This document shows, piece by piece, positions 1 through 64,000 of a stretch of DNA of 64,000 bases. This DNA is from a virus: IMG/VR virus record IMGVR_UViG_3300046616_000314, positions 1-64,000 of that record; one strand, given 5' to 3'. Position 1 is the first letter of the stretch. The number at the start of each line of letters is the position of its first letter. A program made the position numbers and the translations under genes. The notes under the pieces are model-generated. The model saw nothing but the letters and a program-made list of their open reading frames with translations, did not search any database and was not told the origin of the DNA.

Positions 1-571
1 TCGTCATATCCTTGCCCCAGGTTCCGTTCCGGCGAACCGAAGCCCGATCAACGAGTTTGGCTCCTGTCTTCTTCGCATACTCGCCAAGGTACATTGTCCA
101 CATGACGCTGCTATCGTCGGTAACTTTGCGAAGATACGTTAGGTCGATTTCCTCGTAACCTGAATCGACGGCGATGGCATAAAGATATTTGTGCAATGGC
201 GCAATATCAGCCATCACACGTTCTTCTTGTTCGTTTTCCGGGGACGCCCATTCATGATCTGGATCATCGGCTCTAGCTTGATTGAGAGCCGGGACTTCGA
301 TAGGGCTGTCGCCAAACATCGGGACAATTTTAAATCTTTGAGAGAGCGCAGTTTGATTCAAGATCAGAAGCGCATCGCGATCCCAACGGTTTGAATAAAA
401 TGGTGTTGCGAGATTCCGCGTCAGACTGACGCCGCCTCGCTTGCCTTGCTTCAAGGCATCTTCGGGCAGAATATTTCGGATCAAGAGATTGACCGAAGTG
501 AAATGGAACAGTGGGGCATCGCGCCCTTCGGTGATAATCTCATGAAATCTCATGAGAATATTTATGACCAT
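1..571 (-). CDS. Partial protein with an ART/DarT-like N-terminus, runs off the left edge
   Basis: An open frame of about 190 codons reads leftward from ATG 571 to the window edge without a stop. The N-terminus after a second possible start (ATG 553, MRFHEIITEG) contains FHFTSVNLLIRNIL and GGVSLTRN. This 'xHfTs...L..il...GvSLTRn' pattern is seen in phage and DarT-like ADP-ribosyltransferase folds; the match is by eye and no catalytic glutamate can be seen because the gene is cut. The ATG at 571 lies inside the K-W codons of the upstream gene (stop at 562). MRFHEI-type N-termini are also found on the virion-region genes at 51315 and 52785, so a packaged protein is possible. Confidence 0.6.
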   Translation of the reverse strand, partial: MVINILMRFHEIITEGRDAPLFHFTSVNLLIRNILPEDALKQGKRGGVSLTRNLATPFYSNRWDRDALLILNQTALSQRFKIVPMFGDSPIEVPALNQARADDPDHEWASPENEQEERVMADIAPLHKYLYAIAVDSGYEEIDLTYLRKVTDDSSVMWTMYLGEYAKKTGAKLVDRASVRRNGTWGKDMT

Positions 572-786
572 TTCAGTTTGAACAACATCAAATGATTTGC
601 TGATCGGAAGTTGATAGCTGATTGATCGCTCAAACCGTTGCCGTCTACTGGGTCAACGATCCGTGGTGCATAACCGATGGTTTGGCGACACCAATCTCTG
701 ATGTCACGACGTAGGCGCCATGCATCTTCGTCGCCGTTGTCGTATTTGCGCATTTCGCGGTCGGAAAGTTGAAGTACGGCTTTCAT
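562..786 (-). CDS. KW-tail family protein, 74 aa
   Basis: Last member of the leftward array. It begins MKAVLQLSDREMRKYD, has WCRQTIGYAPRIVDPVDG in the middle and ends FRSANHLMLFKLKWS. The W-C...GY-P...DP core and the tail match its upstream neighbours, so this is a divergent copy. It is joined to the preceding gene by a 4-base ATGA overlap. Function is unknown. Confidence 0.75.
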   Translation of the reverse strand: MKAVLQLSDREMRKYDNGDEDAWRLRRDIRDWCRQTIGYAPRIVDPVDGNGLSDQSAINFRSANHLMLFKLKWS

Positions 787-1022
787 CCGAATTTCAATTT
801 GAACATAGCGTAGTCATCTTCCGATTGGAATTCCAGAACCATATCACTAGTTGCTCTATGCGGTTTAAAGGTATGGTCGGGGTCAAAAAACTGGGGAATG
901 TAGCCGAATGAATATTCACACCAATCGGCAATGTCCTGACTAAGTTTCCAATCGGAATCTTCGCCATGATCGTATTTGCGCAAGGCGTCAGCCCGATCTC
1001 TAAGATAATAAGTCATAGCCAT
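783..1022 (-). CDS. KW-tail family protein, 79 aa
   Basis: Core WCEYSFGYIPQFFDPDHT and tail FQSEDDYAMFKLKFG, with F in place of the usual W. The first ATG overlaps the upstream gene by 10 bases. The third codon is also ATG and forms a 4-base overlap with the upstream stop, so the true start may be residue 3 of MAM. Function is unknown. Confidence 0.78.
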   Translation of the reverse strand: MAMTYYLRDRADALRKYDHGEDSDWKLSQDIADWCEYSFGYIPQFFDPDHTFKPHRATSDMVLEFQSEDDYAMFKLKFG

Positions 1023-1261
1023 TTAATTTTGAAGATGACGAAATCGTCTTCCGATTCAAATCTCAAACCCATGTCATTTGTATATGGCGGGCGTCCGTTG
1101 CTTCTCGGCGGGGCGGTTTCATCTGGATCAAACAATTCGGGGGCATAGCCTAAATTCTCAATACACCAGAACGCAACATTAGGGAGTAATGTCCATGTAG
1201 TCACCATGGAAATCACTTCTATAACATCGACATCTGCGACGTACGAGTATTTCATAGCCAT
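1013..1261 (-). CDS. KW-tail family protein, 82 aa
   Basis: Core WCIENLGYAPELFDPDE and tail FESEDDFVIFKIKWL. The stretch before the core (MAMKYSYVADVDVIEVISMV) is unlike its neighbours, which shows that the N-terminal third varies while the core and tail are kept. It overlaps the upstream gene by 10 bases. Confidence 0.78.
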   Translation of the reverse strand: MAMKYSYVADVDVIEVISMVTTWTLLPNVAFWCIENLGYAPELFDPDETAPPRSNGRPPYTNDMGLRFESEDDFVIFKIKWL

Positions 1262-1500
1262 TTCATCTTGAACATCACGAAGTCTTCCGCAGATCGGAAG
1301 CTTATTGCCATATCTTGCGTGACTTGTCTAGGTTTATAGCGCAAGTCAGGATCATAGAACCGAGGGATGTATCCAATATATTTTTCGCACCATTTGGCAA
1401 TGTCTGGACGAAGAGACCACTTGCTATTGTGATCAGCATCGATCTTTTTCATTTCGTCTAGATGGTCTCGATAAATGTAAGATTTGCGTGTCATACCCAT
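1252..1500 (-). CDS. KW-tail family protein, 82 aa
   Basis: Core WSLRPDIAKWCEKYIGYIPRFYDPDL and tail FRSAEDFVMFKMKWL. The segment DEMKKIDADHNSKW aligns with the M(R)KYD...W segment of the copies at 562, 783 and 1491, so these four form the closest sub-group. A 10-base overlap joins it to the gene upstream. Confidence 0.78.
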   Translation of the reverse strand: MGMTRKSYIYRDHLDEMKKIDADHNSKWSLRPDIAKWCEKYIGYIPRFYDPDLRYKPRQVTQDMAISFRSAEDFVMFKMKWL

Positions 1501-1724
1501 TTCAACTTGAACAGCACTAGATGGTCTTCGGCTTTAAATTCAATCGCCATATCATCCGATCTTTCTCCCGTGATTTTATCGGGATCAAAGATGGGTGGCA
1601 CATAATTCATATTGATTCGGCACCATTCGGCGATATCTGGACGAAGAGTCCAACGTCCAGCGGAAGAATCGTCGTAGCGTGTTTCCATGTCATCGATGTA
1701 TACGCGGAGCCAAATATTAGTCAT
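1491..1724 (-). CDS. KW-tail family protein, 77 aa
   Basis: Core WTLRPDIAEWCRINMNYVPP followed by IFDPDK, and tail FKAEDHLVLFKLKWV. It starts MTNIWLRVYIDDMETRYD at an ATGA overlap with the upstream stop, so in this copy the 4-base coupling start is the only choice. Confidence 0.78.
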   Translation of the reverse strand: MTNIWLRVYIDDMETRYDDSSAGRWTLRPDIAEWCRINMNYVPPIFDPDKITGERSDDMAIEFKAEDHLVLFKLKWV

Positions 1725-1993
1725 AGGTATTTCAGCTTAAAAGTTGCTGCGTCTTCTTCTGATCGAAAGCCCATAATCATATCGTCACTTGGTTCGTGCC
1801 CGTAATAGTCGGGATCGTAAATCAAAGGCACATAGCCAAGTGATTTTTTGCACCACGTCTTAATGTGAGCATACAGATGCCAAGCACCTTCGCTGGTATC
1901 AATTTCCGTATCGTCTAGGTGGCGAAATTTATTCACGTGATCTCTGATGAGAACCGGATATTTCGCCAAGGTTTTGTTGTTTATCATAGCCAC
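1721..1993 (-). CDS. KW-tail family protein, 90 aa
   Basis: Core WCKKSLGYVPLIYDPDY and tail FRSEEDAATFKLKYL, with Y in the W position. The N-terminus MAMINNKTLAKYPVLIRDHV is similar to that of the next gene upstream (MAMITYAALKNYPVHIRKGF), which points to a recent duplication of the pair. The overlap upstream is 10 bases. Confidence 0.78.
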   Translation of the reverse strand: MAMINNKTLAKYPVLIRDHVNKFRHLDDTEIDTSEGAWHLYAHIKTWCKKSLGYVPLIYDPDYYGHEPSDDMIMGFRSEEDAATFKLKYL

Positions 1994-2262
1994 TTAACTT
2001 GAAATAGTACGGCGTCATCATCTGATTTGAAAGCTACGATCAAATCATAGCTACAAGCAAAATTCGGAAAGTCTGTTGAAAATTCATCGGGATCAAAGAA
2101 GAGTGGTGCATAGCCGAACTGTTCTTTGCACCATGCTTTGATTTCTGGTTTCAAATGCCAATGCGCGGTTGACGTATTGTCGTCCAGCCCGTTGAGGTAG
2201 CTGAAACCTTTCCGAATGTGAACCGGATAATTTTTAAGGGCGGCGTAGGTAATCATAGCCAC
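1984..2262 (-). CDS. KW-tail family protein, 92 aa
   Basis: Core WCKEQFGYAPLFFDPDEF and tail FKSDDDAVLFQVKWL. It is the sister copy of the 1721 gene by its N-terminus. A short insert (NFACSYDLIVAF) separates the DPD motif from the tail. The overlap with the upstream gene is 10 bases. Confidence 0.78.
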   Translation of the reverse strand: MAMITYAALKNYPVHIRKGFSYLNGLDDNTSTAHWHLKPEIKAWCKEQFGYAPLFFDPDEFSTDFPNFACSYDLIVAFKSDDDAVLFQVKWL

Positions 2263-2528
2263 TTCAATCTAAAAATGGTGGCGTCTTCATCTGACCGAAA
2301 ACACAAAATCATATCTGAGGATTTGGTTTCATGCTGATCGGGATCGTAGAATACGGGTTCGTATCCCAGGTTTGACATTACCCAATCTCTGGACTCTTTG
2401 GTCATCGTCCAGTTCGTGTACTTGCTATCATGAATGTGATGAATCTCGTCGCAAAACATCCGAATTCTAGCCGGGTGCGCGATAAGGACATCATGTGGAA
2501 TAGGAACTAACGTCATAGCCTCTCGCAT
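2253..2528 (-). CDS. KW-tail family protein, first gene of the leftward array
   Basis: Core WVMSNLGYEPVFYDPDQ, which lacks the usual cysteine after W, and tail FRSDEDATIFRLKWL. ATG codons lie at 2552, 2528 and 2516. The one at 2516 (MTLVPIPHDVLIAHPARIRM) aligns best with the third-codon starts of the sister genes, so the start is uncertain by 12 residues. The gene stands back to back with the rightward array. Confidence 0.7.
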   Translation of the reverse strand: MREAMTLVPIPHDVLIAHPARIRMFCDEIHHIHDSKYTNWTMTKESRDWVMSNLGYEPVFYDPDQHETKSSDMILCFRSDEDATIFRLKWL

Positions 2529-2540
2529 ACCATAATCCGT

Positions 2541-2569
2541 TTGACGATCCAACGAAATTTTCGTATTAA
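2541..2569 (+). promoter_or_regulatory. Sigma70-like promoter of the rightward array
   Basis: TTGACG (2541-2546), a 17-base spacer ending in AATTTTCG, then TATTAA (2564-2569). The ATG of the first gene is at 2576, where transcription would be expected to start, so its message would be leaderless unless an internal ATG (2597 or 2600) is used. Confidence 0.5.
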
Positions 2570-2575
2570 AATGCG

Positions 2576-2809
2576 ATGTATGATCTGCGCACCCCTATGA
2601 TGAAGGTTTCCGCATGGCGGCGAGGCGGTTGGGCTCCAATCGCTGACGACGATAACATTATCTATGTGTGGCGTGAGAACATGGCTGAATGGTGTGAACG
2701 CCATTTGAGTGAAGTACCTACGATGATGGCGTCAAACAATCGGGTTAGGTTTTGGATTAGATTTACGAACGAAGACGACTTGCTGATATTCAGGCTCAAA
2801 TGGCTATAG
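2576..2809 (+). CDS. KW-tail family protein, first gene of the rightward array
   Basis: 77 aa with WCERHLSEVPTMM in the place of the WC-GY-P core and tail FTNEDDLLIFRLKWL. Starts at codons 8-9 (MMK) are possible. It opens a rightward five-gene array facing away from the leftward array, from the same 50-base control region. Confidence 0.7.
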   Translation: MYDLRTPMMKVSAWRRGGWAPIADDDNIIYVWRENMAEWCERHLSEVPTMMASNNRVRFWIRFTNEDDLLIFRLKWL

Positions 2810-3081
2810 TTCTTCCCACAACTGCATTAGTTGCACATGATTTTCACGCTTACGCGGCATCCGCGCCCGTGAGAGCGAAAATTTATGCGCTATACGGTGG
2901 TTGGAAATCACATTATTTTTGCTGGACTCTGAAGTCACCTATTGATGATTGGGCTAGGAAACATCTTGGCTATCCAGTCTACATCTTTATGAATTACCAA
3001 TCTGGTGAAAATGCTGCTGCTTCGATAGTCGAATTCGAGACTGAAGAAGACATGATCGCTTTCAAGTTGAAGTGGCTATGA
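2800..3081 (+). CDS. KW-tail family protein, 93 aa
   Basis: WARKHLGYPVYIF core and tail FETEEDMIAFKLKWL. The start ATG is within the K-W codons of the preceding gene. The N-terminal 45 residues resemble no neighbour. Confidence 0.75.
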   Translation: MAIVLPTTALVAHDFHAYAASAPVRAKIYALYGGWKSHYFCWTLKSPIDDWARKHLGYPVYIFMNYQSGENAAASIVEFETEEDMIAFKLKWL

Positions 3082-3368
3082 TCGAAATCAATCGCGCCCG
3101 CCGCAAGAAAATTTGCTGCAAAAAAGGTATCCCTCCCCGGATAGCACGGCGATGCTATGATATCGTTCTGGCATCGGATATGGGTCGATGCAACGGCGCG
3201 AAGCGGTGTAAGAAAGAAGTAGAAAACTGGTGCGCCCAAAAGTTCGGCGTCATCCCGCTTGTCATGTTTTTCTATTTTGACGATAACGATTATGACTCTG
3301 TGACGCAGTATCTAGTCGGCTTGCCAAATGAAGAAGCTGAAATGATGTTCGCGATGAAGTGGCTATGA
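3072..3368 (+). CDS. KW-tail family protein, basic, 98 aa
   Basis: The N-terminus is strongly basic and cysteine-containing (RARRKKICCKKG), then WCAQKFGVIPLVM and the tail LPNEEAEMMFAMKWL. The tail has lost the K of FKLKW but keeps the KW-L-stop junction used by the next gene. The overlap is 10 bases at both ends. Confidence 0.75.
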   Translation: MAMIEINRARRKKICCKKGIPPRIARRCYDIVLASDMGRCNGAKRCKKEVENWCAQKFGVIPLVMFFYFDDNDYDSVTQYLVGLPNEEAEMMFAMKWL

Positions 3369-3643
3369 TTAAAATAAGCATTTCACACGGGCTGATACAT
3401 CATTTCGCTAGCATTAGCATACCGGGAGAATGGTTGGATACCACGCCGAGAAGTTATAGCTATAGTGTTTTAGGAAAAATGCACCAATGGTGTATGAAAC
3501 GTCAAATCTGCATCCGGGTAATAGCTGTTCATAAAGGGCTACCACATAATAACTTGATTGCGGATGCCTACCATTTCCATATAGAATTGACCGGAAATAC
3601 CACCGACGAAACCGAAGTAGAATTCAAGTTGAAATGGCTATGA
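3359..3643 (+). CDS. KW-tail family protein, 94 aa
   Basis: MAMIKISISHGLIHHF at the N-terminus, WCMKRQICIRVIAV in the middle and [14 protein letters not shown] at the end. The acidic half of the tail is altered while the terminal FKLKWL is intact, including the bases that hold the next start codon. Confidence 0.75.
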   Translation: MAMIKISISHGLIHHFASISIPGEWLDTTPRSYSYSVLGKMHQWCMKRQICIRVIAVHKGLPHNNLIADAYHFHIELTGNTTDETEVEFKLKWL

Positions 3644-3885
3644 AATTCAAATCTTCTACGACATATCCGATGGTCGTTGCGGCTAATAAAATATCCGGCT
3701 TGTTCTTTGGTCATCGAAACAAGAGCGATATTCTTATTCGTATGCCATCGGCGATGTTTGAATGGTTGGACAATAACGAACCGGATTGGCGGATGAGGTT
3801 AGAATACTTTCCGTTGTCCGATACGGTTGAATTTCAGTTTGAAGACCCAGACAACTTGGCGATGTTCAAATTGAAATTTCTATAA
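3634..3885 (+). CDS. KW-tail family protein, last of the first rightward array
   Basis: 83 aa ending [31 protein letters not shown] replaces the WC-GY-P core. No gene starts in its tail; a late-promoter-like box and the tRNA genes follow. Confidence 0.75.
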
Positions 3886-3893
3886 GATAAATA
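3886..3893 (+). promoter_or_regulatory. Late-promoter-like box GATAAATA
   Basis: GATAAATA directly after the stop codon of the 3634 gene and 46 bases before tRNA-Pro. It matches the T4 late consensus TATAAATA at seven of eight positions. Use by the tRNA unit is an inference. Confidence 0.35.
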
Positions 3894-3939
3894 TTGATCC
3901 GAACCCATCGGGTCTATATAGTAAGAATAAGAGTTAAGG

Positions 3940-4016
<77 letters not shown>

Positions 4017-4033
4017 ATAATTCTTTTTACGGC

Positions 4034-4108
4034 GCGCGGTTAGCTCAGTGGTAGAGCGTCTCGTTTACACCGAGAGGGTCGGCGGTTCAAGCCCGTCACC
4101 GCGCACCA
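4034..4108 (+). tRNA. tRNA-Val (TAC)
   Basis: Acceptor GCGCGGT/ACCGCGC, anticodon stem TCTCG/CGAGA around TTTACAC (anticodon TAC), T-arm GGCGG-TTCAAGC-CCGTC with one G-T pair, and CCA encoded. It lies 17 bases after tRNA-Pro, probably in one transcript. Confidence 0.93.
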
Positions 4109-4123
4109 AACATTTCAAAGCAA

Positions 4124-4462
4124 ATGACAGCAACTCTTACATTTCTGTTTAATGATACTCATATTTTCGAACCCGATTATGTTCGTGGTTGGGTTATTAG
4201 TGACGAATACGATACCACGTATCAGTACGATCCCTATAAGAAAACGCGATGTCAAGAACCCCCGATGCGGTCAGAGATCATCGAATGGCTAGATAGTCAT
4301 TACGAAGGCGAATATACTTTCGAAAAATATATGAAGCCGTTAAGCACTAAACGCTTCACACGAGAATTTGGCACGATTGAAATCATGCTGGATAAACCAT
4401 ACGGCTTGCATTGTCATTGCACTGAAGAAATGGCGATGCATTTTCGGTTGAAATTCGGATGA
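4124..4462 (+). CDS. KW-tail family protein, 112 aa
   Basis: Longer copy with EIIEWLDSHYEGEYTF and tail CTEEMAMHFRLKFG. The tail MHFRLKFG is nearly the same as that of the next gene (MHFKLKFG), so the two are a recent tandem pair. It starts 15 bases after tRNA-Val, and an ATGA overlap joins it to the next gene. Confidence 0.78.
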   Translation: MTATLTFLFNDTHIFEPDYVRGWVISDEYDTTYQYDPYKKTRCQEPPMRSEIIEWLDSHYEGEYTFEKYMKPLSTKRFTREFGTIEIMLDKPYGLHCHCTEEMAMHFRLKFG

Positions 4463-4776
4463 CTGGATTTCCTTATGTAGTCGAATACGCGGACTATGCC
4501 CGACAGCACACCGGGTCTTTCCGTATAGAACAGTGTTATCCAATTCATGAATGGTTAGAAGCAAATTATCCTGAGTTGGAATGCGCGTATCATGGCGCCG
4601 GTGGATGGTATGAAAAATACAAGAATTGCCCCGGTAAAAATGCAATTTGTCCCGATAAAGATTTTAGAATTGATATCCTCTATAATCCAAAATACATGGG
4701 CGATACGCGAGATACTTGCCTTGTGAGTTTCAAGGACGAACAGGTTGCCATGCATTTTAAACTAAAATTTGGTTGA
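4459..4776 (+). CDS. KW-tail family protein, 105 aa
   Basis: PIHEWLEANYPELE and tail FKDEQVAMHFKLKFG. The codons of the last residues and the stop (KFG-TGA) form the -35 element of the following promoter, so the tail is again reused as a signal. Confidence 0.78.
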   Translation: MTGFPYVVEYADYARQHTGSFRIEQCYPIHEWLEANYPELECAYHGAGGWYEKYKNCPGKNAICPDKDFRIDILYNPKYMGDTRDTCLVSFKDEQVAMHFKLKFG

Positions 4777-4801
4777 CACGCTCTAGTTCTCAGACTAAGG
4801 T
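4773..4801 (+). promoter_or_regulatory. Promoter of the tRNA-Met/tRNA-Phe unit
   Basis: TTGACA (4773-4778), 17-base spacer, TAAGGT (4796-4801). The block AAATTTGGTTGACACG and the TAAGGT box recur at 57120-57154. Confidence 0.6.
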
Positions 4802-4807
4802 GTTGTC

Positions 4808-4918
4808 AGCTAGGGAGTTGAAAGTAATGGGTGTGGGCAACTGCACTTTGCTCCAAGAGGATGAGGGCACACCGGGAGCCCAAATTTCTCCATGGCGGTG
4901 GCGCCGCTAAAGAAGTTT
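4808..4918 (+). other. Transcribed non-coding leader, possible small RNA
   Basis: About 110 bases between the predicted transcription start and the tRNA-Met precursor, with no open frame of note. It holds short self-complementary parts (GGGC-N9-GCCC and GCGG-N5-CCGC around 4865-4910). I do not recognise a known RNA family. Confidence 0.3.
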
Positions 4919-5016
4919 TGAAGACGTAACGTGGTGGTATAGCTCAGCGGTAGAGCGTCACACTCATAATGTGAATGTCGGTAGTTCAAGTCTACCTACC
5001 ACTACCAACGTCTTCA
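4919..5016 (+). repeat. Inverted repeat enclosing tRNA-Met
   Basis: TGAAGACGT (4919-4927) and ACGTCTTCA (5008-5016) are perfect complements on either side of tRNA-Met. They would extend the precursor into a 9-bp stem below the acceptor, a possible processing signal. Confidence 0.55.
4933..5007 (+). tRNA. tRNA with CAT anticodon (Met, or Ile2 after modification)
   Basis: Acceptor GGTGGTA/TACCACT, anticodon stem TCACA/TGTGA with loop CTCATAA (CAT), T-arm GGTAG-TTCAAGT-CTACC, then ACCA. The first acceptor pair is G-T. Elongator Met and Ile-lysidine types cannot be told apart by eye. Confidence 0.9.
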
Positions 5017-5017
5017 T

Positions 5018-5093
5018 GCTGGGGTAGCTCAGATGGTAGAGCATCGGATTGAAAATCCGAGTGTCACTGGTTCGATCCCAGTTCCTAGCACCA
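5018..5093 (+). tRNA. tRNA-Phe (GAA), first copy
   Basis: Acceptor GCTGGGG/TCCTAGC with two G-T pairs, anticodon stem TCGGA/TCCGA with loop TTGAAAA (GAA), T-arm ACTGG-TTCGATC-CCAGT, and CCA encoded. It starts 10 bases after tRNA-Met. Confidence 0.93.
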
Positions 5094-5111
5094 ATTTTTC
5101 TGCGAGTGACG

Positions 5112-5330
5112 ATGAGAACCATTGTATTTCGTACCCAGGCTGAACGCATTAAGTTGGCGAATTCAGTCTTGGAAATCGGTAGAGACAAGGTGTTCCAACG
5201 TCAAGTGCGTACGTGGATGCATAAGCGTTTATCGCATCCCGCGTGGTTCTCATTTAGTCGTCAATGGGGCGATATGTTGTGTTTCGCCACGGAAGAAGAC
5301 GCCGCACTCTTCAAGTTGAAATGGCTATGA
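5112..5330 (+). CDS. KW-tail family protein, 72 aa
   Basis: MRTIVFRTQAERIKLAN start, WMHKRLSHPAWFSF in the middle and tail FATEEDAALFKLKWL. The start at 5112 is chosen because the open frame upstream runs back into tRNA-Phe. It is among the shortest members and close to a minimal form. Confidence 0.78.
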   Translation: MRTIVFRTQAERIKLANSVLEIGRDKVFQRQVRTWMHKRLSHPAWFSFSRQWGDMLCFATEEDAALFKLKWL

Positions 5331-5653
5331 AAAACTACGACCGCAATGCCAGATTGATGTACGATCCCACTCAGTTGAAGGGGTATCGTATTACCCCGGA
5401 TGGGAAGGGGATCGAAGTCAATCGTTTCGGTCTTCGCTACAGTGAATCTTTTGCCATATCAGGCATCCCCCGCGTGGGGCACACAAACGATTTGGTCGTG
5501 ACCAAGCGGCGCCTTCGCGATGATTCTATTGAAGTCTGGGAATGGATGGAGCGCGTAGGCATCGACATTCATTTGTCAGGCGGTCATGGGGCTCACGTTC
5601 TTGTCGGACTGTCCGATGACGATTTCGCTCTGTTCAAGCTCAAGTGGCTCTGA
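5321..5653 (+). CDS. KW-tail family protein, 110 aa
   Basis: Starts MAMKNYDRNARLMYD inside the K-W codons of the previous gene. It carries WEWMERVGIDIHLSG and ends LSDDDFALFKLKWL. The segment WEWMERVGIDIHLSGGHG is similar to FLWLQERGHLKTIHAFRG two genes downstream, which marks a sub-group with a longer N-terminal region. Confidence 0.78.
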   Translation: MAMKNYDRNARLMYDPTQLKGYRITPDGKGIEVNRFGLRYSESFAISGIPRVGHTNDLVVTKRRLRDDSIEVWEWMERVGIDIHLSGGHGAHVLVGLSDDDFALFKLKWL

Positions 5654-5943
5654 TGCTCGACGCAGTTAGGTTCACTGAGACCGGGGTGATGCTATCCGTC
5701 CCTCGTTCAGAAATGCGATCTGAGTTTCGCTTGGGCTTGCTGCTGTTCATGAAAACTCGTAGCACGCTCATGCGTATCCTTTCTGGGTCGAATGCCCAGT
5801 TCATGTATTTTCTTGAAAAGAATAATATTGAATACGTCATCGGCAACACAGAGCGGTGTAGCATCACCGACTGTTGTTACGTGCCTCTTCATTTCGAAAA
5901 TGTAGATGATCTTGTTTTTGTGAAGATGAAGTTTACCCGATGA
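5653..5943 (+). CDS. KW-tail family protein, 96 aa
   Basis: Ends FENVDDLVFVKMKFTR, a drifted tail with two extra residues. ATG 5653 shares one base with the upstream stop (TGATG). A GTG at 5644 in the same frame lies where the family start normally is (AAGTGG), showing how the junction decays when K is coded AAG. Confidence 0.72.
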   Translation: MLDAVRFTETGVMLSVPRSEMRSEFRLGLLLFMKTRSTLMRILSGSNAQFMYFLEKNNIEYVIGNTERCSITDCCYVPLHFENVDDLVFVKMKFTR

Positions 5944-6245
5944 GTTATGATCGCGATCAGCCACTCTATTTCGAGGATGAAAGCTGTCATTATTACCGTA
6001 ATGAGGCTGGTAAAGAAATTCAGCTTTATTATGTTGGGTTCAGAATTTCGACAGCCCGATATTACGAACGGCATCGAGCCGGAATGATAGTCGATATCGA
6101 AGACGTTGACACACGGGCTGTCCCGGCATTCTTGTGGTTACAGGAACGCGGTCATCTTAAAACTATTCATGCATTCCGGGGACCGCATATTCTGGTCGAT
6201 CTGGAACTAGACGAATATGTGGAATTCAAACTGAAATTTAAATAA
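5940..6245 (+). CDS. KW-tail family protein, 101 aa
   Basis: FLWLQERGHLKTIHAF and tail LELDEYVEFKLKFK. It is coupled to the previous gene by ATGA. The second tRNA-Phe begins one base after its stop codon. Confidence 0.76.
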   Translation: MSYDRDQPLYFEDESCHYYRNEAGKEIQLYYVGFRISTARYYERHRAGMIVDIEDVDTRAVPAFLWLQERGHLKTIHAFRGPHILVDLELDEYVEFKLKFK

Positions 6246-6246
6246 C

Positions 6247-6326
6247 GCCACGATAGCTCAGATTTTTGGTAGAGCGTCGGATTGAAAACCCGAAGGTCAC
6301 TGGTTCGATTCCAGTTCGTGGCACCA
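6247..6326 (+). tRNA. tRNA-Phe (GAA), second, degenerate copy
   Basis: Perfect acceptor GCCACGA/TCGTGGC and good T-arm, loop TTGAAAA (GAA). The anticodon stem TCGGA/CCCGA has an A-C mismatch next to the loop, and the D-loop (AGATTTTTGGTA) is T-rich and enlarged. It could be a poorly charged or decaying copy of the gene at 5018. Confidence 0.8.
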
Positions 6327-6339
6327 ACCTTGAGATTAT

Positions 6340-6720
6340 ATGTACCACCCCGACTATCATTGTGCGCCATACGCTAAACGCCCGCACCACAATCTAACCA
6401 TGATGACGACTCATCTATGGGACGATTACGATGCCCTGGAATCTAAGAATATGGGCTATCACCCTGCGGTACTGAATGATCAAAAGGCTCGTCTAGCATA
6501 TTTCATGGTCAAGCCTAAATTTATTACGCATCTACCCAACATGGGATCGTTAGATTTCTATCATACTCCGTTCGAAGACATCGATGACTATATCAAACGG
6601 TTGGAACGTTACGAAATCTTCGTAAGACGTTTGCATATTCTGCCAGATGGTATGTTGCTGGCACATGATCATGATGACATGAACGATCAATTCTTAGTTT
6701 TCAAACTGCTAGCCAAATAG
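6340..6720 (+). CDS. KW-tail family protein with eroded tail, 126 aa
   Basis: DDYIKRLERYEIFVRRLHIL and a final MNDQFLVFKLLAK, where FKL is kept but KW is lost. It is the last gene of this block, so no downstream start depends on the K-W codons. An ATG at codon 21 (MMTTHLW) is an alternative start. Confidence 0.65.
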   Translation: MYHPDYHCAPYAKRPHHNLTMMTTHLWDDYDALESKNMGYHPAVLNDQKARLAYFMVKPKFITHLPNMGSLDFYHTPFEDIDDYIKRLERYEIFVRRLHILPDGMLLAHDHDDMNDQFLVFKLLAK

Positions 6721-6723
6721 AAA

Positions 6724-6750
6724 AAGCCCCGGCTATCTATTCCGGGGCTT
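6724..6750. terminator. Terminator between convergent genes
   Basis: AAGCCCCGG/CCGGGGCTT stem with a 9-base loop. The five A before it give a U tract on the leftward transcript, so it best serves the 6775 gene, and may also stop rightward transcription. Confidence 0.7.
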
Positions 6751-6774
6751 CCTCTGATTGCTGGGATACCTAGA

Positions 6775-6996
6775 TCAAACGGCTTCAGCCGGATCGGTGT
6801 TCCCGTCTTCGATCAGTTTCTTTTGCTCGTTGATCCAGTCGTTGACGACGATGCGAGCCGAGTCGATGTCGGCAAACGATGTCGTACAAGAGATTTCTTC
6901 AAGATCGTGAAGGTTGCGCAAATGGCGTTCAGCTTCATTGATCATATGTTCGCGCGGAAACCCCGCGCTGATTAGTTCGTTCCACGTTTCAATCAT
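6775..6996 (-). CDS. Small acidic protein of unknown function, 73 aa
   Basis: MIETWNELISAGFPREHM, rich in E and D, probably all helical, with SARIVVNDWINEQKKLIEDG near the end. GGGAG lies 9 bases before the ATG. It shows no KW tail. It is a single-gene unit between its own promoter and the terminator at 6724. Confidence 0.75.
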   Translation of the reverse strand: MIETWNELISAGFPREHMINEAERHLRNLHDLEEISCTTSFADIDSARIVVNDWINEQKKLIEDGNTDPAEAV

Positions 6997-7008
6997 CGAA
7001 AATCTCCC

Positions 7009-7037
7009 TTGAATATATTTTGGTTAGAGTATATAAT
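7009..7037 (+). promoter_or_regulatory. Rightward promoter for 7063-7856
   Basis: TTGAAT (7009-7014), 17-base spacer, TATAAT (7032-7037). Its -10 box shares bases with that of the opposed promoter, so the two directions should exclude each other. Confidence 0.55.
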
Positions 7038-7054
7038 TTATCAAAATACGTCAA
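7028..7054 (-). promoter_or_regulatory. Leftward promoter for the 6775 gene
   Basis: On the minus strand TTGACG (7054-7049), 15-base spacer, TATACT (7033-7028). It overlaps the rightward promoter face to face. Confidence 0.45.
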
Positions 7055-7062
7055 GGTTTTCG

Positions 7063-7473
7063 ATGCGCAAGATTGAAAAGATAACATACTTGGATACTTG
7101 GATTGGTACTTGCCATTACTTGTCCAAGTGGTGTCGCAGTTCAGCCAATTCGACAACCGATGCTAAATCGTCGTATTTTACCGCGAATACCCTCGATACT
7201 ATGTTCGTCTCGCTTCTGCCCTACCCCAAACCTGCATTGTTCATGGTCGTAGAATATATTGACCTTGAGAACATGCAAGGGGGCTCCGATGCATACGAAC
7301 TCAATATCGCACAAGACCAAGAGACCGTGGCACGAGTTGAACGCCTCGGGCATCGTATGAGCTATATGGTCTCGGATGGCATGTCAGGCAAGCGTTTCTT
7401 TCTTGCGGCGTTTCAATTTCACCCTGGCGAACTAGACGAATTTGAAATGGGATTTAGAATATTATGGAAGTAG
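7063..7473 (+). CDS. Distant KW-tail-like protein, 136 aa
   Basis: MRKIEKITYLDTWIGTCHYL start, with HYLSKWCRSSANS recalling the W-C motif, and end LDEFEMGFRILWK, which keeps F, R and W at the tail spacing. The next gene again starts inside the terminal K codons, which supports membership. ATG 7063 is the only good start after the promoter. Confidence 0.65.
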   Translation: MRKIEKITYLDTWIGTCHYLSKWCRSSANSTTDAKSSYFTANTLDTMFVSLLPYPKPALFMVVEYIDLENMQGGSDAYELNIAQDQETVARVERLGHRMSYMVSDGMSGKRFFLAAFQFHPGELDEFEMGFRILWK

Positions 7474-7856
7474 TCGTTGATCATTGGTGGAACTATCTTG
7501 CCAAGACGCAAGAGGTAACACAGAAATTTTATAATAAGCATTCCAAAGAATCTAGGATGGCGGATGACTATCGTTCAGTTCACACACTGAACAACAAGTT
7601 GCTGCTTCGCAAAAACGACAAAGGTGAGAACTATTCTCTCGCTGAACCGCTGTATGCAATCGAGTATCAACAAGGCACTCCCTTTGCGCATTTCGATGTA
7701 GCAACGGCAAATGCTCTAGTGGAACGTTTTGGAAGGCTCGGGATCAAGTCTTATCCGATCCACGTGGCAAACTATCGGTTGGTCATCGGAACCCGCCAAT
7801 CTGTAGACCTTTCCGAACTTTCTGTTATTGCGCATTTGGCGTTCAAAAATCAGTAG
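7464..7856 (+). CDS. Protein of unknown function, 130 aa, coupled to the 7063 gene
   Basis: Starts within the last codons of the 7063 gene with a 10-base overlap, the same geometry as in the KW-tail arrays. Its own end (LSVIAHLAFKNQ) keeps only a trace of the tail. SLAEPLYAIEYQQGTPFAHF and ANALVERFGRLGIKSYP resemble segments of the 7063 protein (MVVEYIDLENMQGG, VARVERLGHRMSYM), so the two are tandem paralogues. Confidence 0.65.
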   Translation: MEVVVDHWWNYLAKTQEVTQKFYNKHSKESRMADDYRSVHTLNNKLLLRKNDKGENYSLAEPLYAIEYQQGTPFAHFDVATANALVERFGRLGIKSYPIHVANYRLVIGTRQSVDLSELSVIAHLAFKNQ

Positions 7857-7863
7857 AAAGTTC

Positions 7864-7894
7864 TTGCAAGATAAATAAAAGTAGGATATAAATA
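7864..7894 (+). promoter_or_regulatory. Promoter region of tRNA-Ala/tRNA-Val
   Basis: TTGCAA (7864-7869), 17 bases, TATAAA (7887-7892). The latter is also a perfect late box TATAAATA (7887-7894), so this unit may be read by both early and late machinery. Confidence 0.5.
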
Positions 7895-7935
7895 AAAAAT
7901 ACCAACGTTGCTTAGTAATGAGCAACACCCTCGGA

Positions 7936-8011
<76 letters not shown>

Positions 8012-8035
8012 AACCTCTTCCATTTTTCGAAATGG

Positions 8036-8110
8036 GCGTCCATAGCTCAGCGGGAGAGCATCACATTGACATTGTGAGGGTCGCAAGTTCAATCCTTGCT
8101 GGACGCACCA
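8036..8110 (+). tRNA. tRNA-Val (GAC)
   Basis: Acceptor GCGTCCA/TGGACGC, anticodon stem TCACA/TGTGA with loop TTGACAT (GAC), T-arm GCAAG-TTCAATC-CTTGC, and CCA. With the TAC gene at 4034, the phage covers valine codons with two isoacceptors. Confidence 0.95.
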
Positions 8111-8135
8111 AACCTTTATTTTATCGAGAATTTAA

Positions 8136-8564
8136 TTGACTTATCAAACACCCCCTACCATTGCGGTAGTAACCGCTGACTCGACTAACGAACCGACTAT
8201 TCTACCCATGTGGTCGGACCAAATTAATATCAATACTCCTACCACCGGGAGCCCTGACCCGGATAACATTCCGACGTATGCCGTTTTCCTTGGAAACGGC
8301 AAATTTGTCGGTGAACAGAAGATTATTCATTGGGTCAATCCAAACGGTTTCTCTTATGAGACCACTGTTACTCAAAAACTGCGCGTTATTGCCACTTGTA
8401 TGACTCATGCTGGTAATGGTGGCGTTGGCTTTGCGCTTTATGGTGATCGCCGTGGTGGATATGCGTTCATGACTTGGATCGGTGATCGTTGGCTGGTTAC
8501 TTCGTATTCTGGCTACACCGACAGCGGCAACACGAATAGATTCTTCGCTGGCGTCGGAATTTAA
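8136..8564 (+). CDS. Putative virion or fibre-associated protein, 142 aa
   Basis: Opens at TTG 8136 (no ATG before codon 25). The sequence is rich in T, N, G and aromatic residues, with GNGGVGFALYGDRRGGYAFM and GYTDSGNTNRFF, and probably all beta. This composition is typical of phage surface or fibre domains, but no family is recognised. It follows the tRNA pair directly and could be co-transcribed from the late box at 7887. Confidence 0.6.
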   Translation: MTYQTPPTIAVVTADSTNEPTILPMWSDQININTPTTGSPDPDNIPTYAVFLGNGKFVGEQKIIHWVNPNGFSYETTVTQKLRVIATCMTHAGNGGVGFALYGDRRGGYAFMTWIGDRWLVTSYSGYTDSGNTNRFFAGVGI

Positions 8565-8671
8565 CTAACTAATGGCGCGGGGGTCTCTCGGCTTCCACGC
8601 CATACTAAAATCCGTTGAAACTTCGTAAATAATTTGGTATGATGAGCCATTAACGAAATATGGTTATTTTC

Positions 8672-8908
8672 ATGTCCAAACATTTGCGTAACGTAAAGGC
8701 ACTTTTGCTCCAAGAGGCTACGGCTGTCGGAGCGAAGGTCGATTTCGGTTTGAAGTCGAAGCATCACTTTTACGAAGTCACCTACAACGGCGACAGCCGT
8801 CGTCGTCCATTCACGATCAATGACACCAACGGCGCCCATGGGCAACTGAAGCAGATTTATCGTGAATTTCACCGCGCTATCAAAGAACTATCAAGCCCCG
8901 GAGGATAA
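8672..8908 (+). CDS. Small basic protein, HicA/dsRBD-like pattern, 78 aa
   Basis: MSKHLRNVKALLLQEA, then GLKSKHHFYEVTYNGD, RRRPFTINDT and HGQLKQIYREFHRAIKEL. The order 'basic K-H-H-x-x-Y, strand, loop, helix of R/K' recalls HicA-type mRNA interferases, whose active site is a histidine in that strand. The resemblance is weak and an RNA-binding role is only inferred. Confidence 0.6.
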   Translation: MSKHLRNVKALLLQEATAVGAKVDFGLKSKHHFYEVTYNGDSRRRPFTINDTNGAHGQLKQIYREFHRAIKELSSPGG

Positions 8909-8956
8909 CCAAATGACCCCGCTAAACGCAAGAAACTGAGTAAGAAATTTCTAAAG

Positions 8957-9274
8957 ATGGTTGCCGTGTACCGAATATTCACTCGGGATACGGAGCACGA
9001 ATTAGATTTTAGCGAAGACATGCTGTACGAAATGTACAACGCAGAGTCTTCGGGTGGTACTTGCTCCCACCAGAACGGCTACTACCACGGCAAAAAATGG
9101 ATGGATGTCGCTGTCAAAATGTGGCGCGAAGACCTATCCAAGGGCAACCTGTTCCTCATCGAACTGTACGATGATCCGGTGTTCCCCGATTGGTGGTTAG
9201 ATAAGTTATTTGGAAAGAAGCCGGTGTGGTCAATCCCACAACCGGATCGTGCTGGCGAAAGCGAACCTGAATAG
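8957..9274 (+). CDS. Acidic protein of unknown function, 105 aa
   Basis: MVAVYRIFTRDTEHELDFSE, then SHQNGYYHGKKWMDVAVKMW and FLIELYDDPVFPDWWLDKLF. It is tryptophan- and acid-rich, with a proline/acid C-terminus. It converges with the 9230 gene and the two coding ends overlap by 45 bases. Confidence 0.65.
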   Translation: MVAVYRIFTRDTEHELDFSEDMLYEMYNAESSGGTCSHQNGYYHGKKWMDVAVKMWREDLSKGNLFLIELYDDPVFPDWWLDKLFGKKPVWSIPQPDRAGESEPE

Positions 9275-9463
9275 GATCACGTCGTCAAAATTTTCAAAAA
9301 TTAAATCGCTGTAGCCGTTGCGTAAGGCGTCACTCAGTTCGTGTCGTTCAAGCCAGTTGACTACGGGTCTATACAAATGAAGACCGACCACGAAAAGTGG
9401 ATCGGTCTTCATGCTAGGCTCATAAAGCCAAATACTATCCCATCTTCCGATTACGGATTCCAT
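9230..9463 (-). CDS. KW-tail family protein, drifted tail, 77 aa
   Basis: VVNWLERHELSDALRNGYSD followed by LIFENFDDVILFRFAFAS. F-E-x-x-D-D-x-x-x-F-R-F keeps the spacing, but K-W has become A-F with a seven-residue extension. Single gene on the minus strand. Confidence 0.65.
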   Translation of the reverse strand: MESVIGRWDSIWLYEPSMKTDPLFVVGLHLYRPVVNWLERHELSDALRNGYSDLIFENFDDVILFRFAFASTIRLWD

Positions 9464-9487
9464 GATAGTATTTAGAAAAACTGTTTG

Positions 9488-10021
9488 TTATTTCAACCGT
9501 TCAACATTCGTGAGTGTGATCGGCTTTTCGAGGATGCGAATCTCGCGTTCTTCCTCGTAGCTCGGGTTCGCATTCATCAGCAGCGTGGCATCCCAGTCGA
9601 TGTCTTCGCTCTTAACCTGCGTTGTCATGCGCCATTTGACATTCCCCTGTCGGAAGTCGCCCCAGTGGGCTTCAGCGGCGTGCTTGTCCCAGGACCAGTA
9701 GATGCCGGGGTGACGCTCATCCGGCTTCCAATCAACAGGCGCCGTGATCACACGATAGAGAGTGATCACACCATCCTTGAACAGATGTTGGAATTTGTAA
9801 TAGGAATTGTGAAGAGTGTCGCGGCACCAATCCAGCACGAATTCCTTGAAATCCGCTTGATCTTCGTCGCTGATATCGTCGTCTTCGTCTCTGTTGTTTT
9901 CGATATTGTAATCGAATTGACAGGTATCGTAGATGCCATCTTCATGAGACAGCCGCTCGGCTAGGTCATCAAAGTCGATTGTGTTGATGCTTCGTTCAAC
10001 GATATTGAGTAAGTCGCGCAT
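9488..10021 (-). CDS. Possible ADP-ribosyltransferase (R-S-E pattern), 177 aa
   Basis: The N-terminal half is acidic (DEDDDISDEDQADFKEFV). The C-terminal half has ITLYR (R90), PGIYWSWDK (S110) and YEEEREI (E158-R-E160). R, S and E-x-E in this order and spacing are the catalytic set of arginine-specific ADP-ribosyltransferases. T4 ModA and ModB, which modify host RNA polymerase and ribosomes, are of similar size. No search backs this, and the STS box is reduced to W-S-W. It lies just downstream of the 10025 gene (3-base gap). Confidence 0.6.
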   Translation of the reverse strand: MRDLLNIVERSINTIDFDDLAERLSHEDGIYDTCQFDYNIENNRDEDDDISDEDQADFKEFVLDWCRDTLHNSYYKFQHLFKDGVITLYRVITAPVDWKPDERHPGIYWSWDKHAAEAHWGDFRQGNVKWRMTTQVKSEDIDWDATLLMNANPSYEEEREIRILEKPITLTNVERLK

Positions 10022-10024
10022 CCA

Positions 10025-10384
10025 TTATTTATTGCGGTTTTCCCACGGCACATAACGGAAGCGGAAATAGACTCGATCATCATGGGTGTTGAAATACACC
10101 CGAAGATCGTTATTCGCGTCGATCTCGTAATCCCAGGTCGTACCCTGGCGATTCATCGCAGCGTCGATTTGATCGAAGATGTACATATAGAATTCGACAA
10201 AACCCGACGTGGATTGTGCGAATTGTCCAGGCAGCGGTATATACTCCATCGACATATCGGGAGCATTGCCTTTGATCTGCGACCTGAAACTAGATGTAGG
10301 AACAACTTTCATGAATGCAGTATAGTCTACAATAATGAAGTTGGCAAGTTCCCATGTACGATTTTTAGAATATTCATATCCCAT
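10025..10384 (-). CDS. KW-tail family protein, drifted tail, 119 aa
   Basis: FYMYIFDQIDAAMNRQG, then LRVYFNTHDDRVYFRFRYV and the extension PWENRNK. F-x-T-x-D-D-x-x-Y-F-R-F-R-Y preserves the tail with R for K and Y for W. Its start lies within the C-terminal extension of the 10327 gene (58-base overlap). Confidence 0.65.
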   Translation of the reverse strand: MGYEYSKNRTWELANFIIVDYTAFMKVVPTSSFRSQIKGNAPDMSMEYIPLPGQFAQSTSGFVEFYMYIFDQIDAAMNRQGTTWDYEIDANNDLRVYFNTHDDRVYFRFRYVPWENRNK

Positions 10385-11010
10385 ACTCTTTTGACTATGT
10401 TCATCTTCAATCGAGTATGAACCATGTCTTCTTCAGAACCCCAAAGAGCAACAATGGTTATGTAGTTGTTGTATCCTGCAACCGAACTATCAAGCTCTTG
10501 AAAGATGACGTGTTTTGGTTTCAGGTTGAGTTTGGTTTTGCCGGGCTGGGTACCGCCGATCAACAACCAATCGGGATTGTTTTTTGTTTTCTTGTTGTGG
10601 ATGGCGCGAAGCGTGTTGGCTTCTACCGTTGATCGTAACTCTGGATACTCGTCTAAGAAACGAACGAAGCCGGTCTTCGGGGGCGTGAGCACGCCCAGGT
10701 CAGTGAGGATGACTTGTTTTTCTCTGAAATGAATTTCGACAGGCGGATAATTCGCGGGGTCGATTTGGCGATTTCGGTTGTACCGATATAGGTGATCGAT
10801 AGCCACGATCTCAGTGGACCACGACACACCCTTGGGTTCAAAGATCGGAACCGTCGCTTGTTGATGCGAAGCGGCTAACGAATACCGTGCGGATGCGGGG
10901 TTCGCGGTAATCCACAGGCTTTCGCGAACTAGAAAATCGTTCGTACCAATTTTGCGTAGAGAATAGCTATTAGAAACAGTTTTAGTTGTCGCCACTTGGA
11001 AGCTCACCAT
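10327..11010 (-). CDS. KW-tail family protein with large N-terminal domain, 227 aa
   Basis: About 180 residues of unknown type (VEIHFREKQVILTDLGVL, WLLIGGTQPGKTKLNLKPKH) precede the tail LWGSEEDMVHTRLKMN, after which a basic 25-residue extension runs into the next gene. The long overlap suggests a lost stop codon after the tail. The P-loop-like GTQPGKTK lacks a fitting context and is probably chance. Confidence 0.65.
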   Translation of the reverse strand: MVSFQVATTKTVSNSYSLRKIGTNDFLVRESLWITANPASARYSLAASHQQATVPIFEPKGVSWSTEIVAIDHLYRYNRNRQIDPANYPPVEIHFREKQVILTDLGVLTPPKTGFVRFLDEYPELRSTVEANTLRAIHNKKTKNNPDWLLIGGTQPGKTKLNLKPKHVIFQELDSSVAGYNNYITIVALWGSEEDMVHTRLKMNIVKRVWDMNILKIVHGNLPTSLL

Positions 11011-11140
11011 ACAATTGCTTATAGTGGTCTACCTGCCTATTGAGGCGATAGACCTTCAAATCAAGACTGATGTTCTGGTAAACGAGCCATAGGACAAAGC
11101 CCACGCCGATCAGCAGAAGAAAAGCATTCTGGAAATTCAT
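10982..11140 (-). CDS. Small single-pass membrane protein, 52 aa
   Basis: MNFQNAFLLLIGVGFVLWLV gives one transmembrane helix at residues 6-22, followed by a charged tail (LKVYRLNRQVDHYKQLYGEL). Its stop lies 29 bases inside the next gene (start 11010), a tight coupling that supports it as real. Inner-membrane location is inferred. Confidence 0.65.
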   Translation of the reverse strand: MNFQNAFLLLIGVGFVLWLVYQNISLDLKVYRLNRQVDHYKQLYGELPSGDN

Positions 11141-11146
11141 TGGACC

Positions 11147-11464
11147 TCACTCGACATGATATTTGCTCCATTTGAGTTTGAACAAAACCACGTCTTCTTC
11201 GGTGCGAAGCTTGATCCAGTGTTTCCACTCGGCTCCCAAGCTTGAAATTGTGGGCGCACGGGAATGTATAGGAACTGGATAATCGTAGTGGGCGATTAGC
11301 CAATCCGAAATGTCCGTGTTGCGGAACATCACGTCATCAGCCCACGGATTTGCTGAATACCATTTCAGCATGTTTCGATCTACTTCAAGCGTATACCAAA
11401 ACAGTTTGCGCAGGGGATGATGCTTGAGCCAGTGGGATATCCGGCGCCAGAAATACATTACCAC
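11147..11464 (-). CDS. KW-tail family protein, 105 aa
   Basis: ISDWLIAHYDYPVPIHSR and tail LRTEEDVVLFKLKWS plus KYHVE. The N-terminus is rich in W, H and R (YFWRRISHWLKHHPLRKLFW). It is joined to the 11458 gene by a 7-base overlap. Confidence 0.76.
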   Translation of the reverse strand: MVMYFWRRISHWLKHHPLRKLFWYTLEVDRNMLKWYSANPWADDVMFRNTDISDWLIAHYDYPVPIHSRAPTISSLGAEWKHWIKLRTEEDVVLFKLKWSKYHVE

Positions 11465-11715
11465 GCTTTCTTCCCCATCGTTGGAATCACGGCGGGGTCA
11501 AGCATTTTCAATTGAAAATATACGCCGTCTTCATCGTTCGGGAAGGTCGCGATGCATTCCTTGCTCTCGTACACGTACGACAACTTCACGTCCCGAAAGC
11601 CATCGGTCAGATTGTCGCGCATCCAATTTTTCAATCGGTAGCTGAAATCCAACACGTATGCTTGGGTATAATTGTCAGGGATGACGCATTTAAAAGCCAT
11701 CCCTGACATTACCAA
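11458..11715 (-). CDS. KW-tail family protein with C-terminal extension, 85 aa
   Basis: LKNWMRDNLTDGFRDVKLSY and tail FPNDEDGVYFQLKML, followed by DPAVIPTMGKKAW. MVMSGMAF gives three possible starts within six codons. Confidence 0.72.
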   Translation of the reverse strand: MVMSGMAFKCVIPDNYTQAYVLDFSYRLKNWMRDNLTDGFRDVKLSYVYESKECIATFPNDEDGVYFQLKMLDPAVIPTMGKKAW

Positions 11716-11726
11716 AATAATTTCGG

Positions 11727-11834
11727 TTAGTCAATCAAACCGGTGGATCGACAGAGAACCCAACCGATGCCGATCCAGAACAAACCAGTGGCTATCACGA
11801 TAGCCAGACGTTCCCACGCAATGCGTAATTTCAT
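11727..11834 (-). CDS. Tiny membrane protein, 35 aa
   Basis: MKLRIAWERLAIVIATGLFW, one transmembrane helix (AIVIATGLFWIGIGWVL) after a positively charged start, so the N-terminus probably stays inside. A strong ribosome-binding site GGGAGGG lies 7-8 bases before the ATG, which is why this very short frame is called. Confidence 0.65.
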   Translation of the reverse strand: MKLRIAWERLAIVIATGLFWIGIGWVLCRSTGLID

Positions 11835-11927
11835 AGCGTTACCCTCCCTCGGGTGTTTATATTTTTCTCATTGTAACGCTTTTTTAACAGTCATGCTAGA
11901 TTTATTTTCGTTTTAATTTCGTGTGCC

Positions 11928-12470
11928 ATGTGGTATGGAACCACCATGCAATCGTATCAGCAGAATACCCAAACCTTCGTTATTGGTCCGAACCCTCGAC
12001 GCTTGCGCGGTCGCTATGATCAATATCAGTATTGGCTTGATTTCATGCTGGGATTCACGTTTGAGCCGATTGTTAGCCCAATATCGCGTGATCCTAAGCC
12101 TGATTATTGGTATGCGAGAGAAGTCAGAGACCGGCGGGTATGTCGGCATGTTGCTATTGATTCAGAGTTTCGGGCACTCGAATACATCGATAAGGATAGC
12201 CCAGAGCAATACCAGCTTCCGTTCGCAGAAATTAAACGTATAACGGAATCGAAGGTAGATTTTTATCTCGAAAATGAGTGGCCCACTTTCGAACGAGACG
12301 AAGCCGGGTGCATCTACGAGATAAAGGTCAACCGGACTTTGAAGCAATCCAAGGTTTCGGCGATGCTACATCGCATGTGTCGCGGTCGTTTCTATTATAA
12401 TTCCAACACGCGCTATGTGGTTCTGCAATTCGCGGAAGATGCCGTGATGGTCAAGCTGGCTTTGAAATAA
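11928..12470 (+). CDS. KW-tail-like protein with large N-terminal part, 180 aa
   Basis: Ends YVVLQFAEDAVMVKLALK, the tail with the aromatic positions replaced. Before it lie tyrosine- and arginine-rich stretches (RRLRGRYDQYQYWLDFML). ATG 11928 and 11946 are both possible. It converges with the 12451 gene with 20 bases shared. Confidence 0.65.
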   Translation: MWYGTTMQSYQQNTQTFVIGPNPRRLRGRYDQYQYWLDFMLGFTFEPIVSPISRDPKPDYWYAREVRDRRVCRHVAIDSEFRALEYIDKDSPEQYQLPFAEIKRITESKVDFYLENEWPTFERDEAGCIYEIKVNRTLKQSKVSAMLHRMCRGRFYYNSNTRYVVLQFAEDAVMVKLALK

Positions 12471-12912
12471 GCATCGCCACACAATTCCACTTGAGCTTAA
12501 ACAGAGTGGCATCTTCTTCATTCATAAAATAAAAGAAGATGTCACCTTCTCCATATCGAGCCGGATTGTCGCGGGTGGGAAGTGCGAACGACCATTCGCC
12601 AGACGTGTGCTTATCGATCCACGTCAAAACGTCGTTTGAGTTGTCGGGTTCTTCTAGCCGATACAGGAATTTGGAATAGTTGTGGTGTTTCCCAAATATT
12701 CTATAGCGCGAGAACCGTCCTGCGCCCGTTAGGCGCACTCGCTTGGGAATCATTTTAGTCGCAGGGATTACGATGATTTCTTCGCGCGTAAACGACGGAG
12801 AAACAATGTCGCTGTTGCGATCAAGCAAATAGTACGGGTTGTTGGCGGACGCTATGTCCTCAACAATTCGTGCGCCTAGGATATGATGATATGGCGGCAC
12901 GTCTAACCCCAC
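12451..12912 (-). CDS. KW-tail family protein, 153 aa
   Basis: VLTWIDKHTSGEWSFALPTR and tail FFYFMNEEDATLFKLKWN, then an 11-residue extension (CVAMLISKPA). The long variable N-terminus ends SFTREEIIVIPATKMIPKRV. Its start overlaps the upstream gene's tail by 10 bases, the standard junction. Confidence 0.76.
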   Translation of the reverse strand: MGLDVPPYHHILGARIVEDIASANNPYYLLDRNSDIVSPSFTREEIIVIPATKMIPKRVRLTGAGRFSRYRIFGKHHNYSKFLYRLEEPDNSNDVLTWIDKHTSGEWSFALPTRDNPARYGEGDIFFYFMNEEDATLFKLKWNCVAMLISKPA

Positions 12913-13304
12913 TTCAACTGCATCATTGCTGCGTCTTCTTCGTTTTGGAAGACGTAGACGGGATTGGAATAAATTTGTGGACCATGAACGGAGGCGGGCA
13001 CAACCACCCGCCCCGTCCAGGGCATTTCGATTTTAACATACCGCCAGAAGGCGTGTAGAGCCTCTTCAGGTAGGTCTTCTATCTTGGGGCTAACTCGGTA
13101 CAGACCCTTCAACAAAACCCCCTTGTGGTCTCTAACAGAGGGTAAGTCTTTGGTCTGTAGATAGTTACGCCGCTTGGCTTCTTTACACTCAGCCTCATTG
13201 GCTTGGTACCAAAAATAGTACAAGTGTTCTACGCGGCGATAGCCGTAGGAAGCCGGGTTATAGTACGAAGTCACACGACGCCGCGTGTGCCCCAGTCTAG
13301 CCAT
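12903..13304 (-). CDS. KW-tail family protein, 133 aa
   Basis: MARLGHTRRRVTSYYNPASY start at 13304, overlapping the stop of the HD hydrolase gene by eight bases (ATGGCTAG). Basic N-terminal half, ALHAFWRYVKIEMPW in the middle, and tail VYVFQNEEDAAMMQLKWG. The coupling places it in the operon of the alarmone-hydrolase-like gene. Confidence 0.72.
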   Translation of the reverse strand: MARLGHTRRRVTSYYNPASYGYRRVEHLYYFWYQANEAECKEAKRRNYLQTKDLPSVRDHKGVLLKGLYRVSPKIEDLPEEALHAFWRYVKIEMPWTGRVVVPASVHGPQIYSNPVYVFQNEEDAAMMQLKWG

Positions 13305-13887
13305 GACGGTGACGGGGATCGGCGTAGAAGGCGGCAATCAGAGCCATGACTTCGGCGTGCGACTCGGGATCGGAATCCAGCATGTTGCCGCCGTCATACA
13401 GTTCCGCCTTTTCGCGAACCCACTTCTTCGCGAACCCGAAGTCCTTAGCCACGATGGACGGGAAGTTGTCAGTAACGTCCGCGTTTTTGACGGACTTCAC
13501 TTTCCAGCATTGCGCGATGGTATGCAGGCGGTCCAATTCCTTCCGTTCACGGCGGTTGCCGTCTTCCGGCTTGGACACGTCGGTCAGACCATCGGTCAGG
13601 CGGGCGACTTCATCGCCGAATTCTTCGCGGATGATCGACAGGGCGACCAGCGTGTCTTCTACAACATCGTGCAGATATGCAGCGGCGACCATTTCCCAGG
13701 TCGCGCCGGGCATCCGGCGAACACGTTCTGCAACGGCGTGCGGATGGACGATATATTCGGAGCCGTCATACTTGCGGACAACGCCATGGGCAGCATAAGC
13801 CGCCCGCGAAAAGACCCGTGCCTTTTCGATCATTGCTTCTTCGCTCGGAGCGAAGACCTTACGTTCTTGTGTGCTTACATTTTTCAT
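13297..13887 (-). CDS. HD-domain alarmone hydrolase-like protein (SpoT/MESH1 type)
   Basis: 196 aa, the size of small alarmone hydrolases. The motif series of the RelA/SpoT hydrolase domain is present: H34 in AAHGVVRKYDG, H48 in YIVHPHAVA, H73-D74 and E77-D78 in YLHDVVEDT, FGDEVARLTDGLTDVS at 90-105, and KNADVTDN (D137) for the late metal ligand. These enzymes remove the 3'-pyrophosphate of (p)ppGpp with Mn2+. No synthetase or regulatory domain follows. A phage could use it to keep the stringent response low; that role is inferred. TTGACA (minus strand, 13922-13917) precedes the gene with a weak -10. Confidence 0.85.
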   Translation of the reverse strand: MKNVSTQERKVFAPSEEAMIEKARVFSRAAYAAHGVVRKYDGSEYIVHPHAVAERVRRMPGATWEMVAAAYLHDVVEDTLVALSIIREEFGDEVARLTDGLTDVSKPEDGNRRERKELDRLHTIAQCWKVKSVKNADVTDNFPSIVAKDFGFAKKWVREKAELYDGGNMLDSDPESHAEVMALIAAFYADPRHRHG

Positions 13888-13925
13888 AGTGGAATTCTAA
13901 TACCAAATACGGAATTTGTCAAGTA

Positions 13926-14198
13926 TTAGAATAGCCACCATTTCTTCTTTTTCTTGCCAGTAAAGATCGCATCAAGGTCTTCACTAGCCTTGCGAACGGC
14001 ATCCGTGCGGGCGGTTTCCGCCTTACGCTTATTGTCGCGCGCCCAATATAGAGCAACGTTGACTTTGCGCAAAGCTTCAGCAGGGGTCTTACCCTCTCGG
14101 TTCATTTCTGGATAACCGATCACGTAAGCCGTATAGACTTCATCGTCACCTTGTTGGATAACGATGTCGCCGTATTTGTTGTCGCGCATCGGCTTCAT
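13926..14198 (-). CDS. Small protein, weak HicB-like pattern, 90 aa
   Basis: DEVYTAYVIGYPEMNREGKT followed by PAEALRKVNVALYWAR resembles the 'strand, P-x-x-x-G-x-T-x-x-E-A, helix' pattern of HicB-type antitoxins. The C-terminus is basic and ends KKKKKWWLF. There is no adjacent HicA-like gene, so a toxin-antitoxin role is doubtful. It overlaps the 14195 gene by four bases. Confidence 0.6.
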   Translation of the reverse strand: MKPMRDNKYGDIVIQQGDDEVYTAYVIGYPEMNREGKTPAEALRKVNVALYWARDNKRKAETARTDAVRKASEDLDAIFTGKKKKKWWLF

Positions 14199-14764
14199 GC
14201 GACCGCACTCTTGCGGATGGCTTCGATCAGCTTGGCGCCCAGGATGTTATTGGGCTCGGGATCGCCGTCCGTGAACACCACCATGTTCGAACGCGATTCA
14301 CGTTCCTCGCGCATGTCTTCGAAGAACATGCGTTCGACGGCATCATCGTCCCGCCGGGCTTGGTCGTCATCATCGTCGTCGTAGCGGAAAGCATGAGGCT
14401 CGTCATATTCAAAAAGGAAATCGAGCGGATCGCGAGCGAAAGGGATGGTCTTCGCCACTTCCAGATAGGCTTCGGCGTGAGCACGCACGGTGAACAGGAA
14501 ATGGTTGTTGTAGTTGTTCAGACCGCCGATGTTGCAGTCACGAAGGCTGAAGTCGGAAGCTTCCCTGCCGTTTTCCAGCATGTGATAGCAGAAATACGAC
14601 GTGCCCGCTCGGTTGAAAACAACCTTGGATCGGGGACCGACCATGTATTCCTGCATGTAGGACTGTTCGCCCAGACCCAGAACTTCCCAGACGATGTTGC
14701 CCGGTTGCAGAAGAACGCTTTCGAATTCTTGCTGGGTCTGAAGGGCACCTTGGGGATACGGCAT
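14195..14764 (-). CDS. Protein of unknown function, 189 aa
   Basis: Start MPYPQGALQTQQEF at 14764 with GGAG seven bases before it. It has a central run of aspartates (YDDDDDDQARRDDD, about residue 130) and NMVVFTDGDPEPNNILG near the end. No known domain is seen. First gene after the promoter at 14795. Confidence 0.7.
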   Translation of the reverse strand: MPYPQGALQTQQEFESVLLQPGNIVWEVLGLGEQSYMQEYMVGPRSKVVFNRAGTSYFCYHMLENGREASDFSLRDCNIGGLNNYNNHFLFTVRAHAEAYLEVAKTIPFARDPLDFLFEYDEPHAFRYDDDDDDQARRDDDAVERMFFEDMREERESRSNMVVFTDGDPEPNNILGAKLIEAIRKSAVA

Positions 14765-14794
14765 GAACAATCTCCAAAAAGAATTATATGGAGT

Positions 14795-14822
14795 AATCTA
14801 GCCGAAGAAACACTTTTGTCAA
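14795..14822 (-). promoter_or_regulatory. Leftward promoter for the 14195-13926 genes
   Basis: Minus strand TTGACA (14822-14817), 16-base spacer, TAGATT (14800-14795). The -35 box contains the stop codon of the upstream small gene at 14819. Confidence 0.6.
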
Positions 14823-14938
14823 GTATTCTTTTGAATACCCCAAAACCGCTTGAAGGAATCCCAACAACTCGCAATCCAGCCGTTGCCACCAATGATATAG
14901 GCAAGTGCCAGAATGGCTACAGGTACAAAATAAGTCAT
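14819..14938 (-). CDS. Tiny membrane protein, 39 aa
   Basis: MTYFVPVAILALAYIIGG is a single hydrophobic helix, followed by NGWIASCWDSFKRFWGIQKN. Its ATG forms a 4-base ATGA overlap with the stop of the 14935 gene. Together with the coupled genes up to 15718 it makes a run of small, partly membrane-bound products. Confidence 0.62.
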   Translation of the reverse strand: MTYFVPVAILALAYIIGGNGWIASCWDSFKRFWGIQKNT

Positions 14939-15123
14939 AGGTCCCCCGCCGCAAACCGCAGGGCTTGCATTTCGTTGCTGTCCAATGCAGCGATCAAATC
15001 GTCATAGGCTTTTACCAGAAACGGGAAACCCGTTTCCAGGGCGCGCAGACGCTTCAGCTTAACCTCGATAATGCGGTCAGCGATTACGTCAGCTTCCTTG
15101 AGCCAGTCGCTAGGTCTACGCAT
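14935..15123 (-). CDS. Small helical protein, 62 aa
   Basis: MRRPSDWLKEADVIADRIIE and LRALETGFPFLVKAYDDLIA; probably two amphipathic helices. It overlaps its upstream neighbour by eight bases and its downstream neighbour by four. Function unknown. Confidence 0.65.
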   Translation of the reverse strand: MRRPSDWLKEADVIADRIIEVKLKRLRALETGFPFLVKAYDDLIAALDSNEMQALRFAAGDL

Positions 15124-15391
15124 CGGGCGTCTTGAAGAAGAAATTCTTCAGGTCCGATTTCAGATCGGAAAAGAATTCGCCGATCTCTACCTTATGTCGG
15201 ATGAACCAGAACTGCCCATGAACCGAATAGCTGACCAGAGTGAGGGCGCCCCCGATCACCGTTGGAGCGATGACTATAAACCACAGACCATGGCTAGCCA
15301 TGACGATAGTCATAACCATCGACCATGCAAAAATCCAGGGCAGGACCAGCAGCATAGCAAGAGCCCGACCTACGTTTTTCCAGTTAATCAT
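15116..15391 (-). CDS. Small membrane protein, two helices, 91 aa
   Basis: Hydrophobic segments at about 12-32 (LVLPWIFAWSMVMTIVMA) and 36-56 (LWFIVIAPTVIGGALTLVSY), then a soluble tail with repeated F-S-D-L-K-S-D-L-K. Probably in the inner membrane with both ends inside. The next gene upstream ends one base away. Confidence 0.7.
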   Translation of the reverse strand: MINWKNVGRALAMLLVLPWIFAWSMVMTIVMASHGLWFIVIAPTVIGGALTLVSYSVHGQFWFIRHKVEIGEFFSDLKSDLKNFFFKTPDA

Positions 15392-15718
15392 CTAGACCCA
15401 CAACACCAAAATTTTCCCAGATTGGGCAAATTGGTTATAATTGATTTCGGGTTTCGTGCAAACCTTTTCCCGAACCTTGCGGCGCCCACCAACACCCTTC
15501 AGCAGGGCGCGAGCCAGGGAAATTTGTTCATCAGAGCCAGCGGGAACCATGGCGTACACGGTTGCCGACTTGGGGACGACGGCGCACCGACCCGCGTAGG
15601 GGTTTTGCTCGTCGCCTTCGTAATAGCCAGGAACATCCATTCTGTCGAACTGGCGATAGAGATCGGTCACACGTTCGACGGTGACGGTCTTGTTCGCGTT
15701 GTCGATTTGAGGAAGCAT
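15392..15718 (-). CDS. Protein of unknown function, 108 aa
   Basis: VTVERVTDLYRQFDRMDVPG and VPAGSDEQISLARALLKGVG, with a basic GGRRKVREKV turn near the end. GGAGAG precedes the ATG by seven bases. First gene of the operon read from the promoter at 15744. Confidence 0.7.
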   Translation of the reverse strand: MLPQIDNANKTVTVERVTDLYRQFDRMDVPGYYEGDEQNPYAGRCAVVPKSATVYAMVPAGSDEQISLARALLKGVGGRRKVREKVCTKPEINYNQFAQSGKILVLWV

Positions 15719-15743
15719 TCGTTACTCTCCAAAGAATAACGAT

Positions 15744-15772
15744 AATATATCAAACGAAATTGGTTTTGTCTA
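15744..15772 (-). promoter_or_regulatory. Leftward promoter for 15718-14819
   Basis: Minus strand TAGACA (15772-15767), 17-base spacer, TATATT (15749-15744). The -35 box overlaps the last codon and stop of the upstream KW-tail gene. Confidence 0.5.
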
Positions 15773-16045
15773 TAGCCATTTCAGTTTGAAAGCTATTGCC
15801 GCATCATCATTCGGAATAGTAATGATGATCTGCCACGCGAAAGCAGTAACGCCATCATCAGACCAACCCGTCTTCATAGGGGGTCCATGTTGAACCGTGT
15901 TGTTGGAATAATAGTAGCCATGAAGCGCGGTGGTGCTCACGTGCTCGCCAACGTGTTCTTCCATCCACGCCCTGAATTCTGGGGTGTAATTGAAGTTGAC
16001 GTAAATGTTGGGATAATTCAGCGTGGAAATGTCAAATTTATTCAT
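15770..16045 (-). CDS. KW-tail family protein, 91 aa
   Basis: FRAWMEEHVGEHVSTTALHG and tail IPNDDAAIAFKLKWL. YTPEFRAWMEEHVG is close to FTPEFQAWMLENIG in the next gene upstream, so they are sister copies. It overlaps that gene by eight bases. Confidence 0.76.
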   Translation of the reverse strand: MNKFDISTLNYPNIYVNFNYTPEFRAWMEEHVGEHVSTTALHGYYYSNNTVQHGPPMKTGWSDDGVTAFAWQIIITIPNDDAAIAFKLKWL

Positions 16046-16373
16046 CTAGCATACCCCTATGCCAAATTTCACCGCCCCATTTGATTTTGAATAGCGCAGC
16101 GTCTTCCTTGTGAAGGAAAATAATTTCTTCTTTCCAGCCGTCATTGATATGATTCAGTGTGCCCCATCCACGTTCCGGCTTATCGGCTCGAAACACTTTT
16201 CCATCGACGGTTGCGAGACCGCTCAGCGTGTGAAGCATATGCATGGGACCGATGTTTTCCAACATCCATGCCTGAAACTCAGGCGTGAATTCGTCGGCGC
16301 CGACACGCATTTCTTGGTTATAGATGATGGGGTCCAGGCGCGAGACCACGATTCTGTATTCAGACAAAGCCAT
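16038..16373 (-). CDS. KW-tail family protein with C-terminal extension, 111 aa
   Basis: FTPEFQAWMLENIG core and tail LHKEDAALFKIKWG, then GEIWHRGMLDE. ATG 16373 is used here; a GTG at 16385 occupies the usual place inside the upstream K-W codons. The extension moves the stop past the tail, so its downstream gene starts at the new stop instead of within K-W. Confidence 0.72.
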   Translation of the reverse strand: MALSEYRIVVSRLDPIIYNQEMRVGADEFTPEFQAWMLENIGPMHMLHTLSGLATVDGKVFRADKPERGWGTLNHINDGWKEEIIFLHKEDAALFKIKWGGEIWHRGMLDE

Positions 16374-16375
16374 GG

Positions 16376-16594
16376 CTACGACCACTTCAACTTAATGAAA
16401 GCAGAATGTTCGTCGGATCGAACTACGATTTCGATAACAGTGGAGCGAAAGCAGATGAAGTAATCCCAAGAATCGGGATCAGACATAAAGAGCCCGCGAT
16501 CATAGCACGGTTGGGTGCTGATATTTTCCTTCAAATATTTCATGATGTCGCGATATTTTTCATCACCGCTGTCTGAACGAGGAATGGTAATCAT
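16376..16594 (-). CDS. KW-tail family protein, 72 aa
   Basis: MITIPRSDSGDEKYRDIMKY start in a TAATG junction, and tail VVRSDEHSAFIKLKWS. In-frame GTG 16603 lies in the upstream K-W codons. CFRSTVIEIVVRSDE shows the strand before the tail. Confidence 0.72.
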   Translation of the reverse strand: MITIPRSDSGDEKYRDIMKYLKENISTQPCYDRGLFMSDPDSWDYFICFRSTVIEIVVRSDEHSAFIKLKWS

Positions 16595-17154
16595 TATCCC
16601 CACCTGATCTTAAACATGGTTGCGATCTCTTCATTCAAGAAGAAGAAATTTTGTTCACGCCGCGCGTTTTGGTAATGGGTCCAGAACCCTTCGGTCAGAC
16701 CGGTGTTTTGGCGATTGATGAAAACACTGAGATCGACCAACGATCCCACGTGCTTTTTTGACCATTCCAAAAACTCTTCCGTGTAATGAACATCCGTCCA
16801 GCCACCGCCATTGGGAGCGATGGTTTTCGGCATGACACTCAACGTCACACAGTATTTGTGGAAATGCGGAGCAACCTTCGCCATCACGTCGTTCGGAAAA
16901 TCGATCCGTTCCTTGGAAAAAGTGTTGATGTCATTTTCGCCAAATCTTTTGGCGCGGCGATTGTCCACCCCGGCTCGCCATGCGGCATAGGTAAAGGTCC
17001 CCGCAATTTGTCGCGAGGGAAGATCGGGATACGAGAAACCGGACACGTAAGCCGTCTTGGACGTATTTGCCCCGCCCATAACCGCGCCCTCGCGACACCA
17101 GCGTTCGTATTGGGATTGAAGCATCCGGTTTTTGAAACGCTTCCGTACTTTCAT
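16594..17154 (-). CDS. KW-tail family protein with long N-terminal part, 186 aa
   Basis: About 110 residues of basic, unrecognised sequence (MKVRKRFKNRMLQSQYERWC) precede a typical member: YTEEFLEWSKKHVGSLVDLS and tail FFLNEEIATMFKIRWG. YTEEFLEW matches YTPEFRAW of the 15770 gene, so a copy seems to have been fused to another coding sequence. Confidence 0.72.
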   Translation of the reverse strand: MKVRKRFKNRMLQSQYERWCREGAVMGGANTSKTAYVSGFSYPDLPSRQIAGTFTYAAWRAGVDNRRAKRFGENDINTFSKERIDFPNDVMAKVAPHFHKYCVTLSVMPKTIAPNGGGWTDVHYTEEFLEWSKKHVGSLVDLSVFINRQNTGLTEGFWTHYQNARREQNFFFLNEEIATMFKIRWG

Positions 17155-17363
17155 CGGAAATTTTTCATGTATTTCGGATTCAGCAGGCTATACGGATTGT
17201 CCATCCGCGTGAAATCCGATGCCTTCAGTTCTTCTTCGGCTTGTTGCCAGCCCTTGTTCCAAGCGGCGATCAGAAATTCCCGCTTGTAGGGATTCTGGGT
17301 CAGCTTACCATTGGCGTACCGGCAATCATAACCTGCCCTGGTGGCGATTTCGACTTGGGTCAT
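17151..17363 (-). CDS. Ribosome modulation factor-like protein, 70 aa
   Basis: MTQVEIATRAGYDCRYANGK, then NPYKREFLIAAWNKGWQQAE. The pattern GY-x-x-G/N-K...N-P-Y...W-x-x-G-W is the signature of ribosome modulation factor, which dimerises 70S ribosomes in resting cells. Start 17363 is chosen because the frame before it is arginine-rich shadow of the next gene. It overlaps the 16594 gene by four bases. A second candidate lies at 20510. Confidence 0.6.
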   Translation of the reverse strand: MTQVEIATRAGYDCRYANGKLTQNPYKREFLIAAWNKGWQQAEEELKASDFTRMDNPYSLLNPKYMKNFR

Positions 17364-17365
17364 GA

Positions 17366-17557
17366 TTAGGCTCCGAACAAATAAGGACGAACGATGATGG
17401 CGAAACCCACGACGACCACGGCGGCGACGTATCGATAATACGCCCAGAGTTTCCACATGACATCATTCCGAAGAACGAGATCGGACGCAGCCGCCAGCAA
17501 CGCCCAGATGGCATACATGACGATGGCGATCACGCCGATTTGGATGATAATGATCAC
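17366..17557 (-). CDS. Small membrane protein, two helices, 63 aa
   Basis: GTG start at 17557 in a GTGA overlap with the upstream stop. Hydrophobic stretches IIIIQIGVIAIVMYAIWALL and YVAAVVVVGFAIIV flank a short charged loop. No motif known. Confidence 0.65.
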   Translation of the reverse strand: MIIIIQIGVIAIVMYAIWALLAAASDLVLRNDVMWKLWAYYRYVAAVVVVGFAIIVRPYLFGA

Positions 17558-17691
17558 GCCAGCCCCATCGCATAAGCCAGGGTGAAGGGCGGCATACCGA
17601 ACACGTCGGTATAGTTGTCCATATCATCGTAGCCTTCGGTTTCCGAAGGGGCGGTGATTTCGACTTCCGGCTCTTGATTGTCTTGCGGCAT
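17554..17691 (-). CDS. Small acidic protein, 45 aa
   Basis: MPQDNQEPEVEITAPSETEG, then YDDMDNYTDVFGMPPFTLAY. GGAGA lies seven bases before the ATG. First gene of the operon that continues with the membrane protein and the RMF-like gene, each joined by 4-base or similar overlaps. Confidence 0.6.
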   Translation of the reverse strand: MPQDNQEPEVEITAPSETEGYDDMDNYTDVFGMPPFTLAYAMGLA

Positions 17692-17721
17692 GAAAAAATC
17701 TCCAAAACAATTATGTCTTGG

Positions 17722-17749
17722 AGATTACTACGAAAAACGAAAGTGTCAA
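17722..17749 (-). promoter_or_regulatory. Leftward promoter for 17691-15770
   Basis: Minus strand TTGACA (17749-17744), 16-base spacer, TAATCT (17727-17722). The -35 box overlaps the stop region of the upstream KW-tail gene. Confidence 0.55.
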
Positions 17750-18021
17750 CGAAAATTACACTTGAGTTTGATAAGGACTCTATCTTCGTCGTTCGGAATT
17801 CGAAATATAATATGTCGCAGTTGTGGGTTAACTAGAAGAAACACTTCATAGCCCATTTGCAAAACTTGTCCTGCGAACGCCATTTTTTGTGCTACCATTG
17901 GTATAAGATCAAGGATCAAGTCATCCTCTTGCGCACAATACGGTATTTCGTTCGCGTGCGACCGAACGGCTTTTTGCATTTCTTCATCAAAAATGAGAGG
18001 TTCTATAAGCCAATCCATCAT
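17746..18021 (-). CDS. KW-tail family protein, 91 aa
   Basis: DEEMQKAVRSHANEIPYCAQ and tail FRIPNDEDRVLIKLKCNFR, where C replaces W. The start is in a TGATG junction. Possible starts follow each other (GTG, ATG, ATG). Confidence 0.72.
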   Translation of the reverse strand: MMDWLIEPLIFDEEMQKAVRSHANEIPYCAQEDDLILDLIPMVAQKMAFAGQVLQMGYEVFLLVNPQLRHIIFRIPNDEDRVLIKLKCNFR

Positions 18022-18311
18022 CACATATACTTCAGCTTGAACATAGCCATGTCATCTGCATTCTTGAATTCAATGACATAGCCATCATGACAACCATCAA
18101 GGCTCAATTCGCGGACACAGAAATCTCGCGAAATCGCCTGTTTTACCAGCGCGTGCTTTCGCTCGCGATCTTGTTTGATCCGAATGGTATATGTCTGAGG
18201 CATGTATGGAAGCGGTTCTGACCATTCATAGCGTTCATCACCGGCAACGATGATTTGTGACATGACTCGCGCCATGACCCACAATTTCATTTCGTCTTCG
18301 TCGGGCTCCAT
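18021..18311 (-). CDS. KW-tail family protein, 96 aa
   Basis: MEPDEDEMKLWVMARVMSQI start in a TAATG junction and tail FKNADDMAMFKLKYM. A GTG at 18326 sits in the upstream K-W codons. The middle is basic (RIKQDRERKHALVKQAIS). Confidence 0.74.
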   Translation of the reverse strand: MEPDEDEMKLWVMARVMSQIIVAGDERYEWSEPLPYMPQTYTIRIKQDRERKHALVKQAISRDFCVRELSLDGCHDGYVIEFKNADDMAMFKLKYM

Positions 18312-18547
18312 TACGTGCGTCCCCACTTGAACGCGAACGCAACGGCGTCTTCCATGGTCAGGAAGTATGCGACGTAGGTGTTTCTCGACATATCGAGCGT
18401 ATCGAAGGTAACGCTCTCGTAGTTCTCTACGTTATCGCGCACCCACGCCCAGGCATCGGGATCATACAATTTATACGGAACAAGCGGATAAGTCGTGTCC
18501 ACACGAAACTTACCCGCGTTGCGTCCTTCCTTAATCTCGCGAATCAT
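18311..18547 (-). CDS. KW-tail family protein, 78 aa
   Basis: MIREIKEGRNAGKFRVDTTY start in a TAATG junction, AWAWVRDNVENYESVTFDTL core and tail FLTMEDAVAFAFKWGRT. Arrays can thus also be entered from an unrelated first gene (18547). Confidence 0.74.
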   Translation of the reverse strand: MIREIKEGRNAGKFRVDTTYPLVPYKLYDPDAWAWVRDNVENYESVTFDTLDMSRNTYVAYFLTMEDAVAFAFKWGRT

Positions 18548-18783
18548 TAGGCGCCCAGAGCGAGGGCAACTTCCGACAGCTTGATATTGTGGGTCACGGA
18601 AACTTCCATCGACCACAGATCGCCATCGGGACCGTCGAGCACTTCACGAATAAAATTGTCAACCGACAGCCCTTGCTTTATATTGAGGGTCAGGTTGTGC
18701 GCAGGGTACGAGATCGTGTTAGCTTCGGTGTCGATCACCATGGAAGCCGATGCGTTCAAGCTATTGATCAAATTCACGAGCAT
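18547..18783 (-). CDS. Protein of unknown function, 78 aa
   Basis: MLVNLINSLNASASMVIDTE, then LSVDNFIREVLDGPDGDLWS. GGGAGAG lies before the start. It has no KW tail; it is the promoter-proximal gene of the leftward operon of three KW-tail genes. Confidence 0.68.
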   Translation of the reverse strand: MLVNLINSLNASASMVIDTEANTISYPAHNLTLNIKQGLSVDNFIREVLDGPDGDLWSMEVSVTHNIKLSEVALALGA

Positions 18784-18813
18784 AAAATCTCTCCCTGCTA
18801 AAAATCTTTTTTG

Positions 18814-18841
18814 AATATATATGGAATCTCAGTCTTGTCAA
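18814..18841 (-). promoter_or_regulatory. Leftward promoter for 18783-17746
   Basis: Minus strand TTGACA (18841-18836), 16-base spacer, TATATT (18819-18814). It is the boundary between leftward accessory genes and the rightward replication block. Confidence 0.6.
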
Positions 18842-18879
18842 CACTATTTGTAGAAGATGTTGCACTAAAACTTTGCGAA

Positions 18880-19518
18880 ATGCGATGGAACGGACCCATC
18901 GCGAGTGCATTGGCATCGGATTCGTGGACCTCACAATTCGTAAACAATATCCACTCTCGACTAGTCGATCAGCGGATTTTGTCTACGGCGCAAGCTGCCC
19001 AACTCCTGAAACTTATTACTCGTTTCCAAAACGAGATCGCTATCACGCATAAATTTGATCTGCGGGATATCAAGGATATGTTGGATCGTCCCATATATCG
19101 TCAGGTTCCGTATGAGACTAAGTTCATTCCGAACGAGGTTCGTTATCTTGGTGATAATGTGTTGGGTTTCCGTTTTAAACGAAATGACACGATCATCGAA
19201 GATTTGAAATACATGAAACCAAAGGTCCGAGACCTTTCGTGGAAAGTAGACCAGTTTCCGACGTTCGATAACGAGAATAAGATTTGGAATGTTCCGGTTC
19301 ATCGGGACAATTACGAAACCGTTGTGGATTTTATTTCAAAACACAATTTCGGATTTGACGATGACGTGGCAGAATATTTGACCCTTTGCGCCAACAGCAA
19401 GGGTAAGCCCTCGGGCGTTGCGTATGATCCTGACTCTGAACAATTTATTTTCAACATTTGTGACAACGAAATTTTGTCCGCGTGGATCAAGAATGTTCTG
19501 TATGGAGAAATCCTGTGA
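18880..19518 (+). CDS. Protein of unknown function, possible HARP-like strand region, 212 aa
   Basis: FTLK-type segments (FPTFDNENKIWNVPVHRDNY followed by ETVVDFISKHNFGFDDDV) recall the 'F...k.W.vp.....l...i...gF' repeat seen N-terminal to some SNF2-type helicases. No helicase motifs are present. The frame stays open back to TTG 18811, but 18880 is the first ATG. The next gene starts in a GTGA overlap, so the two are translated together. Confidence 0.65.
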   Translation: MRWNGPIASALASDSWTSQFVNNIHSRLVDQRILSTAQAAQLLKLITRFQNEIAITHKFDLRDIKDMLDRPIYRQVPYETKFIPNEVRYLGDNVLGFRFKRNDTIIEDLKYMKPKVRDLSWKVDQFPTFDNENKIWNVPVHRDNYETVVDFISKHNFGFDDDVAEYLTLCANSKGKPSGVAYDPDSEQFIFNICDNEILSAWIKNVLYGEIL

Positions 19519-20249
19519 ACCAAGATTTTACCCTCCCCGCCTCGGGTTCCCTGGCGCGCAAGATCGTCAAGCTATCTAAGATCAATGACATTTTTGTCGA
19601 TCCCGACATCATCGAAATGTCGAACAAGGATTTGATCACGGATTTCCCGGCTGACTTGACTGCCGACGAAAAGCGCATGGTTCAAGAACTGGTGGATTAC
19701 AAGTTGCGCGCGGTCACTGCCGAACAGTTCCCTCGGGCGTTCTATCTCATCATGATAGCAGCCAAGATCGTCGGCGTTCCAAGCATCACGGTCATGGGCT
19801 CACAGAACGCCAACGTTGCGATTTCAAACACCAACTTCAAATTGGTTCGCGAGCATGGTGTGAAATTCGTCTCTAAGGATGACATGACACCTGAATTCAT
19901 TGAACAAACCCGCGCTGGTTTGCTCATCATGGATTATGCAGCCCGTGAACAGTGGACCGCCAATCGCTACGCAGAAGATGACCAATTCCATTCGCATCTT
20001 GCCGGGCATAGCAAGGACTACCCCATGACGGTCCTTATGAGCGGCAACAAGTCTGCGGTCTCTGAGCTATTCCCCAATGGCACGGGAACCATCCTGTCGC
20101 GCTCTTACACACATAGACGCGGGCTAGAAACCCGTGGTTTCAAGTCTAGCAAGTCCGAAGACTTGATGTTTTTGTGCAATATGGTTGCTCCGACAGTAGT
20201 TGTCGAAAACGCTGTTGATCTATACGAGCTTTCCGACGAAAACACTTGA
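19515..20249 (+). CDS. Protein of unknown function, 244 aa
   Basis: GTG start at 19515 coupled to the preceding stop. Contains LTADEKRMVQELVDYKLRAV, AFYLIMIAAKIVGVPSITVM and RGFKSSKSEDLMFLCNMVAP. No nucleotide-binding or nuclease motif is visible. Position just before uvsW suggests a role in DNA metabolism, which is inference. Confidence 0.7.
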   Translation: MNQDFTLPASGSLARKIVKLSKINDIFVDPDIIEMSNKDLITDFPADLTADEKRMVQELVDYKLRAVTAEQFPRAFYLIMIAAKIVGVPSITVMGSQNANVAISNTNFKLVREHGVKFVSKDDMTPEFIEQTRAGLLIMDYAAREQWTANRYAEDDQFHSHLAGHSKDYPMTVLMSGNKSAVSELFPNGTGTILSRSYTHRRGLETRGFKSSKSEDLMFLCNMVAPTVVVENAVDLYELSDENT

Positions 20250-20273
20250 CACTAAGTACATAAGTGATAGATT
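20246..20273 (+). promoter_or_regulatory. Promoter for the 20304/20510 genes
   Basis: TTGACA (20246-20251), 16-base spacer, TAGATT (20268-20273). The -35 box overlaps the stop codon of the 19515 gene. Confidence 0.6.
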
Positions 20274-20303
20274 AGGTTCATAAGCAACGCGGAGAACTTG
20301 ATT

Positions 20304-20513
20304 ATGGTTTTGGTTTCTAAGATTTTCGAGAACAAGATCGCCAAGATGAGCACCGACGAACTGGCTCGCCATGTCGGCAAGCTGGCTGTTCGTAAGGAAG
20401 CCGCCTACATGACCTTCGCGCGCACTCGTGGCATCAAGAACGGCGAGGACTATCGTCGTATCTCGGCGCAATACGGCTACGCCCGCACCAAGCTCCAACT
20501 GGTGAAGAAGTGA
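20304..20513 (+). CDS. Small basic protein of unknown function, 69 aa
   Basis: MVLVSKIFENKIAKMSTDEL, then KEAAYMTFARTRGIKNGEDY and a lysine-rich end. GGAGAA precedes ATG 20304. Probably helical. Coupled through GTGA to the RMF-like gene. Confidence 0.68.
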   Translation: MVLVSKIFENKIAKMSTDELARHVGKLAVRKEAAYMTFARTRGIKNGEDYRRISAQYGYARTKLQLVKK

Positions 20514-20689
20514 GCTTCTTCGTAGACGACGATTCGGACATCCTTGAGGATGCCGAAGAAGCCGGTCGGTTCCATGCCCGGCGCAATCATCCCCTGGACG
20601 AATGCGCTCCGCAAGGCGGGGGCGAATATGACGTGCGCTGGTATCGCGGTTGGGAAGCGGAAAAGGCTCGCCTGCGGAAGTTCAGCTAA
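20510..20689 (+). CDS. Ribosome modulation factor-like protein, 59 aa
   Basis: GTG start. DAEEAGRFHARRNHPLDECA and VRWYRGWEAEKARLRKFS follow the RMF layout: G-R-x-A-R at the first helix, a cysteine-proline-less turn, then R-W-x-x-G-W-E-A. The W-Y-R-G-W-E motif matches the W-L-G-G-W-R-E-A of bacterial RMF closely. It sits one operon before uvsW. Confidence 0.55.
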   Translation: MSFFVDDDSDILEDAEEAGRFHARRNHPLDECAPQGGGEYDVRWYRGWEAEKARLRKFS

Positions 20690-20730
20690 CGAAAATAGTT
20701 AATTTAAATATTGTAATTGAGCCGTTAACC

Positions 20731-20768
20731 ACGTTAATGTGAGGGATAAATATTTCTCACATTAACGT
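20731..20768 (+). promoter_or_regulatory. Late box inside a 13-bp perfect inverted repeat before uvsW
   Basis: ACGTTAATGTGAG (20731-20743) and CTCACATTAACGT (20756-20768) are exact complements. The 12 bases between them contain GATAAATA (20745-20752), the T4-type late box. The helicase ATG follows 8 bases after the right arm. T4 uvsW is itself a late gene. Confidence 0.65.
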
Positions 20769-20775
20769 ATTTTAA

Positions 20776-22230
20776 ATGGCATCTTGTAAATTAACCATAC
20801 TAGACGAAGTAAACGTAAAATTCCACGACCTTGATCCACTAACCCGTCGAAAGATCGTAGACGCTTGTAAGTTCTTTGTTCCCTACGCCCGCCACATGCC
20901 AGCATTCAAGCTGGGTCGGTGGGATGGCAAGATTTCATTTGCCACAGTCGGTGGCTCGACTCACCTTCAAATTCTTGATCGGGTTCTACCGATTGTTCTT
21001 GAAGCTGGTTATGAACCAGAGATCGAAGACCTTCGTAAGCCGATCAACGTCAAGTTCCCTGAGATTACTGAGTCTCTTCTTGCGCACAAGAAGTGGCCCG
21101 AAGGGCACCCTGCGGCTGGTCAACCGATTATGCTTCGGGACTATCAAGTCCAAGCGATCAAGAACTATACCGACAACATCCAATCCCTTCAGCAATTGAG
21201 CACGGGCGCCGGTAAGACGATTGTCACGGCTGCGCTGTCCATGCTGGTTGAGGAACAAGGGCGTTCCATCGTCATCGTTCCGTCGAAGACCCTGGTTGAG
21301 CAAACCGAAGAAGATTACAAAAACGTTGGCTTGGATGTCGGTGTGTTCTTCGGTGATCGTAAGGAATGGAATCACAAGCACACCATCTGCACGTGGCAGA
21401 GCCTTTCGGTTTTCGCTAAGAAGACCCGCCGTGGTGAGACGGCGGAAGACGTGTCCATTCATGATTTCTTGAAGGATGTCGTCTGCGTCATGGTGGACGA
21501 ATGCCACACCATTAAAGGTCAAGAGCTACGCGACCTGTTGTGCGGCGACTTCGCGAACATCCCGATTCGTTGGGGTCTAACAGGTACGATCCCGAAGGAA
21601 GAATTTGAATTCCTGAATCTGCTAGTTTCAATCGGTCCAGTGGTCGGCGAAGTCAAGGCGAAGGATTTGCAGGATCAAGGCGTTCTATCGGAATGTCAGA
21701 TTGAAATCATTCAGACCGACGATAGTGATGTCAGCTTCCGTTCGTATCAAGACGAATACAAGTTCCTCGTTTCAAATCCGAGACGTTTGGATTGGGTGTC
21801 TGCCTTCGCGGCTGGTCTGGACGGTAACACACTGATCCTCGTGGATCGGATCGAAACCGGTCAGCACATTCAAGACGCCATCGAAGATTGTGTGTTCATC
21901 AACGGCACGGTTAAGTCAGAAGAACGTAAGAGAGAATTCAAGTCGCTAGGTGCGTCGCATGGTACGATCATGGTGGCGACCTACGGTACGATGTCTACGG
22001 GCGTCAACATTCCGAAGATTCATAATCTGATTTTGATCGAATGCGGTAAGAGCCCCATTCGGACAATTCAGTCGGTGGGTCGTATCTTGCGTAAGGCTCC
22101 TGGCAAGAGCATGGCTTATGTTTATGACGTTTGCTCTAACCTGAAGTATTCGAAGAAGCATTTGACTGAGCGTAAGAAGTCTTATGCTGATGCTCAATAT
22201 CCTTTTACTATCAATAAAGTAAAATATTAA
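20776..22230 (+). CDS. uvsW: UvsW-type recombination DNA helicase
   Basis: 484 aa, close to the 503 of T4 UvsW. Walker A STGAGKT at 142-148, D-E-C-H at 241-244, GLTGTIP at 267-273, and QSVGRILR (motif VI) at 432-439 define a superfamily 2 helicase. The N-terminal 110 residues (KFFVPYARHMPAFKLGRWDG) match the small UvsW DNA-binding domain. UvsW unwinds R-loops and branched recombination intermediates and moves the phage from origin-dependent to recombination-dependent replication. The late box in the palindrome just upstream fits late expression as in T4. It ends FTINKVKY. Confidence 0.95.
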   Translation: MASCKLTILDEVNVKFHDLDPLTRRKIVDACKFFVPYARHMPAFKLGRWDGKISFATVGGSTHLQILDRVLPIVLEAGYEPEIEDLRKPINVKFPEITESLLAHKKWPEGHPAAGQPIMLRDYQVQAIKNYTDNIQSLQQLSTGAGKTIVTAALSMLVEEQGRSIVIVPSKTLVEQTEEDYKNVGLDVGVFFGDRKEWNHKHTICTWQSLSVFAKKTRRGETAEDVSIHDFLKDVVCVMVDECHTIKGQELRDLLCGDFANIPIRWGLTGTIPKEEFEFLNLLVSIGPVVGEVKAKDLQDQGVLSECQIEIIQTDDSDVSFRSYQDEYKFLVSNPRRLDWVSAFAAGLDGNTLILVDRIETGQHIQDAIEDCVFINGTVKSEERKREFKSLGASHGTIMVATYGTMSTGVNIPKIHNLILIECGKSPIRTIQSVGRILRKAPGKSMAYVYDVCSNLKYSKKHLTERKKSYADAQYPFTINKVKY

Positions 22231-22274
22231 TTGCAATACTCCCTAAGTATTTGATATTATAAGCTTAGAAAAAA

Positions 22275-22291
22275 GCGACAGGTAATGTCGC
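22275..22291. other. Short hairpin after uvsW
   Basis: GCGACA-GGTAA-TGTCGC with no U tract; a weak pause or processing site at most. It lies in the 109 bases between uvsW and the next gene, which also hold CGTATTTTAACTAACGAAAA upstream of the next start. Confidence 0.35.
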
Positions 22292-22339
22292 GGGAGTAGT
22301 AAGATTCGTATTTTAACTAACGAAAATTTGTCATTGAAT

Positions 22340-22807
22340 ATGACAAATATTCCTCAACAAATTGATGATGTTCGATATTGCGTTCTAGATTATAGCAATA
22401 GTGCTGACGTAGATTTCTGGTTTCCTCCGCTGATTTTCATTGACGAGTACACCCGACCTTCTGCCGATTTGCAAATTGGTCCGTTTCGTGTACAAATCCC
22501 GATGGATTGGTCTATCGTGATTGCTGACAAGGATTTGGGCAACCTAGAAATTATCGAACTTAAGAAACTGAATGACCGGGAATTCGAGGCGTTCGTTCTC
22601 AATCCGATCAACGGTTACGCCCCTCGGTTCTTGGACATTTCAATCCAGAACACCTTCCCAGATGTTGCGTGGTCAACACCAAAGCTCAAGCGTGGTCATA
22701 TCCTGGCTGTTCCCTTGAACGATGACCCGCAACCCTTGTGTGCGTATTTCGTAAAAGAAACCAACAAGTTACCCGAAGTGCTTGATATTTCAAAGGTGTT
22801 TGCATGA
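22340..22807 (+). CDS. Conserved T4-like phage protein of unknown function, 155 aa
   Basis: FIDEYTRPSADLQIGPFRVQ, PMDWSIVIADKDLGNLEIIE, PKLKRGHILAVPLNDDPQPL and CAYFVKETNKLPEVLDISK. From memory, proteins with this series (D-E-Y/F, P-x-x-W-S-I-x-x-x-D, K-x-G-H-x-L-A-V-P-L, C-x-Y-F-V-K-E) occur in T4-like phages, including cyanophages, without assigned function. Mixed beta. An ATGA overlap joins it to the tiny gene that follows. Confidence 0.75.
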   Translation: MTNIPQQIDDVRYCVLDYSNSADVDFWFPPLIFIDEYTRPSADLQIGPFRVQIPMDWSIVIADKDLGNLEIIELKKLNDREFEAFVLNPINGYAPRFLDISIQNTFPDVAWSTPKLKRGHILAVPLNDDPQPLCAYFVKETNKLPEVLDISKVFA

Positions 22808-22896
22808 TTGAAGAACCCGATTTGGAACCAGAGAGTCAGCCGGAAGCCCCGGAAGACACAGATGATGAAGAACATATTGTACGTGGTGAAGATTGA
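22804..22896 (+). CDS. Tiny acidic peptide, 30 aa
   Basis: MIEEPDLEPESQPEAPEDTD, then DEEHIVRGED. More than half of the residues are D, E or P. It is flanked by ATGA and TGATG junctions, so it is probably translated, possibly as a linker ORF for coupling. Confidence 0.5.
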   Translation: MIEEPDLEPESQPEAPEDTDDEEHIVRGED

Positions 22897-23519
22897 TGAG
22901 TAATAGACAACAAGTAGAACAAAAGCTTCAGAAGTATCTCGCGGCTCTAGGTCGCGGTGATATGAAGTCCTCGGGTCGTTTGGTCGCCGAAATGGTTCAT
23001 GACCTTCTGGCGATGATCGCTCCGGTCAATGGCATCGATCATGCGCTGTTTCCCGAAGAAGAAACCGCGAAACCCGAAGTCGTGGAATCGTTAAAGGACG
23101 CCACTGATTTTTATCGTGGCACGGCTTTCGATCCTGCTGAATTTTATGGCGATAAGACCCCGCCGAATGCAGTACCGCCATGCAAGCCCTGCGATCCTAC
23201 CAACGATAAGGGCATCTTCCGTGATCGCGTAAATGATCCGGTCGTTGCGGCTCTGTTGGATGAAACGATTGGTGATACCGCTACGGGTTTCACAACGGTT
23301 CGACGCCCGGCAAGCATGAAGGTCATCAAGCGTACGAAGCTTGAAGAAACTATTGAAAAGCCGAAGGGGAAGCCCGGTCGTAAGCCGAAGGATTTGACCG
23401 CCCGTGGTGGGTTGTCAAAGCAAGGCGTCAACGATGCGGTGAGTAAGATCAAAGAGCGTCCCGCGCCACCGGCTCCCCTGAAGCCGAGAGCTAAGCCCGG
23501 TCGCAAGCCCAAAGCGTAA
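22896..23519 (+). CDS. DNA-binding protein candidate with two AT-hook motifs, 207 aa
   Basis: The N-terminal 55 residues are helical (QKYLAALGRGDMKSSGRLVA). The C-terminal third carries GKPGRKPKD and AKPGRKPKA, both of the P-G-R-K-P form of the AT-hook that binds the minor groove of AT-rich DNA, in a K/P-rich setting. A role in phage chromosome binding or transcription is inferred. Start 22896 in TGATG; TTG 22893 is less likely. Confidence 0.7.
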   Translation: MSNRQQVEQKLQKYLAALGRGDMKSSGRLVAEMVHDLLAMIAPVNGIDHALFPEEETAKPEVVESLKDATDFYRGTAFDPAEFYGDKTPPNAVPPCKPCDPTNDKGIFRDRVNDPVVAALLDETIGDTATGFTTVRRPASMKVIKRTKLEETIEKPKGKPGRKPKDLTARGGLSKQGVNDAVSKIKERPAPPAPLKPRAKPGRKPKA

Positions 23520-23522
23520 AAT

Positions 23523-23563
23523 CTAAGCCCCGTAAGCAAACAAAACACGCTTACGGGGCTTAG
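23523..23563. terminator. 15-bp perfect hairpin after the AT-hook gene
   Basis: CTAAGCCCCGTAAGC (23523-23537) and GCTTACGGGGCTTAG (23549-23563) with an 11-base A-rich loop. There is no U tract on the plus strand, so it is an imperfect terminator or a stabilising or processing hairpin. Confidence 0.6.
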
Positions 23564-23599
23564 GAGCAAACCTTAGTGGGGAGACACTACAGGAAAATT

Positions 23600-23628
23600 T
23601 TGACTCTCTGTCTACCTGTATTTATAAT
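23600..23628 (+). promoter_or_regulatory. Promoter for the 23662 operon
   Basis: TTGACT (23600-23605), 17-base spacer, TATAAT (23623-23628). Read on the other strand, the same bases give TATAAATA, but no leftward gene follows. Confidence 0.6.
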
Positions 23629-23661
23629 GGTCTCCATACTATAGACATTTAAGAGCGTATT

Positions 23662-24180
23662 GTGGCTGATTACAAGCTAGACATTTTCGAAACCCTACGG
23701 GCAATCGACAATCGGAATAAAGACTTCTATTCCAACCTGAGTGAAGATGAACAAAAGGGTTTCGCGCCCCCTGTCGTCCTACGATGGGCAAGTTCAACCA
23801 CCAATGAGACGGCGGAATTTTATCTGTCTGTCGTCAACGAGCGGGCGAATATCAATTTCTGGGATATCGCCGGGCACCCTGAACTTCAGTATAAATTACT
23901 AGCAGCCTCCGGTTATGGACGCCGCCAAGGACATCAGTGGATTCCTAATCCGGGTGCTAAACGCAAGTCGGACAAGGTTCGCTCATTCCTGGCAGAGTTT
24001 TGGACGGATGCGAATGATATGGAATTGGACCTGATTTTAGGGCAATATACATATGATACATTTGTTGAATTTGTTGAGTCTAGCGGGTGTACGCCGCAAC
24101 GTGAAAAAGAGATTTTAGAAGCATATGGCAAGCTCGTCGGAAAACCCAAAGGCAAAAGCAAAGGCAAAGCCAAAAAGTAA
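23662..24180 (+). CDS. Possible clamp-loader small subunit (gp62-like), 172 aa
   Basis: GTG start. LDIFETLRAIDNRNKDFYSN, FAPPVVLRWASSTTNETAEF, YLSVVNERANINFWDIAGHP and ELQYKLLAASGYGRRQGHQW follow the layout I remember for gp62 of T4-like phages: start helix, P-x-V-x-x-R-x-x-S, N-E-x-N, QY-x-L-L-x-x-x-x-x-K/R-x-x-x-W. The end is lysine/glycine-rich (GKPKGKSKGKAKK). The large subunit gp44 and the clamp gp45 are not in this window. The assignment is tentative. Confidence 0.7.
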   Translation: MADYKLDIFETLRAIDNRNKDFYSNLSEDEQKGFAPPVVLRWASSTTNETAEFYLSVVNERANINFWDIAGHPELQYKLLAASGYGRRQGHQWIPNPGAKRKSDKVRSFLAEFWTDANDMELDLILGQYTYDTFVEFVESSGCTPQREKEILEAYGKLVGKPKGKSKGKAKK

Positions 24181-24865
24181 GCCTCAGTTCAAATGTGACT
24201 TTTGCGAAAAGAGTTACGTTCAAGAGGCGATCTTTCTGACCCATACCTGTACGCAGAAATTGCGCTACATGGATAAGGATAGCAAAGCTTCGCGATTTGG
24301 TCTGATGACCTTCAAGAAATTCTATGCGTCGAACTATATTCAACGCGAAGAGAAGAATATTTTCGAGTTTGTTAAAAGCAGTTATTACAACGATTTTCTC
24401 AACTTCGGTAAATATCTCTGCGATATCAACGCCGTGAACCCACAAGCTTTTGTCGATCACGTCGTCAAAAGCGGATTGGGCATTAAGAAATGGACTTCAC
24501 CGGCACTCTACGAAACCTATGTTCGGGACTTGAACAAGCGGGAATCGATGGATGCGGCGGTGGAGCGCAACGTTTACTTGATGATGCAATGGGCTGATGA
24601 GAATGGTGAGGAAATGACTGATTTCTTTAAGAAAGTCAGCACCAACCAAGCTGTTCTCTGGATTCGCGCAGGGCGTATCAGCCCGTGGGTTCTTTACACA
24701 ACCCCGGCTGCTGCTGATCTGGTCACTCGGTTCTCTGAAGAACAATTGGACTTGATCAAAGGATACGTTGACCAAGGGTTCTGGCGTCTCAAGTTCGCCC
24801 GAAACCAACAAGACTATAACGTAGCCAAGAATGTGATGGCTGGATTGGGATTTAGGGATGAATGA
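24125..24865 (+). CDS. Zinc-finger protein conserved in T4-like phages, 246 aa
   Basis: A lysine-rich start overlapping the preceding gene by 56 bases, then FKCDFCEKSYVQEAIFLTHT-C at about 23-43, giving C-x2-C-x12-H-x-C, a C2H2/C3H-type finger. The rest is helical and W-rich (YNDFLNFGKYLCDINAVNPQ, GRISPWVLYTTPAAADLVTR). Proteins of this form occur in T4-like phages by memory, function unknown. The neighbouring replication genes suggest a nucleic-acid role. Confidence 0.72.
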   Translation: MASSSENPKAKAKAKPKSKPQFKCDFCEKSYVQEAIFLTHTCTQKLRYMDKDSKASRFGLMTFKKFYASNYIQREEKNIFEFVKSSYYNDFLNFGKYLCDINAVNPQAFVDHVVKSGLGIKKWTSPALYETYVRDLNKRESMDAAVERNVYLMMQWADENGEEMTDFFKKVSTNQAVLWIRAGRISPWVLYTTPAAADLVTRFSEEQLDLIKGYVDQGFWRLKFARNQQDYNVAKNVMAGLGFRDE

Positions 24866-25187
24866 TTTTGTTAGTGCGATGTACGCGCACGATGAGGAAG
24901 AGGAAGATTTCAACGAGGACGAGACTTTGGCACCGGTATTGAACCGCAAGCCAGAGCTTGAAATGCGTCAAAAGACTGCGGTGATCCCGGTCGGTGACAA
25001 GCAAGTTGAAGTGCCAAATTTGGCTTATGTTCGCACGCTGGAAATTCAGAACAGTGAGCAAGCCAGAGATATTAAGCGTCTAGAAACACAACTAACTGCT
25101 ATTCGGATCACGCTACGCAACTTGGTCAAGACTGTTGAAAATCAAGGGCGCGAACTAGATAATAAGATGAACATGAGAGACCTATGA
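24858..25187 (+). CDS. Coiled-coil protein, 109 aa
   Basis: Acidic N-terminus (AHDEEEEDFNEDETLAPVLN), then RTLEIQNSEQARDIKRLETQ and LRNLVKTVENQGRELDNKMN with heptad spacing of L and V over residues 60-105. It starts eight bases inside the previous gene and ends four bases inside the next. Confidence 0.7.
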   Translation: MNDFVSAMYAHDEEEEDFNEDETLAPVLNRKPELEMRQKTAVIPVGDKQVEVPNLAYVRTLEIQNSEQARDIKRLETQLTAIRITLRNLVKTVENQGRELDNKMNMRDL

Positions 25188-25642
25188 CATCAACTGTTGT
25201 TGTAAATGATTTTGCTTCTGATCGTCAGTTCACATTAATTTTCAACGATACGGACTTCACCCGCGCCAACGAGTTTTGGGATCAAGAAGACAAGTTACTA
25301 AACGATCTTCAATCCGAGCCGTATTTCAAGGGTAAGCTGAAATGGAGCGATCTCGATCCGACCCATTTCCAATTGATGCTCTTGCGTGTGCTGACCAAGG
25401 TCAACAAGCTTCAACCCGATGAACGGGGTGATCTAGATCATCCGGTTATGATGGGTTTGACCTTTCTGCTGACATCTTTGATTAAATGTTTGGAAATGCG
25501 AACGGGCTGTCAAGTCGAACTGCTGAAACTGCAACGACTGTCGGATACTGACATTTTGTATGATTTTGCTGCTAGCTTGAATATGCGTCTGGATAACCCT
25601 TCGGCTCCAACCGGTATTCGGGTTATTGTTGATAACACTTAA
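25184..25642 (+). CDS. Protein of unknown function, 152 aa
   Basis: MTSTVVVNDFASDRQFTLIF, then WSDLDPTHFQLMLLRVLTKV and MMGLTFLLTSLIKCLEMRTG. Mostly helical with a hydrophobic centre. Fully coupled to both neighbours (ATGA before, shared A after). Confidence 0.7.
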   Translation: MTSTVVVNDFASDRQFTLIFNDTDFTRANEFWDQEDKLLNDLQSEPYFKGKLKWSDLDPTHFQLMLLRVLTKVNKLQPDERGDLDHPVMMGLTFLLTSLIKCLEMRTGCQVELLKLQRLSDTDILYDFAASLNMRLDNPSAPTGIRVIVDNT

Positions 25643-26100
25643 TGTTCTCGGTAGCCTTTGATCACTATAAAATGCCAGCTACCATGGATTTTCTTCTCAA
25701 ATGGAATGAAGTCTATTGGGGTGAAATCGGCGAGCATTGGGATTATTTCATTGATGAAAAACAAAGTTCATACAGTCCTTTAACGTTTACGGTCTATTCG
25801 CAGCGCGCAGTTTTCCAATTCGATACCCAACGAAAAGCGGAAATTTTCGAGAAAAATTTTGGTTCTCGGCATCCGATTATGCCATACTCGGTGTATGAGG
25901 TTTTCGTAAACCCGGCTCAACGTGCTCGCCTGAACAATCGCTGGCTTGCCAAAAAGTGGCATCCCCAATCGGTGATGCTGGCATGTGTCGATGGAGAATA
26001 CCTCGATAAGATATCGGTAAAGGCATTCGACAGAGTATTAAATGTCGTGTTTCTAAGTACCGAAGAAGACGCCTATTATTTGAAGATGTTACATGGTTGA
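25642..26100 (+). CDS. KW-tail family protein in the replication block, 152 aa
   Basis: The end LNVVFLSTEEDAYYLKMLHG has the acidic half of the tail intact and LKML for FKLKW. The N-terminal 130 residues (DYFIDEKQSSYSPLTFTVYS) are unrelated to other members. The next gene starts inside the last codons (ATGGTTGA), the typical junction. Confidence 0.7.
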   Translation: MFSVAFDHYKMPATMDFLLKWNEVYWGEIGEHWDYFIDEKQSSYSPLTFTVYSQRAVFQFDTQRKAEIFEKNFGSRHPIMPYSVYEVFVNPAQRARLNNRWLAKKWHPQSVMLACVDGEYLDKISVKAFDRVLNVVFLSTEEDAYYLKMLHG

Positions 26101-26698
26101 CGTTACCACAGATATTGATATCGACTTTCTAGATCGTGAGAAAGCCCTAGAGGGTCTTTCTTACGTATCTGGAACCATCGAACAGCGCGGACATCGGGTC
26201 AAGCACGCCTCGGGTGTGTACTTCCAAGATATCCCAGTTGACCCGATCTCCAAGACGGCTGCTTACCTCTACGAGGAAGCCGAGAGCCTTGGATATTTCA
26301 AGATAGATTTTCTGAACAACAGCATTTACGCGGGCGTTCGGGATGAAGACCATCTTGAACAATTGATGCGTGAGCCGCCGTGGGAGTTATTCGAAAGTCC
26401 CGAAATCGTTTCGATGCTGTCGCAGATTCATAGCAGCTTCAACATCGTCAACACCATCAAGCCCAAGAGCTTCATGGACTTGGCTGTCATCCTGGCATTG
26501 ATCCGCCCTGGTAAACGTCATCTGTTGAGCCATCCGCGTCACGAGATTGACGCGGACATTTGGACCAAGGGTTCGGATGAATATTTCTTCAAAAAATCAC
26601 ACGCCGTCGCGTTCGCCGTATCCATCGGTGTCCAGCTTAATTTAATCATTGAACAAACCGGTCAAGATGTTGACGCGGAGAATATGCTATATGGGTAA
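26093..26698 (+). CDS. DnaE-like (DNA polymerase III alpha) fragment, 201 aa
   Basis: DIDIDFLDREKALEGL at 7-22 matches the D-x-D-x-D-F catalytic aspartate motif of bacterial replicative DnaE polymerases. Further DnaE-like pieces are HASGVYFQDIPVDPIS, LGYFKIDFLNNSIY and IKPKSFMDLAVILALIRPGK, then EYFFKKSHAVAFAVSIG. The protein is only 201 residues against more than 1,000 in DnaE and has no PHP or OB domain, so it is not a complete polymerase. From memory, similar short proteins occur in T4-like phages. The role is unknown. Confidence 0.7.
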   Translation: MVDVTTDIDIDFLDREKALEGLSYVSGTIEQRGHRVKHASGVYFQDIPVDPISKTAAYLYEEAESLGYFKIDFLNNSIYAGVRDEDHLEQLMREPPWELFESPEIVSMLSQIHSSFNIVNTIKPKSFMDLAVILALIRPGKRHLLSHPRHEIDADIWTKGSDEYFFKKSHAVAFAVSIGVQLNLIIEQTGQDVDAENMLYG

Positions 26699-27320
26699 GC
26701 TAGTTTTCGTAGATAAAGCGCATAGTATTTCCTATATGGAAGATACTAACATGGTGCAAACTGTACCCGTTATGTATCGCAACGTGATTGAACCTCGCCC
26801 CGGAGCGGAAGTGGTGATTCCGAAACTGCAACGCATGTGGCAAGTCGTTGACACCATGCAAACTGTTCACTCCTGGCATCGGATCGGAGCCACGGGAGCC
26901 ATGTCGGCGAATCGGCGCCCGTTGCAAGCCTACCATACGTCGGTCGCGGCATTGAGTACGGTTTTTTGGGACAACTACGAAGCCGAAAAGTTCATTGAAA
27001 TTTCGTGCTCTGATACCGTTTACATTCAAGAAAATGGACATGACCACGGGCGAACAAACCAACCATTGACGATGTATTGTTCGGCACACGATTATTCCAT
27101 CATCGAAAAGCGTTGCCAGATCATGAAGGGATACTCGATATTCTTCAATGACAAGGTTCTTAAGGAAGATAAGGTTGCGGAATGGTGTGCTGCGACCTTG
27201 ACTGGGCGATACGATATTATCGATATGGGCTACAACATGAACCGATTATTCGTTGATAGCGACGAAGATACGGTTCATTGTAAGTTGAAATGGGAAAATC
27301 GTCCCGAAGCTGTTGCTTGA
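26691..27320 (+). CDS. KW-tail family protein with a 170-residue N-terminal part, 209 aa
   Basis: Starts at 26691 in an eight-base overlap with the DnaE-like gene. VLKEDKVAEWCAATLTGRYD has the W-C motif and LFVDSDEDTVHCKLKWENRP the tail, with a nine-residue extension. QENGHDHGRTNQPLTMYCSA and SAHDYSIIEKRCQIMKGYSI belong to the extra domain, which is not recognised. Confidence 0.72.
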   Translation: MGKLVFVDKAHSISYMEDTNMVQTVPVMYRNVIEPRPGAEVVIPKLQRMWQVVDTMQTVHSWHRIGATGAMSANRRPLQAYHTSVAALSTVFWDNYEAEKFIEISCSDTVYIQENGHDHGRTNQPLTMYCSAHDYSIIEKRCQIMKGYSIFFNDKVLKEDKVAEWCAATLTGRYDIIDMGYNMNRLFVDSDEDTVHCKLKWENRPEAVA

Positions 27321-27344
27321 CAATACTATAAAGTGTGTTATGCT
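27317..27344 (+). promoter_or_regulatory. Promoter for the 27371 operon
   Basis: TTGACA (27317-27322), 16-base spacer, TATGCT (27339-27344). The -35 box overlaps the stop of the previous gene. Confidence 0.62.
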
Positions 27345-27370
27345 GATCAAGAATTGTTTTGGAGATTTTC

Positions 27371-27934
27371 ATGACGCTTGCGCTGACAACTCTTTCGTAT
27401 AAGTACGAAATGCCGTTCGACGTATTTCAGCGCGTCCTCCGCGAGGAAGTGAATGGAGATCGCAACGTGAAGCTGGCTGACAAGCTTTACGCTATCGAAG
27501 GTGTGTGCGGCGTGGAATTCAATCACGCCACCATGCCCAACGTTTGTTTCTCGGTCAGCGAGCAAGATGACGTTCTGCTGAAGACCATTACCGAAATCAT
27601 CAATCGTCACGTTATCGAAGAACCCAAGGGCGAGAGCTTCGATGCGCTGCTGAAGCGCGCCGGGATGAACGAATATACCGGCACCACCGGCATCACCCGT
27701 TCCACCGACAGCACGTATCGGATCGGCGTTGGTCGTTCGCTTTCGAGCGATTGGAGCGACACCGTTGGAGTCTCGTTCATGGATGAACAAAACCCCAACC
27801 AAGGTTGGCGATACGCGCATTTCTCGCCTGCGCGTGCGCGCGTGATCGCTCACCATTTGATCGCTGCGGCTGAACGCCTGGAACAGAGTGATCCGGGTAT
27901 GCGGTGTATCGATAATGGCGGCGATCCAGCATGA
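27371..27934 (+). CDS. Protein of unknown function, 187 aa
   Basis: MTLALTTLSYKYEMPFDVFQ, YAIEGVCGVEFNHATMPNVC, GITRSTDSTYRIGVGRSLSS and HFSPARARVIAHHLIAAAER. GGAG lies seven bases before ATG 27371. The leader TTGTTTTGGAGATTTTCATG is nearly the same as that of the 17691 gene. No domain is recognised. Confidence 0.7.
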   Translation: MTLALTTLSYKYEMPFDVFQRVLREEVNGDRNVKLADKLYAIEGVCGVEFNHATMPNVCFSVSEQDDVLLKTITEIINRHVIEEPKGESFDALLKRAGMNEYTGTTGITRSTDSTYRIGVGRSLSSDWSDTVGVSFMDEQNPNQGWRYAHFSPARARVIAHHLIAAAERLEQSDPGMRCIDNGGDPA

Positions 27935-28107
27935 GAAAATTTATCGCAAATGTCGTTGGTCTGTGTGCCCTGGCTTGCGTGGGAACCCTGGACTATTTTT
28001 GGTTCAAGCAAGTCGGCGCCGAAGGGCTCGTTAATATCGCCATCGTGACCGCCTTGGCTCTTATGGTGATTTGGAACGTCGTCAGTGACCACAAAAAACA
28101 AGTATAG
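27931..28107 (+). CDS. Small membrane protein, two helices, 58 aa
   Basis: MRKFIANVVGLCALACVGTL and LVNIAIVTALALMVIWNVV form two hydrophobic segments joined by DYFWFKQVGAEG. ATGA overlap with the previous gene; the next gene starts 23 bases before its stop. Confidence 0.62.
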   Translation: MRKFIANVVGLCALACVGTLDYFWFKQVGAEGLVNIAIVTALALMVIWNVVSDHKKQV

Positions 28108-28453
28108 GTTCATCAATCTCTTGGATATTACCAAGCGTAGTGGTGAAATTCACTACACCACGTTCAAGATGATTCCGAACGCTTACCGTTTCAAGTCGAA
28201 CGGGACAAGCGCGGAAATCAATGAACGTATGATCGCCATGGCGGCGTACTGTCGCAAGTTTGAATGCCGATGGGCTTTCTCTCGCGAACAGGAAGAAGGC
28301 AGCACATATACGTTTGCACATATCCGTATGGCGTTGGCTCGTAAGGCTGGCGTCCCGTATGTGCCGCCAAAGACTGATTGGCTATTCTTCGCTTTCGACA
28401 ACGAAGATTATGCCGCGCAATTCAAGCTGCGATTCAGTGATTGGCTTGAATAA
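28085..28453 (+). CDS. KW-tail family protein, 122 aa
   Basis: GTG start. Tail FFAFDNEDYAAQFKLRFSDW plus LE. The body is basic (KSNGTSAEINERMIAMAAYC). Last gene of the operon. Confidence 0.72.
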   Translation: MTTKNKYRFINLLDITKRSGEIHYTTFKMIPNAYRFKSNGTSAEINERMIAMAAYCRKFECRWAFSREQEEGSTYTFAHIRMALARKAGVPYVPPKTDWLFFAFDNEDYAAQFKLRFSDWLE

Positions 28454-28738
28454 TTACTGAACGTATTTCGACAGTTTGAACATCATAGCATTGTCTTCAC
28501 CGACAACAACGATGCCGCGATCAACTTCCTCGCCAAGATCATATCGGCTACCGCTCTTAACGAGCCAACGATTGCCGCCGTAGTACCAATCGTTGCCGCA
28601 AAGATTTTCGAGGAATTCTTCGTGCGGATATACTGTACTGCAATCCCACCGATAGTCTCGGACCCACGACGTATCCATCAAAAAGATGAAGCGTTCACCT
28701 TCTTGCTTATGGAATACGATCTGTTTGGGAGACGCCAT
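28454..28738 (-). CDS. KW-tail family protein, 94 aa
   Basis: MASPKQIVFHKQEGERFIFL start with GAAAGGA upstream, EEFLENLCGNDWYYGGNRWL core, and tail GIVVVGEDNAMMFKLSKYVQ. It converges with the 28085 gene with no space between the stops. Confidence 0.7.
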   Translation of the reverse strand: MASPKQIVFHKQEGERFIFLMDTSWVRDYRWDCSTVYPHEEFLENLCGNDWYYGGNRWLVKSGSRYDLGEEVDRGIVVVGEDNAMMFKLSKYVQ

Positions 28739-28841
28739 GGGATATCCTTTCAATCAATACTGAAGAATACCACATTTATGCTTGATGTCAAATCTGAACG
28801 AAATTTCATCAAACACGGTTAAAAAATGTACGACGAGATTA

Positions 28842-28870
28842 TTGACATCGGTATAGGGACACCCTATATA
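28842..28870 (+). promoter_or_regulatory. Promoter of the outer-membrane protein gene
   Basis: TTGACA (28842-28847), 17-base spacer, TATATA (28865-28870), leaving a leader of about 90 bases before ATG 28969. The rest of the 230 bases between the flanking genes shows nothing else. Confidence 0.55.
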
Positions 28871-28968
28871 TACATCATCAGGGAATGAGTGGTGTTCCCG
28901 TTAGTAAATTCTAAGAAGTCATTTGACGCACTACTTTTTGTGTAAAAATAAGAAAGTTACCTCCCTAA

Positions 28969-29499
28969 ATGAAGTCTCTCGCTATTGCCGCTCTCGCGGC
29001 TCTTTCTGTTGCCGCTGTTGCGGCTCCTGCCCTGGCTGCTACCGATTACGTTCAAGCGCAAGCTGGCGTCGGTTTCCAAGCCAACCGTGATAACGGTGAA
29101 GCCTATTCGGTCGCGGTCGGTCACGATTTCGGCACTGTCCGTGCTGAAGCCGAAGTGGTTGCTCTGCGCGGTCTGAACGACCCGAAGTTGGGTGATACCC
29201 AATCGAATCTGGCAAACATCAACGTGTACGTTGAGCCGGTCACTGTCTACGGCGTCACCCCGTTCGTCGGTGCTGGCGTTGGCTACGGTTCGCTGTTCGA
29301 CCGTGGTGTCAAGGGCGACCGTAATGGCGTCGTGTTCAACGCTTCGGCTGGTGCGACTTACCCGCTGACTGACAAGCTGACGCTGGTCGGTACTGCGCGT
29401 TATTTCATCGCCAACGACGTTGATTACGTCAAGACGCGCGGCACGCTGGACAACTACAAGGCTTCGGCTCTGACCGTTGGTCTCCGTTACAACTTCTAA
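28969..29499 (+). CDS. Outer-membrane beta-barrel protein, 176 aa
   Basis: A clear Sec signal peptide, MKSLAIAALAALSVAAVAAP then ALA before cleavage at about residue 23. The mature part alternates polar and hydrophobic residues in about eight strands, with glycine-rich turns (GVTPFVGAGVGYGSLF, YPLTDKLTLVGTARYF), and ends LTVGLRYNF with the C-terminal phenylalanine needed for barrel assembly. It has the size of an OmpA/OmpW-like small barrel. Own promoter and terminator. A phage-coded barrel might mask or replace a receptor; that role is inferred. Confidence 0.85.
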   Translation: MKSLAIAALAALSVAAVAAPALAATDYVQAQAGVGFQANRDNGEAYSVAVGHDFGTVRAEAEVVALRGLNDPKLGDTQSNLANINVYVEPVTVYGVTPFVGAGVGYGSLFDRGVKGDRNGVVFNASAGATYPLTDKLTLVGTARYFIANDVDYVKTRGTLDNYKASALTVGLRYNF

Positions 29500-29525
29500 T
29501 TCGTCTCCGAATTAGGACCAAGAGA

Positions 29526-29553
29526 AGCGGGGCAGAAATGTCCCGCTTTTTTG
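29526..29553 (+). terminator. Terminator of the outer-membrane protein gene
   Basis: AGCGGGGCA-GAAA-TGTCCCGCT stem-loop followed by six T. Confidence 0.85.
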
Positions 29554-29558
29554 TTTTA

Positions 29559-29587
29559 TTGACAGGAAACTCTTAAATAAGTAAAGT
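29559..29587 (+). promoter_or_regulatory. Promoter of the ArfA-like gene
   Basis: TTGACA (29559-29564), 17-base spacer, TAAAGT (29582-29587). AGGAGAA lies before ATG 29613. Confidence 0.6.
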
Positions 29588-29612
29588 GGAAATTCAATAG
29601 GAGAAAAAGGTT

Positions 29613-29861
29613 ATGAAGTCCAAAATTCCCAAGTCTAGAAATCCTGTGGCGAAAGCTCTGCGGTCTCCGCATCTGGCTCCCAAATCGTTTACCGCCCAAA
29701 AGGGCAAGGGAAGTTATTCCCGCAAGAGCCGGAATGGTGAAAAGCCTTCCGGCTCTTATCATATCTGGGTCCAGTCAAATTTTTGGATGCCATGGGCTTC
29801 GTATATGTCCCGAACCGTAATGATCACGCCATTGTCTTTCGTAACCCATTTCGGATTGTAA
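29613..29861 (+). CDS. arfA: ArfA-like alternative ribosome-rescue factor
   Basis: Residues 10-38 (NPVAKALRSPHLAPKSFT, then AQKGKGSYSRK) follow the ArfA pattern N-A/P-x-x-A-L-x-x-P...K-G-K-G-S-Y-x-R-K. ArfA binds ribosomes stalled at the end of a message without a stop codon and recruits RF2. In bacteria the arfA message carries a hairpin near the end of its frame that yields a stop-less mRNA. Here a perfect 11-bp inverted repeat spans codons 38-49 (29724-29757). The nominal stop at 29861 lies beyond it, antisense to the 29759 gene, so the working protein probably ends at the hairpin, at about 40-50 residues. Confidence 0.7.
   Translation: MKSKIPKSRNPVAKALRSPHLAPKSFTAQKGKGSYSRKSRNGEKPSGSYHIWVQSNFWMPWASYMSRTVMITPLSFVTHFGL
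29724..29757. terminator. Intragenic hairpin in the ArfA-like gene
   Basis: AAGAGCCGGAA (29724-29734), 12-base loop, TTCCGGCTCTT (29747-29757). No U tract follows on either strand. Its place matches the RNase III site or terminator inside bacterial arfA. It also lies one base past the stop of the convergent gene. Confidence 0.65.
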
Positions 29862-30181
29862 TAAGATTTCGTGAACCAGTCATAGACAGCCGGGCGCATC
29901 GCCGCATTGTCTTGGCTCACATGGGTAAATCCTGGCGCGGCGATTCTGTTGAACGGGATGAAGACAGAAATAGCGGGGCTTTTGTCCTCAAGAGAAAAAG
30001 CATCAAATTTTAATTTAAGCAGAGCAACGTCTTGATCGCTCTCGACGTAAAACAAGCAAGTCATCGTGTGGATATCAAAGCCCACGAATTCCACCAGATC
30101 GACACAGTTTTCCGAGAACCATCCGCGTTGGATGTTGCTGAGTTTGGCTTCACTGATGCCGTAATAGGGAAATGGTGTCAT
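29759..30181 (-). CDS. KW-tail protein fused to a second, tailless copy, 140 aa
   Basis: Residues 1-60 form a short member ending FYVESDQDVALLKLKFD without a stop. Residues 65-140 form a second unit with MRPAVYDWFTKSYYNPKWVT, ending DIYEAHGIQKFDWTQI where the tail should be. It reads as two array genes joined in frame. It starts in an ATGA junction after the 30178 gene. Confidence 0.68.
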   Translation of the reverse strand: MTPFPYYGISEAKLSNIQRGWFSENCVDLVEFVGFDIHTMTCLFYVESDQDVALLKLKFDAFSLEDKSPAISVFIPFNRIAAPGFTHVSQDNAAMRPAVYDWFTKSYYNPKWVTKDNGVIITVRDIYEAHGIQKFDWTQI

Positions 30182-30495
30182 CCGAATTTCATCTTGAAAC
30201 TAAACGCGACATCATCGTTGATGAACGAAAACTCTATGGTATCGCTCATGACACGATAGATATCCCATGTTTGGGCATACGGTCCAGCGTTCAGTGTCAA
30301 CCATTCTTCCGTGGGATTGTTAAGGCACCATGTCATATGGACATAGGACACCTTAATAAATGGAACAGAAACAACCGAACCAAGCCAAAGCGGAATACGT
30401 CTGCTTGCTCTTGTTTTCATGGCAGTTTGGCGAGTTATGTTCGTAAGTATCACGCTCAATTGTTCATCAAGCCATGTTTGTTCGACTTTATCCAT
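30178..30495 (-). CDS. KW-tail family protein, 105 aa
   Basis: HMTWCLNNPTEEWLTLNAGP core and tail FSFINDDVAFSFKMKFG. The N-terminus MDKVEQTWLDEQLSVILTNI is coupled to the upstream tail by an eight-base overlap. Confidence 0.74.
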   Translation of the reverse strand: MDKVEQTWLDEQLSVILTNITRQTAMKTRASRRIPLWLGSVVSVPFIKVSYVHMTWCLNNPTEEWLTLNAGPYAQTWDIYRVMSDTIEFSFINDDVAFSFKMKFG

Positions 30496-30715
30496 ATTTC
30501 AAAATCGCTTTCACGCAATCCTCATCGGACTTGAATGCGATTATCGAAACATTTTCTGGTTTGAATTCCAGATAGACCCAATTGTCTTGGGTCTCATCGT
30601 TAAGCCATTTGACGATAGCAGAAGTCAGACGCCCTTCAGGACCGACGACGTTGCGCAACGCACCCGTCGAGACACCCGGTTCCAAATACCAAACACTCAC
30701 GTTGCGCCTTTCCAT
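30488..30715 (-). CDS. KW-tail family protein, 75 aa
   Basis: AIVKWLNDETQDNWVYLEFK core and tail AFKSDEDCVKAILKYG. The start ATG lies in the K-W codons of the upstream gene although that gene continues three residues further, giving a 19-base overlap. Confidence 0.74.
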   Translation of the reverse strand: MERRNVSVWYLEPGVSTGALRNVVGPEGRLTSAIVKWLNDETQDNWVYLEFKPENVSIIAFKSDEDCVKAILKYG

Positions 30716-30921
30716 TTCAATTTTGCTTCGATGGCGTCATTGAGTTTTTTGAACCCGATTACGGCAACGTGCCGGTCAGCATCATAAAATTCATAGAACC
30801 AACGAGAGCCATAGTTCTCGCGGAGAAACTTACCAAGTTGCGTCACCAAATGTCCATTCCGTGTGCCACCGCTCGGAAATTCTACCAGATGAGGCGTGGC
30901 GTGCCATTTAGGACTGTTCAT
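30697..30921 (-). CDS. KW-tail family protein, 74 aa
   Basis: MNSPKWHATPHLVEFPSGGT start (ATGA junction), GKFLRENYGSRWFYEFYDAD core and tail FKKLNDAIEAKLKWKGAT. The terminal GAT extension shows that the K-W start site for the next gene is kept even when the stop has moved. Confidence 0.74.
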   Translation of the reverse strand: MNSPKWHATPHLVEFPSGGTRNGHLVTQLGKFLRENYGSRWFYEFYDADRHVAVIGFKKLNDAIEAKLKWKGAT

Positions 30922-31205
30922 GCCCCACCCCACTTCAAGAGGAACAATGCCACGTCTTCTTCGGTGTGACAAAACACATGAAGATAATATTTTCTTTTTT
31001 CGGTAGTGTAAGACGCCACTGGTTCGATGAACGGTCCATCAACGAACATTCCAGGGTGATTTTCTAGACACCAATCGTCAATTTTATTACCCCAATTGCC
31101 CGTGAACGGATATTCACTAACCGGGCAATAGAGTTTGATGAAATACAAACCCACGCCAGGAGAGATCGGAGCCTTTCGTTTTTTGACCGTGTACCTCATA
31201 GCCAT
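30918..31205 (-). CDS. KW-tail family protein, 95 aa
   Basis: IDDWCLENHPGMFVDGPFIE core and tail CHTEEDVALFLLKWGGA. Standard MAM start overlapping the upstream gene by 10 bases. Confidence 0.76.
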   Translation of the reverse strand: MAMRYTVKKRKAPISPGVGLYFIKLYCPVSEYPFTGNWGNKIDDWCLENHPGMFVDGPFIEPVASYTTEKRKYYLHVFCHTEEDVALFLLKWGGA

Positions 31206-31504
31206 TTCAACCGAAACAACACGGCGTCTTCATCCGTAGAAAAACGAATGAAAGCCCTCCGGTTAGCGTCGTCCCTTGCCCACGCGAAACACATTTCGGG
31301 AATGTCATTGAGATATTGCCGACACCATTTCCATACCCTGTACTTGGGTGTGGTCTCAATGAGAAGAGTGGGAAAGTCGCTGTAAGCATCGGCGGGAATG
31401 TTGTCCCTGCCAATCACGGAAGAAAGTTTATACACCTTATCGAACGGGAGGTTGATCCAACCCGCCCGTTCCAACTCTCGCTGAGATTTATATTCTTTAT
31501 TCAT
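31196..31504 (-). CDS. KW-tail family protein, 102 aa
   Basis: VWKWCRQYLNDIPEMCFAWA core and tail FSTDEDAVLFRLKWL. First KW-tail gene of this leftward array; it follows the cREC gene with a one-base overlap. Confidence 0.76.
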   Translation of the reverse strand: MNKEYKSQRELERAGWINLPFDKVYKLSSVIGRDNIPADAYSDFPTLLIETTPKYRVWKWCRQYLNDIPEMCFAWARDDANRRAFIRFSTDEDAVLFRLKWL

Positions 31505-31833
31505 CAGCGTTGCGCCAGATAGTTATTCAGCAAGCCTTCGATGTTGGCTTTGCCTGCCACATTCTGACTGTGAACGTAGAATGAAAAATCATCAGGGATG
31601 AATTCACCATCCGCGCTCAAATCGACGTTCACTAACCACCACGCGAAATCATAGCCAGACTCTTCAAGGGTCTCGTCTGATTTCAAGCCAAGGTCATGAT
31701 CGAAACTGATGAACGCCGGGCATCCAAATGCGCTCACGGTGGATATGGCTTGATAAACGTTGCGCACGATTTTCCATTCCTCGCCATCGTCGGGCGGGAA
31801 ACGTTCGTCATCGATAAAAAGTTTGTAGGTCAT
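31504..31833 (-). CDS. Cyclic-phosphate processing receiver (cREC)-like protein, 109 aa
   Basis: MTYKLFIDDERFPPDDGEEW, then CPAFISFDHDLGLKSDETLE and FYVHSQNVAGKANIEGLLNN. The series F-I-D-D-E-R-x-P, I-S-F-D-H-D-L-G and H-S-x-N-x-x-G is that of the cREC receiver-like domain, proposed in the literature to process cyclic phosphate ends in RNA repair or defence contexts. The histidines and aspartates of the D-H-D and H-S-x-N motifs would form the active site. ATGA coupling at 31833 to the upstream gene. Confidence 0.75.
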   Translation of the reverse strand: MTYKLFIDDERFPPDDGEEWKIVRNVYQAISTVSAFGCPAFISFDHDLGLKSDETLEESGYDFAWWLVNVDLSADGEFIPDDFSFYVHSQNVAGKANIEGLLNNYLAQR

Positions 31834-32339
31834 CGATTGGGGTCCAACAAAATTGAAACCCATTCACACACGGTATCCCAACAACCCAATTCGTCGCAGG
31901 CGTCTTTGTTCAGGACAATGAAACCCGGTTGGTATCTGCTATTGGTGTGATCGCACGCCAACCAACCAACAGTCGGTTCGTCTTCGCGATAGGAAAACAA
32001 ATCGCCCTTGTTTGCCAATTGGGTTTCGCCAGATGAGCGAAGCAGGAAATCCCCAATATGTTCTTTGATGCCGATCAGAGCCAATAGCATCGGCGGCTTA
32101 TGCGCAGTCGTTGTTTCCATGGTTTGGAAAGGATTGATCATCAAATATGTGTAGATGGCTTCTTCTTTTGCGCGTTCTTGGATATATGCAATCGCACGAT
32201 CTTTCGTGCCGAAATCATATTCGGCATAGTACATTTCATCCAACTGGCATGGGATTGCATAGCTACCACCGCTTTTCAGAGTGGCTACTTTTCTTCTCGT
32301 TTCATCAACGAGCACAATACGGTTCCAATTGGCGTACAA
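31830..32339 (-). CDS. Protein of unknown function, 169 aa
   Basis: TTG start at 32339 with GGAG seven bases before it. YYAEYDFGTKDRAIAYIQER, LLALIGIKEHIGDFLLRSSG and PGFIVLNKDACDELGCWDTV. It heads the operon of the cREC protein and five KW-tail genes. No known domain. Confidence 0.68.
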   Translation of the reverse strand: MYANWNRIVLVDETRRKVATLKSGGSYAIPCQLDEMYYAEYDFGTKDRAIAYIQERAKEEAIYTYLMINPFQTMETTTAHKPPMLLALIGIKEHIGDFLLRSSGETQLANKGDLFSYREDEPTVGWLACDHTNSRYQPGFIVLNKDACDELGCWDTVCEWVSILLDPNR

Positions 32340-32365
32340 TTAAGTCTCCGAATACTTGCGATTTC

Positions 32366-32393
32366 ACCATATCAAAGGGATAGGAAAAGTCAA
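32366..32393 (-). promoter_or_regulatory. Leftward promoter for 32339-29759
   Basis: Minus strand TTGACT (32393-32388), 16-base spacer, TATGGT (32371-32366). Confidence 0.55.
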
Positions 32394-32470
32394 CGATTTC
32401 CTGACGAAAAATGGTTGACGGATATAATTAATTTTCGTAAGCCATGCCATATATCGTTTTGAGATTGATA

Positions 32471-33460
32471 ATGGCACGCCCAAATTCTCTTCCTAAGAAA
32501 CCCACTCTTTCCAAGCTGACCGATGAAGAACAAATCGCTATCGCGGCGATTCGCTTCAATCCTGCGCTGTTCAAGAAAATCAAGAACCCGACGCAGGCTG
32601 TCTTGGAATATGGGTTGGATTCCTATCCGCAATTGATCAGCAAGATTGATAAACCAACCAACGAAATGTGGCTCCGCGCCATCAAGCGTTCGGATGGTAG
32701 CGTGATCAAATATCATCCAAATCCTTCCGAAGAGTTGCAGTTCGAATCAATTCATCGTTCTCCGATGAATTTGAAGTGCATCAAGGATCACACTCCGCTC
32801 GTTGCCAACTTGGCTATTCGTTACAATGGCTCGGCGTGGCGATATGTGAAGGCGTGCCATAAGACGGATGAGCTTATGGAACTAGCGGCTCGCCAGTATG
32901 GGTTCCAAATACGGCATTGCAAGAACCCAACCGAGAAAACGATCATGTCGGTTTTGCGTCGTGATCCTGGGCAAATTCGTTATCTTAAGAAACCGTCGAT
33001 TAAGGCGCAATGCACGGCATTTGTGACTTCGCCATATCTCATCAATTCGTATTACCAAAACGACTATCGCGAAACGATGCCCGAAGACGTTGCGTTGGCT
33101 GTCATCCGAGAGAACGGCTTAACACACCATTTGGGTCATCGGGCGCGCAACCCGCGCTATATTGCGTATGCCAGAACGACATTGACCGTCGCTCAATATA
33201 GAAAAATTGAAAACAAGATTACTGAATATAATCGCGTTTTGAAAACTTTGACTAAGCAACAATGCGATTGGTTGATTAAGACCAAGACCAAATTTCATTT
33301 AAAATATGAAGATATGTACAAAGTCGAAGTGCCCGTGTCTGCGACGGCGAAGCCATCAATTCGTCGTCGCAAACCGGCTGTACAAACTATTTCATACGCC
33401 TTGCTATTGTCATTCGACAACGCCGACGATCTCATGATGTTCACGCTCAAATTCGGCTAG
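32471..33460 (+). CDS. Large repeat protein ending in a KW tail, 329 aa
   Basis: Built of helical repeats of about 25-30 residues with the pattern A-I/V...P-x-x-I/L-x-x-I-K-x-P-T (FKKIKNPTQAVLEYGLDSYP, QLISKIDKPTNEMWLRAIKR, QIRHCKNPTEKTIMSVLRRD, QIRYLKKPSIKAQCTAFVTS), like DUF4116-type repeats. After a basic linker it ends LLLSFDNADDLMMFTLKFG, a KW tail. The tail is thus a portable module. ATG 32444 is an alternative start directly after the promoter motif. Confidence 0.75.
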   Translation: MARPNSLPKKPTLSKLTDEEQIAIAAIRFNPALFKKIKNPTQAVLEYGLDSYPQLISKIDKPTNEMWLRAIKRSDGSVIKYHPNPSEELQFESIHRSPMNLKCIKDHTPLVANLAIRYNGSAWRYVKACHKTDELMELAARQYGFQIRHCKNPTEKTIMSVLRRDPGQIRYLKKPSIKAQCTAFVTSPYLINSYYQNDYRETMPEDVALAVIRENGLTHHLGHRARNPRYIAYARTTLTVAQYRKIENKITEYNRVLKTLTKQQCDWLIKTKTKFHLKYEDMYKVEVPVSATAKPSIRRRKPAVQTISYALLLSFDNADDLMMFTLKFG

Positions 33461-33910
33461 GTCTCGCATCATATCGCGATGACCCTGGCGACGTGCCGCA
33501 ACACGCATCCGACGCTTTGCGTGTTGCGCGGCATGGACGCGCTGTCGATAGCACGTGCCATTCCGGCGAACCATGTGATGAACTTTTTCCCACATATAAT
33601 GTAGGTCTGCGCCATCGGAATCGTAGTCGGGATTCCACTCGTAGCGGACCTTCTTGACCATCGCCGGGTAATACTCGTAGCGATAGGCTTCCTCATGGTC
33701 GCCTTCACAATTCCGAAAGACGTATGGGACTTTACGATATTTTTCTCCCATTTCCTCGTACTCAATGCGGAAGCGTACCGGTTCGGGAACTGGTGGCTTG
33801 GGAAGTTTTAGATAGTTGTAATCGGATAATTTGAAACGCCCGTCCTTGGCTTTTGCACAATGGGCATGATTATTGCGATGAAGAATCAATTTACGAATGG
33901 TGCGAGACAC
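33410..33910 (-). CDS. Basic H/R/Y-rich protein, 166 aa
   Basis: GTG 33910 with GGGAGAG upstream is preferred to TTG 33928. It is very basic at the end (HAAQHAKRRMRVAARRQGHR) and tyrosine-rich in the middle (EEAYRYEYYPAMVKKVRYEW). It may bind nucleic acid. It overlaps the convergent 32471 gene by 51 bases. Confidence 0.65.
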   Translation of the reverse strand: MSRTIRKLILHRNNHAHCAKAKDGRFKLSDYNYLKLPKPPVPEPVRFRIEYEEMGEKYRKVPYVFRNCEGDHEEAYRYEYYPAMVKKVRYEWNPDYDSDGADLHYMWEKVHHMVRRNGTCYRQRVHAAQHAKRRMRVAARRQGHRDMMRDLAEFEREHHEIVGVVE

Positions 33911-34269
33911 AGGTTCTCTCCCTCTCAAAAGGTTGCGGTTAGGTCATGGGGATGCCTTTCTAAAACCATGCGGTTTTAGTGCGCGTGAACGTTCGTCATA
34001 AAGCTAATTGCAGTGGCAATAGCTGCGATACGTTCCTATGAGAGAAGGTATAACTGCACCATAATGTCGTACATACGACCAATTATATGTGTCTTGTAAG
34101 CCTTCTTAATATGAAACACTGAGTAAAGTATGTGTTTCGAATCTCATACTACCATCGAACGAATTTTTGTCAAGAAATTTTAGTTCATTAACGAATATGG
34201 TTGAGAAATCGTTAAAATCGTATTCGTAACCTTAATGTCGCAAAAAAATTTACACTCGCTTAACCAGCG

Positions 34270-34296
34270 AAAAACCCAAGTGAGACGGGGGTTTTT
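34270..34296 (+). terminator. Terminator-like stem before the secretion cassette
   Basis: AAAAACCC and GGGTTTTT with an 11-base loop; the U run is inside the right arm. It would close any transcript from the non-coding region. Confidence 0.5.
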
Positions 34297-34352
34297 GCCT
34301 CCTCTACGTTCAAATGTGGCGATAGCGTGGTAAAAAAATGATCAGATCATGC

Positions 34353-34380
34353 TTGACTAATGGCTAACGACCGGTGTTAT
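34353..34380 (+). promoter_or_regulatory. Promoter of the CsgG/HfaB cassette
   Basis: TTGACT (34353-34358), 16-base spacer, TGTTAT (34375-34380), 43 bases before ATG 34424. Confidence 0.45.
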
Positions 34381-34423
34381 CTCCGCTCCACCGACTGGGA
34401 CGTTTGGGGACTGGAAAAAACAC

Positions 34424-34900
34424 ATGAAAATCAAGCTCGCACTTATTGGTGCGCTAAGCCTAGCACTTGCCGGGATCGCACATGCCGAGACCGAAAAGAG
34501 TGCTTGGCAATTTCGCACTCCCGCTGAAACTTCTGTAGCGCAAAACAGCGTTGTTTTGATGCAGCAGAAGCAGAACGACTACTACAAGATGTACAAGAAT
34601 GGCGGCTCTGGCGTCATTGGCGGCGGAAGTGGTCTGTTCGGTTCGTCAACTTCGGCGACCAACAACTTCACGCAAATCGTCAACCAGAACACCACCAACA
34701 ACAACTGTTCTGCAACGGGCGCCGGATCGGCTCTGACGTGTGGTTCGTCTTCTACCAATACGAACAACGTCAATCAGACGACCACGGACTCGACCGCTGA
34801 TGCGAACAACACCATCACCGGTAACACCATCACGAACCAGCCCTCGACCACGACGAATTCGGGCAACACCGGTTCGACGGTAACTGGGGGCAACCAATGA
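34424..34900 (+). CDS. Secreted N/T/S-rich protein, possible fibre subunit (HfaA-position)
   Basis: Sec signal MKIKLALIGALSLALAGIAH with A-H-A cleavage at about residue 21. The mature N-terminus (EKSAWQFRTPAETSVAQNSV) is followed by about 90 residues made almost wholly of N, T, S, G and Q (NNFTQIVNQNTTNNN, TNTNNVNQTTTDSTADANN). Only two cysteines (NNNCSATGAGSALTCG) could form a disulphide. This composition suits a secreted amyloid-like or adhesive fibre protein. It is translated with the CsgG-like channel (ATGA overlap) and is first in a three-gene order that recalls hfaA-hfaB-hfaD. Confidence 0.7.
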   Translation: MKIKLALIGALSLALAGIAHAETEKSAWQFRTPAETSVAQNSVVLMQQKQNDYYKMYKNGGSGVIGGGSGLFGSSTSATNNFTQIVNQNTTNNNCSATGAGSALTCGSSSTNTNNVNQTTTDSTADANNTITGNTITNQPSTTTNSGNTGSTVTGGNQ

Positions 34901-35889
34901 ACAAGCGTAACCTTTTCCTGACCGTCGCTCTTATGATGTCGATGGCAATTCCTGCCGTGGCTTCCGCCGGAAGCAAGAAGGCAGTCAACCCGATGAACCC
35001 ACGCAATGCGATGGTTCTGGGATCGGCGCCGGAAAACAACGTGACCGCGACTCAAAACGGTTTCGTCTGTTTCGCCAACTACCTCGCCAAGGACCCGCGC
35101 CGCCCGGTCTTCTCGGTTGGTCGCCTGCGCGATGACTCGGGAAAGTTTTCGAATTTCGCCAATGAGCCGGGTTCGGCTGGCGGCTACGAAATGACCCAAG
35201 GTCTGTCCAACATGGTCTATACGGCTCTGGGCAAGCTGGCTCCTGACTTCGCCATCGTTGAGCGCACGGATACCGCAATCGTGGACTCCGAAATCTCGCT
35301 CGCCAAGGAAAGCCTGTTGGGCGATCCTTCGGAGCAAGGCACGTGGGCTGTCGATAAGAACGGGCAAAAGATTTTGCTCGGCAAAGGTCTTCGGTCCTTG
35401 ACCGGCGGTCAATTCCAGGGTGTTGATTACTACATCACTGGTGCGATCACCGAAATCAACTACAACATTTCGTCGGGCGGCGCCCAACTCAAGGTTCAAG
35501 GGATCGGCGGCGGCAATCGCGTCTATTCCATGAGCATTGCGATGGACCTTCGCATCGTGGATGCCCGCACGCTCCGCGTGGTCAAGACCGTCTCTGAACG
35601 GAAGAAGATCAGCGGTAATGAAACCGAATTTGGTGTCTTTAATTTCCTCGGAGATTATCTGATCGACATCAATGCGGGTCGTAAGCTTCAAGAGCCCATT
35701 CAACTGGGCGTGCGAGCGACTATGGAATCAGCCCTACTCAAGTTGGTCGGGGCTGCATATGGCACGAATTACGGGGAAACTTGTAGCTCGTATGCCGCCA
35801 CTACCTACGGTCAAGTTGTGCCTGTCACGACTCCCGTAGCCGACAACACGGCTGATCCCATCGCGGATAAGCTGTCGGCGTCGAAGTAA
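34897..35889 (+). CDS. CsgG/HfaB-family outer-membrane secretion channel
   Basis: 330 aa with signal peptide MNKRNLFLTVALMMSMAIPA-VASA. Family features: RPVFSVGRLRDDSGKF at 69-84, MTQGLSNMVYTALGKLAPDF at 99-118, AIVERTDTAIVDSEISLAKE at 119-138, VDYYITGAITEINYN at 176-190, then GGGNRVYSMSIAMDLRIVDA and TLRVVKTVSERKKISG. CsgG exports curli subunits and HfaB holdfast-anchor proteins through the outer membrane. No lipobox cysteine follows the signal, unlike CsgG, so it may not be a lipoprotein. Both neighbours are secreted, repeat-rich proteins and are the likely cargo. Confidence 0.82.
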   Translation: MNKRNLFLTVALMMSMAIPAVASAGSKKAVNPMNPRNAMVLGSAPENNVTATQNGFVCFANYLAKDPRRPVFSVGRLRDDSGKFSNFANEPGSAGGYEMTQGLSNMVYTALGKLAPDFAIVERTDTAIVDSEISLAKESLLGDPSEQGTWAVDKNGQKILLGKGLRSLTGGQFQGVDYYITGAITEINYNISSGGAQLKVQGIGGGNRVYSMSIAMDLRIVDARTLRVVKTVSERKKISGNETEFGVFNFLGDYLIDINAGRKLQEPIQLGVRATMESALLKLVGAAYGTNYGETCSSYAATTYGQVVPVTTPVADNTADPIADKLSASK

Positions 35890-35947
35890 GACGTACCCTT
35901 TAAAAAGCACGGGCATTCCGCTCGGCATAGGAAAGAGACCCTACAAT

Positions 35948-36811
35948 ATGCGTAATCTTCTCATCGCGGCTTCTGCCGTAGCTCTGTTCGCTGGCATCGC
36001 TACTCAAGCTTCGGCTACGGGCGACTCCTACGGCGTCCAACTGAACCTGGGCACCCTGCAACTGGGTCAGTCGAACGTTCATCGCACGTCGGTTGGCGGC
36101 AAGCTGAACCTCTCGACCGCCGCTGTCGGCACCAACCTGTCGGTCCTGTCGGACATCCCGGCGACGACTGACCACACCAGCAACAGCGGTCGTACCAACG
36201 GCGACGCTCGCGTGGCTTCTCTGCAAGTCAACGCCCTGACCGCCCAAATCGCGACCACCAGCGTCACTCGTTCGTCGGTCGGCGCCGATCTGACCACCAG
36301 CACGCAAGCCATCGGCAACGCTGTTGATGTCGAATCGACCCACAACTACGTGTCGAACGGCTACGTCACCAGCAACACCGATTTCGACAAGTCGATCAGC
36401 CTGCAAGCCAACGTCGGCGCCGTGCAACTCGCCACCACCGACATCGCCCGCGTTTCGGTCGGTGACGATCTGGACGTGAGCACCATCGCTGTCGGCAACA
36501 CTTCGTCGTTCTTCGGCGCCAAGGGCGTTGCGGCTGCGACCGGTCAACTGAACCTGGGTACGGTGCAACTGGCTTCGACCGACTTCACTCGCTCGTCGGT
36601 CGCTGACAACGCTTCGTTCTCGACTTCGGCTTTCGGCAACGTGGCGTCGTACACCGGCAACACCGTCGATCCGCTGACCGTCCAAGTCAACGCTCTGACC
36701 ATCCAAGGCGCCAGCACCAACATCGGTCGCTCGTCCTTCGGCGGTAACGTTTCGGTCGATACCTCGGCGGTCGGTAACGCGATCACCGTCTCGACCAACC
36801 TGAACAACTAA
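35948..36811 (+). CDS. Secreted five-repeat protein, possible amyloid or adhesin (HfaD-position)
   Basis: Signal MRNLLIAASAVALFAGIATQ-ASA, then five imperfect repeats at about 30-64, 91-126, 151-185, 199-232 and 244-278. Each reads L-N/V-x-L/V-G/A-x-x-Q-x-A-x-T-x-x-x-R-S-S-V-G...S-T-S-A-V-G-N (for example LQVNALTAQIATTSVTRSSV and TSTQAIGNAVDVES). Regular Q, N, S and hydrophobic spacing suggests a beta-solenoid or amyloid, as in curlins. Cargo of the CsgG-like channel by position. GC-rich and codon-regular compared with neighbours, which hints at recent acquisition. Start at ATG 35948, 58 bases after the channel gene. Confidence 0.75.
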   Translation: MRNLLIAASAVALFAGIATQASATGDSYGVQLNLGTLQLGQSNVHRTSVGGKLNLSTAAVGTNLSVLSDIPATTDHTSNSGRTNGDARVASLQVNALTAQIATTSVTRSSVGADLTTSTQAIGNAVDVESTHNYVSNGYVTSNTDFDKSISLQANVGAVQLATTDIARVSVGDDLDVSTIAVGNTSSFFGAKGVAAATGQLNLGTVQLASTDFTRSSVADNASFSTSAFGNVASYTGNTVDPLTVQVNALTIQGASTNIGRSSFGGNVSVDTSAVGNAITVSTNLNN

Positions 36812-36841
36812 GACCCACACCCAGCCGGTTTGAGTTGTGAG

Positions 36842-36878
36842 AAGAGGGTAGGGGAGAAATCTCCTACCCTCTTTTTTA
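36842..36878 (+). terminator. Terminator of the secretion cassette
   Basis: AAGAGGGTAGG/CCTACCCTCTT stem followed by T runs. The convergent gene 36876 ends at its far edge. Confidence 0.88.
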
Positions 36879-37511
36879 TTTGCCGTACCGAAGTTTGAAT
36901 TCGATGATGTCATCTTCATTTGAAAAATAAAATACGATCTCGGCTTTTGCATCATCCCTACCGGGATCATCCCATTCAGAAATCGACCAGTAGCCGTTGT
37001 GTGGTTTCTGAATTTCTTTGCGCTTCAGAAGCCGACAATCTTTGACTGTCAGCATCAGCGACACCGGAGAGAACTTGTGACTCGCTGCACGGGCGAAGGT
37101 CACTTCCTCATCGAAGGGCACGAACAGGGTCCTAGGATCGAACCAGAAGCCCTCGGAATTGTGCCAGGGTAGTCCGTTGTCAAAACGGCTCTCCCTAAGC
37201 TGACGGAGGTTCCTACGCACGTTGTGGACTACGGATACGCGGCTGTACATCAGATCATGGACCTGCCGGGCGTTATACATTTGCTTGAGGCGAATGCGAA
37301 TCTGTTCGAAGGTAAAGAACCGGACGGCGGTCATGTGCCGGTTGTTGCTCATCCGGTACAGCCATTGCGCGGCATTCTTATCGCGCTTGTAAGCCCGTGT
37401 GACGGGGTTATCGCAGTGGTGGTGCTGGTTGAACGCGGCGATGCTTTCCGCCTTGCGTGCAGCCTTGGAGGCTCGCCAATCGATGATCTCTTGATATTGA
37501 TGACGTGCCAT
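36876..37511 (-). CDS. KW tail on a basic 190-residue protein, 211 aa
   Basis: Basic, histidine-rich N-terminal half (IDWRASKAARKAESIAAFNQ, HHHCDNPVTRAYKRDKNAAQ), then EIVFYFSNEDDIIEFKLRYGK. The tail is well kept, Y for W. No other member has a similar N-terminal part. Confidence 0.72.
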   Translation of the reverse strand: MARHQYQEIIDWRASKAARKAESIAAFNQHHHCDNPVTRAYKRDKNAAQWLYRMSNNRHMTAVRFFTFEQIRIRLKQMYNARQVHDLMYSRVSVVHNVRRNLRQLRESRFDNGLPWHNSEGFWFDPRTLFVPFDEEVTFARAASHKFSPVSLMLTVKDCRLLKRKEIQKPHNGYWSISEWDDPGRDDAKAEIVFYFSNEDDIIEFKLRYGK

Positions 37512-37540
37512 AATTCCAAAACCAATTAAAAGATTTTGGT

Positions 37541-37568
37541 ATCTTAGCTTAGATAATTAATTTGTCAA
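37541..37568 (-). promoter_or_regulatory. Leftward promoter of the 36876 gene
   Basis: Minus strand TTGACA (37568-37563), 16-base spacer, TAAGAT (37546-37541). Confidence 0.6.
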
Positions 37569-37943
37569 CTACATCCGGCGGATGAGCGTGACTTGCTTTG
37601 TGCGAGAGCGTTTAGCGATGGTTTCCGCAAGACTAACGCAAGGACCGGCGACTAAATCAAAGTCTTTTCTACTGAAGTGCTTCAGGCACGGTCGGAAAAT
37701 TTTAAAACGTTCTTTGAGAAAAATATTGATTGGAATCTGGCGGTTAGAACCCCACCACCAATCTTCGCCACAGGCGAGGAAGACGCCACGAAGGTCGTCG
37801 TCAAGGGCATCCAAGACATACATGGATAGCAGTTGGTTATCGGAATTCTGAATGATCCCGATGTATTGCTTCTCGCAATACACACCATAGCTCAAAAAGG
37901 GGAATTTCTGAAGAATCTCAGAAATGCGTGAATCATCGTCCAT
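37569..37943 (-). CDS. Protein of unknown function, 124 aa
   Basis: MDDDSRISEILQKFPFLSYG, then YVLDALDDDLRGVFLACGED and WWWGSNRQIPINIFLKERFK. The W-W-W-x-S-N-R-x-I-P-I-N segment followed by a basic end looks conserved, and I recall similar phage hypotheticals, but no function. The stop adjoins the -35 box of the next leftward promoter. Confidence 0.7.
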   Translation of the reverse strand: MDDDSRISEILQKFPFLSYGVYCEKQYIGIIQNSDNQLLSMYVLDALDDDLRGVFLACGEDWWWGSNRQIPINIFLKERFKIFRPCLKHFSRKDFDLVAGPCVSLAETIAKRSRTKQVTLIRRM

Positions 37944-37973
37944 TATGTCTTTACACAAACTATTGTTAATTAC

Positions 37974-38162
37974 TTATACTAGTTTTGAAAGGTCCAAAAT
38001 GAGATCGTCATTGTCTTCTGAAACGTCAAGTTCATTCATGAGGATATGAAAATCCCCATTTCTAGTTCGAATTACAACTTCCGAAGAGTTATAATTTACT
38101 AGAATTTGTTTCAACATTGCTGCCGTAAGAACTGTAGTATCGTTTTCTAATGAAATACTCAT
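37974..38162 (-). CDS. Small acidic protein, 62 aa
   Basis: MSISLENDTTVLTAAMLKQI start with GGGGAG five bases upstream, then EVVIRTRNGDFHILMNELDV. The frame continues upstream but without a ribosome-binding site. Function unknown. Confidence 0.65.
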   Translation of the reverse strand: MSISLENDTTVLTAAMLKQILVNYNSSEVVIRTRNGDFHILMNELDVSEDNDDLILDLSKLV

Positions 38163-38268
38163 GGGAACTCCCCAATTATATTGGTATTTAGTATCTATAG
38201 AATGCCAACTATTTGTGAACATTGCAATAAATATATGTATGCGCGAACATATTACTCGGGGCAAGATA

Positions 38269-38544
38269 ATGATTGAAGATGATTACTCTTGCGTAGGCAC
38301 TTGTGTTACTGCTTTTTTAGACGGTCAATGCATTGTCGCTGAACTTCCGTGGCGTGACGAGGAAGATTTTTCCATCGCCGACGCCAATGCTTCCGAACTT
38401 GGTGAAGAAGAATTCTACGCCATCGTTGATCCTGATCCACACGTGGAAGCAGAGATTGACGGTCATGAAGTAGAGTTTCTTCAGGTAGACGGCGTTTATA
38501 TGATCTACGACATCGATACGAATAAACATTATTTCTTCGTCTAA
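38269..38544 (+). CDS. Acidic protein of unknown function, 91 aa
   Basis: MIEDDYSCVGTCVTAFLDGQ, ELPWRDEEDFSIADANASEL and VDGVYMIYDIDTNKHYFFV. Nearly a third of residues are D or E. ATG 38269 follows GGGGCAAG. The frame before it overlaps the divergent gene and is not believed. Confidence 0.65.
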   Translation: MIEDDYSCVGTCVTAFLDGQCIVAELPWRDEEDFSIADANASELGEEEFYAIVDPDPHVEAEIDGHEVEFLQVDGVYMIYDIDTNKHYFFV

Positions 38545-38549
38545 GTCTC

Positions 38550-38563
38550 GGGATAAATATCCC
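38550..38563 (+). promoter_or_regulatory. Late box inside a palindrome before the 38565 gene
   Basis: GGGATAAATATCCC, with GATAAATA at 38552-38559, only five bases before the ATG. The expected transcription start coincides with the start codon. Confidence 0.6.
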
Positions 38564-38564
38564 T

Positions 38565-39389
38565 ATGACCGCGACCATCAATGTTTTCAGTATGCCTCAA
38601 GTTGTGACTATGACGTTCGCACCCACGTACGGAGACGGCTTAATGAACTACCCAGTGAATCGGACGGATTTCACAGTACCGAAGGGTCTCACGACCGAAA
38701 TTCATTTCTTCGTCAAAGACGTTGATCGCCGCGCAGTCAACTTAGCAAATTCGAACGCTGTTCCTACCGCCGTCATCGTAGACACGCATCGCCAAAAAAC
38801 GCTTCTAGAGCGCGACATGGACCTTATCAACCCGACCAAGGGTTTGTACATGCTGACCCTGGAACCTAGCGATGTTGTGGATTGGCCACTAGGTCAATTG
38901 GAGTATAGCGTGATCGTAGAGCGCGAAAACGGTACTAAGGTCTTCCTCTACACAGATCGCGATTATGGTCCCTACAGTGCCCTCAAGGTCGTTCACGGAC
39001 CCTATGCGACGCCCAAGGAAGCCATTGAAATTCCGGCTGATCAATTCACGCCGCAATCATTTAATTATATGAACCAGTTTCCCGAATACATTGCTGGCGC
39101 GTTCCAGGGCGCGGCGCAAGTGGGCAACATCAGTGGTATGCAAAGTGCCGTGTTCCACATGACCGGTTTCATCGGCAATCTGTTGATCCAAGGCTCTTTG
39201 GAAGATCAACCTAGCTCCAACGATTCAGATTGGTTCAACGTCAACACCGCGACATTTTCGGAACCGACTGATGGACCGATCTACATGGATGCTATCGGTA
39301 ACTTGGTGTGGGTTCGTTTCCTAGTTCAAGTTTTGGGCTTCGATACATTCGCTAATACTTTCCAAGGTGTTACTTACCGAAACGATTGA
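38565..39389 (+). CDS. Virion structural protein, baseplate/fibre type, 274 aa
   Basis: The N-terminal half (DFTVPKGLTTEIHFFVKDVD, TLLERDMDLINPTKGLYMLT, LGQLEYSVIVERENGTKVFL) has the layout of an immunoglobulin-like domain of phage baseplate or upper-baseplate proteins. The C-terminal half (VFHMTGFIGNLLIQGSLEDQ, NLVWVRFLVQVLGFDT) resembles phage beta-sandwich domains that occur in T4-like and cyanophage structural proteins. The late promoter at its start supports a virion role. Confidence 0.7.
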   Translation: MTATINVFSMPQVVTMTFAPTYGDGLMNYPVNRTDFTVPKGLTTEIHFFVKDVDRRAVNLANSNAVPTAVIVDTHRQKTLLERDMDLINPTKGLYMLTLEPSDVVDWPLGQLEYSVIVERENGTKVFLYTDRDYGPYSALKVVHGPYATPKEAIEIPADQFTPQSFNYMNQFPEYIAGAFQGAAQVGNISGMQSAVFHMTGFIGNLLIQGSLEDQPSSNDSDWFNVNTATFSEPTDGPIYMDAIGNLVWVRFLVQVLGFDTFANTFQGVTYRND

Positions 39390-39413
39390 CATCTTTGGTA
39401 ATTAGTGTATGAT
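39386..39413 (+). promoter_or_regulatory. Promoter of the phosphoesterase gene
   Basis: TTGACA (39386-39391), 16-base spacer, TATGAT (39408-39413). The -35 box overlaps the preceding stop codon. Confidence 0.62.
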
Positions 39414-39434
39414 GTACTTCTTTGCAGGTATATC

Positions 39435-40184
39435 ATGAAGATTCATATCCTCTCTGACGTGCATTTGGAATTCGCTAAGTTCAAATACGAAGTTCCCGAA
39501 TGTGATGTAGTTGTGCTCGCGGGTGATATTCATCCGGGGGTCGCGGGAGTCATGTGGGCTCAAGATACCTTCGGTGATACGCCCGTCCTCTATGTCCCTG
39601 GAAACCATGAGTTTTGGGGCAAGCGTCGCCTGCATCGCCATCTTGAGAAAATGAAAGATAAAGCCAAGGGCTCAAACGTTCAGGTTCTCTACAACGATGC
39701 TGTCGTGCTCGGCGGTGTTCGCTTCATGGGTGCAACCATGTGGACGGATTTCAATCTCTATGGCAACCCGCACAATGCCTGCATTGTTGCTCGGGCGGAC
39801 ATGGGCGATTACGAAGAAATTTGGATGGATGTTCGCCAGCCGATCATCCCTCAAGATTTGATCCGCGAACACAACGTGTCCAAGGTGTTCATGTATACCA
39901 CGACGGCACAACCGTTCGAAGGTAAGACCGTGATGATTTCGCATCATGCCCCTTCGGAACTGTCGTGTGCTGAAAAGTATCGGAATGACAAACTCACGCC
40001 CGCGTATGCGAGTAGGCTTGAGAATGACATGCTGGATATGAACATTGATCTTTGGATTCATGGTCATATCCACGATAGCGCGGATTACATGATTGGAGAC
40101 AGTCGTGTTATTTGTAATCCGCGTGGCTATCACGGACATTACTTGAACCCCGACTTCGATTCCAGTTTGGTTGTCGAAGTTTAG
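39435..40184 (+). CDS. Calcineurin-like metallophosphoesterase, 249 aa
   Basis: MKIHILSDVH (D8, H10), VVVLAGDIH (D31), VPGNHEFWG (N57, H58), TVMISHHAPS and WIHGHIH supply all five metal-binding motifs of the family (D-x-H, G-D, G-N-H-E, H, G-H-x-H). It hydrolyses phosphomonoesters or diesters; the substrate cannot be told. Start 39435 follows GCAGGT; the frame before it has no initiation site. Single gene between two promoters. Confidence 0.88.
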   Translation: MKIHILSDVHLEFAKFKYEVPECDVVVLAGDIHPGVAGVMWAQDTFGDTPVLYVPGNHEFWGKRRLHRHLEKMKDKAKGSNVQVLYNDAVVLGGVRFMGATMWTDFNLYGNPHNACIVARADMGDYEEIWMDVRQPIIPQDLIREHNVSKVFMYTTTAQPFEGKTVMISHHAPSELSCAEKYRNDKLTPAYASRLENDMLDMNIDLWIHGHIHDSADYMIGDSRVICNPRGYHGHYLNPDFDSSLVVEV

Positions 40185-40186
40185 TC

Positions 40187-40214
40187 TTGACAGGATTGCG
40201 TAGTCTGATAAAGT
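40187..40214 (+). promoter_or_regulatory. Promoter for 40239-41461
   Basis: TTGACA (40187-40192), 16-base spacer, TAAAGT (40209-40214). GGAGGA lies before ATG 40239. Confidence 0.62.
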
Positions 40215-40238
40215 ACCTTCATTGTTTGGAGGATTTAG

Positions 40239-40526
40239 ATGGCTACGCAATCCGAAGGCTTCGTTCTGTATCAGTCCTATGGTAGCGATGAAGGTACCTT
40301 CATCACCAATCGCGCTATCTATCTGGTGGAAGCCGACGTGATCGCGGTGTGCGAATATTTGAACGCCATCCTCGCCCCCTTCCAACCCCCGGATTTCTAC
40401 AACGAGAAGAACGTCAAGGAACTTGGTTGGGAAGCTCTTGCGCTGATCCGCGAAGTGGACCCGATGCAAACCGAACCGTTCTTTAGCAATATCGAATATT
40501 CCTATGACAAGTTGGTAGTGCGCTAA
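40239..40526 (+). CDS. Protein of unknown function, 95 aa
   Basis: MATQSEGFVLYQSYGSDEGT, then VEADVIAVCEYLNAILAPFQ and FFSNIEYSYDKLVVR. GGAGGA eight bases before the start. Adjoins the next gene without a gap. Confidence 0.7.
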   Translation: MATQSEGFVLYQSYGSDEGTFITNRAIYLVEADVIAVCEYLNAILAPFQPPDFYNEKNVKELGWEALALIREVDPMQTEPFFSNIEYSYDKLVVR

Positions 40527-41189
40527 ATGAATTCGCCTCCCATTGATCCGCGTTTTGCTCCAAGCCCGGTCTTCGATCAAAGCATGACCGATCTTCAGAC
40601 CATCACCGCGACGTACGACGAACCTTCGCGTCTCGTCACTGTGACGATGGTTGTTCAAGAACTGACGTGGATTCTGACTGCTGCATCGCTGCACAACTAT
40701 GACTCCGAAGATAAGTTGAAGCCCAAGCCAGTCGATCCGACTGACCCGTATGCTTCGATGGCGGAACTGAGCAACTTCGAAGCCAAGGAATATCATTGGC
40801 TGCAACGCGACCGCATTACCTACATGGAAGGGCAAATTCGTCTTGCCATGGGCGGCTATTCCAAGAGCGACGGTCTGAGCAAGATCGAGAGCGTCAAGTC
40901 AGATCGTGGGTTCCGCAAATATAAAATCGCCATGGATGACAAGGATCGCGACGAAGCGAAAGCCAAGGAAGCCAAGACCTTTGCCGATCACGCTGTCATC
41001 ACGGGTACGAAGCCTCTCAACAAGCTTGATGTCGCCGCGATGGAAACCAAGCTGATGACGGGTGAAAAAAGCGGCGGCTTGACCTGGGATGAAGCCATGT
41101 CGCTGATGCTGACCTTGAACCAAGAGCGTGCCGCTCTGGCGAAAGCTGAAGCTCGCATCGCCGCCGCTAAGCAGGCTTTGGGCGGATGA
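40527..41189 (+). CDS. Protein of unknown function with helical C-terminus, 220 aa
   Basis: DLQTITATYDEPSRLVTVTM at the start, a charged centre (KYKIAMDDKDRDEAKAKEAK) and an alanine-rich helix at the end (ERAALAKAEARIAAAKQALG). It does not match a known family. It ends in an ATGA overlap with a KW-tail gene. Confidence 0.7.
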   Translation: MNSPPIDPRFAPSPVFDQSMTDLQTITATYDEPSRLVTVTMVVQELTWILTAASLHNYDSEDKLKPKPVDPTDPYASMAELSNFEAKEYHWLQRDRITYMEGQIRLAMGGYSKSDGLSKIESVKSDRGFRKYKIAMDDKDRDEAKAKEAKTFADHAVITGTKPLNKLDVAAMETKLMTGEKSGGLTWDEAMSLMLTLNQERAALAKAEARIAAAKQALGG

Positions 41190-41461
41190 ATGTGGGTCTT
41201 CCCAAACAAGTAATCCGCGAGACGGGTTACGAATTTACGTTGTACGAAGATCGCATAGTTGAAATAGCCGGGATCGCGGGCGTTGCGACTGATCTAAACA
41301 ACGATTTTTTTCGTGGCGCGGATATTTTGTACGGCTGGTGCGAAGAGAACGCCAAGGGACACTGGGACAGCCAGATACTTTGGAGTAGACCCGACATGGG
41401 CTTGCTATTTTGGATCGCGGGCTCGGAAGCCGCCACGCTTTTCCAACTGAAATTCATGTAA
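41186..41461 (+). CDS. KW-tail family protein, 91 aa
   Basis: YGWCEENAKGHWDSQILWSR carries the W-C motif and the end IAGSEAATLFQLKFM the tail. ETGYEFTLYEDRIVEIAGIA forms the N-terminal strands. It sits directly before the primase gene. Confidence 0.72.
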   Translation: MNVGLPKQVIRETGYEFTLYEDRIVEIAGIAGVATDLNNDFFRGADILYGWCEENAKGHWDSQILWSRPDMGLLFWIAGSEAATLFQLKFM

Positions 41462-41469
41462 TTTGAATT

Positions 41470-41498
41470 TTGCATTTCGTGGTTAATTTTCGTATTAT
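41470..41498 (+). promoter_or_regulatory. Promoter of the primase gene
   Basis: TTGCAT (41470-41475), 17-base spacer ending AATTTTCG, then TATTAT (41493-41498). The AATTTTCGTA block is shared with the starts at 2576 and 32444. ATG 41504 lies at the expected transcription start. Confidence 0.5.
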
Positions 41499-41503
41499 CA
41501 GGT

Positions 41504-42583
41504 ATGAATTTGCTTGATAAGATTGTTAACGACGATTTCGTGTGGGATGCCCTGGTTTCAAACATCGGTGGCAAGCGACGCACGTCGCACACTAATTACG
41601 TAAATCTGAACTGCCCGTTGTGTGTATCCCGTGGGGAATCGCGAGATACCAAAGGTCGCCTGGGTCTCAAGCGAGACTCCAAAGGCATCGGCATCTATTG
41701 CTTCAACTGCAACGCACGCGACATCTTCAAGATTGGGCGCAACACATTTAGCCCGACCATGATCCAGTTGTTGGAATTGCTTGGGGTTTCTAGCATCGAA
41801 GTCAAAAAGATGAACATGAAGGCGATGGAACTTCGCCGCATGTTGTCGAACGTTGACACCGAAGCTTTCCCTCAAATGTTTGTCCCAAGCTTCCCGACTG
41901 TCCAGCTTGCCAAGGGTGCGAAGACGATCACGCAATGGGCTACCGAAGGCTGCACCGATCCCAATTTCTATAAAGCTGTTGAATATTTGTATTCCCGTGG
42001 CGACGTAATCGCGGAGACGGGCGACTATTATTGGACGCCCGACCCCGGCACACACGGGCACAAACTGAATGAACGTCTGATCGTCCCTTTCAAATTTGAA
42101 GGTCGTTTGGTCGGTTGGACCGGGCGATACTTCGGTGATGACGAAAAGGTCATGCGCTATCACAACGACACGCCGTCAAATTTAATTTCCAATAGCCGCG
42201 TTCTGAATACGCCTAGAGAGTACGTCGTGGTAGTCGAAGGACCCTTCGACGCCATCGCGATTGATGGTGTTTCGACCCTCGGAGCCAAGCTCTCGGCGGA
42301 ACAAACTCAGTGGTTGAAATCCAGCGGTAAAAAAATTATCGTATTGCCAGACCGTGACAGTGCCGGTGATCGGATGATTGAGCACGCCCTGACCAACGAT
42401 TGGATGGTGAGTTTCCCTCGCCTCAAGGAAGGGCGCGGCTTTGATAATTGGTGGGAACCTGACTTGAAAGACGCTGCCGATGCGGTCAAGCGTTATGGTC
42501 AACTCTATACCGTGCAATCGATTGTTGCGAGCGCGACGGCAAACAAGCTTAAAATTAATATGTACCGAAAGATGCTTTTCTAA
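41504..42583 (+). CDS. 61: DNA primase (T4 gp61 type)
   Basis: 359 aa, close to T4 gp61 (342). An N-terminal zinc ribbon (CPLC at 37-40, CFNC at 66-69) is followed by the TOPRIM fold: E245 in VVVVEGPFDAIA (241-252) and LPDRDSAG (281-288) for metal binding. It makes RNA primers for lagging-strand synthesis as part of the primosome with the gp41-type helicase at 44001. ISNSRVLNTPREY and GFDNWWEPDLKDAADAVKRY are also typical of the phage family. Confidence 0.95.
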   Translation: MNLLDKIVNDDFVWDALVSNIGGKRRTSHTNYVNLNCPLCVSRGESRDTKGRLGLKRDSKGIGIYCFNCNARDIFKIGRNTFSPTMIQLLELLGVSSIEVKKMNMKAMELRRMLSNVDTEAFPQMFVPSFPTVQLAKGAKTITQWATEGCTDPNFYKAVEYLYSRGDVIAETGDYYWTPDPGTHGHKLNERLIVPFKFEGRLVGWTGRYFGDDEKVMRYHNDTPSNLISNSRVLNTPREYVVVVEGPFDAIAIDGVSTLGAKLSAEQTQWLKSSGKKIIVLPDRDSAGDRMIEHALTNDWMVSFPRLKEGRGFDNWWEPDLKDAADAVKRYGQLYTVQSIVASATANKLKINMYRKMLF

Positions 42584-42807
42584 TGGTAACAAACACTGAG
42601 ATACTTGATGCCTTGTGGAAGAAACACATATATGGTAGAACGGGTAACGCTGTAGGGATTAAGGCTTTGACCGATACTCGTTTGACACAGATGCGGAACG
42701 CTGAAGAACGGAAAGCTAAATTTGGTTTCCGTATGGGTGTCACGGTGCTCGGCATTTGGGCGTTCAATATCCTCGTCATCCTGCCCTTCGTTATGCTCGC
42801 AAAGTGA
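42583..42807 (+). CDS. Membrane protein of the tandem family, copy 1, 74 aa
   Basis: Soluble N-terminus with RLTQMRNAEERKAKFGFRMG, then one long hydrophobic segment VTVLGIWAFNILVILPFVML. The basic helix before the membrane segment is shared with the following three genes. It overlaps the primase stop by one base and the next gene by four. Confidence 0.7.
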   Translation: MVTNTEILDALWKKHIYGRTGNAVGIKALTDTRLTQMRNAEERKAKFGFRMGVTVLGIWAFNILVILPFVMLAK

Positions 42808-43064
42808 ATCTGCAAATGATGTGGGATGGTCTGACTTCGGCTGGTGATCCTTCCACTGAATACGAGTGGATGCGTCAACGTATGCAACACAATGCGAAGG
42901 ATACACATATCGGGATCGCGATTATCATGATCGTGTCCGTGGGGTTGATTTCGCTAACGTTGTCCTGGCAACTCCGCGAAGGCTTTCACTGGGCGCCTTT
43001 CATGCTTGGTATCATGTGGTCAGGCATCCTCGCACGATGCATCCACAAAAGTTTTCTGACATGA
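42804..43064 (+). CDS. Membrane protein of the tandem family, copy 2, 86 aa
   Basis: GTG start in a GTGA overlap. Basic amphipathic part (YEWMRQRMQHNAKDTHIGIA) and two membrane segments (IIMIVSVGLISLTLSW, WAPFMLGIMWSGILARCI). It ends KSFLT, close to the RLFFT of the next copy. Confidence 0.7.
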   Translation: MNLQMMWDGLTSAGDPSTEYEWMRQRMQHNAKDTHIGIAIIMIVSVGLISLTLSWQLREGFHWAPFMLGIMWSGILARCIHKSFLT

Positions 43065-43336
43065 CTCCTGCACGCGAACTTGATCTGTTTCAACAGCATA
43101 TGCGCGAGCATTATATCGCCCGGCGCAATAAAGAAGCGCGCTCGGCTGTACACCTACATTGGATGATGGCAATTTGCATTGCCATCAATTTCGGTGCGTT
43201 CTCGATGACCTTGCTCAATACAGCATATGGCTCACATATCGGTGTAACGAGTTTCCGAGAAATCTCGAATATGATTTCAATAGTTGTTAATGGTGGTCTC
43301 ACCGTCTTCAACGTTCGTCGGTTGTTCTTCACATGA
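43061..43336 (+). CDS. Membrane protein of the tandem family, copy 3, 91 aa
   Basis: MTPARELDLFQQHMREHYIA, NKEARSAVHLHWMMAICIAI, then two membrane helices (ICIAINFGAFSMTLLNTAYG and ISNMISIVVNGGLTVFNV). The turn between them is long, probably outside. Start 43061 by the ATGA overlap. Confidence 0.7.
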   Translation: MTPARELDLFQQHMREHYIARRNKEARSAVHLHWMMAICIAINFGAFSMTLLNTAYGSHIGVTSFREISNMISIVVNGGLTVFNVRRLFFT

Positions 43337-43914
43337 ATTTCAACATCTATCCAAACATCAGCGATTTTGATTTTTATCCCACGGATAAATTGCGGATCGT
43401 GCTGTTTGGTGGGAAGAAAATCATCTTTGATGAAGATCACGAATATCTTTCGGACATCAAGCAAAAACCCCTCAAGGGTAGCGATGAGCCGATTGCCCAT
43501 GACACCAACAACGGAATGCTGTCGCTAGGCGAAGCCCGTTTCGTTGGTGATTTTACAACCAAGCAAGCCGTTGTTTATGTTGACGATTTGAATCAAACAC
43601 TTGTTTGCCATGTGGATTTGGGTGATCCAAAGCCTCGGAACTATGCGACACTTACGCTGTCTTTCTCTAGTAATCCTGCCCTGGCGGTACCGGAGTACGA
43701 GCATAACAAGCAAATGGTGAAAATTCGCGATGCCGCTCGAAAGCGCGCGAATCGTCAACGATGGCTTCATGTCGGCTTAGTCGCGTTCCAGATTACGAAT
43801 TTCGCGTTCACAACGATGAGCTATGTTCATAAGCCCACGTTTATGAATTTGATTCTGGTCATGTTTACTGGTACTATGGCTTTGTTCAATACGAAACAAG
43901 CTTTAGCCCTGTAG
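43333..43914 (+). CDS. Membrane protein of the tandem family, copy 4 with soluble domain, 193 aa
   Basis: A soluble N-terminal part of about 130 residues (FYPTDKLRIVLFGGKKIIFD, AVVYVDDLNQTLVCHVDLGD) is followed by RDAARKRANRQRWLHVGLVA and two membrane helices ending GTMALFNTKQALAL. The final F-N-x-K/R motif and the helix pair match copy 3 (VFNVRRLFF). Confidence 0.7.
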   Translation: MNFNIYPNISDFDFYPTDKLRIVLFGGKKIIFDEDHEYLSDIKQKPLKGSDEPIAHDTNNGMLSLGEARFVGDFTTKQAVVYVDDLNQTLVCHVDLGDPKPRNYATLTLSFSSNPALAVPEYEHNKQMVKIRDAARKRANRQRWLHVGLVAFQITNFAFTTMSYVHKPTFMNLILVMFTGTMALFNTKQALAL

Positions 43915-43940
43915 GCGCATTTCGCCTACAGAGTTTTCTT
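43909..43940 (+). terminator. Terminator after the membrane-protein family
   Basis: CTGTAGGCG/CGCCTACAG stem with a five-base loop, then AGTTTTCTT. The stop codon of copy 4 lies in the left arm. Confidence 0.8.
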
Positions 43941-43951
43941 GTCCAATTTTG

Positions 43952-43992
43952 TTAACTATATTTTTTAACTACGATTTTTAACTATATTTTTT
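43952..43992 (+). repeat. Three TTAACTA repeats before the helicase gene
   Basis: TTAACTATATTTTTT at 43952-43966, TTAACTA at 43965-43971 and TTAACTATATTTTTT at 43978-43992. The same 14-base block is found 48 bases before nrdA (61820). They may be a phage-specific promoter element or activator site. Confidence 0.5.
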
Positions 43993-44000
43993 GGTGAATA

Positions 44001-45521
44001 ATGACGGACGTAAATCAATTTGGAGACAACTACCAGAAGCTATTACTATCATACATGATCAGCGAGCCGACTTCCTTCGCGCTCTGCCGTAGTATTATCA
44101 AGACTGAATACTTTTCGGAAAACCTCAAGCCGACAGCAAAGTACATTTTAGACTTTGCCGAAGACTTCAAAACCCTGCCTACCACTCTTCAAGTTAGTGC
44201 GGTCACTAACACGAAATTGGAACTGTGCGAAACTTCCACTCAACAGAACAAATGGTTTCTGACGGAAGTTGAGAAATTCTGTCGTTTGCGCGCGTTCGAA
44301 TCCGCGATCTTCGACGGAGCCAATGTTCTCGAAAAGAAGGGTCTTGCGGTAGCGGGACCGGAAGTCCAAGCGCGTGTGCAAGAGGCTCTGACTATCAGCC
44401 TCATGACCGACCTGGGCTCATCGTATTTCGAAGACCCTATGGGGCGCCTGGAACGTCTGAAGGACCGTTCCAACATCATCAGCACGTCATGGAAGGTGCT
44501 GGACAAGAAACTTAATGGTGGTTTCACCAAGGGCACGCTGAACATTTTCTGCGGCGGTTCGGGCTCTGGTAAATCATTGTTCCTTCAGAACATCGCTCGT
44601 AACTGGGCGATGGACGGCAAGTATGTCGTCTATATCTCGCTAGAACTGTCGGAAGACCTTGTTAACTTCCGCCTCGACTCGATGACCACGGGTCTAGGCA
44701 CGTCGGGCGTTATGCGCGACTCCACCAAAGCCGCTCTCGTCATCAAGACGATTGGTATGGGTAAGGGCATTGGCGACCTAAAGGTTAAGAAGTTCCCCGA
44801 AGCGGGTACGACTGCCAACGATCTGAAGGCGTACCTCAAGGAATACGAAATCCAGATGGGGCGCGCTCCTGACGCCCTGGTGGTTGACTATCTCGACCTG
44901 ATGCACCCGAACAATGCGAAGATCGACGTTTCTTCGATGTTCACCAAGGACAAGTACGTTTCGGAAGAACTGCGCGCCATTGGTTCAGAATGGCAAATCC
45001 CCGTCGTCTCGGCTTCTCAGTTGAACCGTGGATCGGTTGAAGCAACCGAATACGACCATAGCCACATTGCGGGTGGTATTTCGAAGATCAACACCGCTGA
45101 CAACGTGTTCGCTATCTACACGTCTATGAGCATGAAGGAACGGGGCGTTTATCAACTCCAATTCCTGAAGACTCGTTCTGCATCGGCTGTAGGTCAAAAA
45201 ATCGATCTGGCTTACGATCCGGTGTCCATGGTTATCAAGGACCCAGAAGGTGACGAAGACGATCTGTTGAAGCCGCAAACGGCTCAAGAGTTGCGAGACA
45301 ATTTGCGATTGCGCCAAGCGGTCTCGGGCGGCGACGAAGCTCCAACTATGGAAAAGATCGAGCCGCAAGAGGGGATGTCTATATCGCAAATGGCTCACCC
45401 TCAACACAAGAGCCGCGAGCAAATTGAGGCTGAACAACAGAAGCATCAACCCAAAGCATCGCCCAAAGTTACGGGAATGCTTGATATGATTGCGGCTTCT
45501 CGTAAAAATAATGAAAACTGA
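44001..45521 (+). CDS. 41: Replicative DNA helicase (T4 gp41/DnaB type)
   Basis: 506 aa, slightly longer than T4 gp41 (475). Walker A GGSGSGKS at 185-192, Walker B ALVVDYLDL at 292-300, and VVSASQLNRGSVEATEYDHS (motif H3/H4, from 335) mark a hexameric RecA-fold 5'-3' helicase. The N-terminal 130 residues are the helical primase-binding domain. The C-terminal 80 residues are charged and Q/P-rich (LKPQTAQELRDNLRLRQAVS), an extension probably for partner contact. It works with the primase at 41504. Confidence 0.95.
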   Translation: MTDVNQFGDNYQKLLLSYMISEPTSFALCRSIIKTEYFSENLKPTAKYILDFAEDFKTLPTTLQVSAVTNTKLELCETSTQQNKWFLTEVEKFCRLRAFESAIFDGANVLEKKGLAVAGPEVQARVQEALTISLMTDLGSSYFEDPMGRLERLKDRSNIISTSWKVLDKKLNGGFTKGTLNIFCGGSGSGKSLFLQNIARNWAMDGKYVVYISLELSEDLVNFRLDSMTTGLGTSGVMRDSTKAALVIKTIGMGKGIGDLKVKKFPEAGTTANDLKAYLKEYEIQMGRAPDALVVDYLDLMHPNNAKIDVSSMFTKDKYVSEELRAIGSEWQIPVVSASQLNRGSVEATEYDHSHIAGGISKINTADNVFAIYTSMSMKERGVYQLQFLKTRSASAVGQKIDLAYDPVSMVIKDPEGDEDDLLKPQTAQELRDNLRLRQAVSGGDEAPTMEKIEPQEGMSISQMAHPQHKSREQIEAEQQKHQPKASPKVTGMLDMIAASRKNNEN

Positions 45522-45534
45522 AATACTGTATAGG

Positions 45535-45541
45535 CTAAATA
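45535..45541 (+). promoter_or_regulatory. Late-type box CTAAATA before the virion block
   Basis: CTAAATA flanked by ATAGG (45530-45534) and CCTAT (45543-45547), a small palindrome, 8 bases before ATG 45549. Confidence 0.5.
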
Positions 45542-45548
45542 ACCTATC

Positions 45549-45854
45549 ATGGTTGATTCAGTCTATACAGAGCAGATGAAAGCATTCATTCACATTGTGA
45601 GTGAATATGGAGTCCTCGTAGAATCTGAGGGTCAGTATTCAGACCCCCAGATTCTTACGGAGTCTGTAAGCAATAATCCCAATAACCCCTTCCTAGCAGA
45701 GTGTCGGGATATCATCTTCAAACTACGTTCTTTTATGGAGAGCGAGTCTGAGGGCGATCATGCGCTAGGAGTTGAAGAAGGTATGGCGCGAGCCGCTGAT
45801 ATGTTGGAAAACTTAGTGGCGCGTTATGAGAAAGGTGACAATTTTGGATCGTAA
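45549..45854 (+). CDS. Putative virion-block protein, 101 aa
   Basis: MVDSVYTEQMKAFIHIVSEY, ESEGQYSDPQILTESVSNNP and GVEEGMARAADMLENLVARY. Acidic and helical. It opens the late gene block, and internal S-E-S/E-S-E-G stretches could be prohead-protease sites as in other T4-like cores, which is inference. Confidence 0.68.
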   Translation: MVDSVYTEQMKAFIHIVSEYGVLVESEGQYSDPQILTESVSNNPNNPFLAECRDIIFKLRSFMESESEGDHALGVEEGMARAADMLENLVARYEKGDNFGS

Positions 45855-46101
45855 ATTCAAGAGTTTATTGGACGAGCTAGACTATGCGCCTCGCCATAAT
45901 CGCGATCTTTTCATTGAAAGTCGTGCGCAGCAAGTTATTGCGAGCGTAACTCATTTGATGAAACTTATTCGCGAAAGCTACAATGAAGAAGACGCGGATG
46001 ATCTTACTAAGAGACTGTTGAATTCGATCAAGACCGGGGATGAACGTAAGTTCCGCCGTGGCATTAAGACTATAAGGGAATCGCGTGAAGATGGAAAATA
46101 A
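45826..46101 (+). CDS. Putative virion-block protein, basic-helical, 91 aa
   Basis: MRKVTILDRKFKSLLDELDY, LFIESRAQQVIASVTHLMKL and RKFRRGIKTIRESREDGK. Overlaps the gene before by 29 bases and the gene after by 11. From memory, short proteins of this kind occur next to core genes in T4-like phages. Confidence 0.68.
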   Translation: MRKVTILDRKFKSLLDELDYAPRHNRDLFIESRAQQVIASVTHLMKLIRESYNEEDADDLTKRLLNSIKTGDERKFRRGIKTIRESREDGK

Positions 46102-46978
46102 AACTGTCCTGACCGAAGCCGACTTCATCAAGGGTCTGGGAAACGCCGTTACGAGCAACGTCAAGCGCGCGGGTAATGCTGCTGCTGCACTGGCGGGTAG
46201 CCAACGTGCCGTTGGTCGTATGGACCGCGATAAAGTAGCTCGCGAGTTGAATAACGCTTGGCGCCGCTATGCTGGTCGCCATGGTATTAAGACCGCAACA
46301 CTTGGAACAATGCAAGCTTTCTTGAAGTCTGCTTATGGCATCGTCTTGCCTTCCGCCGCGCTTGGTAAAGTTGAAGACAAGGCTGAAGCCACCGCTGAAA
46401 AGCCAACGGAAAAGCCGACCGAAACCCCGGCTGTTGAAGAACCTAAACCAACTGCTGAATCGGTAAATCTAAACGAATTTGCAGCGGACGACACAATTGA
46501 TCCGGTAAAATTCTTCCCGATCCTGGCAAACATGCTGATCGACCAAGGTCTTGTTGACGTTACTCGTGACGGCAAATTGACTTCGGGTGCTGGTAACGCA
46601 TCTGCTGATGAAAAGAAGAAACCTACTCCTGATAAAAACACCGTTGCCAGCAAGGGCGCGGGAAACGGTTCTGCCAAAAATCAAGCAAGTGCAGGCGAAA
46701 CGCCTGCTGCCGATTCTACCGAAGCTCCCGCTGAAGGTGGTGAAGCAGAGGGCGAAGGCGACGAAAATCAAACTGCCAATCACCGATTTGATTTCAAAGA
46801 TATGAACAATCTTCTTGGTAGAATGCACGTGGATATGCCTGCAATTAATGGCGCCCGCGCATTAGCCCAAGGTGATTGGAACGACTTCATGGCGCGTTAC
46901 AATGCGCTACCGAAGGCGGAAAAGACCAACGCTCAACGCATCATGTTTGCTGCACTGAAGGCAATCAAAGATGTTTGA
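46091..46978 (+). CDS. Virion-block protein with low-complexity centre, 295 aa
   Basis: A folded N-terminal part (LGNAVTSNVKRAGNAAAALA, NNAWRRYAGRHGIKTATLGT), then a long A/E/P/T/K-rich segment (TAEKPTEKPTETPAVEEPKP; TPAADSTEAPAEGGEAEGEG) and a short folded end (AQGDWNDFMARYNALPKAEK). GTG 46085 is a possible start. This shape is common in internal core or scaffold-associated proteins. Confidence 0.68.
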   Translation: MENKTVLTEADFIKGLGNAVTSNVKRAGNAAAALAGSQRAVGRMDRDKVARELNNAWRRYAGRHGIKTATLGTMQAFLKSAYGIVLPSAALGKVEDKAEATAEKPTEKPTETPAVEEPKPTAESVNLNEFAADDTIDPVKFFPILANMLIDQGLVDVTRDGKLTSGAGNASADEKKKPTPDKNTVASKGAGNGSAKNQASAGETPAADSTEAPAEGGEAEGEGDENQTANHRFDFKDMNNLLGRMHVDMPAINGARALAQGDWNDFMARYNALPKAEKTNAQRIMFAALKAIKDV

Positions 46979-48374
46979 TTTCATTGGCACACTGACAGAA
47001 AGCAAATTGATCTCAACGACTTCGGCGTTGAAGAACTATAGTGCAGCCGATCTCGCTGAGATTGCGGTTCTGAATATTTGTGCCTTGTATATCTTGTCTT
47101 GCGAAAAATCTACACAAAGCTTTGCTGCATCTTATGCAAAGAAAACTGTTCAAAACGGTGACTTCGATCATTGGCGTAGCAATGCCAACGACCTGTACGT
47201 GATCTTGTACAGCTTGATCGCTGAAGATGTTGAGCTACATGACCAAGAGCATAGCGACAGCTTCAAAGCTAATATGCCGATCCACGAAAATCTTTTGATT
47301 CGTTGGTTGCGCGATATTGGCGCGGGTCGCCATTCGGGTGCTCACAAAAATTTCTTCACCAATCTTGATTTCAATTTCAAGATTAAAAATCCATCCTTGC
47401 GTGCTATTCGCCGTCTGGTCATGGAATGGGAAGATTTGGACAAGCATGATCGCGAGCTAGCGATGACACGTATGCTTCAGATGTTTCGTGCTCACGCACG
47501 CCGTTCAGAGTTGCTTGGTCCTTTGACTAAGATTGCTCATGCACATGATTTGGAGTTGGATGACGTTTGTAATCAAGAGACCGGCAAGGGTTGCTCTGCC
47601 CCGTCGCATGGCTATGAAAACGATCCGAACAAGAAGAAGGGCATAAGCCCGGTTGTCGCCGCTGCTGCTGGCTTCGCCACGGGCGTTGGTGCGGCTAAGC
47701 TAGTCCATCATTATACTAAGAAAAAAGTACATGAGGGTTTCGACGGCGACGAATATTTCGACGCAGAGCAAATTCGCCAAGCCGAACGCCAAAATCATAA
47801 GAGCCGAAGCATCCTGATTTGGATGGCTCCTGAAGAATTCTTGGAAGTCGCCCAAGATGGGTTTGACGATCATAAGATGTCTGGCGTCACCGATCTTGTT
47901 CAGAATGGTGTGAAATTTAATTCTGTTCCGCTGCTGTCATTCGACCACACCGGAGAAGGCATTGCCACAGTCGTCGGTCACGAAGGTCGTCACCGTGCGC
48001 GGGCTCTCGCAAAACTCGGCGTTCGTAAGATGCCTGTACTGTTGACCCATCGTTTCGAAGGTAACGGGCAGTCGATGCGTTGGGGTTCAATGAACGACGA
48101 AGATAGCTTTGATCGTTTCGAACAGAAGTGGCCACAAATTTTGTTTGGTCAAAAGCCCGATAACGGCACGATCAATCGCAAGAATATTCCGTTCCCCGTT
48201 CCTGATTTGCGTAATGCTCCAAAAATGGAGAGCGCATCATCGGGTGCAACCGGAGCCGCAAGCATTGCTACGGCGCCAGGGGCAGTTGGTGGAATTGGCG
48301 TTGGCTTCGATCCGAACGGGGATCGGGGTATCTATCAAAGCAAAAAGAAGACTACTCCACTCATTAGGCGTTGA
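46971..48374 (+). CDS. Large virion protein with ParB-like GHEGRHRARAL motif, 467 aa
   Basis: The N-terminal 220 residues are helical (YSAADLAEIAVLNICALYIL, ENLLIRWLRDIGAGRHSGAH). A glycine/alanine hydrophobic stretch VVAAAAGFATGVGAAKLV at about 228-245 could cross or touch a membrane. The C-terminal part has SILIWMAPEEFLEVAQDGFD, then TVVGHEGRHRARALAKLG, like the G-x-H/N-R-x-x-A motif of ParB/Srx-type domains in phage virion proteins. It may be injected with the DNA; this is inferred. Confidence 0.68.
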   Translation: MFDFIGTLTESKLISTTSALKNYSAADLAEIAVLNICALYILSCEKSTQSFAASYAKKTVQNGDFDHWRSNANDLYVILYSLIAEDVELHDQEHSDSFKANMPIHENLLIRWLRDIGAGRHSGAHKNFFTNLDFNFKIKNPSLRAIRRLVMEWEDLDKHDRELAMTRMLQMFRAHARRSELLGPLTKIAHAHDLELDDVCNQETGKGCSAPSHGYENDPNKKKGISPVVAAAAGFATGVGAAKLVHHYTKKKVHEGFDGDEYFDAEQIRQAERQNHKSRSILIWMAPEEFLEVAQDGFDDHKMSGVTDLVQNGVKFNSVPLLSFDHTGEGIATVVGHEGRHRARALAKLGVRKMPVLLTHRFEGNGQSMRWGSMNDEDSFDRFEQKWPQILFGQKPDNGTINRKNIPFPVPDLRNAPKMESASSGATGAASIATAPGAVGGIGVGFDPNGDRGIYQSKKKTTPLIRR

Positions 48375-48375
48375 T

Positions 48376-48642
48376 ATGCTTATCACCTATGATTTTAGTG
48401 ACGGGCGAGGAAAAGAAGACGACGACGCGAGACTAGGTTTTCCGCACAAAATTATGGTGCATGGGACTTCTATTCAGCACGGTTCGTCAATGATCCTCTG
48501 GTGTGCAGCCAATTTGAATTCAAATTGGAAGCATACTTGGATTTCTTCGACTAGTCCCGAAGACCCCGAACCTATTTTTTGCTACATCTTTCATTTTTCA
48601 GATGCAGAAGAAGCTTTTTTGTTCCGTTTACGCTGGTCTTAA
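48376..48642 (+). CDS. KW-tail family protein inside the virion block, 88 aa
   Basis: MLITYDFSDGRGKEDDDARL start and tail FHFSDAEEAFLFRLRWS, with R for K. It begins one base after the stop of the 467-residue gene. Transcription with late genes suggests that at least this member is made late. Confidence 0.72.
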   Translation: MLITYDFSDGRGKEDDDARLGFPHKIMVHGTSIQHGSSMILWCAANLNSNWKHTWISSTSPEDPEPIFCYIFHFSDAEEAFLFRLRWS

Positions 48643-48664
48643 ACAAACGCATTCAATGCAAAAT

Positions 48665-48672
48665 GATAAATA
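48665..48672 (+). promoter_or_regulatory. Late box GATAAATA
   Basis: GATAAATA, 36 bases before ATG 48709; AGGAAGGA lies between them as the ribosome-binding site. Confidence 0.6.
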
Positions 48673-48708
48673 CTTTTACCAAACTTCATTTAGGAAGGAT
48701 ATACAATT

Positions 48709-49083
48709 ATGTATGAGAATAAAGTAAATGGTCACGTCGGCGCGGGCGAAAGCCTGACCGGTAACATGGATTTCTTCACTGCCAACACTTCGGTCATGAT
48801 TCTGACCGCTGCTGACGCAACTCTGGGCGGCGCCAACGCAACTGTTGCTGCTGCTTCGCAAGCTGCGCTGGATAAGCTGGTTGAAGTTATCTCGCTGCGC
48901 GGTCAACCGGTTCTGCTGGGTACCCCGGCTGCTGCTGGTGGTCGTTATCTGCTGTCGTGGGCTTCGGAACACGCTGGCGCATGGGACGCAACACCGACTC
49001 TGGCAAACTCGATTGCCGCTGCTGGTATCGACAACGGTTTCACCGCGTCGAACGTTACCATCACTGTCAAGGGTAGCCTGTAA
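48709..49083 (+). CDS. Alanine-rich, probably abundant virion protein, 124 aa
   Basis: MYENKVNGHVGAGESLTGNM, DATLGGANATVAAASQAALD and ASNVTITVKGSL. It has its own late promoter, a strong ribosome-binding site and a terminator, which suggests high expression. A head decoration or tail-tube-like role is possible; no family is recognised. Confidence 0.68.
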   Translation: MYENKVNGHVGAGESLTGNMDFFTANTSVMILTAADATLGGANATVAAASQAALDKLVEVISLRGQPVLLGTPAAAGGRYLLSWASEHAGAWDATPTLANSIAAAGIDNGFTASNVTITVKGSL

Positions 49084-49115
49084 TATTACAGACTGATCTT
49101 TAGTGATCTAGATTG

Positions 49116-49149
49116 GGCTCGCTGTTTTTGCAGCGAGCCTTTTCTTTTG
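49116..49149 (+). terminator. Terminator of the 48709 gene
   Basis: GGCTCGCTG-TTTTTG-CAGCGAGCC followed by TTTTCTTTT. Confidence 0.92.
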
Positions 49150-49154
49150 TCTTG

Positions 49155-49162
49155 AATAAATA
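49155..49162 (+). promoter_or_regulatory. Late box AATAAATA
   Basis: AATAAATA directly after the terminator, 40 bases before ATG 49203. Confidence 0.45.
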
Positions 49163-49202
49163 CCTGATGAATAATGCGTTTAAGGAACGGATTAGATATA
49201 CT

Positions 49203-49361
49203 ATGACTATTAGCGAAATGTTCGAAAATGCGAATTGCCATAAAACTGTATGGTCTAAGCGCGGTGACAAGTTGTCAAAGCGTGAAGTCGTTACGGTTGC
49301 ATCGGTGCGTCCGCGTGTGAATGTTGTTCAGGTGAAGGAAAGCCGGAAAAATGAGCACTGA
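49203..49361 (+). CDS. Small basic virion-block protein, 52 aa
   Basis: MTISEMFENANCHKTVWSKR, then EVVTVASVRPRVNVVQVKES. ATG 49167 in the same frame would add 12 residues. It overlaps the next gene by 11 bases. M-T-I-S-E-M-F-E-N starts resemble the short N-termini of other proteins in this block. Confidence 0.6.
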   Translation: MTISEMFENANCHKTVWSKRGDKLSKREVVTVASVRPRVNVVQVKESRKNEH

Positions 49362-51219
49362 TATTCGAGGATATTTGCGTCTTATTGCTGAAGCCGAAGA
49401 TGCTGAAGCTAGAGAAGATTTTGACTTTGTAACTGCTTTGCATGACCTGTTGGGCATGGAAAAAGAAGAAGTCGAAAAAACTATCAAAGAACTAGACATA
49501 GATGATATCGCATCCCTGGTCGATGCTTGCGTTGACGAAGATAAGAGCCGTGTTGAGGAAATCATCGGTAAGACTAAGAATGAGTCTGACGTTGAAGACC
49601 AAGAATTCTCCGATCTGCTGAAGCGTAAATCTGATTTCAAGAAACAAAAGAAAAAGAAACAAAAGGAAAAAACCACCAAGGACGCTGATAGTCTTGGCAT
49701 TGGCGATATCGTCAGTGTCGATGGCGAAGAGGGTACAGTGAAAATTCCTGCTGCCGCTGGTGATTCGGTTGGCGTATCCATTGATGGAGAACTTAAAATG
49801 GTTGATAAAAAAGACGTTAAAGTGACCGAAGGCGTCCTGGGTATGACCGGCGTTAGCGGTCTTGGACGCATCCGTGAACTAGCTGGTATGCCTGACTTTG
49901 GTATTGTTGGCGAAGATGAAGCTCCTGAACCCGAAATGGCTGACGAAGCCCCGGCGGCTTTGGATGTTGGTCTAGATACAGACCTGGGCGATGAAGCTCC
50001 CGAAGCGGATTTGGGTGGCGATAATGCTTTGGACATGAATGCTCCAATTACTCCAACTGATCCGTTGGACATGGACCTTGATCTAGACGGTGCTACTGAT
50101 AATGCAGACTTGGAGCATGAGGATTACACCCCGCATCAAGCTCCGTTGCCGTTCGATGAACCGGCTCCCCCGCCTGCTGCAATGCCGATGCCGACTGATA
50201 GCGCACCGGCTGGTCCCTCAATTTCTCCGGTCGCCCCGGCTCCTTCCACACCGGAACTGCCGGTTGTTGGTGGCATGGATGATGACCACATTGACATGGG
50301 TGGTGCTGATCTAGGTTCTCTGGGTATGGCTCCTGCCCCTGCCCCGACTCCCCTGGACGGTGATGCACAAGCTCTGGAAACAGCGGTTTCGCAAATCGAA
50401 AACCTGATTCCGAATGTGAAGATCAGCCAATTCAAGCCGCTCGTTGCTCGTCTGAAGGCTCTGGTTTCGCAAGCTGAAAACGCTGGTCGTGCTGCTTTGG
50501 CTGAATCGGCTGGTCGCGGTCTGAAGAAGATTACTCTTGCTGACCCGGTTGAACAAACCAAGTGGGAAGCTGGCGAGCGCGATGAAGTCATGGAAGATGA
50601 CGAAGCTGCTGTTATGGCGATGATTGCTCGTATGAGCGGTCGTCCAATTGCCGAAACTGCTACTGTCAAGGAAGACAAGTTTAAGAAGAAGGATGAGGAA
50701 GAAATTCCGGGTCGTAAGACACTTCTTGACTACAAGAACGAAGTTGCAGACGAAGCAAAGACTAAGGCGCCCAAGGGCGCTAGCAAAAAAAAAATAAGTA
50801 ACGAAGCTGTTTCGTCAGGTTCGGTTGGGACTTCGGGAACGTCTGGTGGCACTGCCGCAAAGCCAGTCGTTCCCAACGCCTCTGCTACGTCGGCTAACTC
50901 CACTAGCCAGTCTGGTATGAATACCGGAGCTAAAAACCAAGAAACAATCGGACGTGATCGCATGTCGGCTATTGCCGCGATCAAGAATCGTTTGGGTCCG
51001 AAAGCTACGCCTCAAGACGCAAACAACGCATTCGATGCTTTGAAGCTCTCGGGTAAGATCAAGCAAACCGGTTCTGCGTTTGCAATGGACCCGATGGACG
51101 ATCAAGACTTCATGGGTGCTCTGGATGCTGACCAAAATGGCGGCGTCAAAGAGTCTGCGGTTGAAGAATGTGACGACGATGCCGTTGCAAAAATCAAGAA
51201 AAACGCTGGTTTGAAGTAA
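49351..51219 (+). CDS. Large acidic low-complexity virion-core protein, 622 aa
   Basis: N-terminal helical part (IRGYLRLIAEAEDAEAREDF), a lysine cluster (KSDFKKQKKKKQKEKTTKD), then IGDIVSVDGEEGTVKIPAAA like a small SH3-type fold at about 120-150. A very acidic D/L/G/P/A-rich centre (LDMDLDLDGATDNADLEHED) follows. AIAAIKNRLGPKATPQDANN is near the end. It fits an internal head or scaffold protein by composition and late position. Homologues are not recognised. Confidence 0.7.
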   Translation: MSTDIRGYLRLIAEAEDAEAREDFDFVTALHDLLGMEKEEVEKTIKELDIDDIASLVDACVDEDKSRVEEIIGKTKNESDVEDQEFSDLLKRKSDFKKQKKKKQKEKTTKDADSLGIGDIVSVDGEEGTVKIPAAAGDSVGVSIDGELKMVDKKDVKVTEGVLGMTGVSGLGRIRELAGMPDFGIVGEDEAPEPEMADEAPAALDVGLDTDLGDEAPEADLGGDNALDMNAPITPTDPLDMDLDLDGATDNADLEHEDYTPHQAPLPFDEPAPPPAAMPMPTDSAPAGPSISPVAPAPSTPELPVVGGMDDDHIDMGGADLGSLGMAPAPAPTPLDGDAQALETAVSQIENLIPNVKISQFKPLVARLKALVSQAENAGRAALAESAGRGLKKITLADPVEQTKWEAGERDEVMEDDEAAVMAMIARMSGRPIAETATVKEDKFKKKDEEEIPGRKTLLDYKNEVADEAKTKAPKGASKKKISNEAVSSGSVGTSGTSGGTAAKPVVPNASATSANSTSQSGMNTGAKNQETIGRDRMSAIAAIKNRLGPKATPQDANNAFDALKLSGKIKQTGSAFAMDPMDDQDFMGALDADQNGGVKESAVEECDDDAVAKIKKNAGLK

Positions 51220-51226
51220 GAAATTA

Positions 51227-51251
51227 GGGCGGGGCTCAAAAGGTCCCGCCC
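51227..51251 (+). terminator. Terminator-like hairpin after the 49351 gene
   Basis: GGGCGGG/CCCGCCC with an 11-base loop, followed by TTCTTCG; a weak U tract. Confidence 0.6.
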
Positions 51252-51281
51252 TTCTTCGATTAATATTGCAAAACCAAGTCA

Positions 51282-51288
51282 CTAAATA
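51282..51288 (+). promoter_or_regulatory. Late-type box CTAAATA
   Basis: CTAAATA, 26 bases before ATG 51315. Confidence 0.45.
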
Positions 51289-51314
51289 GATAATGGGCTT
51301 ATATCGGTACAGTT

Positions 51315-51548
51315 ATGCGTTTTTTTGAAATTGCCAGTGGAATGCGGGTTCCCGTCTCCAAGGAAGAACAAGAAATCATCGATTTGATCAAGTCTAAGGG
51401 CGGATCAATCGAGAAAGCAAGTATTGACGACGAACGTACTAAGGAAGTTGCGCGCAAAATGGTTTCGCGTGGTGTCCTTAAGCGTTCGCGTATCGATGAT
51501 AAAACCATTCTGTCTTTAGACAGTGCATCGGATATTTGGAGATATTAA
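51315..51548 (+). CDS. Small virion-block protein, winged-helix-like, 77 aa
   Basis: MRFFEIASGMRVPVSKEEQE, then IIDLIKSKGGSIEKASIDDE and VARKMVSRGVLKRSRIDDKT. Helix-helix-strand order resembles a small winged helix. The M-R-F-F-E-I start is shared in style with other late genes here. It ends two bases before the next ATG. Confidence 0.68.
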   Translation: MRFFEIASGMRVPVSKEEQEIIDLIKSKGGSIEKASIDDERTKEVARKMVSRGVLKRSRIDDKTILSLDSASDIWRY

Positions 51549-51549
51549 T

Positions 51550-52269
51550 ATGACGCAAGTTAGTAGCGGCGAAAAGACAGCAATGGCTAATCTTATCGCT
51601 CTAATGAACAGCGGTGTTACTTATGACGACGCCCCTGTTATTGAAGAGGCGGCGGGACCAAGCATCCGTTCGCAGTTTACAGAGAGTGTGGATTTCGGTG
51701 GCGCCGATCCTATGCTCAACACAGACGAAGGTCTGGAAATCAAACCGGTTGATATGCCATTGAGTGCAGCCGCCGGAAGCATGAAAAAGTTGCTTGAAGC
51801 TATGTACACCGCTGAAGCGGACGAACCGGTTCAAAAGCTGGTTCAGACTGCTAACGAATCGCCCCGTTTCCGCGAGGCGTTAGGTACACAAAAAACTTCG
51901 ACCGGTACTCGCGTTGGTAGCTGGGAAATCCGCATCAACGAACAAGAAGGTCTGAAAAATTATGACGTTGTGAACGTCAAGACGGGCGAACCGATTGCTT
52001 CGGATTTGAGCCTGTACGATGCGGCTTTCGGTCTGGTTCGTTGTCTCAACGAAGGGATGACCATCAACAACGTGAAGGTCCGCCAAATTCTGTCGATTGA
52101 GGCGGAATACCTGCGTCGTCGTAACGACGCTGCCAACTACAAGATCAACATGCAATTGGCTGAACGTCGCAACGATTCAACTAAGGCTGCGATCATGGAA
52201 GATCGTTTCAGCGAGTGCTTGGCTCAAGCCAAGACGGCTCGTGTCAAGCTGAATAAGTTGGTGAAGTAA
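51550..52269 (+). CDS. Virion structural protein, 239 aa
   Basis: MTQVSSGEKTAMANLIALMN, PVDMPLSAAAGSMKKLLEAM, VGSWEIRINEQEGLKNYDVV and VKVRQILSIEAEYLRRRNDA, with a helical end. From memory, proteins like this occur in T4-like structural blocks without a fixed name. Its end overlaps the convergent 52244 gene by 26 bases. Confidence 0.68.
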   Translation: MTQVSSGEKTAMANLIALMNSGVTYDDAPVIEEAAGPSIRSQFTESVDFGGADPMLNTDEGLEIKPVDMPLSAAAGSMKKLLEAMYTAEADEPVQKLVQTANESPRFREALGTQKTSTGTRVGSWEIRINEQEGLKNYDVVNVKTGEPIASDLSLYDAAFGLVRCLNEGMTINNVKVRQILSIEAEYLRRRNDAANYKINMQLAERRNDSTKAAIMEDRFSECLAQAKTARVKLNKLVK

Positions 52270-52624
52270 ACTCAAACACTTCTAAACGAGACGCGATGCC
52301 ATGTACTTTCATTTTGAAAAGCATGGCGTCGCCGTCGTTTGTGAACGTAACGTCATGATCGGTCCAAATCCCATTAGGATTACTGTTGGTAAGTGGACTA
52401 TGAATAAACCACGGTGATTCGACCGTGGGCATGAAAGCGTTGATGAATTCCCAATAGTCGTGATGCTGAAACTGTCCAACCCGAACAGAAATTTGGCAAA
52501 ATTTCTTAAAGATGTCCGTATCAGAATTCCGCCACGACCATAGCCTATTGAAACTTCGTTTTTCGATTGGAAACGAGAACTCTTCCCAGTGATCGGTGCC
52601 CTTATATTTGGCGTAGATTTGCAT
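52244..52624 (-). CDS. KW-tail family protein with 18-residue extension, 126 aa
   Basis: YWEFINAFMPTVESPWFIHS and tail VTFTNDGDAMLFKMKVHG followed by IASRLEVFEFTSPTYSA. It is the only leftward gene pair in the virion block and looks inserted between the structural genes together with the small membrane gene at 52629. Confidence 0.72.
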   Translation of the reverse strand: MQIYAKYKGTDHWEEFSFPIEKRSFNRLWSWRNSDTDIFKKFCQISVRVGQFQHHDYWEFINAFMPTVESPWFIHSPLTNSNPNGIWTDHDVTFTNDGDAMLFKMKVHGIASRLEVFEFTSPTYSA

Positions 52625-52628
52625 TGCT

Positions 52629-52715
52629 TTACGAAATCACCGAGACGACCACGCCACCAGCGAGAACGAGAAACGAAAGACCCAGAACGGCATACAGTCG
52701 AACGGTATCGGTCAT
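52629..52715 (-). CDS. Tiny membrane peptide, 28 aa
   Basis: MTDTVRLYAVLGLSFLVLAG, then GVVVSVIS. A single hydrophobic helix with GGAGA six to seven bases before the ATG and a good promoter behind it. Called on these signals despite its length. Confidence 0.55.
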   Translation of the reverse strand: MTDTVRLYAVLGLSFLVLAGGVVVSVIS

Positions 52716-52741
52716 AGAAATCTCCATTAAAATAGAACTAC

Positions 52742-52769
52742 ACAGTATCACTTCAAGTACAATTGTCAA
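52742..52769 (-). promoter_or_regulatory. Leftward promoter of the 52629-52244 pair
   Basis: Minus strand TTGACA (52769-52764), 16-base spacer, TACTGT (52747-52742). It stands back to back with the late box at 52773. Confidence 0.6.
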
Positions 52770-52772
52770 CCC

Positions 52773-52779
52773 CTAAATA
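52773..52779 (+). promoter_or_regulatory. Late-type box CTAAATA
   Basis: CTAAATA ends five bases before ATG 52785, so the message would be leaderless or nearly so. Confidence 0.5.
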
Positions 52780-52784
52780 CTCAC

Positions 52785-54668
52785 ATGCGCCACTTAGAGA
52801 TTTTTGAAAAACGTCGTAACCCAACTCTTAACAAGAAAGAGCATGTGCTTGATGTCTTGAAACAATACAAGGGGCGCCAAGATATTTTTGTCAGTTTTAC
52901 ATCTGACGTGGGCAACCTATCGCATCCATTCAGAGCCGATGCATACACGTATGATGACGAAGATTCCATTGGGGCTCCTGTAGCACACGGTTTGAAGTCC
53001 AAGGGCGAACGTCATAATACAAAAGGCGCAAAGATTGGTATCAATCCGAAGAGTGAATTCCACACACCGCTAGGTATCTATACCTATCCTGTCGATTATG
53101 TAATCAATCACCAAATGGAAGTTCCTTACGCGGGTGGCAAACCTTACATTCACGTGCTTCAGGCGCGCGGTAATATTCTCAATCTGTCCACATACGATGG
53201 TGGACAATACGAAGCTGACCTGAAGAAACTTCACAAGATCGGTTGGTTAGACGAAACCACAACAGAATTTGTTATCACACGCGCTGCTGGCGATGCACGC
53301 GATGATGGTCCAGCCTCCAAGATTTGGAACATCACACGCATTTATTCCGACACGTTTGTAACGAACGAAGAGAAGCAAGCTCTGGCGTTTCCGGGTGCAA
53401 GTGACGCAGAAAATTTCATCTATCGTATGATCAAAAACAATTGGGAAACCAAAGTAACTGGTTTTCATGTTTATGATCCTGATGAAATTACTATGCCTAA
53501 AGCCGAGCGAGCATTAGACGATCTGAATAAAGAATACGAAGATACGGTAGTTGGTGATCAATTAAAGCGCGTTACTGCTGAAATGGTCTTCAAGGCATGG
53601 AAGCATTACGCCGAATTTTATCACGAAAAAATCAAGACACCGAAGCGTAAGAGCATGGTTCAGTGGGCTAAGCTATTGCGTCTCCTGGGATATGATGGCG
53701 CGGTTGATTTCGAAGACGATGGTAACATTCACCCTTCGGAACCCACTCAAGCGGTGTTCTTCACTAAGAATGCGATCAAAGAAATCGAATTGTTGCACAA
53801 CAACAAGAAGATGAGACCAGAACCGAAGACCCAAATGCAAATCTGGGGCGATAAACCTGCAATCTTCAAGAACATGGTTGCACAAGGTAAGGTCTCGATT
53901 GCCGATATGAAAGACTATATTGATCAGGTTCCTATTGTCATGAAGTCAATTGACTACACAACCTTGCCTCATGAAGTTCAAGACATGCTGGATATGAACC
54001 CATTCCGTTATCCGATTGGTAGTGTTCCTTTTACGGCTGATCAATTATTTGATCACATTGATGAACAACACTCAAAGCATTACTACGATCCATATTCTGT
54101 TATTTCGGCTATTCCAGAAAAATATTGGGAAGACCCAAATTTTAGTGGTGCATTTATGAAACGGCTGTTGCGCGACCCGGTTCAGTATCAACGTTTCTAC
54201 AAGACTGTGTTGCAATACAAAGTTCCAGATAAAGTGCTGATCAAGTATGTGAAGACAACACACCCGGATTTCATTCAATATTTGTCGGATGAGAACAAGG
54301 TAGAGCTTCTTCATGCTGCGCGAGATCATGCGGGTAAGTATGCTACCCTTTCTCAATACGTTCCGAATAGTTTGTTGCTGTATAGAGTATCATTGCAAGG
54401 CATTTCTCTTGAGAAATTGCAAAATATTATTCGAGCCACAACAAAACTAGCTCCCGATGCGATGAAAATGAACACCGCAAACGAAGTTGGGCTTATGATT
54501 AGAGCCGTGAATACTCTAACATTCGAGCAATTGGAACACCTATTCCATTGGGCAGAAAGCCCCGAAGCGGACATCAAATTCGTGCCTGAGATCAAATATG
54601 AGATCGCAGATGCCATGCATCGCCGCTTCCCCAAAGAATACACAGAGCGTTCCGATCTGCATGTATAA
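52785..54668 (+). CDS. Large virion-block protein, possible ART-like domain, 627 aa
   Basis: MRHLEIFEKRRNPTLNKKEH start. KIGINPKSEFHTPLGIYTYP at about 83-102 and LLGYDGAVDFEDDGNIHPSE with TQAVFFTKNAIKEI near 305-345 follow the 'G-x-Y-x-x-P... Y-D-G-x-x-D...H-x-x-E-x-x-Q-x-V-x-F' pattern of toxin-like domains in phage-injected proteins, often of ADP-ribosyltransferase type. The C-terminal 250 residues are helical repeats (KRLLRDPVQYQRFYKTVLQY). Catalytic residues cannot be assigned safely. Late promoter; virion location is inferred. Confidence 0.7.
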   Translation: MRHLEIFEKRRNPTLNKKEHVLDVLKQYKGRQDIFVSFTSDVGNLSHPFRADAYTYDDEDSIGAPVAHGLKSKGERHNTKGAKIGINPKSEFHTPLGIYTYPVDYVINHQMEVPYAGGKPYIHVLQARGNILNLSTYDGGQYEADLKKLHKIGWLDETTTEFVITRAAGDARDDGPASKIWNITRIYSDTFVTNEEKQALAFPGASDAENFIYRMIKNNWETKVTGFHVYDPDEITMPKAERALDDLNKEYEDTVVGDQLKRVTAEMVFKAWKHYAEFYHEKIKTPKRKSMVQWAKLLRLLGYDGAVDFEDDGNIHPSEPTQAVFFTKNAIKEIELLHNNKKMRPEPKTQMQIWGDKPAIFKNMVAQGKVSIADMKDYIDQVPIVMKSIDYTTLPHEVQDMLDMNPFRYPIGSVPFTADQLFDHIDEQHSKHYYDPYSVISAIPEKYWEDPNFSGAFMKRLLRDPVQYQRFYKTVLQYKVPDKVLIKYVKTTHPDFIQYLSDENKVELLHAARDHAGKYATLSQYVPNSLLLYRVSLQGISLEKLQNIIRATTKLAPDAMKMNTANEVGLMIRAVNTLTFEQLEHLFHWAESPEADIKFVPEIKYEIADAMHRRFPKEYTERSDLHV

Positions 54669-54671
54669 ATA
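54664..54671 (+). promoter_or_regulatory. Perfect late box TATAAATA
   Basis: TATAAATA, containing the stop codon of the 52785 gene (GTA-TAA). 31 bases before ATG 54702. Confidence 0.65.
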
Positions 54672-54701
54672 CGTAATATGCATTTGCTACCGGAGTTTTA
54701 T

Positions 54702-54980
54702 ATGAGTGATAGGGAAAACGCCAAGCGCAAGCTTGCTCCACTACGTGAGCAACTTGAGCGTCGCTATGATTTGTCGCTCGACTTCAATTCCACAGAAGAC
54801 GACTTGAAACGCATATACGAACATTACAAGGCTAAACGTCAAACTATTCTTGTCAAAGAAGGTGAAGCGGCGGCTCTTGGTAATTCCACCTATGCAAAGT
54901 CGGTATTAATCAGCGAAACGGTTCGTTTATATCTGCGCGAAATTGCGCCGAAACGTCCTCGCACGAATAAAAGAAAGTAA
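54702..54980 (+). CDS. Conserved small virion-block protein, 92 aa
   Basis: MSDRENAKRKLAPLREQLER, then YDLSLDFNSTEDDLKRIYEH and LISETVRLYLREIAPKRPRT. GGAG eight bases before ATG 54702 decides the start. I remember similar short proteins (ending L-R-E-I-A-P-K-R) in T4-like phages; the role is not known to me. Confidence 0.72.
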   Translation: MSDRENAKRKLAPLREQLERRYDLSLDFNSTEDDLKRIYEHYKAKRQTILVKEGEAAALGNSTYAKSVLISETVRLYLREIAPKRPRTNKRK

Positions 54981-54995
54981 TTTAGGAGCCATTAA

Positions 54996-56735
54996 ATGAC
55001 AAAGAAAGTCAATGAAAGCGTTGCTTTCTTAATTGAAAGCGAACTTGAAAAGATGCAAGTCGTGCTTGCTGTTAAGAGCATCGCTGACAAGCTACAAGAC
55101 ATCGCGAAGACCCTCGCCAAGATCGAAGTCGATGACATCATGCCTATCCTCGATAGTATGCGTGTTGAATTCGGTCCTGAAGTTGCTGATCACTTCAACG
55201 AAGCGACCACAAGCAAGATTCGCGAAACCACAGAAGCCATTCAGGCTGCTAAGAACGCCATCACCACCGAAGCTGAACGCCTGGAATCGGGCGCACCCGT
55301 GAACGATATGTCCATGGATAGCGGCATGGGCGATGACGACATGGCTTCGATGGGTGATGAAACTGGTATGGAAGACCCGGCTATGGCTGGTGGCGACGAC
55401 ACCATTGCTCCCGATGCTGCTATGGGCGACGACATGGGCATGGGCGGCGAAGACGATCTGGACGCTGGCTTTGAAGACCCGGCTGCATCTGGTGCGGCTC
55501 AAGGTCGTGCTCGCAAGGAAAGCATTGCCTATTCGGCAAAGGCTCTGCGCGAATCTTCGAACCCTGACCAACTGGTTTATCAAGCATTCTTCGCTAAGCT
55601 GAAGGAAAGCAAGTCGGCTGCTACGGCTGTCAAGGCTGTTGCCGAAGCTTTCTCCATCGACGCCATTGACGTTGTTGAAATCGTCCAAGAGGGTAACACT
55701 TGGAAGGATAACTTCGAAAAGGGTAAGAAGGACAAGCTAGACAAGCGTTCTAAGGATCGTGCCGATTCGAAGAAGAAGAAAGAAATCGAAGAAGGCAAGT
55801 CACACAAGAAGAACGACGAAGATAGCGAAGACAAGTTCGCTAAGTTCAAGAAGCGTTCTGCCGAGCGTGACGCCAAGCCGAAGAAGGTTGAAGAGACTGC
55901 CGCTGTAAAGCTGGCGCCTCACGCCAAGACTGCTGGCAACGTTGCAAAGCCGAAGGTTGTTGGTAAAGTAAAGCCGAAAGCGTCTTTTAAGACCGGCGGC
56001 ACTACGGGTAAGCCGAGTAGTGCAGTCACTAAGACAGTGAAGGAAGACTTCGGAATGCGTGGCGTTCCGAAGTCTGACGCAACCCAGAGCCTTAGCCAAT
56101 TTCAGGTTAAGGTTCTGGATATGCCTACTGTCCAAGACGCTAAAGAACGTGCAAGAGCCGATTATTCGGAGAAGCGCGGTCGCACAATCCAAGTTCCGTA
56201 TTTGTTTGTTTTGAATTCGGAGCAAAATGGTGAGCAATACAATTCACGCGCGGCTGATCCGTTCGTTGTTCGTATTGAGCCTACCGATGATCATTTCTTG
56301 ACTGGTATTTGGGACGGTAACGTTCTGACCCCGCGTTGGAAGATCGTTGTGAAGGATGGCAAGGGTATCGTCCCCGCCAATGCTCGTATTGCCTGGATTG
56401 ATGCCCGTGGTTATCGCGTTCAGAAAAAGCCTAAGCTAGGTGAAGATCATAACGTTGTTGGTATTCTACCTGCGCAATTGGATCGTGCCATCGAAGCCGG
56501 TGATATCGAAACCGCGAAGCGTTTGTTGAATAAAGTGCTTACGGATATCGAAAAAGACCCGGAATCGCGTACCGCGACGATTGCTATGCTGGTTAAGTTG
56601 ATGACCAATGAGAAAAACAAAGGCATCAAGGAAGCCATGGTTGACTATCTAAGCAACGCCGAAAAGCGTTCTGAGAAAGCCAAGGCGGCTCGTGCTGCTA
56701 AAGGTTTCACCGCCATGGATCAGAAAAAGAAGTAA
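54996..56735 (+). CDS. Large virion-core protein, 579 aa
   Basis: N-terminal SVAFLIESELEKMQVVLAVK and IAKTLAKIEVDDIMPILDSM, helical; then a D/M/G-rich acidic part (MDSGMGDDDMASMGDETGME), a lysine-rich part (KDRADSKKKKEIEEGKSHKK), and a folded C-terminal domain (QVPYLFVLNSEQNGEQYNSR, FLTGIWDGNVLTPRWKIVVK). AGGAGCC precedes the ATG. Composition and place suggest an internal head or scaffold protein with several cleavable regions. Confidence 0.7.
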   Translation: MTKKVNESVAFLIESELEKMQVVLAVKSIADKLQDIAKTLAKIEVDDIMPILDSMRVEFGPEVADHFNEATTSKIRETTEAIQAAKNAITTEAERLESGAPVNDMSMDSGMGDDDMASMGDETGMEDPAMAGGDDTIAPDAAMGDDMGMGGEDDLDAGFEDPAASGAAQGRARKESIAYSAKALRESSNPDQLVYQAFFAKLKESKSAATAVKAVAEAFSIDAIDVVEIVQEGNTWKDNFEKGKKDKLDKRSKDRADSKKKKEIEEGKSHKKNDEDSEDKFAKFKKRSAERDAKPKKVEETAAVKLAPHAKTAGNVAKPKVVGKVKPKASFKTGGTTGKPSSAVTKTVKEDFGMRGVPKSDATQSLSQFQVKVLDMPTVQDAKERARADYSEKRGRTIQVPYLFVLNSEQNGEQYNSRAADPFVVRIEPTDDHFLTGIWDGNVLTPRWKIVVKDGKGIVPANARIAWIDARGYRVQKKPKLGEDHNVVGILPAQLDRAIEAGDIETAKRLLNKVLTDIEKDPESRTATIAMLVKLMTNEKNKGIKEAMVDYLSNAEKRSEKAKAARAAKGFTAMDQKKK

Positions 56736-56736
56736 C

Positions 56737-57108
56737 ATGCGTTTATATGAACTATTTGATGATGGCAATGTAACCGATGATTTGAAGAATTCATTGATGG
56801 ATATCTTGACGCCTTTAGTTGCGTCCAAGGTTCCGTTCGTGACTGTTCAGCAAGTTATTGACAAGCTGCGCACGGAACGTACTGGTCTGAGCATTGATCG
56901 TTCTTTGATCATGGATTTGCTGGACCCGGATCAAGTTAAGATCGTCAAAAAGATCGAAGGCGACCGCATTTATCTTGCGCCTCCTGAAGAAGAGGAACGT
57001 TCGGTTACTAAGGATGAAATGGAAAAGGACAAGGAACACGTCGCAGATATGGGCGCGGACCAAGCCAAGAAAAACATTTCCTCTGGTGGTGACGCTGGAC
57101 CTATGTAA
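56737..57108 (+). CDS. Virion-block protein, 123 aa
   Basis: MRLYELFDDGNVTDDLKNSL, LRTERTGLSIDRSLIMDLLD and an acidic end (DEMEKDKEHVADMGADQAKK). The M-R-L-Y-E-L start is of the type seen on other core-associated proteins here. Last gene of the late block; ATG two bases after the previous stop. Confidence 0.7.
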   Translation: MRLYELFDDGNVTDDLKNSLMDILTPLVASKVPFVTVQQVIDKLRTERTGLSIDRSLIMDLLDPDQVKIVKKIEGDRIYLAPPEEEERSVTKDEMEKDKEHVADMGADQAKKNISSGGDAGPM

Positions 57109-57125
57109 TTTAACCAAAAATTTGG

Positions 57126-57154
57126 TTGACACGAAATGACAGCCCCGCTAAGGT
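57126..57154 (+). promoter_or_regulatory. Promoter of the 57181 operon, inside the terminator of the virion block
   Basis: TTGACA (57126-57131), 17-base spacer, TAAGGT (57149-57154). The -10 box lies partly in the left arm of the terminator hairpin, and transcription would start in its loop. Confidence 0.55.
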
Positions 57155-57179
57155 ATTCAATTATCTTAGCGGGGTTTTT
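57141..57179 (+). terminator. Terminator of the virion block
   Basis: AGCCCCGCTAAG and CTTAGCGGGGTT with a 12-base loop, then TTTT. The next ATG (57181) is just beyond the U tract. Confidence 0.85.
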
Positions 57180-57180
57180 C

Positions 57181-57420
57181 ATGCGCGAATTCATCAAACC
57201 GTATCTGGCGGTAGCAGTTTTTATCGCGGCTCTCATGTTTATCGTCGTGACCACGTACGGTCTGACCACTGGCATGTCGCTGCCTAAAGCTGTAACTTTT
57301 GGAGCCGCCGAAAGCATTCTGATAGTTGTGGCTGCTGCGCTGGGTTTCGCGCTGTCTCAATTACTCATTGCTGTGATGACCTTCGCCATTAGAAAACTCG
57401 GAGAACGTCGTGAGCACTGA
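57181..57420 (+). CDS. Small membrane protein, two helices, 79 aa
   Basis: MREFIKPYLAVAVFIAALMF and AAESILIVVAAALGFALSQL with VMTFAIRKLGERREH at the end. The start at 57181 avoids reading through the terminator hairpin. No ribosome-binding site other than the G-run of the hairpin arm. Confidence 0.65.
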   Translation: MREFIKPYLAVAVFIAALMFIVVTTYGLTTGMSLPKAVTFGAAESILIVVAAALGFALSQLLIAVMTFAIRKLGERREH

Positions 57421-57613
57421 TAAGGCTTCCATCATTGCGATGCTCAAGGGAGCAACGCTGGCAATCATTCCTCTGACCATCTTCGCCGCGATCCTCGGCT
57501 ATGGTTGGTGGTCGCCCGTGGTTGCTGCGGTTGGTTCCTATGCGGGCATCTTTGCCTTCATCGGAATGCTGTTCATCGCCGAAGGCGTGGCGCATTACGG
57601 CAACCACAAATGA
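57410..57613 (+). CDS. Small membrane protein, two helices, 67 aa
   Basis: GTG start 11 bases inside the previous gene. ATLAIIPLTIFAAILGYGWW and GSYAGIFAFIGMLFIAEGVA, ending HYGNHK. Coupled by ATGA to the next gene. Confidence 0.65.
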   Translation: MSTDKASIIAMLKGATLAIIPLTIFAAILGYGWWSPVVAAVGSYAGIFAFIGMLFIAEGVAHYGNHK

Positions 57614-57831
57614 CCCTGGATAAAGCTACCGACATTCAGCCCCGTACAGTGGTCCGCAATCGCCTTCAGAACCTCGTAGGGACCATTACGCGGGTGGGGG
57701 AGACCTACGACCCCATCAACCAAGGAATGACCCCCTGCGTCGATATTTCGTGGCAGGACGGGACGAACATCACTGATCTATACACCCGCTATGGTGTGGA
57801 AATTGAAATGCTTGGAGTCCTTCGGTCGTGA
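57610..57831 (+). CDS. Small soluble protein, 73 aa
   Basis: RTVVRNRLQNLVGTITRVGE, then DISWQDGTNITDLYTRYGVE. The V-x-N-x-x-x-x-x-x-G-T-I-x-x-V order suggests a small SH3/KOW-like beta barrel. Start by the ATGA overlap. Confidence 0.65.
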   Translation: MTLDKATDIQPRTVVRNRLQNLVGTITRVGETYDPINQGMTPCVDISWQDGTNITDLYTRYGVEIEMLGVLRS

Positions 57832-58223
57832 CCACAGTCAAAGTAAACGAAATGAAACCGGTCAAGGCTGTTCGTACGGCTGGTGGCAAGCTTGTGCCTT
57901 ACGTGGGCGGCGAGATTGTCGAAGCGTATGAATACGAAGGTCAGTTGTTTACCGATCCCAACAAGATCAAACATCTGATGGGTTTGAAGGTTCTGCGTAC
58001 TGATTTCAAGGAACTGTTTGAATTGATGCTTGAGAAAGCATCGTACGGTGCTCCGTCTTCGCCCTTCGACTATACGGATGCGCAACAAAAATATTTTGCC
58101 GAAATGGCAGACCAAATGTCGGACGACATCATTGGTTATTTCAATGTCGCTCCGCTTGAAATGATGCAACGGCTTAAGGCTCTGGTGGATCGTTTCTACG
58201 AGAACAAGTCCCTTGTTGATTGA
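57828..58223 (+). CDS. Protein of unknown function, 131 aa
   Basis: GTG start. VPYVGGEIVEAYEYEGQLFT, LKVLRTDFKELFELMLEKAS and LEMMQRLKALVDRFYENKSL. It precedes the tandem quartet and overlaps its first gene by 11 bases. Confidence 0.68.
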   Translation: MTTVKVNEMKPVKAVRTAGGKLVPYVGGEIVEAYEYEGQLFTDPNKIKHLMGLKVLRTDFKELFELMLEKASYGAPSSPFDYTDAQQKYFAEMADQMSDDIIGYFNVAPLEMMQRLKALVDRFYENKSLVD

Positions 58224-58629
58224 TTTCCCAGTCAAAATCTATCCGTATCAGCCTGGGCGATATGATTACGGATATGTGTCCCGGTTCTGCACTGAACAAG
58301 AACGCCAAGAAATTTTGAATGCGTCACATACGTTCGTGCCCGGTAGATGCTATCTATACTATGAATGGGAACTGGTTCGCCTGATTCGTTTCCATCATGC
58401 GGACGTTAATTTGAACGCACCGCCTGCTTCCGATTATCACATTGAATATTTCTTTCAATGGTCAACGTGGGACGGAAGGTGGTCTGAAGACCGTATTGAA
58501 CCCATCACACCAAAATATCTTGCAAATAAACTGAACTATGATAGAAATACTGTCATGGAGAAATTGATTAGCTACTTTGGTGGCGATGATTTGAAGGCAA
58601 TGTTTAAACTTGGAACCGTTTTCCTCTGA
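58213..58629 (+). CDS. Tandem quartet protein, copy 1, 138 aa
   Basis: TTG start. IDFPVKIYPYQPGRYDYGYV start region, RCYLYYEWELVRLIRFHHAD in the middle and SYFGGDDLKAMFKLGTVFL at the end. It shares F-P-x-K/Q, R-L-I/A-R-F/Y and the L-x-x-M-x-K-L-G ending with the next three genes. Confidence 0.7.
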   Translation: MLIDFPVKIYPYQPGRYDYGYVSRFCTEQERQEILNASHTFVPGRCYLYYEWELVRLIRFHHADVNLNAPPASDYHIEYFFQWSTWDGRWSEDRIEPITPKYLANKLNYDRNTVMEKLISYFGGDDLKAMFKLGTVFL

Positions 58630-59053
58630 ACCGATATCATTTCCGATCAAGGTAAAGCCTCCGCGCGATTGGATCGTGTGGAAGTCGAACGACAATCCCA
58701 TGTCTATTCATGAGCCGCCCTATTGCGTGTACGACCGGGGCGACGTGGTTCTGCAAACGCACAACAAATCGGCACGTCTGATTCGTTTCATCGAAATGCG
58801 TGAACATAATCCAGTGGTCGGCAATCGCCTGCTTCCTCCACAAGCACACACGTACAAGACCATCAATGCATTTTTCCAACTGCTGGATAATGCCAAGGGC
58901 GTTTGGTTGCCCGAAGCCGTCATGGTGAGCCCTGGCACGCTGAAGTTCAGCGATACCAGACGCGAGCGTGCGATCAAGAAAATTCCGCTGCGTTTCGATG
59001 ATCCCGAAATGCAAGTCATGGCTAAGCTGGGGATTCGTTATGATCAAATTTGA
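58610..59053 (+). CDS. Tandem quartet protein, copy 2, 147 aa
   Basis: TTG start inside the F-K-L-G codons of copy 1. SEPISFPIKVKPPRDWIVWK, DRGDVVLQTHNKSARLIRFI and LRFDDPEMQVMAKLGIRYDQ. The order start strand, D-x-G-D, A-R-L-I-R-F and terminal M-Q-V-M-A-K-L-G repeats in copies 3 and 4. Confidence 0.7.
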   Translation: MEPFSSEPISFPIKVKPPRDWIVWKSNDNPMSIHEPPYCVYDRGDVVLQTHNKSARLIRFIEMREHNPVVGNRLLPPQAHTYKTINAFFQLLDNAKGVWLPEAVMVSPGTLKFSDTRRERAIKKIPLRFDDPEMQVMAKLGIRYDQI

Positions 59054-59456
59054 ACCAATTGAATTTCCCATGCAACTCGTTATGCCTCGGCAATGCGATA
59101 TGTGGATTAGACCCGAGCATGTTTCTCTACTCAACCATAAAAACTGTCAGCCTTTGGATGAAGGCGACGTTTCGATTTTGTTTAATACCACACAACCTCG
59201 GCTCGTTCGCTATGTCCGAAACGAGTTGGACTACGCCCTACGCGACACTGGTGACGCGGCTGCACGGAAAATAATTCATAAATTCCAAGTCGCCCTTCCG
59301 GGTGGATTTTGGTCTACGCGCTTGGTCAGCGGAGACGCACGGGAAATCCGTATGTACCAAGGTGGAATTTCGTCTATTGTTCGTCAAATCGCCAGTCGGT
59401 TTGAAAGTGAAGAACTTCAGGTCATGTGTCAGCTTGGATTGAAGTTGCCCCAATGA
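59040..59456 (+). CDS. Tandem quartet protein, copy 3, 138 aa
   Basis: MIKFEPIEFPMQLVMPRQCD start overlapping copy 2 by 14 bases, DEGDVSILFNTTQPRLVRYV, and RFESEELQVMCQLGLKLPQ at the end. Confidence 0.72.
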   Translation: MIKFEPIEFPMQLVMPRQCDMWIRPEHVSLLNHKNCQPLDEGDVSILFNTTQPRLVRYVRNELDYALRDTGDAAARKIIHKFQVALPGGFWSTRLVSGDAREIRMYQGGISSIVRQIASRFESEELQVMCQLGLKLPQ

Positions 59457-59872
59457 CGTACGAAGAGATCACGTTTCCGATCCAGTTAATGAAATCGAGG
59501 CGCCTTGTTGGGCGATGGATCAACAAGGAAGATATTCCATGCATAAACGACGCGCGTTTTCAGCCGTTTGACAAAGGCGATTGCGTATTGCTTTTCAAGC
59601 ACGGTCGCCCGCGTTTGGCGCGTTACAGCCACACCGAAGTCAATTCGTCCATGGCGAGCGCGCTCAATGGCGGCACATATAAAGAAATTGAGCATATGTT
59701 TAATACTGCTGCTGCTGACGGATATTGGTCAACAAGCGTAATCTCAGGATTAGTGCGCGAAGTCGATGAATTTCACAAGATTTATCCAGAAGCTATTCGC
59801 ATAGTGTCTCAGAAGTTCAAAACGGAAGAACTTCAGGTCATGGCTCGCATAGGTATCAAACTACCTAATTAA
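59453..59872 (+). CDS. Tandem quartet protein, copy 4, 139 aa
   Basis: MTYEEITFPIQLMKSRRLVG start (ATGA), DKGDCVLLFKHGRPRLARYS and KFKTEELQVMARIGIKLPN. Closest to copy 3. About 60 bases of non-coding sequence follow before the exonuclease. Confidence 0.72.
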   Translation: MTYEEITFPIQLMKSRRLVGRWINKEDIPCINDARFQPFDKGDCVLLFKHGRPRLARYSHTEVNSSMASALNGGTYKEIEHMFNTAAADGYWSTSVISGLVREVDEFHKIYPEAIRIVSQKFKTEELQVMARIGIKLPN

Positions 59873-59933
59873 AATATTGCATCTGCCTACCATGAATCGA
59901 TATATTAAGGATATTGATTTATGGATTTTGTAA

Positions 59934-60626
59934 GTGAAGATTACTTCCCCGTACGCCTACCCGAAGCTTGAACGAACGACATTAGCAGACGGCAATCGTT
60001 TCTATCTGTGTCCCGAGACCGGTCAACCGCTTCCGAGCGTTACGACGATCATTTCCAACACCGCTGACAAGTCCGGTCTGAATGAGTGGATTAAGCGCGT
60101 GGGTACCGAGCAAGCCGAATTGATCCGCGATCAGTCGGCGGCGATGGGTACGATCATGCACACCCACTTGGAAAATTATATCCAAGAAATTCCTCGCCCT
60201 GGTGGTACCAATCTTATCTATAAGATGGCGAAGAAGATGGCTGACAACATCATCGAGAATGGCTTGTCCAAGGTCGATGAGGTTTGGGGCATCGAAACGC
60301 CGCTGTACTTCCCTGGCGCCTATGCGGGCACGTGCGACCTTGTTGGAACCTACAAGGGCAAGCCTGCGATCATGGACTACAAGAACGCTCGTTCCAAGCG
60401 CAAGCTGACCGATGAGAGCATGGTAGTCGATTATATGGCTCAACTATGTGCTTATGCCACGGCTCACAACGTAATGTTCGGTACAAATATCGAATGTGGC
60501 GTGATCTTCATGTCTTCGCGAGAGTATGAGTACGCGGAATACGTGATTGAAGGTGATAAGTTCAAGCATTACCAACATGATTTCCTGACCCGCCTTGAGA
60601 AATATTTGGCGGCGAACCCCGTATAA
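59934..60626 (+). CDS. PD-(D/E)XK exonuclease (RecB/Cas4-like), 230 aa
   Basis: GTG start. GQPLPSVTTIISNTADKSGL and MGTIMHTHLENYIQ (H in the first motif), then FPGAYAGTCDLVGTYKGKPA followed by IMDYKNARSK: G-T-x-D plus D-Y-K is the catalytic core of the PD-(D/E)XK nuclease fold. MAQLCAYATAHN is the typical Q-x-x-x-Y motif of the RecB group. Phage enzymes of this type resect DNA ends in recombination or packaging-linked repair. An ATG at 59922 is in another frame. Confidence 0.85.
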   Translation: MKITSPYAYPKLERTTLADGNRFYLCPETGQPLPSVTTIISNTADKSGLNEWIKRVGTEQAELIRDQSAAMGTIMHTHLENYIQEIPRPGGTNLIYKMAKKMADNIIENGLSKVDEVWGIETPLYFPGAYAGTCDLVGTYKGKPAIMDYKNARSKRKLTDESMVVDYMAQLCAYATAHNVMFGTNIECGVIFMSSREYEYAEYVIEGDKFKHYQHDFLTRLEKYLAANPV

Positions 60627-60629
60627 ATA
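60622..60629 (+). promoter_or_regulatory. Perfect late box TATAAATA
   Basis: TATAAATA overlapping the stop of the exonuclease gene (GTA-TAA), about 28 bases before the ATG of the tail-type gene. Confidence 0.62.
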
Positions 60630-60656
60630 CCCTACACGGTATTTTTGGAAATCATT

Positions 60657-61325
60657 ATGACCATCACAATCATCAGCAAGGTACAACTACGACGCGGTAC
60701 AGACGCCGAGCTTCCTGGCACGCCGATTTCTCTGACCCCATTGAAGTTCAATGACGGTCTGGACCTCGCCGAACTGGGTTACTCGACTGATAGCGGACGT
60801 TTGTTCATTGGTCATAGCCCTTCGGTCGGTAGCCCTAACTATGATCGGGCTCAATTTCCTTATCGTAACGTAGAAATTCTGACAGAGAACAGCCCCCGAG
60901 TTGGTAGCCTGTTCAACCTAAATGTCCGTGAGCAATCTGCTTTCGCATTTTACGTACCTACTGAGATTGCTGGAAACACCACAAGCCCGCTGACCTATGC
61001 TGAATATGATGGAGCCCTGGCTAAGCCAGCAAGCTTCCCGAACGGTTCAAACTGTTCGGCTACGGTCGAATATCATGCATTCGTTAATGGTTTGCCGGTC
61101 AAGCAAGGCGTTCTGCGCATTCTGCTAACTTCTTCGCCTGCCTTTGTGAAATGCGTTGATACCGATGTTGTTGAAAAAGATGTCGATCAAATTGTCTTCA
61201 CTATGCCAGCGGTCGGAAATGGTACCGGTGGTTCCACAAATATTCTTTGCCAAAACAATTACGCCGATCCCGTGAGCATTGTCATTCGCCGGGTCGTCGT
61301 TAACGCATACAACTTAACCACATAA
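60657..61325 (+). CDS. Tail fibre or tail-associated protein, 222 aa
   Basis: ISKVQLRRGTDAELPGTPIS at residues 5-24, LAELGYSTDSGRLFIGHSPS and FPYRNVEILTENSPR follow the N-terminal domain found on many phage tail fibres and tropism determinants (V-x-L-R-R-G-T-x-x-x-W/L...G-E/Y-x-x-D-T-G-R-L-x-I-G). The rest is beta-rich (ATVEYHAFVNGLPVKQGVLR, IVIRRVVVNAYNLTT). Late promoter upstream. The start is the ATG five codons inside the open frame. Confidence 0.78.
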   Translation: MTITIISKVQLRRGTDAELPGTPISLTPLKFNDGLDLAELGYSTDSGRLFIGHSPSVGSPNYDRAQFPYRNVEILTENSPRVGSLFNLNVREQSAFAFYVPTEIAGNTTSPLTYAEYDGALAKPASFPNGSNCSATVEYHAFVNGLPVKQGVLRILLTSSPAFVKCVDTDVVEKDVDQIVFTMPAVGNGTGGSTNILCQNNYADPVSIVIRRVVVNAYNLTT

Positions 61326-61335
61326 AGTGTGAATC

Positions 61336-61779
61336 ATGAATCCTTTCCTGTTGCCAGCCGAAGACCGGCTATCACATTGGAAGAATTTTAGAACCCAACT
61401 TGCGACCATGACGGAAGCTGAACAGCTTGCCGCCGTCGCAACCTATTGGTCATTAGCTCCGCTTTCCACAATTGCTTATGATCCCGAAGCTCTGGACGAA
61501 TGTCCTACAGCCTGGGAAATGATTAAGCACAACGATTGGTGCTCCAACTCTATTGCTGTTGGTATGGAATTCACGCTGCGTCTAAGTGGCTGGGATGCTT
61601 CGCGTCTGATCCTTCGGAATGTCAAGGATTACGATCTTTGTTTGCAGAAAATTGTTCTAGAAATTGACAACGCCCACTTTATTAACTATGATTACAGTGT
61701 GGTGGTTCCTCTCCCTGAAACTCGTTACGATATCCTAGATTCGTGGCAGTTTACAGGCAGACATTACTCAAAAATTTAA
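61336..61779 (+). CDS. Conserved T4-like phage protein of un-named function, 147 aa
   Basis: PAEDRLSHWKNFRTQLATMT, AVATYWSLAPLSTIAYDPEA, CPTAWEMIKHNDWCSNSIAV and a W-x-F-x-x-x-H-Y end. I recall T4-like phages, including cyanophages, carrying a protein with E-x-R-x-x-H-W-x-x-F-R and W-P-T-x-W-E-x-I near structural or nrd genes; its function is unknown to me. Confidence 0.72.
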   Translation: MNPFLLPAEDRLSHWKNFRTQLATMTEAEQLAAVATYWSLAPLSTIAYDPEALDECPTAWEMIKHNDWCSNSIAVGMEFTLRLSGWDASRLILRNVKDYDLCLQKIVLEIDNAHFINYDYSVVVPLPETRYDILDSWQFTGRHYSKI

Positions 61780-61781
61780 GA

Positions 61782-61834
61782 CTAAATATCCACCCTCCGC
61801 GATTTCGGGTCTGGGGTGATTAACTATATTTTTG
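61782..61834 (+). promoter_or_regulatory. Control region of nrdA: late-type box and TTAACTATATTTTT motif
   Basis: CTAAATA at 61782-61788 and TTAACTATATTTTTG at 61820-61834. The latter copies the repeat before the helicase gene. ATG 61868 follows 33 bases later. Confidence 0.45.
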
Positions 61835-61867
61835 TATTTTTATATTGTTCGAAAGTGATTGTCGCAT

Positions 61868-64000
61868 ATGTCTGAGAAAAATATCCATGTCGTGAAAAGA
61901 GACGGAACCAAAGTTCCTCTGAACCTCGAAAATATCCAAACTCAAGTGTTCCGAGCGTGTGAAGGGATTTCTGATGTATCCCAATCCATGATTGAACTGA
62001 AAGCCCGTATTCAATTCTACGACGGCATGGCTACCGAGACTATCGACAAGCTATTGCTACGCGCCATGATCGATCTAATCGACGTGTCGGATGACCCGGA
62101 AACTGGTCACACCAACTACCAATACGTTGCCGGTCGCCAACGTCTGTCCATGCTCCGCAAGGAAGTCTACGGACAATACGAGCCGCCGCGCCTTTATGAT
62201 ATCGTCAAGAAGAACGTCAAGGCGAAGCTGTACACCAAGGAACTACTGAACTGGTACAGTGAAGCCGAGTGGGATCAGATCGATTCGTTCATCGATCACA
62301 AGAAAGACCTGAAGTATTCGTACGCTGCTATTGAACAATTGGCAGAAAAGTATCTGGTCAAGAACCGCGCCACTAAGGAAATCTACGAAACTCCGCAAGT
62401 TCGTTACGCGATTGCTGCTGCAACAGCCTTCCATAACGAACCCAAAGAGAGCCGTATGGGCTATGTTAAGGATTACTATGCCTACGGCTCAAACGGCGCC
62501 TTCACCCTGGCTACACCCGTCCTGGCGGGCTTGGGAACCCCCACAAAGCAGTTTTCTTCGTGCGTTCTAATCCGTAGCGATGACGATCTCGATTCCATCT
62601 TCGCTACTGGCGAAATGATGGCGAAGTATGCTGCGAAGCGTGCGGGCATCGGTCTCGAAATTGGTCGCTTGCGTGGTCTAGGTGCGCCTATCCGCTTCGG
62701 CGAGATCATGCACACCGGCTTGGTTCCCTTCCTGAAGAAATGGTTCGGCGATCTGCGTAGCTGTTCGCAAGGCGGCATCCGCAATGCTTCGGCAACGGTT
62801 CACCTTCCGATCTGGCACTACCAGTTTGATGACTATATCGTCCTGAAGAACAATCAGGGCACGGAAGAAAACCGCGTTCGTCACATGGACTATTCGGTTG
62901 TCTTGAGCGCGTTCTTCTGGAACCGTTTCAAGCAAGGCGGCATGATTACGTTCTTCGATCCGAATGACGTGCCCGATTTGTACGAAGCGTTCTATTCGGA
63001 CGTGGAAAAGTTCAACGAACTGTACGTCAAGTACGAAAACTCTCCGTTGCTGCGTAAGAAGCAAGTTCCGGCTGAAACCGTCTTTAAGGATTGGTTGCTC
63101 AAGGAACGTTCGGACACCGGTCGTATCTACATGGTGTTTATCGACAACGTTATTCGTCACTCGCCGTTCGACAGCAAGACGCACCCGATCTATCAATCCA
63201 ACCTCTGCCAAGAAATTCTTCTACCTACGAAGTCTTTCAAGCGCATTGATGACGTTGAAGGTCGTATCGCACTCTGCACCTTGGGTTCGATGAACTGGGG
63301 TAAGTTCAAAGAGCCTGCCGACATGGAACGTGCGGCAAAGGTTCTGGTCCGCGCTCTGTCGAACGTCCTAGGCTATCAGGACTTCTTGAGCGTCCAATCG
63401 AAGCTGGCAAACGATGAGTTTGAACCTCTGGGCGTCGGCATCACCAACCTTGCTTACTGGCACGCTAAGCGTGGCTACAAGTACGGCACGGAAGAGTCGC
63501 TGAAGGAAGTTCGTCGTTGGATGGAACACCAAGCGTTCTATCTGACTGAAGCCACGGTTCAACTGGCTGAAGAACGCGGCGCCTGTAAGCTGTCGCATAC
63601 CACGTCGTACGGTCAGGGCGTCTTCCCTTGGGAAAATCGCGCCAAGGGCGTCAACGAACTGACGGACTTCACGCCTAGCCTGGATTGGGAACCGCTGCGC
63701 ACCCGTATGATCAAGTACGGTGTCCGCAACGCTACCCTGATGGCGATTGCCCCGGTGGAATCATCGTCGGTGGTGGTTGACTCGACCAACGGCATTGAAA
63801 TGCCGATGGATTTGATCTCGACCAAGGAATCCAAGGCTGGTTCGTTTATTCAAGTTGTTCCTGAGTATCTGAAGCTCAAGAACAAGTATCAGCTTATGTG
63901 GGATCAAACAGACTGCATCGAATACTTGAAGGTTGCGGCTGTTCTGTCTGCATTCTGTGATCAGTCTATCTCTACCAACACCTTCTATTCTCCGAAGCAC
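61868..64000 (+). CDS. nrdA: Ribonucleoside-diphosphate reductase, large subunit (class I), partial
   Basis: 711 codons are present before the window edge. The N-terminus NIHVVKRDGTKVPLNLENIQ is an ATP-cone. TKQFSSCVLIRSDDDLDSIF holds the redox cysteine, ASATVHLPIWH and the SNLCQEILLPT segment hold the thiyl-radical cysteine with the N-L-C-x-E active-site motif, and GVGITNLAYWHAKRGYKYGT follows. It reduces ribonucleoside diphosphates with the NrdB radical subunit, expected downstream. T4 also codes its own NrdA. The C-terminal redox tail is outside the window. Confidence 0.95.
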   Translation, partial: MSEKNIHVVKRDGTKVPLNLENIQTQVFRACEGISDVSQSMIELKARIQFYDGMATETIDKLLLRAMIDLIDVSDDPETGHTNYQYVAGRQRLSMLRKEVYGQYEPPRLYDIVKKNVKAKLYTKELLNWYSEAEWDQIDSFIDHKKDLKYSYAAIEQLAEKYLVKNRATKEIYETPQVRYAIAAATAFHNEPKESRMGYVKDYYAYGSNGAFTLATPVLAGLGTPTKQFSSCVLIRSDDDLDSIFATGEMMAKYAAKRAGIGLEIGRLRGLGAPIRFGEIMHTGLVPFLKKWFGDLRSCSQGGIRNASATVHLPIWHYQFDDYIVLKNNQGTEENRVRHMDYSVVLSAFFWNRFKQGGMITFFDPNDVPDLYEAFYSDVEKFNELYVKYENSPLLRKKQVPAETVFKDWLLKERSDTGRIYMVFIDNVIRHSPFDSKTHPIYQSNLCQEILLPTKSFKRIDDVEGRIALCTLGSMNWGKFKEPADMERAAKVLVRALSNVLGYQDFLSVQSKLANDEFEPLGVGITNLAYWHAKRGYKYGTEESLKEVRRWMEHQAFYLTEATVQLAEERGACKLSHTTSYGQGVFPWENRAKGVNELTDFTPSLDWEPLRTRMIKYGVRNATLMAIAPVESSSVVVDSTNGIEMPMDLISTKESKAGSFIQVVPEYLKLKNKYQLMWDQTDCIEYLKVAAVLSAFCDQSISTNTFYSPKH

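Follow-up and report, generated by a model that had tools for sequence, protein, structure and literature searches.

A phage arfA-like gene with an in-frame, terminator-like hairpin and a predicted stop-less message

The stretch of DNA analysed here (the window) comprises bases 1-64,000 of a virus record of 561,116 bases. The replicative helicase has its nearest counterpart in Agrobacterium phage Atu_ph07 (52% identity), then in Pseudomonas phage PA5oct (47%) and Sinorhizobium phage Phosso (45%), and on the strength of these relatives we assign the source virus to the jumbo phages; a DNA-level search with the central 24 kb of the window found no similar phages. An arfA-like open reading frame of 82 codons (29613-29861, plus strand; ATG start, TAA at 29859-29861) encodes the 82-aa protein MKSKIPKSRNPVAKALRSPHLAPKSFTAQKGKGSYSRKSRNGEKPSGSYHIWVQSNFWMPWASYMSRTVMITPLSFVTHFGL. 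The features around it are collected in Table 1. An intrinsic terminator separates arfA from the upstream outer-membrane beta-barrel gene, which has the top coding score among the genes called close to arfA. As two promoter-type sites were found in the region against 2.1 expected, the promoter-like site ahead of arfA is suggestive by position only; together with the terminator, the AGGAG and the ATG, it gives the layout of a one-gene unit. The product of the convergent gene on the opposite strand had no match in a Pfam scan.

Table 1. Features at the arfA-like locus (window coordinates).
Feature	Position	Strand	Remarks
Outer-membrane beta-barrel gene	28969-29499	+	Pfam OMP_b-brl, E 2e-10; signal-peptide-like start
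Intrinsic terminator of the beta-barrel gene	29521-29552	+	14-pair stem, TTTTTTG tail; fold z -4.0
Sigma-70-like promoter TTGACA-17-TAAAGT	29559-29587	+	10/12 consensus; between upstream terminator and arfA
Shine-Dalgarno AGGAG	29599-29603	+	9 nt ahead of ATG; read from sequence
arfA-like coding region to predicted transcript end	29613-29765	+	~50-51 codons; ArfA core = codons 10-38; 3' limit inferred from hairpin
Hairpin within arfA frame	29724-29757		Perfect 11-bp inverted repeat, 12-nt loop; terminator-like; starts in last codon of core
Nominal read-through tail of arfA frame	29760-29861	+	34 codons including stop; scores non-coding; many aromatic/hydrophobic residues
Convergent gene, 140 aa	29759-30181	-	Coding score +16.9; TGA at 29761-29759, 2 nt past hairpin

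ArfA is largely disordered when off the ribosome, and its KGKGSYxRK tail enters the mRNA channel. The original prediction had recognised the K-G-K-G-S-Y-x-R-K core of ArfA in the phage protein, and this was borne out: the core, NPVAKALRSPHL...KGKGSYSRK, ends in the KGKGSYxRK tail at residues K30-K38, and both Pfam and profile comparison support an ArfA-like protein. The Pfam ArfA family (PF03889) matched at 22.1 bits (E = 1.1e-4), below its gathering cut-off of 25.5 bits, which relatives from phage CRP-212 (33.3 bits), Cr30 (27.2 bits) and Brevundimonas phage (38.8 bits) exceed; an NCBIfam scan of the protein gave no match. When phage proteins of the KGKGSY type, among them the product of 29613-29861, were made into a profile and compared with 50 distinct enterobacterial ArfA sequences, hhalign returned 97.85% with E = 6.4e-13. 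In a single-sequence search, ArfA chains were the only PDB matches, weak (E about 0.4) and gapless over residues 10-45, and 62% identity over 32 residues was shared with an unannotated ORF of Caulobacter phage Cr30. Like E. coli ArfA (YhdL, PF03889), the phage protein shows N-x(8)-P followed by the KGKGSYxRK core. Unlike it, besides scoring below the Pfam cut-off, it carries Lys14 (with Ala at 13 and 15) where the gapless alignment places E. coli Ala18, a residue of the N-terminal minidomain needed for activity. The coding score of arfA is near zero, as is possible for a short gene rich in K and R. On these comparisons, the protein is homologous to ArfA by sequence, and its activity is predicted.

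The inverted repeat had likewise been foreseen, and a perfect one of 11 bp (AAGAGCCGGAA at 29724-29734, TTCCGGCTCTT at 29747-29757; 14 bp with its inner part) indeed lies within the frame, beginning more than 100 nt ahead of the first in-frame stop; it does not lie just after the core, though, as its first base falls in the K38 codon. The RNA fold reaches -24.4 kcal/mol (z = -4.1), and none of 200 shuffles was equally good. Perfect stems of at least 11 bp occur at 0.0256 per kb within called genes of this genome, and the chance of such a stem is ~0.0015 (about 0.15%) per given 60-nt stretch, for a single preset position. There are 6 T in the 12 nt at the 3' end of the hairpin, few of them past the stem, where intergenic hairpins have 1 to 10, mostly 6-9; the tail beyond the arfA stem, ATCATATC, is U-poor. 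A terminator scan of the region, with a loop limit of 8, did not list this hairpin with its loop of 12. Past the hairpin, the arfA frame has a hexamer score of -0.35 per step, and the antisense frame is weakly coding at +0.13 to +0.16. That the nominal end of the frame is antisense to another gene was correct, the overlap being with the ORF at 29759-30181 (minus strand).

We listed perfect hairpins across the phage genome, taken in pieces. They are concentrated at the ends of genes and often occupy the short gap between convergent genes, in the style AAAGAGCCGG..CCGGCTCTTT; examples stand between convergent genes at 508170 (AAAGAGCCGGGG..CCCCGGCTCTTT) and at another gene end at 530220 (AAAAGAGCCGGG..CCCGGCTCTTTT). 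The arfA hairpin shares this terminator style, with its G+C stem, A/T base pairs at the foot and position between convergent genes. Only 2 of 64 terminator-like hairpins precede the stop in a coding-looking frame; that of arfA comes in addition to these, absent from the in-frame list because of the near-zero coding score of the gene. The phage search gave no match for RNase III, of which the host would have its own. Nor was a phage tmRNA detected, either as an alpha_tmRNA match or by ARAGORN over the genome.

Hairpins inside the frame recur in other phages. In Atu_ph07, an unannotated ORF (368611-368742, minus strand; MAKKRNPVALVLRQSTFKMKVVKSKKQYDRKKIAGRRPSGDYRIV...) has one right after YxRK, with a stop some 30 nt past it. 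The right-arm core letters and the PSGxY codons are common to both hairpins. Counted on manually aligned arms with the loop filled arbitrarily (MAFFT put the loop gap in the wrong place), two outer pairs differ in both of their bases and none is broken. This covariation, from two sequences, carries no statistical support (135 of 500 shuffles were equally good), and the shared codons could also reflect conservation of the protein. PA5oct gp293 reads CAGGACTA-ggaa-TAGTCCTG-ATTTTTTATG in frame, with a stop 20 nt later. Both genes thus resemble arfA in having the core with an in-frame hairpin right after it, and an N-terminal RNPxA motif is common to the phage arfA and the group formed by the Atu_ph07 ORF, PA5oct gp293 and DUF7230 (PF23876). 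Unlike arfA, however, both have a core without its KGKG part (KKQY and KTKY, respectively), and in Pfam the Atu_ph07 ORF matches DUF7230, just below cut-off, rather than ArfA. The arfA of Citromicrobium phage RXM contains a 9-bp in-frame hairpin (AAGGGCAGG..CCTGCCCTT) that is not a feature in the RXM record, and Ochrobactrum phage OC has a possible in-frame terminator, whose fold failed to score (z -0.4). In Acinetobacter T4-like phages, the terminator covers the last codons and the stop or lies downstream of the stop. Besides, in ORM_20, phiM9 and IC12, ArfA-like frames with neither a stop close by nor a strong hairpin extend into a convergent gene (in ORM_20 an Rz-like spanin); this layout is possibly another route to a stop-less message.

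Core and hairpin thus occur together in Atu_ph07, PA5oct, RXM and possibly OC, but most IMG/VR matches have a plain stop. Among the matches listed from DNA-pattern scans of IMG/VR, 99 distinct arfA-like phage ORFs were sampled; in 77 of them, an ordinary stop follows the core by no more than 60 nt; in Cr30, HTVC027P, Mwe-JY26, the Brevundimonas phages and most IMG/VR sequences, the stop follows within about 30 nt. In contrast to the arfA described here, the genes of HTVC027P, Cr30 and the Brevundimonas phages show no in-frame hairpin and reach an ordinary stop no more than 15 nt after YxR. An in-frame stem of at least 7 bp was present in 10 of the 99 listed ORFs, yet seven of these belong to one fusion group and, their arms being near-identical, do not count as independent support. 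In this group, the ArfA core is fused in frame to a second small phage protein, the junction bearing an 8-bp hairpin and an ATG. As a control, the near-perfect-stem test was run on 72 enterobacterial arfA genes and detected a hairpin ahead of the stop in only 4, presumably because enterobacterial arfA stems are imperfect, so other phages that test negative may still have a stem of the RNase III type. Among phage arfA-like genes, the non-stop design is in the minority. Most of them end in a plain stop without a hairpin; trans-translation control is therefore not a general feature of phage ArfA, nor is a non-stop message required for it.

The same comparisons turned up two further arrangements. 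In Roseobacter phage CRP-212, the annotated CRP212_gp38 contains, in a different frame, a clear ArfA-like ORF at about 1498-1626; a chance match within another gene was rejected given its ArfA E-value of 3e-8, and it was kept as a nested ORF. Several small phage proteins from IMG/VR join unrelated-looking N-termini to a common KGKGSYxRK tail and are possibly rescue factors with other partners.

Elsewhere in the 561-kb record, an RF1-like gene without the N-terminal domain (open frame about 104600-105325, plus strand; RF-1 domain 63.9 bits) has an in-frame UGA at 104729, at what we take to be a conserved Trp position in release factors. The genome has only one other in-frame TGA codon with coding-looking sequence on both sides; regulation, recoding, decay and sequencing error are all possible. 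Eighty-seven reading frames of the record (all six frames, some perhaps chance) end in a motif like EEDAxxFKLKWL, which occurs on otherwise different small proteins, e.g. at 30918-31205, 31196-31504 and 36876-37511 of the window (all minus strand), and is perhaps a targeting or packaging tail. The window also holds a gene for a CsgG-like secretion pore (34897-35889, plus strand; Pfam E 6e-19), whose neighbours (34424-34900 and 35948-36811) have signal-peptide-like starts and repeats; by sequence, the genes at 34424-36811 are predicted to form a curli-like export cluster in a phage.

We consider it fairly probable that the phage encodes an ArfA-type alternative ribosome-rescue factor with a non-stop message. 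Transcription would start at the promoter just 5' of arfA and end at the in-frame hairpin, and translating about 50 codons would bring the ribosome to the end of an mRNA without a stop. With an active host tmRNA-SmpB system, the product would be tagged and degraded; the protein would accumulate mainly once host rescue is overwhelmed, and a pile-up of non-stop ribosomes, e.g. as phage or host nucleases cut messages, may be what turns arfA on. Termination at the hairpin that leaves no stop is the simplest reading, the U-poor tail being its weak point, and the style of the phage's other terminators points to it. In E. coli, the arfA mRNA is turned into a non-stop message through RNase III cleavage of an inverted repeat, with termination as a second route (PMC3989581); tmRNA then keeps ArfA protein low (also PMC8012679), while in brfA a terminator precedes the stop (PMC8012679). 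By analogy with bacterial ArfA and BrfA, tmRNA control, recruitment of RF2 or another release factor and a benefit to the phage may be expected here. That the factor guards against ribosome stalling or tmRNA loss in infected cells, as originally proposed, is a hypothesis. E. coli ArfA remains functional when truncated at Asn47 and fails if shorter, according to PMC5378476. Asn47 corresponds to residue 43 of the phage protein in the gapless alignment, and the predicted product of ~50 aa exceeds this minimum. The E. coli system is thus matched in the in-frame inverted repeat and, on the phage side as a prediction, in a stop-less message and a ~50-aa product; it is not matched in that the phage gene is phage-borne and has a short, perfect, terminator-style stem instead of an imperfect one cut by RNase III. 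BrfA of B. subtilis, a chromosomal gene unlike ours, is alike in layout: an intrinsic terminator in frame ahead of the stop yields a non-stop message.

Which route would truncate the message bears on the alternatives. Stems of 11-14 bp are short for RNase III. As the stem is of this size, sits exactly between convergent genes and belongs to a phage without an RNase III match, the message is more likely to be truncated by transcription termination, as in brfA, than by RNase III cleavage, which predominates in E. coli. The expectation of a stop-less message made as in bacterial arfA is thus supported by the position of the hairpin and shifted as to the route. Cleavage inside the hairpin by host RNase III, despite the precedent of the E. 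coli inverted repeat (PMC3989581), appears quite improbable: a cut in the left arm would take away basic residues of the tail, and style and position of the sequence fit the phage's terminators. Very improbable indeed is an error in sequencing or assembly of the metagenomic record that hides the true stop before the hairpin end. A frame shift would put a TGA in the loop (about 29738-29740) in frame, and in a typical phage ArfA the stop comes no more than 60 nt after the core; on the other hand, Atu_ph07, an isolated and sequenced phage, has the same order of core, hairpin and late stop, and the PSGxY codons after the core.

It is also conceivable, if unlikely, that a working ArfA is made constitutively, the hairpin being an ordinary bidirectional terminator of the convergent pair with frequent read-through or without regulatory role. 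This is favoured by the genome-wide occurrence of such hairpins between convergent genes, by the U-poor tail and by the minority status of the non-stop type among phage arfA genes. Yet the arfA hairpin is nearly the sole one ahead of the stop of its gene, in-frame hairpins recur in Atu_ph07, PA5oct and RXM, and any working termination at this site would produce a stop-less message. We retain the rescue factor with a non-stop message as our preferred reading. A further-reaching and decidedly doubtful idea is that in some jumbo phages the stop-less message of a rescue factor senses saturation of host trans-translation and, in the present phage, may act together with the UGA-interrupted RF1-like protein, so that the state of the host release machinery sets both rescue and termination.

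A phage that carries both factor and hairpin had been proposed, and both are present here; phage ArfA itself is not new, being annotated in GenBank for Brevundimonas phages, Citromicrobium RXM and Ochrobactrum OC. Likewise phage-encoded is gp30 of Pelagibacter phage HTVC027P, described in PMC12753301 as an ArfA that is highly transcribed early and late in infection. We found no paper on non-stop regulation of phage ArfA in the open-access literature, a search to which most subscription papers are external, and a literature search on DUF7230 returned none; the kinship of this phage family with the ArfA-like proteins suggests that it may have a similar role. A genome survey (PMC11633108) reports no arfA in 2,376 alphaproteobacterial genomes. 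As phages of these bacteria have ArfA-like genes, cells relying on tmRNA and ArfB may gain a second rescue route from them. In this way, a bacterial fail-safe, the making of a rescue protein from a stop-less message, would be linked to phage infection, and since versions with a plain stop exist beside those with a hairpin, the value of tmRNA control can be put to the test.

Follow-up and report, generated by a model that had tools for sequence, protein, structure and literature searches.

A cassette of three co-directional genes, here called A, B and D, lies within the window, by which we mean the whole 64,000-nucleotide stretch of viral DNA that was analysed (Table 1). An original prediction, made from the letters alone, had proposed three consecutive genes with Sec signals, followed by a strong terminator, encoding an N/T-rich small protein, a CsgG/HfaB-family channel and a five-repeat protein, all carried by a phage. 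The open reading frames fall exactly at the positions given there, and each of these identifications is upheld by the results below. The start of gene B lies inside the stop of gene A (an ATGA overlap), and a gap of 58 nt separates B from D. On our own reading of the list of open reading frames, the nearest likely flanking genes (33410-33928 and 36876-37511) are both on the minus strand, which gives the cassette the appearance of a separate insert that brings its own leader and terminator. When the folding of the terminator hairpin was compared with that of shuffled sequence, no shuffle was equally good. A sigma-70 scan of the leader gave no more than the shuffled expectation, with no strong plus-strand match near gene A, and a hairpin within the leader (34262-34306) was not significant against shuffles. 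The third-position GC of A, B and D (0.65, 0.66 and 0.77, respectively) is raised relative to that of the other window genes sampled (0.44-0.64), which is compatible with either later acquisition or strong expression.

Table 1. Features of the A-B-D cassette (positions in the window)
Feature	Position	Strand	Description
Leader	33929-34423	+	495 bp, non-coding, AT-rich; expected promoter site
Gene A	34424-34900	+	158 aa; secreted protein (predicted); predicted signal peptide, conserved mature N-terminus, N/T/S/G-rich tail
Gene B	34897-35889	+	330 aa; CsgG/HfaB-family outer-membrane channel subunit (predicted); PF03783
Gene D	35948-36811	+	287 aa; secreted protein (predicted); five beta-rich repeats with A-x-G-N/T motif
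D repeat 1	36032-36157	+	42-aa repeat
D repeat 2	36218-36343	+	42-aa repeat
D repeat 3	36398-36523	+	42-aa repeat
D repeat 4	36539-36664	+	42-aa repeat
D repeat 5	36677-36802	+	42-aa repeat
Terminator	36839-36876	+	Intrinsic; closes the cassette; 17-bp stem, -27.8 kcal/mol, z = -6.4

The virus record that contains the window is 561,116 bp long. Phage-type DnaB, primase and helicase genes are found in the window, and the DnaB protein is 52% identical to that of the Agrobacterium jumbo phage Atu_ph07 (490 kb) and 45-47% identical to those of Sinorhizobium phage Phosso and the PA5oct-like phages of Pseudomonas; by this sequence comparison the 561-kb virus is a relative of Atu_ph07. A search of the same phage collection found no B homologue in Atu_ph07, Phosso or the PA5oct-like phages, which argues that the cassette is accessory. 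A 499,572-bp relative (DnaB 58% identical) does carry the cassette, in another neighbourhood: B alone aligns, and no shared surroundings were found. Elsewhere in the window, six tRNA genes (Pro, Val, Met, Phe, Ala and Val) lie on the plus strand within the first 8.1 kb (3940-8110), and a run of small genes occupies the minus strand at 29759-32339. Several genes of this run share a C-terminal tail resembling (D/E)A...(F/L)KLK(F/W)G, which also ends the genes at 32444-33460 and 36876-37511, and one of the run (31504-31863, minus strand) encodes a cREC_REC cyclic-phosphate processing receiver domain (PF20274, 3.9e-20).

All three cassette proteins begin with Sec-like N-termini in which A-x-A cleavage sites can be recognised by eye (AHA/ETE in A, ASA/GSK in B and ASA/TGD in D). 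A crude signal rule flagged eight of the 132 open reading frames of 100 or more residues in the window, and A, B and D account for three of the eight. Five kb from the cassette, on the plus strand at 28969-29499, is a gene for a 176-aa outer-membrane beta-barrel protein with a Sec-like signal (PF13505, 1.9e-10), and its presence fits a wider surface-remodelling programme of the phage. The barrel also shows a weak likeness to a cyanophage outer-membrane protein family.

The family assignment of B comes from several profile comparisons. The protein matches the Pfam CsgG model PF03783 at 6e-19 (68.6 bits, against a gathering cut-off of 20.8), a match that a whole-genome search finds as well, and the profile of the B family matches the solved CsgG structures 4uv3 and 6l7a at 3e-13. 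Its match to the NCBIfam HfaB model NF037935 (2.3e-49, 168 bits) falls under the equivalog cut-off of 300; for comparison, three genes of Caulobacter OR37 score 405-438 with this model, and Sphingomonas and Variovorax genes score 194-199. The best phage family for B is phrog_20175 (1.6e-52), for which no function is annotated. Judged by these matches, B is a member of the CsgG/HfaB family of channels. The start of the protein, MNKRNLFLTVALMMSMAIPAVASAGSKK, differs from that of CsgG in that the place where the signal would be cleaved lacks a lipobox cysteine, so that insertion into the outer membrane is not assured. The same cysteine is absent from the B proteins of CcrPW and locus L008 and present in those of Kabachok and of a 61-kb phage fragment (L099). 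In this last case B (L099 7890-9299) has a C-terminal extension with a weak, below-cut-off likeness to SPOR peptidoglycan-binding domains (E 0.008).

Viral and bacterial relatives of B surfaced only after the alignment had been widened by the 500-kb relative described above and one Variovorax sequence, the scans with the single protein and with the first alignment having given none. In a tree with the CsgG proteins of E. coli and Pseudomonas as outgroup, five phage B representatives form one clade (98/97), which stands beside Sphingomonad and Comamonad genes (92/86), and Caulobacter HfaB groups with other Alphaproteobacteria in a separate clade (100/100). The branch leading to the window B is long (1.39), and its exact place inside the phage clade is therefore unsure; the B protein of the 61-kb fragment falls separately from the phage clade, at a position that the tree does not resolve.

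Protein A, which belongs to the phage family A2, combines a conserved mature N-terminus of about 40 residues (AWQFRTPAE..., with the core WQFRTPAE) with a tail in which N, T, S, G and Q make up 77% of residues 60-158 and charged residues only 2%. A profile built from five phage A N-termini matched 57 of 3,688 bacterial and plasmid open reading frames at E<=1e-3 (best 1e-8). By a simple distance rule, 48 of the 57 lie within 600 bp of a bacterial B gene, and several of the remainder adjoin a B gene whose start was called too far upstream. Altogether, about 50 bacterial loci have a member of the A N-terminal family immediately upstream of a B-like gene. Since the phage profile finds genes beside bacterial B homologues, A is, on sequence grounds, a regular partner of this type of channel. 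The WQFR start is also, by eye, like the start of CsgF (FQFRNP) and lies about as far from the signal cleavage site. The statistics give this likeness no support: it is not significant, CsgF models do not match A, a comparison of A with the CsgF profile gave P 0.07, and E. coli CsgF matched weakly at E 14 with FQFRNP alone aligned. A CsgF origin of A is kept simply as a lead. Searches with the A-family N-terminal profile against HfaA of Caulobacter OR37 (E about 150, or none) and with A against solved structures gave no match.

In protein D, the five repeats begin at residues 29, 91, 151, 198 and 244, and each closes with A-[IVF]-G-[NT]. Any two repeats are identical at 15-20 of 42 positions, against a mean of 4.0 (sd 1.9) for shuffled sequences, and the repeats are seen in the DNA as well. 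Enrichment of the related motif A-x-G-N/S was seen in Caulobacter HfaD, several bacterial D genes and the D proteins of most of the phages tested (z 4.2 for the window D, P0003, and 4.5 for HfaD), and the motif is absent from CsgA and the curlin-like proteins of phage Melnitz. The original prediction considered that the cargo might be amyloid; at E<1, Pfam gave no match to either cargo protein, curlin repeats included. A profile of the phage D repeats reaches genes near B in Alphaproteobacteria (E down to 3e-7), including one in Caulobacter OR37 (8e-5), and gave no match to HfaD itself (L101). An AlphaFold model of D from a 10-row alignment is nearly all beta, its strands forming a stack, with a mean pLDDT of 70.6 and repeat cores reaching about 95; folding without an alignment was poor (pLDDT 50). 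A Foldseek search with this model returned no match at E<=0.001 in the PDB or among viral models, and its top rows, which mix adhesin folds with beta-helices at TM values under 0.2, are uninformative. No paralogue of D was found elsewhere in the 561-kb record.

The order A-B-D recurs in the Caulobacter phages CcrColossus and CcrPW, three Brevundimonas phages, the 500-kb phage and the 61-kb fragment, and a secreted repeat-rich D is present in every phage cassette examined. The window DnaB has no match in CcrPW or Kabachok, so that A, B and D evidently remain linked even where this replication protein is not shared. The cassettes of CcrColossus, CcrPW and the Brevundimonas phages (Dolichocephalovirinae) contain all three genes, identically arranged, with B 42-46% identical, but belong to another phage lineage and have other flanking genes. 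The nearest bacterial relatives are operons of Sphingomonas, Novosphingobium and Variovorax, which share the A-B-D layout and the conserved A N-terminus. They differ in that the bacterial B is mostly about 430-480 aa long with a C-terminal extension, which the jumbo-phage B lacks, and in that the D position is often taken by a low-complexity protein of 1000-1650 aa, rather than the 287 aa of the window phage; in Variovorax this protein is annotated as "S-layer family". Relatives of the cassette also occur on plasmids, in Variovorax (L011) and in Vibrio and Photobacterium (L014 and L012), with the gene order B, D-like, A-like on the two Vibrionaceae plasmids.

A model for the function of the cassette can be built by analogy with the holdfast anchor of Caulobacter, where HfaA and HfaD are not targeted to the surface unless HfaB is present, and the anchor complex is formed there (PMC6707917). 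The cassette would be a self-contained accessory transcription unit of the jumbo phage, made during infection, and all three products would leave the cytoplasm through the Sec system of the host. B would then form a ring-shaped, CsgG-like channel in the outer membrane, with the conserved N-terminal segment of A pairing with this type of channel, and A and the beta-repeat protein D would pass through the channel or dock on it and remain on the cell surface, a dependence like that of HfaA and HfaD on HfaB. From the sequence evidence, the cassette probably equips the infected cell with an outer-membrane channel and has it export A and D to its surface. We put the probability that this unit displays A and D through B as a coat or adhesin, with altered surface contact as the result, at roughly 0.6. 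What the phage would gain is a guess. The likeliest benefit would be changed surface contact, either through attachment between cells or to surfaces, which brings new hosts, or through receptor masking, which acts against competing phages and self-adsorption. A more elaborate version, which we hold only tentatively and consider on balance unlikely, is a mobile, streamlined jumbo-phage module in which B has shed the C-terminal extension and sometimes the lipid anchor, A combines a CsgF-like plug with a tail that forms fibres, and infected cells are coated by D, folded as a compact beta-solenoid. Such a module would be a second, independently evolved, phage-run system for surface fibres, beside the curli modules of marine phages.

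A pore could also serve release. For the methylophage Melnitz, a CsgGF pore has been published with a proposed role in lysis (PMC9004378), and by extension B might be an outer-membrane pore that opens late and helps to disrupt the envelope, with A as its plug. The constant association of A with this channel family, and the resemblance by eye of its start to that of CsgF, the lining of CsgG, are in keeping with such a role. However, it leaves unexplained both the conserved, secreted D and the occurrence of the same operon in bacterial chromosomes, and we consider it improbable.

The phage might instead have captured a true hfaABD anchor that boosts the holdfast attachment of a stalked host. The original prediction drew attention to the hfaA-hfaB-hfaD order, and that part stands: the two systems share three genes for secreted proteins, arranged as small protein, CsgG-family channel and repeat protein, and both HfaD and the window D have A-x-G-N turns. 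Furthermore, the HfaB profile does find B, Caulobacter and Brevundimonas phages carry the cassette, and the TgrL protein of phiCbK is known to promote holdfast (PMC10688885). Holdfast identity, in contrast, was not supported, in view of the sub-threshold HfaB score and of the position of the phage B proteins beside Sphingomonad and Comamonad genes, outside the Caulobacter HfaB clade. Of the neighbouring genes, likened to hfaA and hfaD, A did not match HfaA, and the repeat profile of D gave no significant similarity to HfaD. Capture of a genuine anchor is accordingly improbable. Caulobacter vibrioides OR37 itself has, on top of its standard hfaABD (L101), a second hfa-like cluster (L095 3386-6933), in which two HfaB genes in tandem are accompanied by one D-like and one HfaA-like gene.

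We know of no report of episomal pseudolysogeny for phages like Atu_ph07, and it is very doubtful that the cassette serves to coat carrier cells or make them adhesive so that an episomal phage persists in place of lysis, even though Dolichocephalovirinae, some of which have the cassette, are described as episomal pseudolysogens in one report (PMC12195562). It is equally hard to credit that A and D are virion components such as head or tail decorations, with B incidental, because, although D, in its beta structure and its repeats, is like many fibre proteins and a virion structural family (phrog_14467, 4.6e-13) is matched by the neighbouring gene at 38565-39389, the signal peptides of A and D are unusual for proteins assembled in the cytoplasm, their homologues adjoin B in bacterial chromosomes, and no phrog virion family matches either protein significantly.

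Surface display of A and D through B thus remains the preferred reading, and it can be set against what is already established for phages. The original prediction of a new way for a phage to alter the host surface was overstated, since curli modules that include a channel and fibre genes have been published for phages: CsgF and CsgG were described in pelagimyophages, with sibling capture proposed (PMC7029224), and complete curli modules with fibre genes have moved between phage families (PMC9599517). Single genes of the present cassette have already been annotated in CcrColossus, CcrPW and Kabachok. The accessible parts of the phiCbK/CcrColossus genome, jumbo-phage comparative and Brevundimonas phage papers make no mention of curli, CsgG or HfaB, and no description of this A-B-D module was found in the open-licence literature. 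The cultured carriers, CcrColossus and the Brevundimonas phages, open its function to direct testing.

The curli (T8SS) modules of pelagiphages and Melnitz consist of CsgF, CsgG, CsgA/B, FecR and AC. Unlike these, the window cassette has no recognisable CsgF, FecR or cyclase, no CsgE-like partner was found in its three-gene set, its cargo is free of curlin repeats, and its channel sits on another branch of the CsgG family; the carriers are jumbo phages of alphaproteobacterial type, as opposed to marine T4-like phages and podophages. What the two share is a phage-borne CsgG-family channel beside secreted repeat proteins, together with transfer between phage families, as the A-B-D module, too, is suggested to move between unrelated large phages. 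With phage curli modules already known, the new element, as judged by sequence, is a separate, mobile branch within the CsgG family, carried by jumbo phages and paired with cargo other than curlins. The comparison suggests that outer-membrane secretion channels and surface proteins are supplied by phages from at least two CsgG-family branches, one in marine phages and one in jumbo phages.
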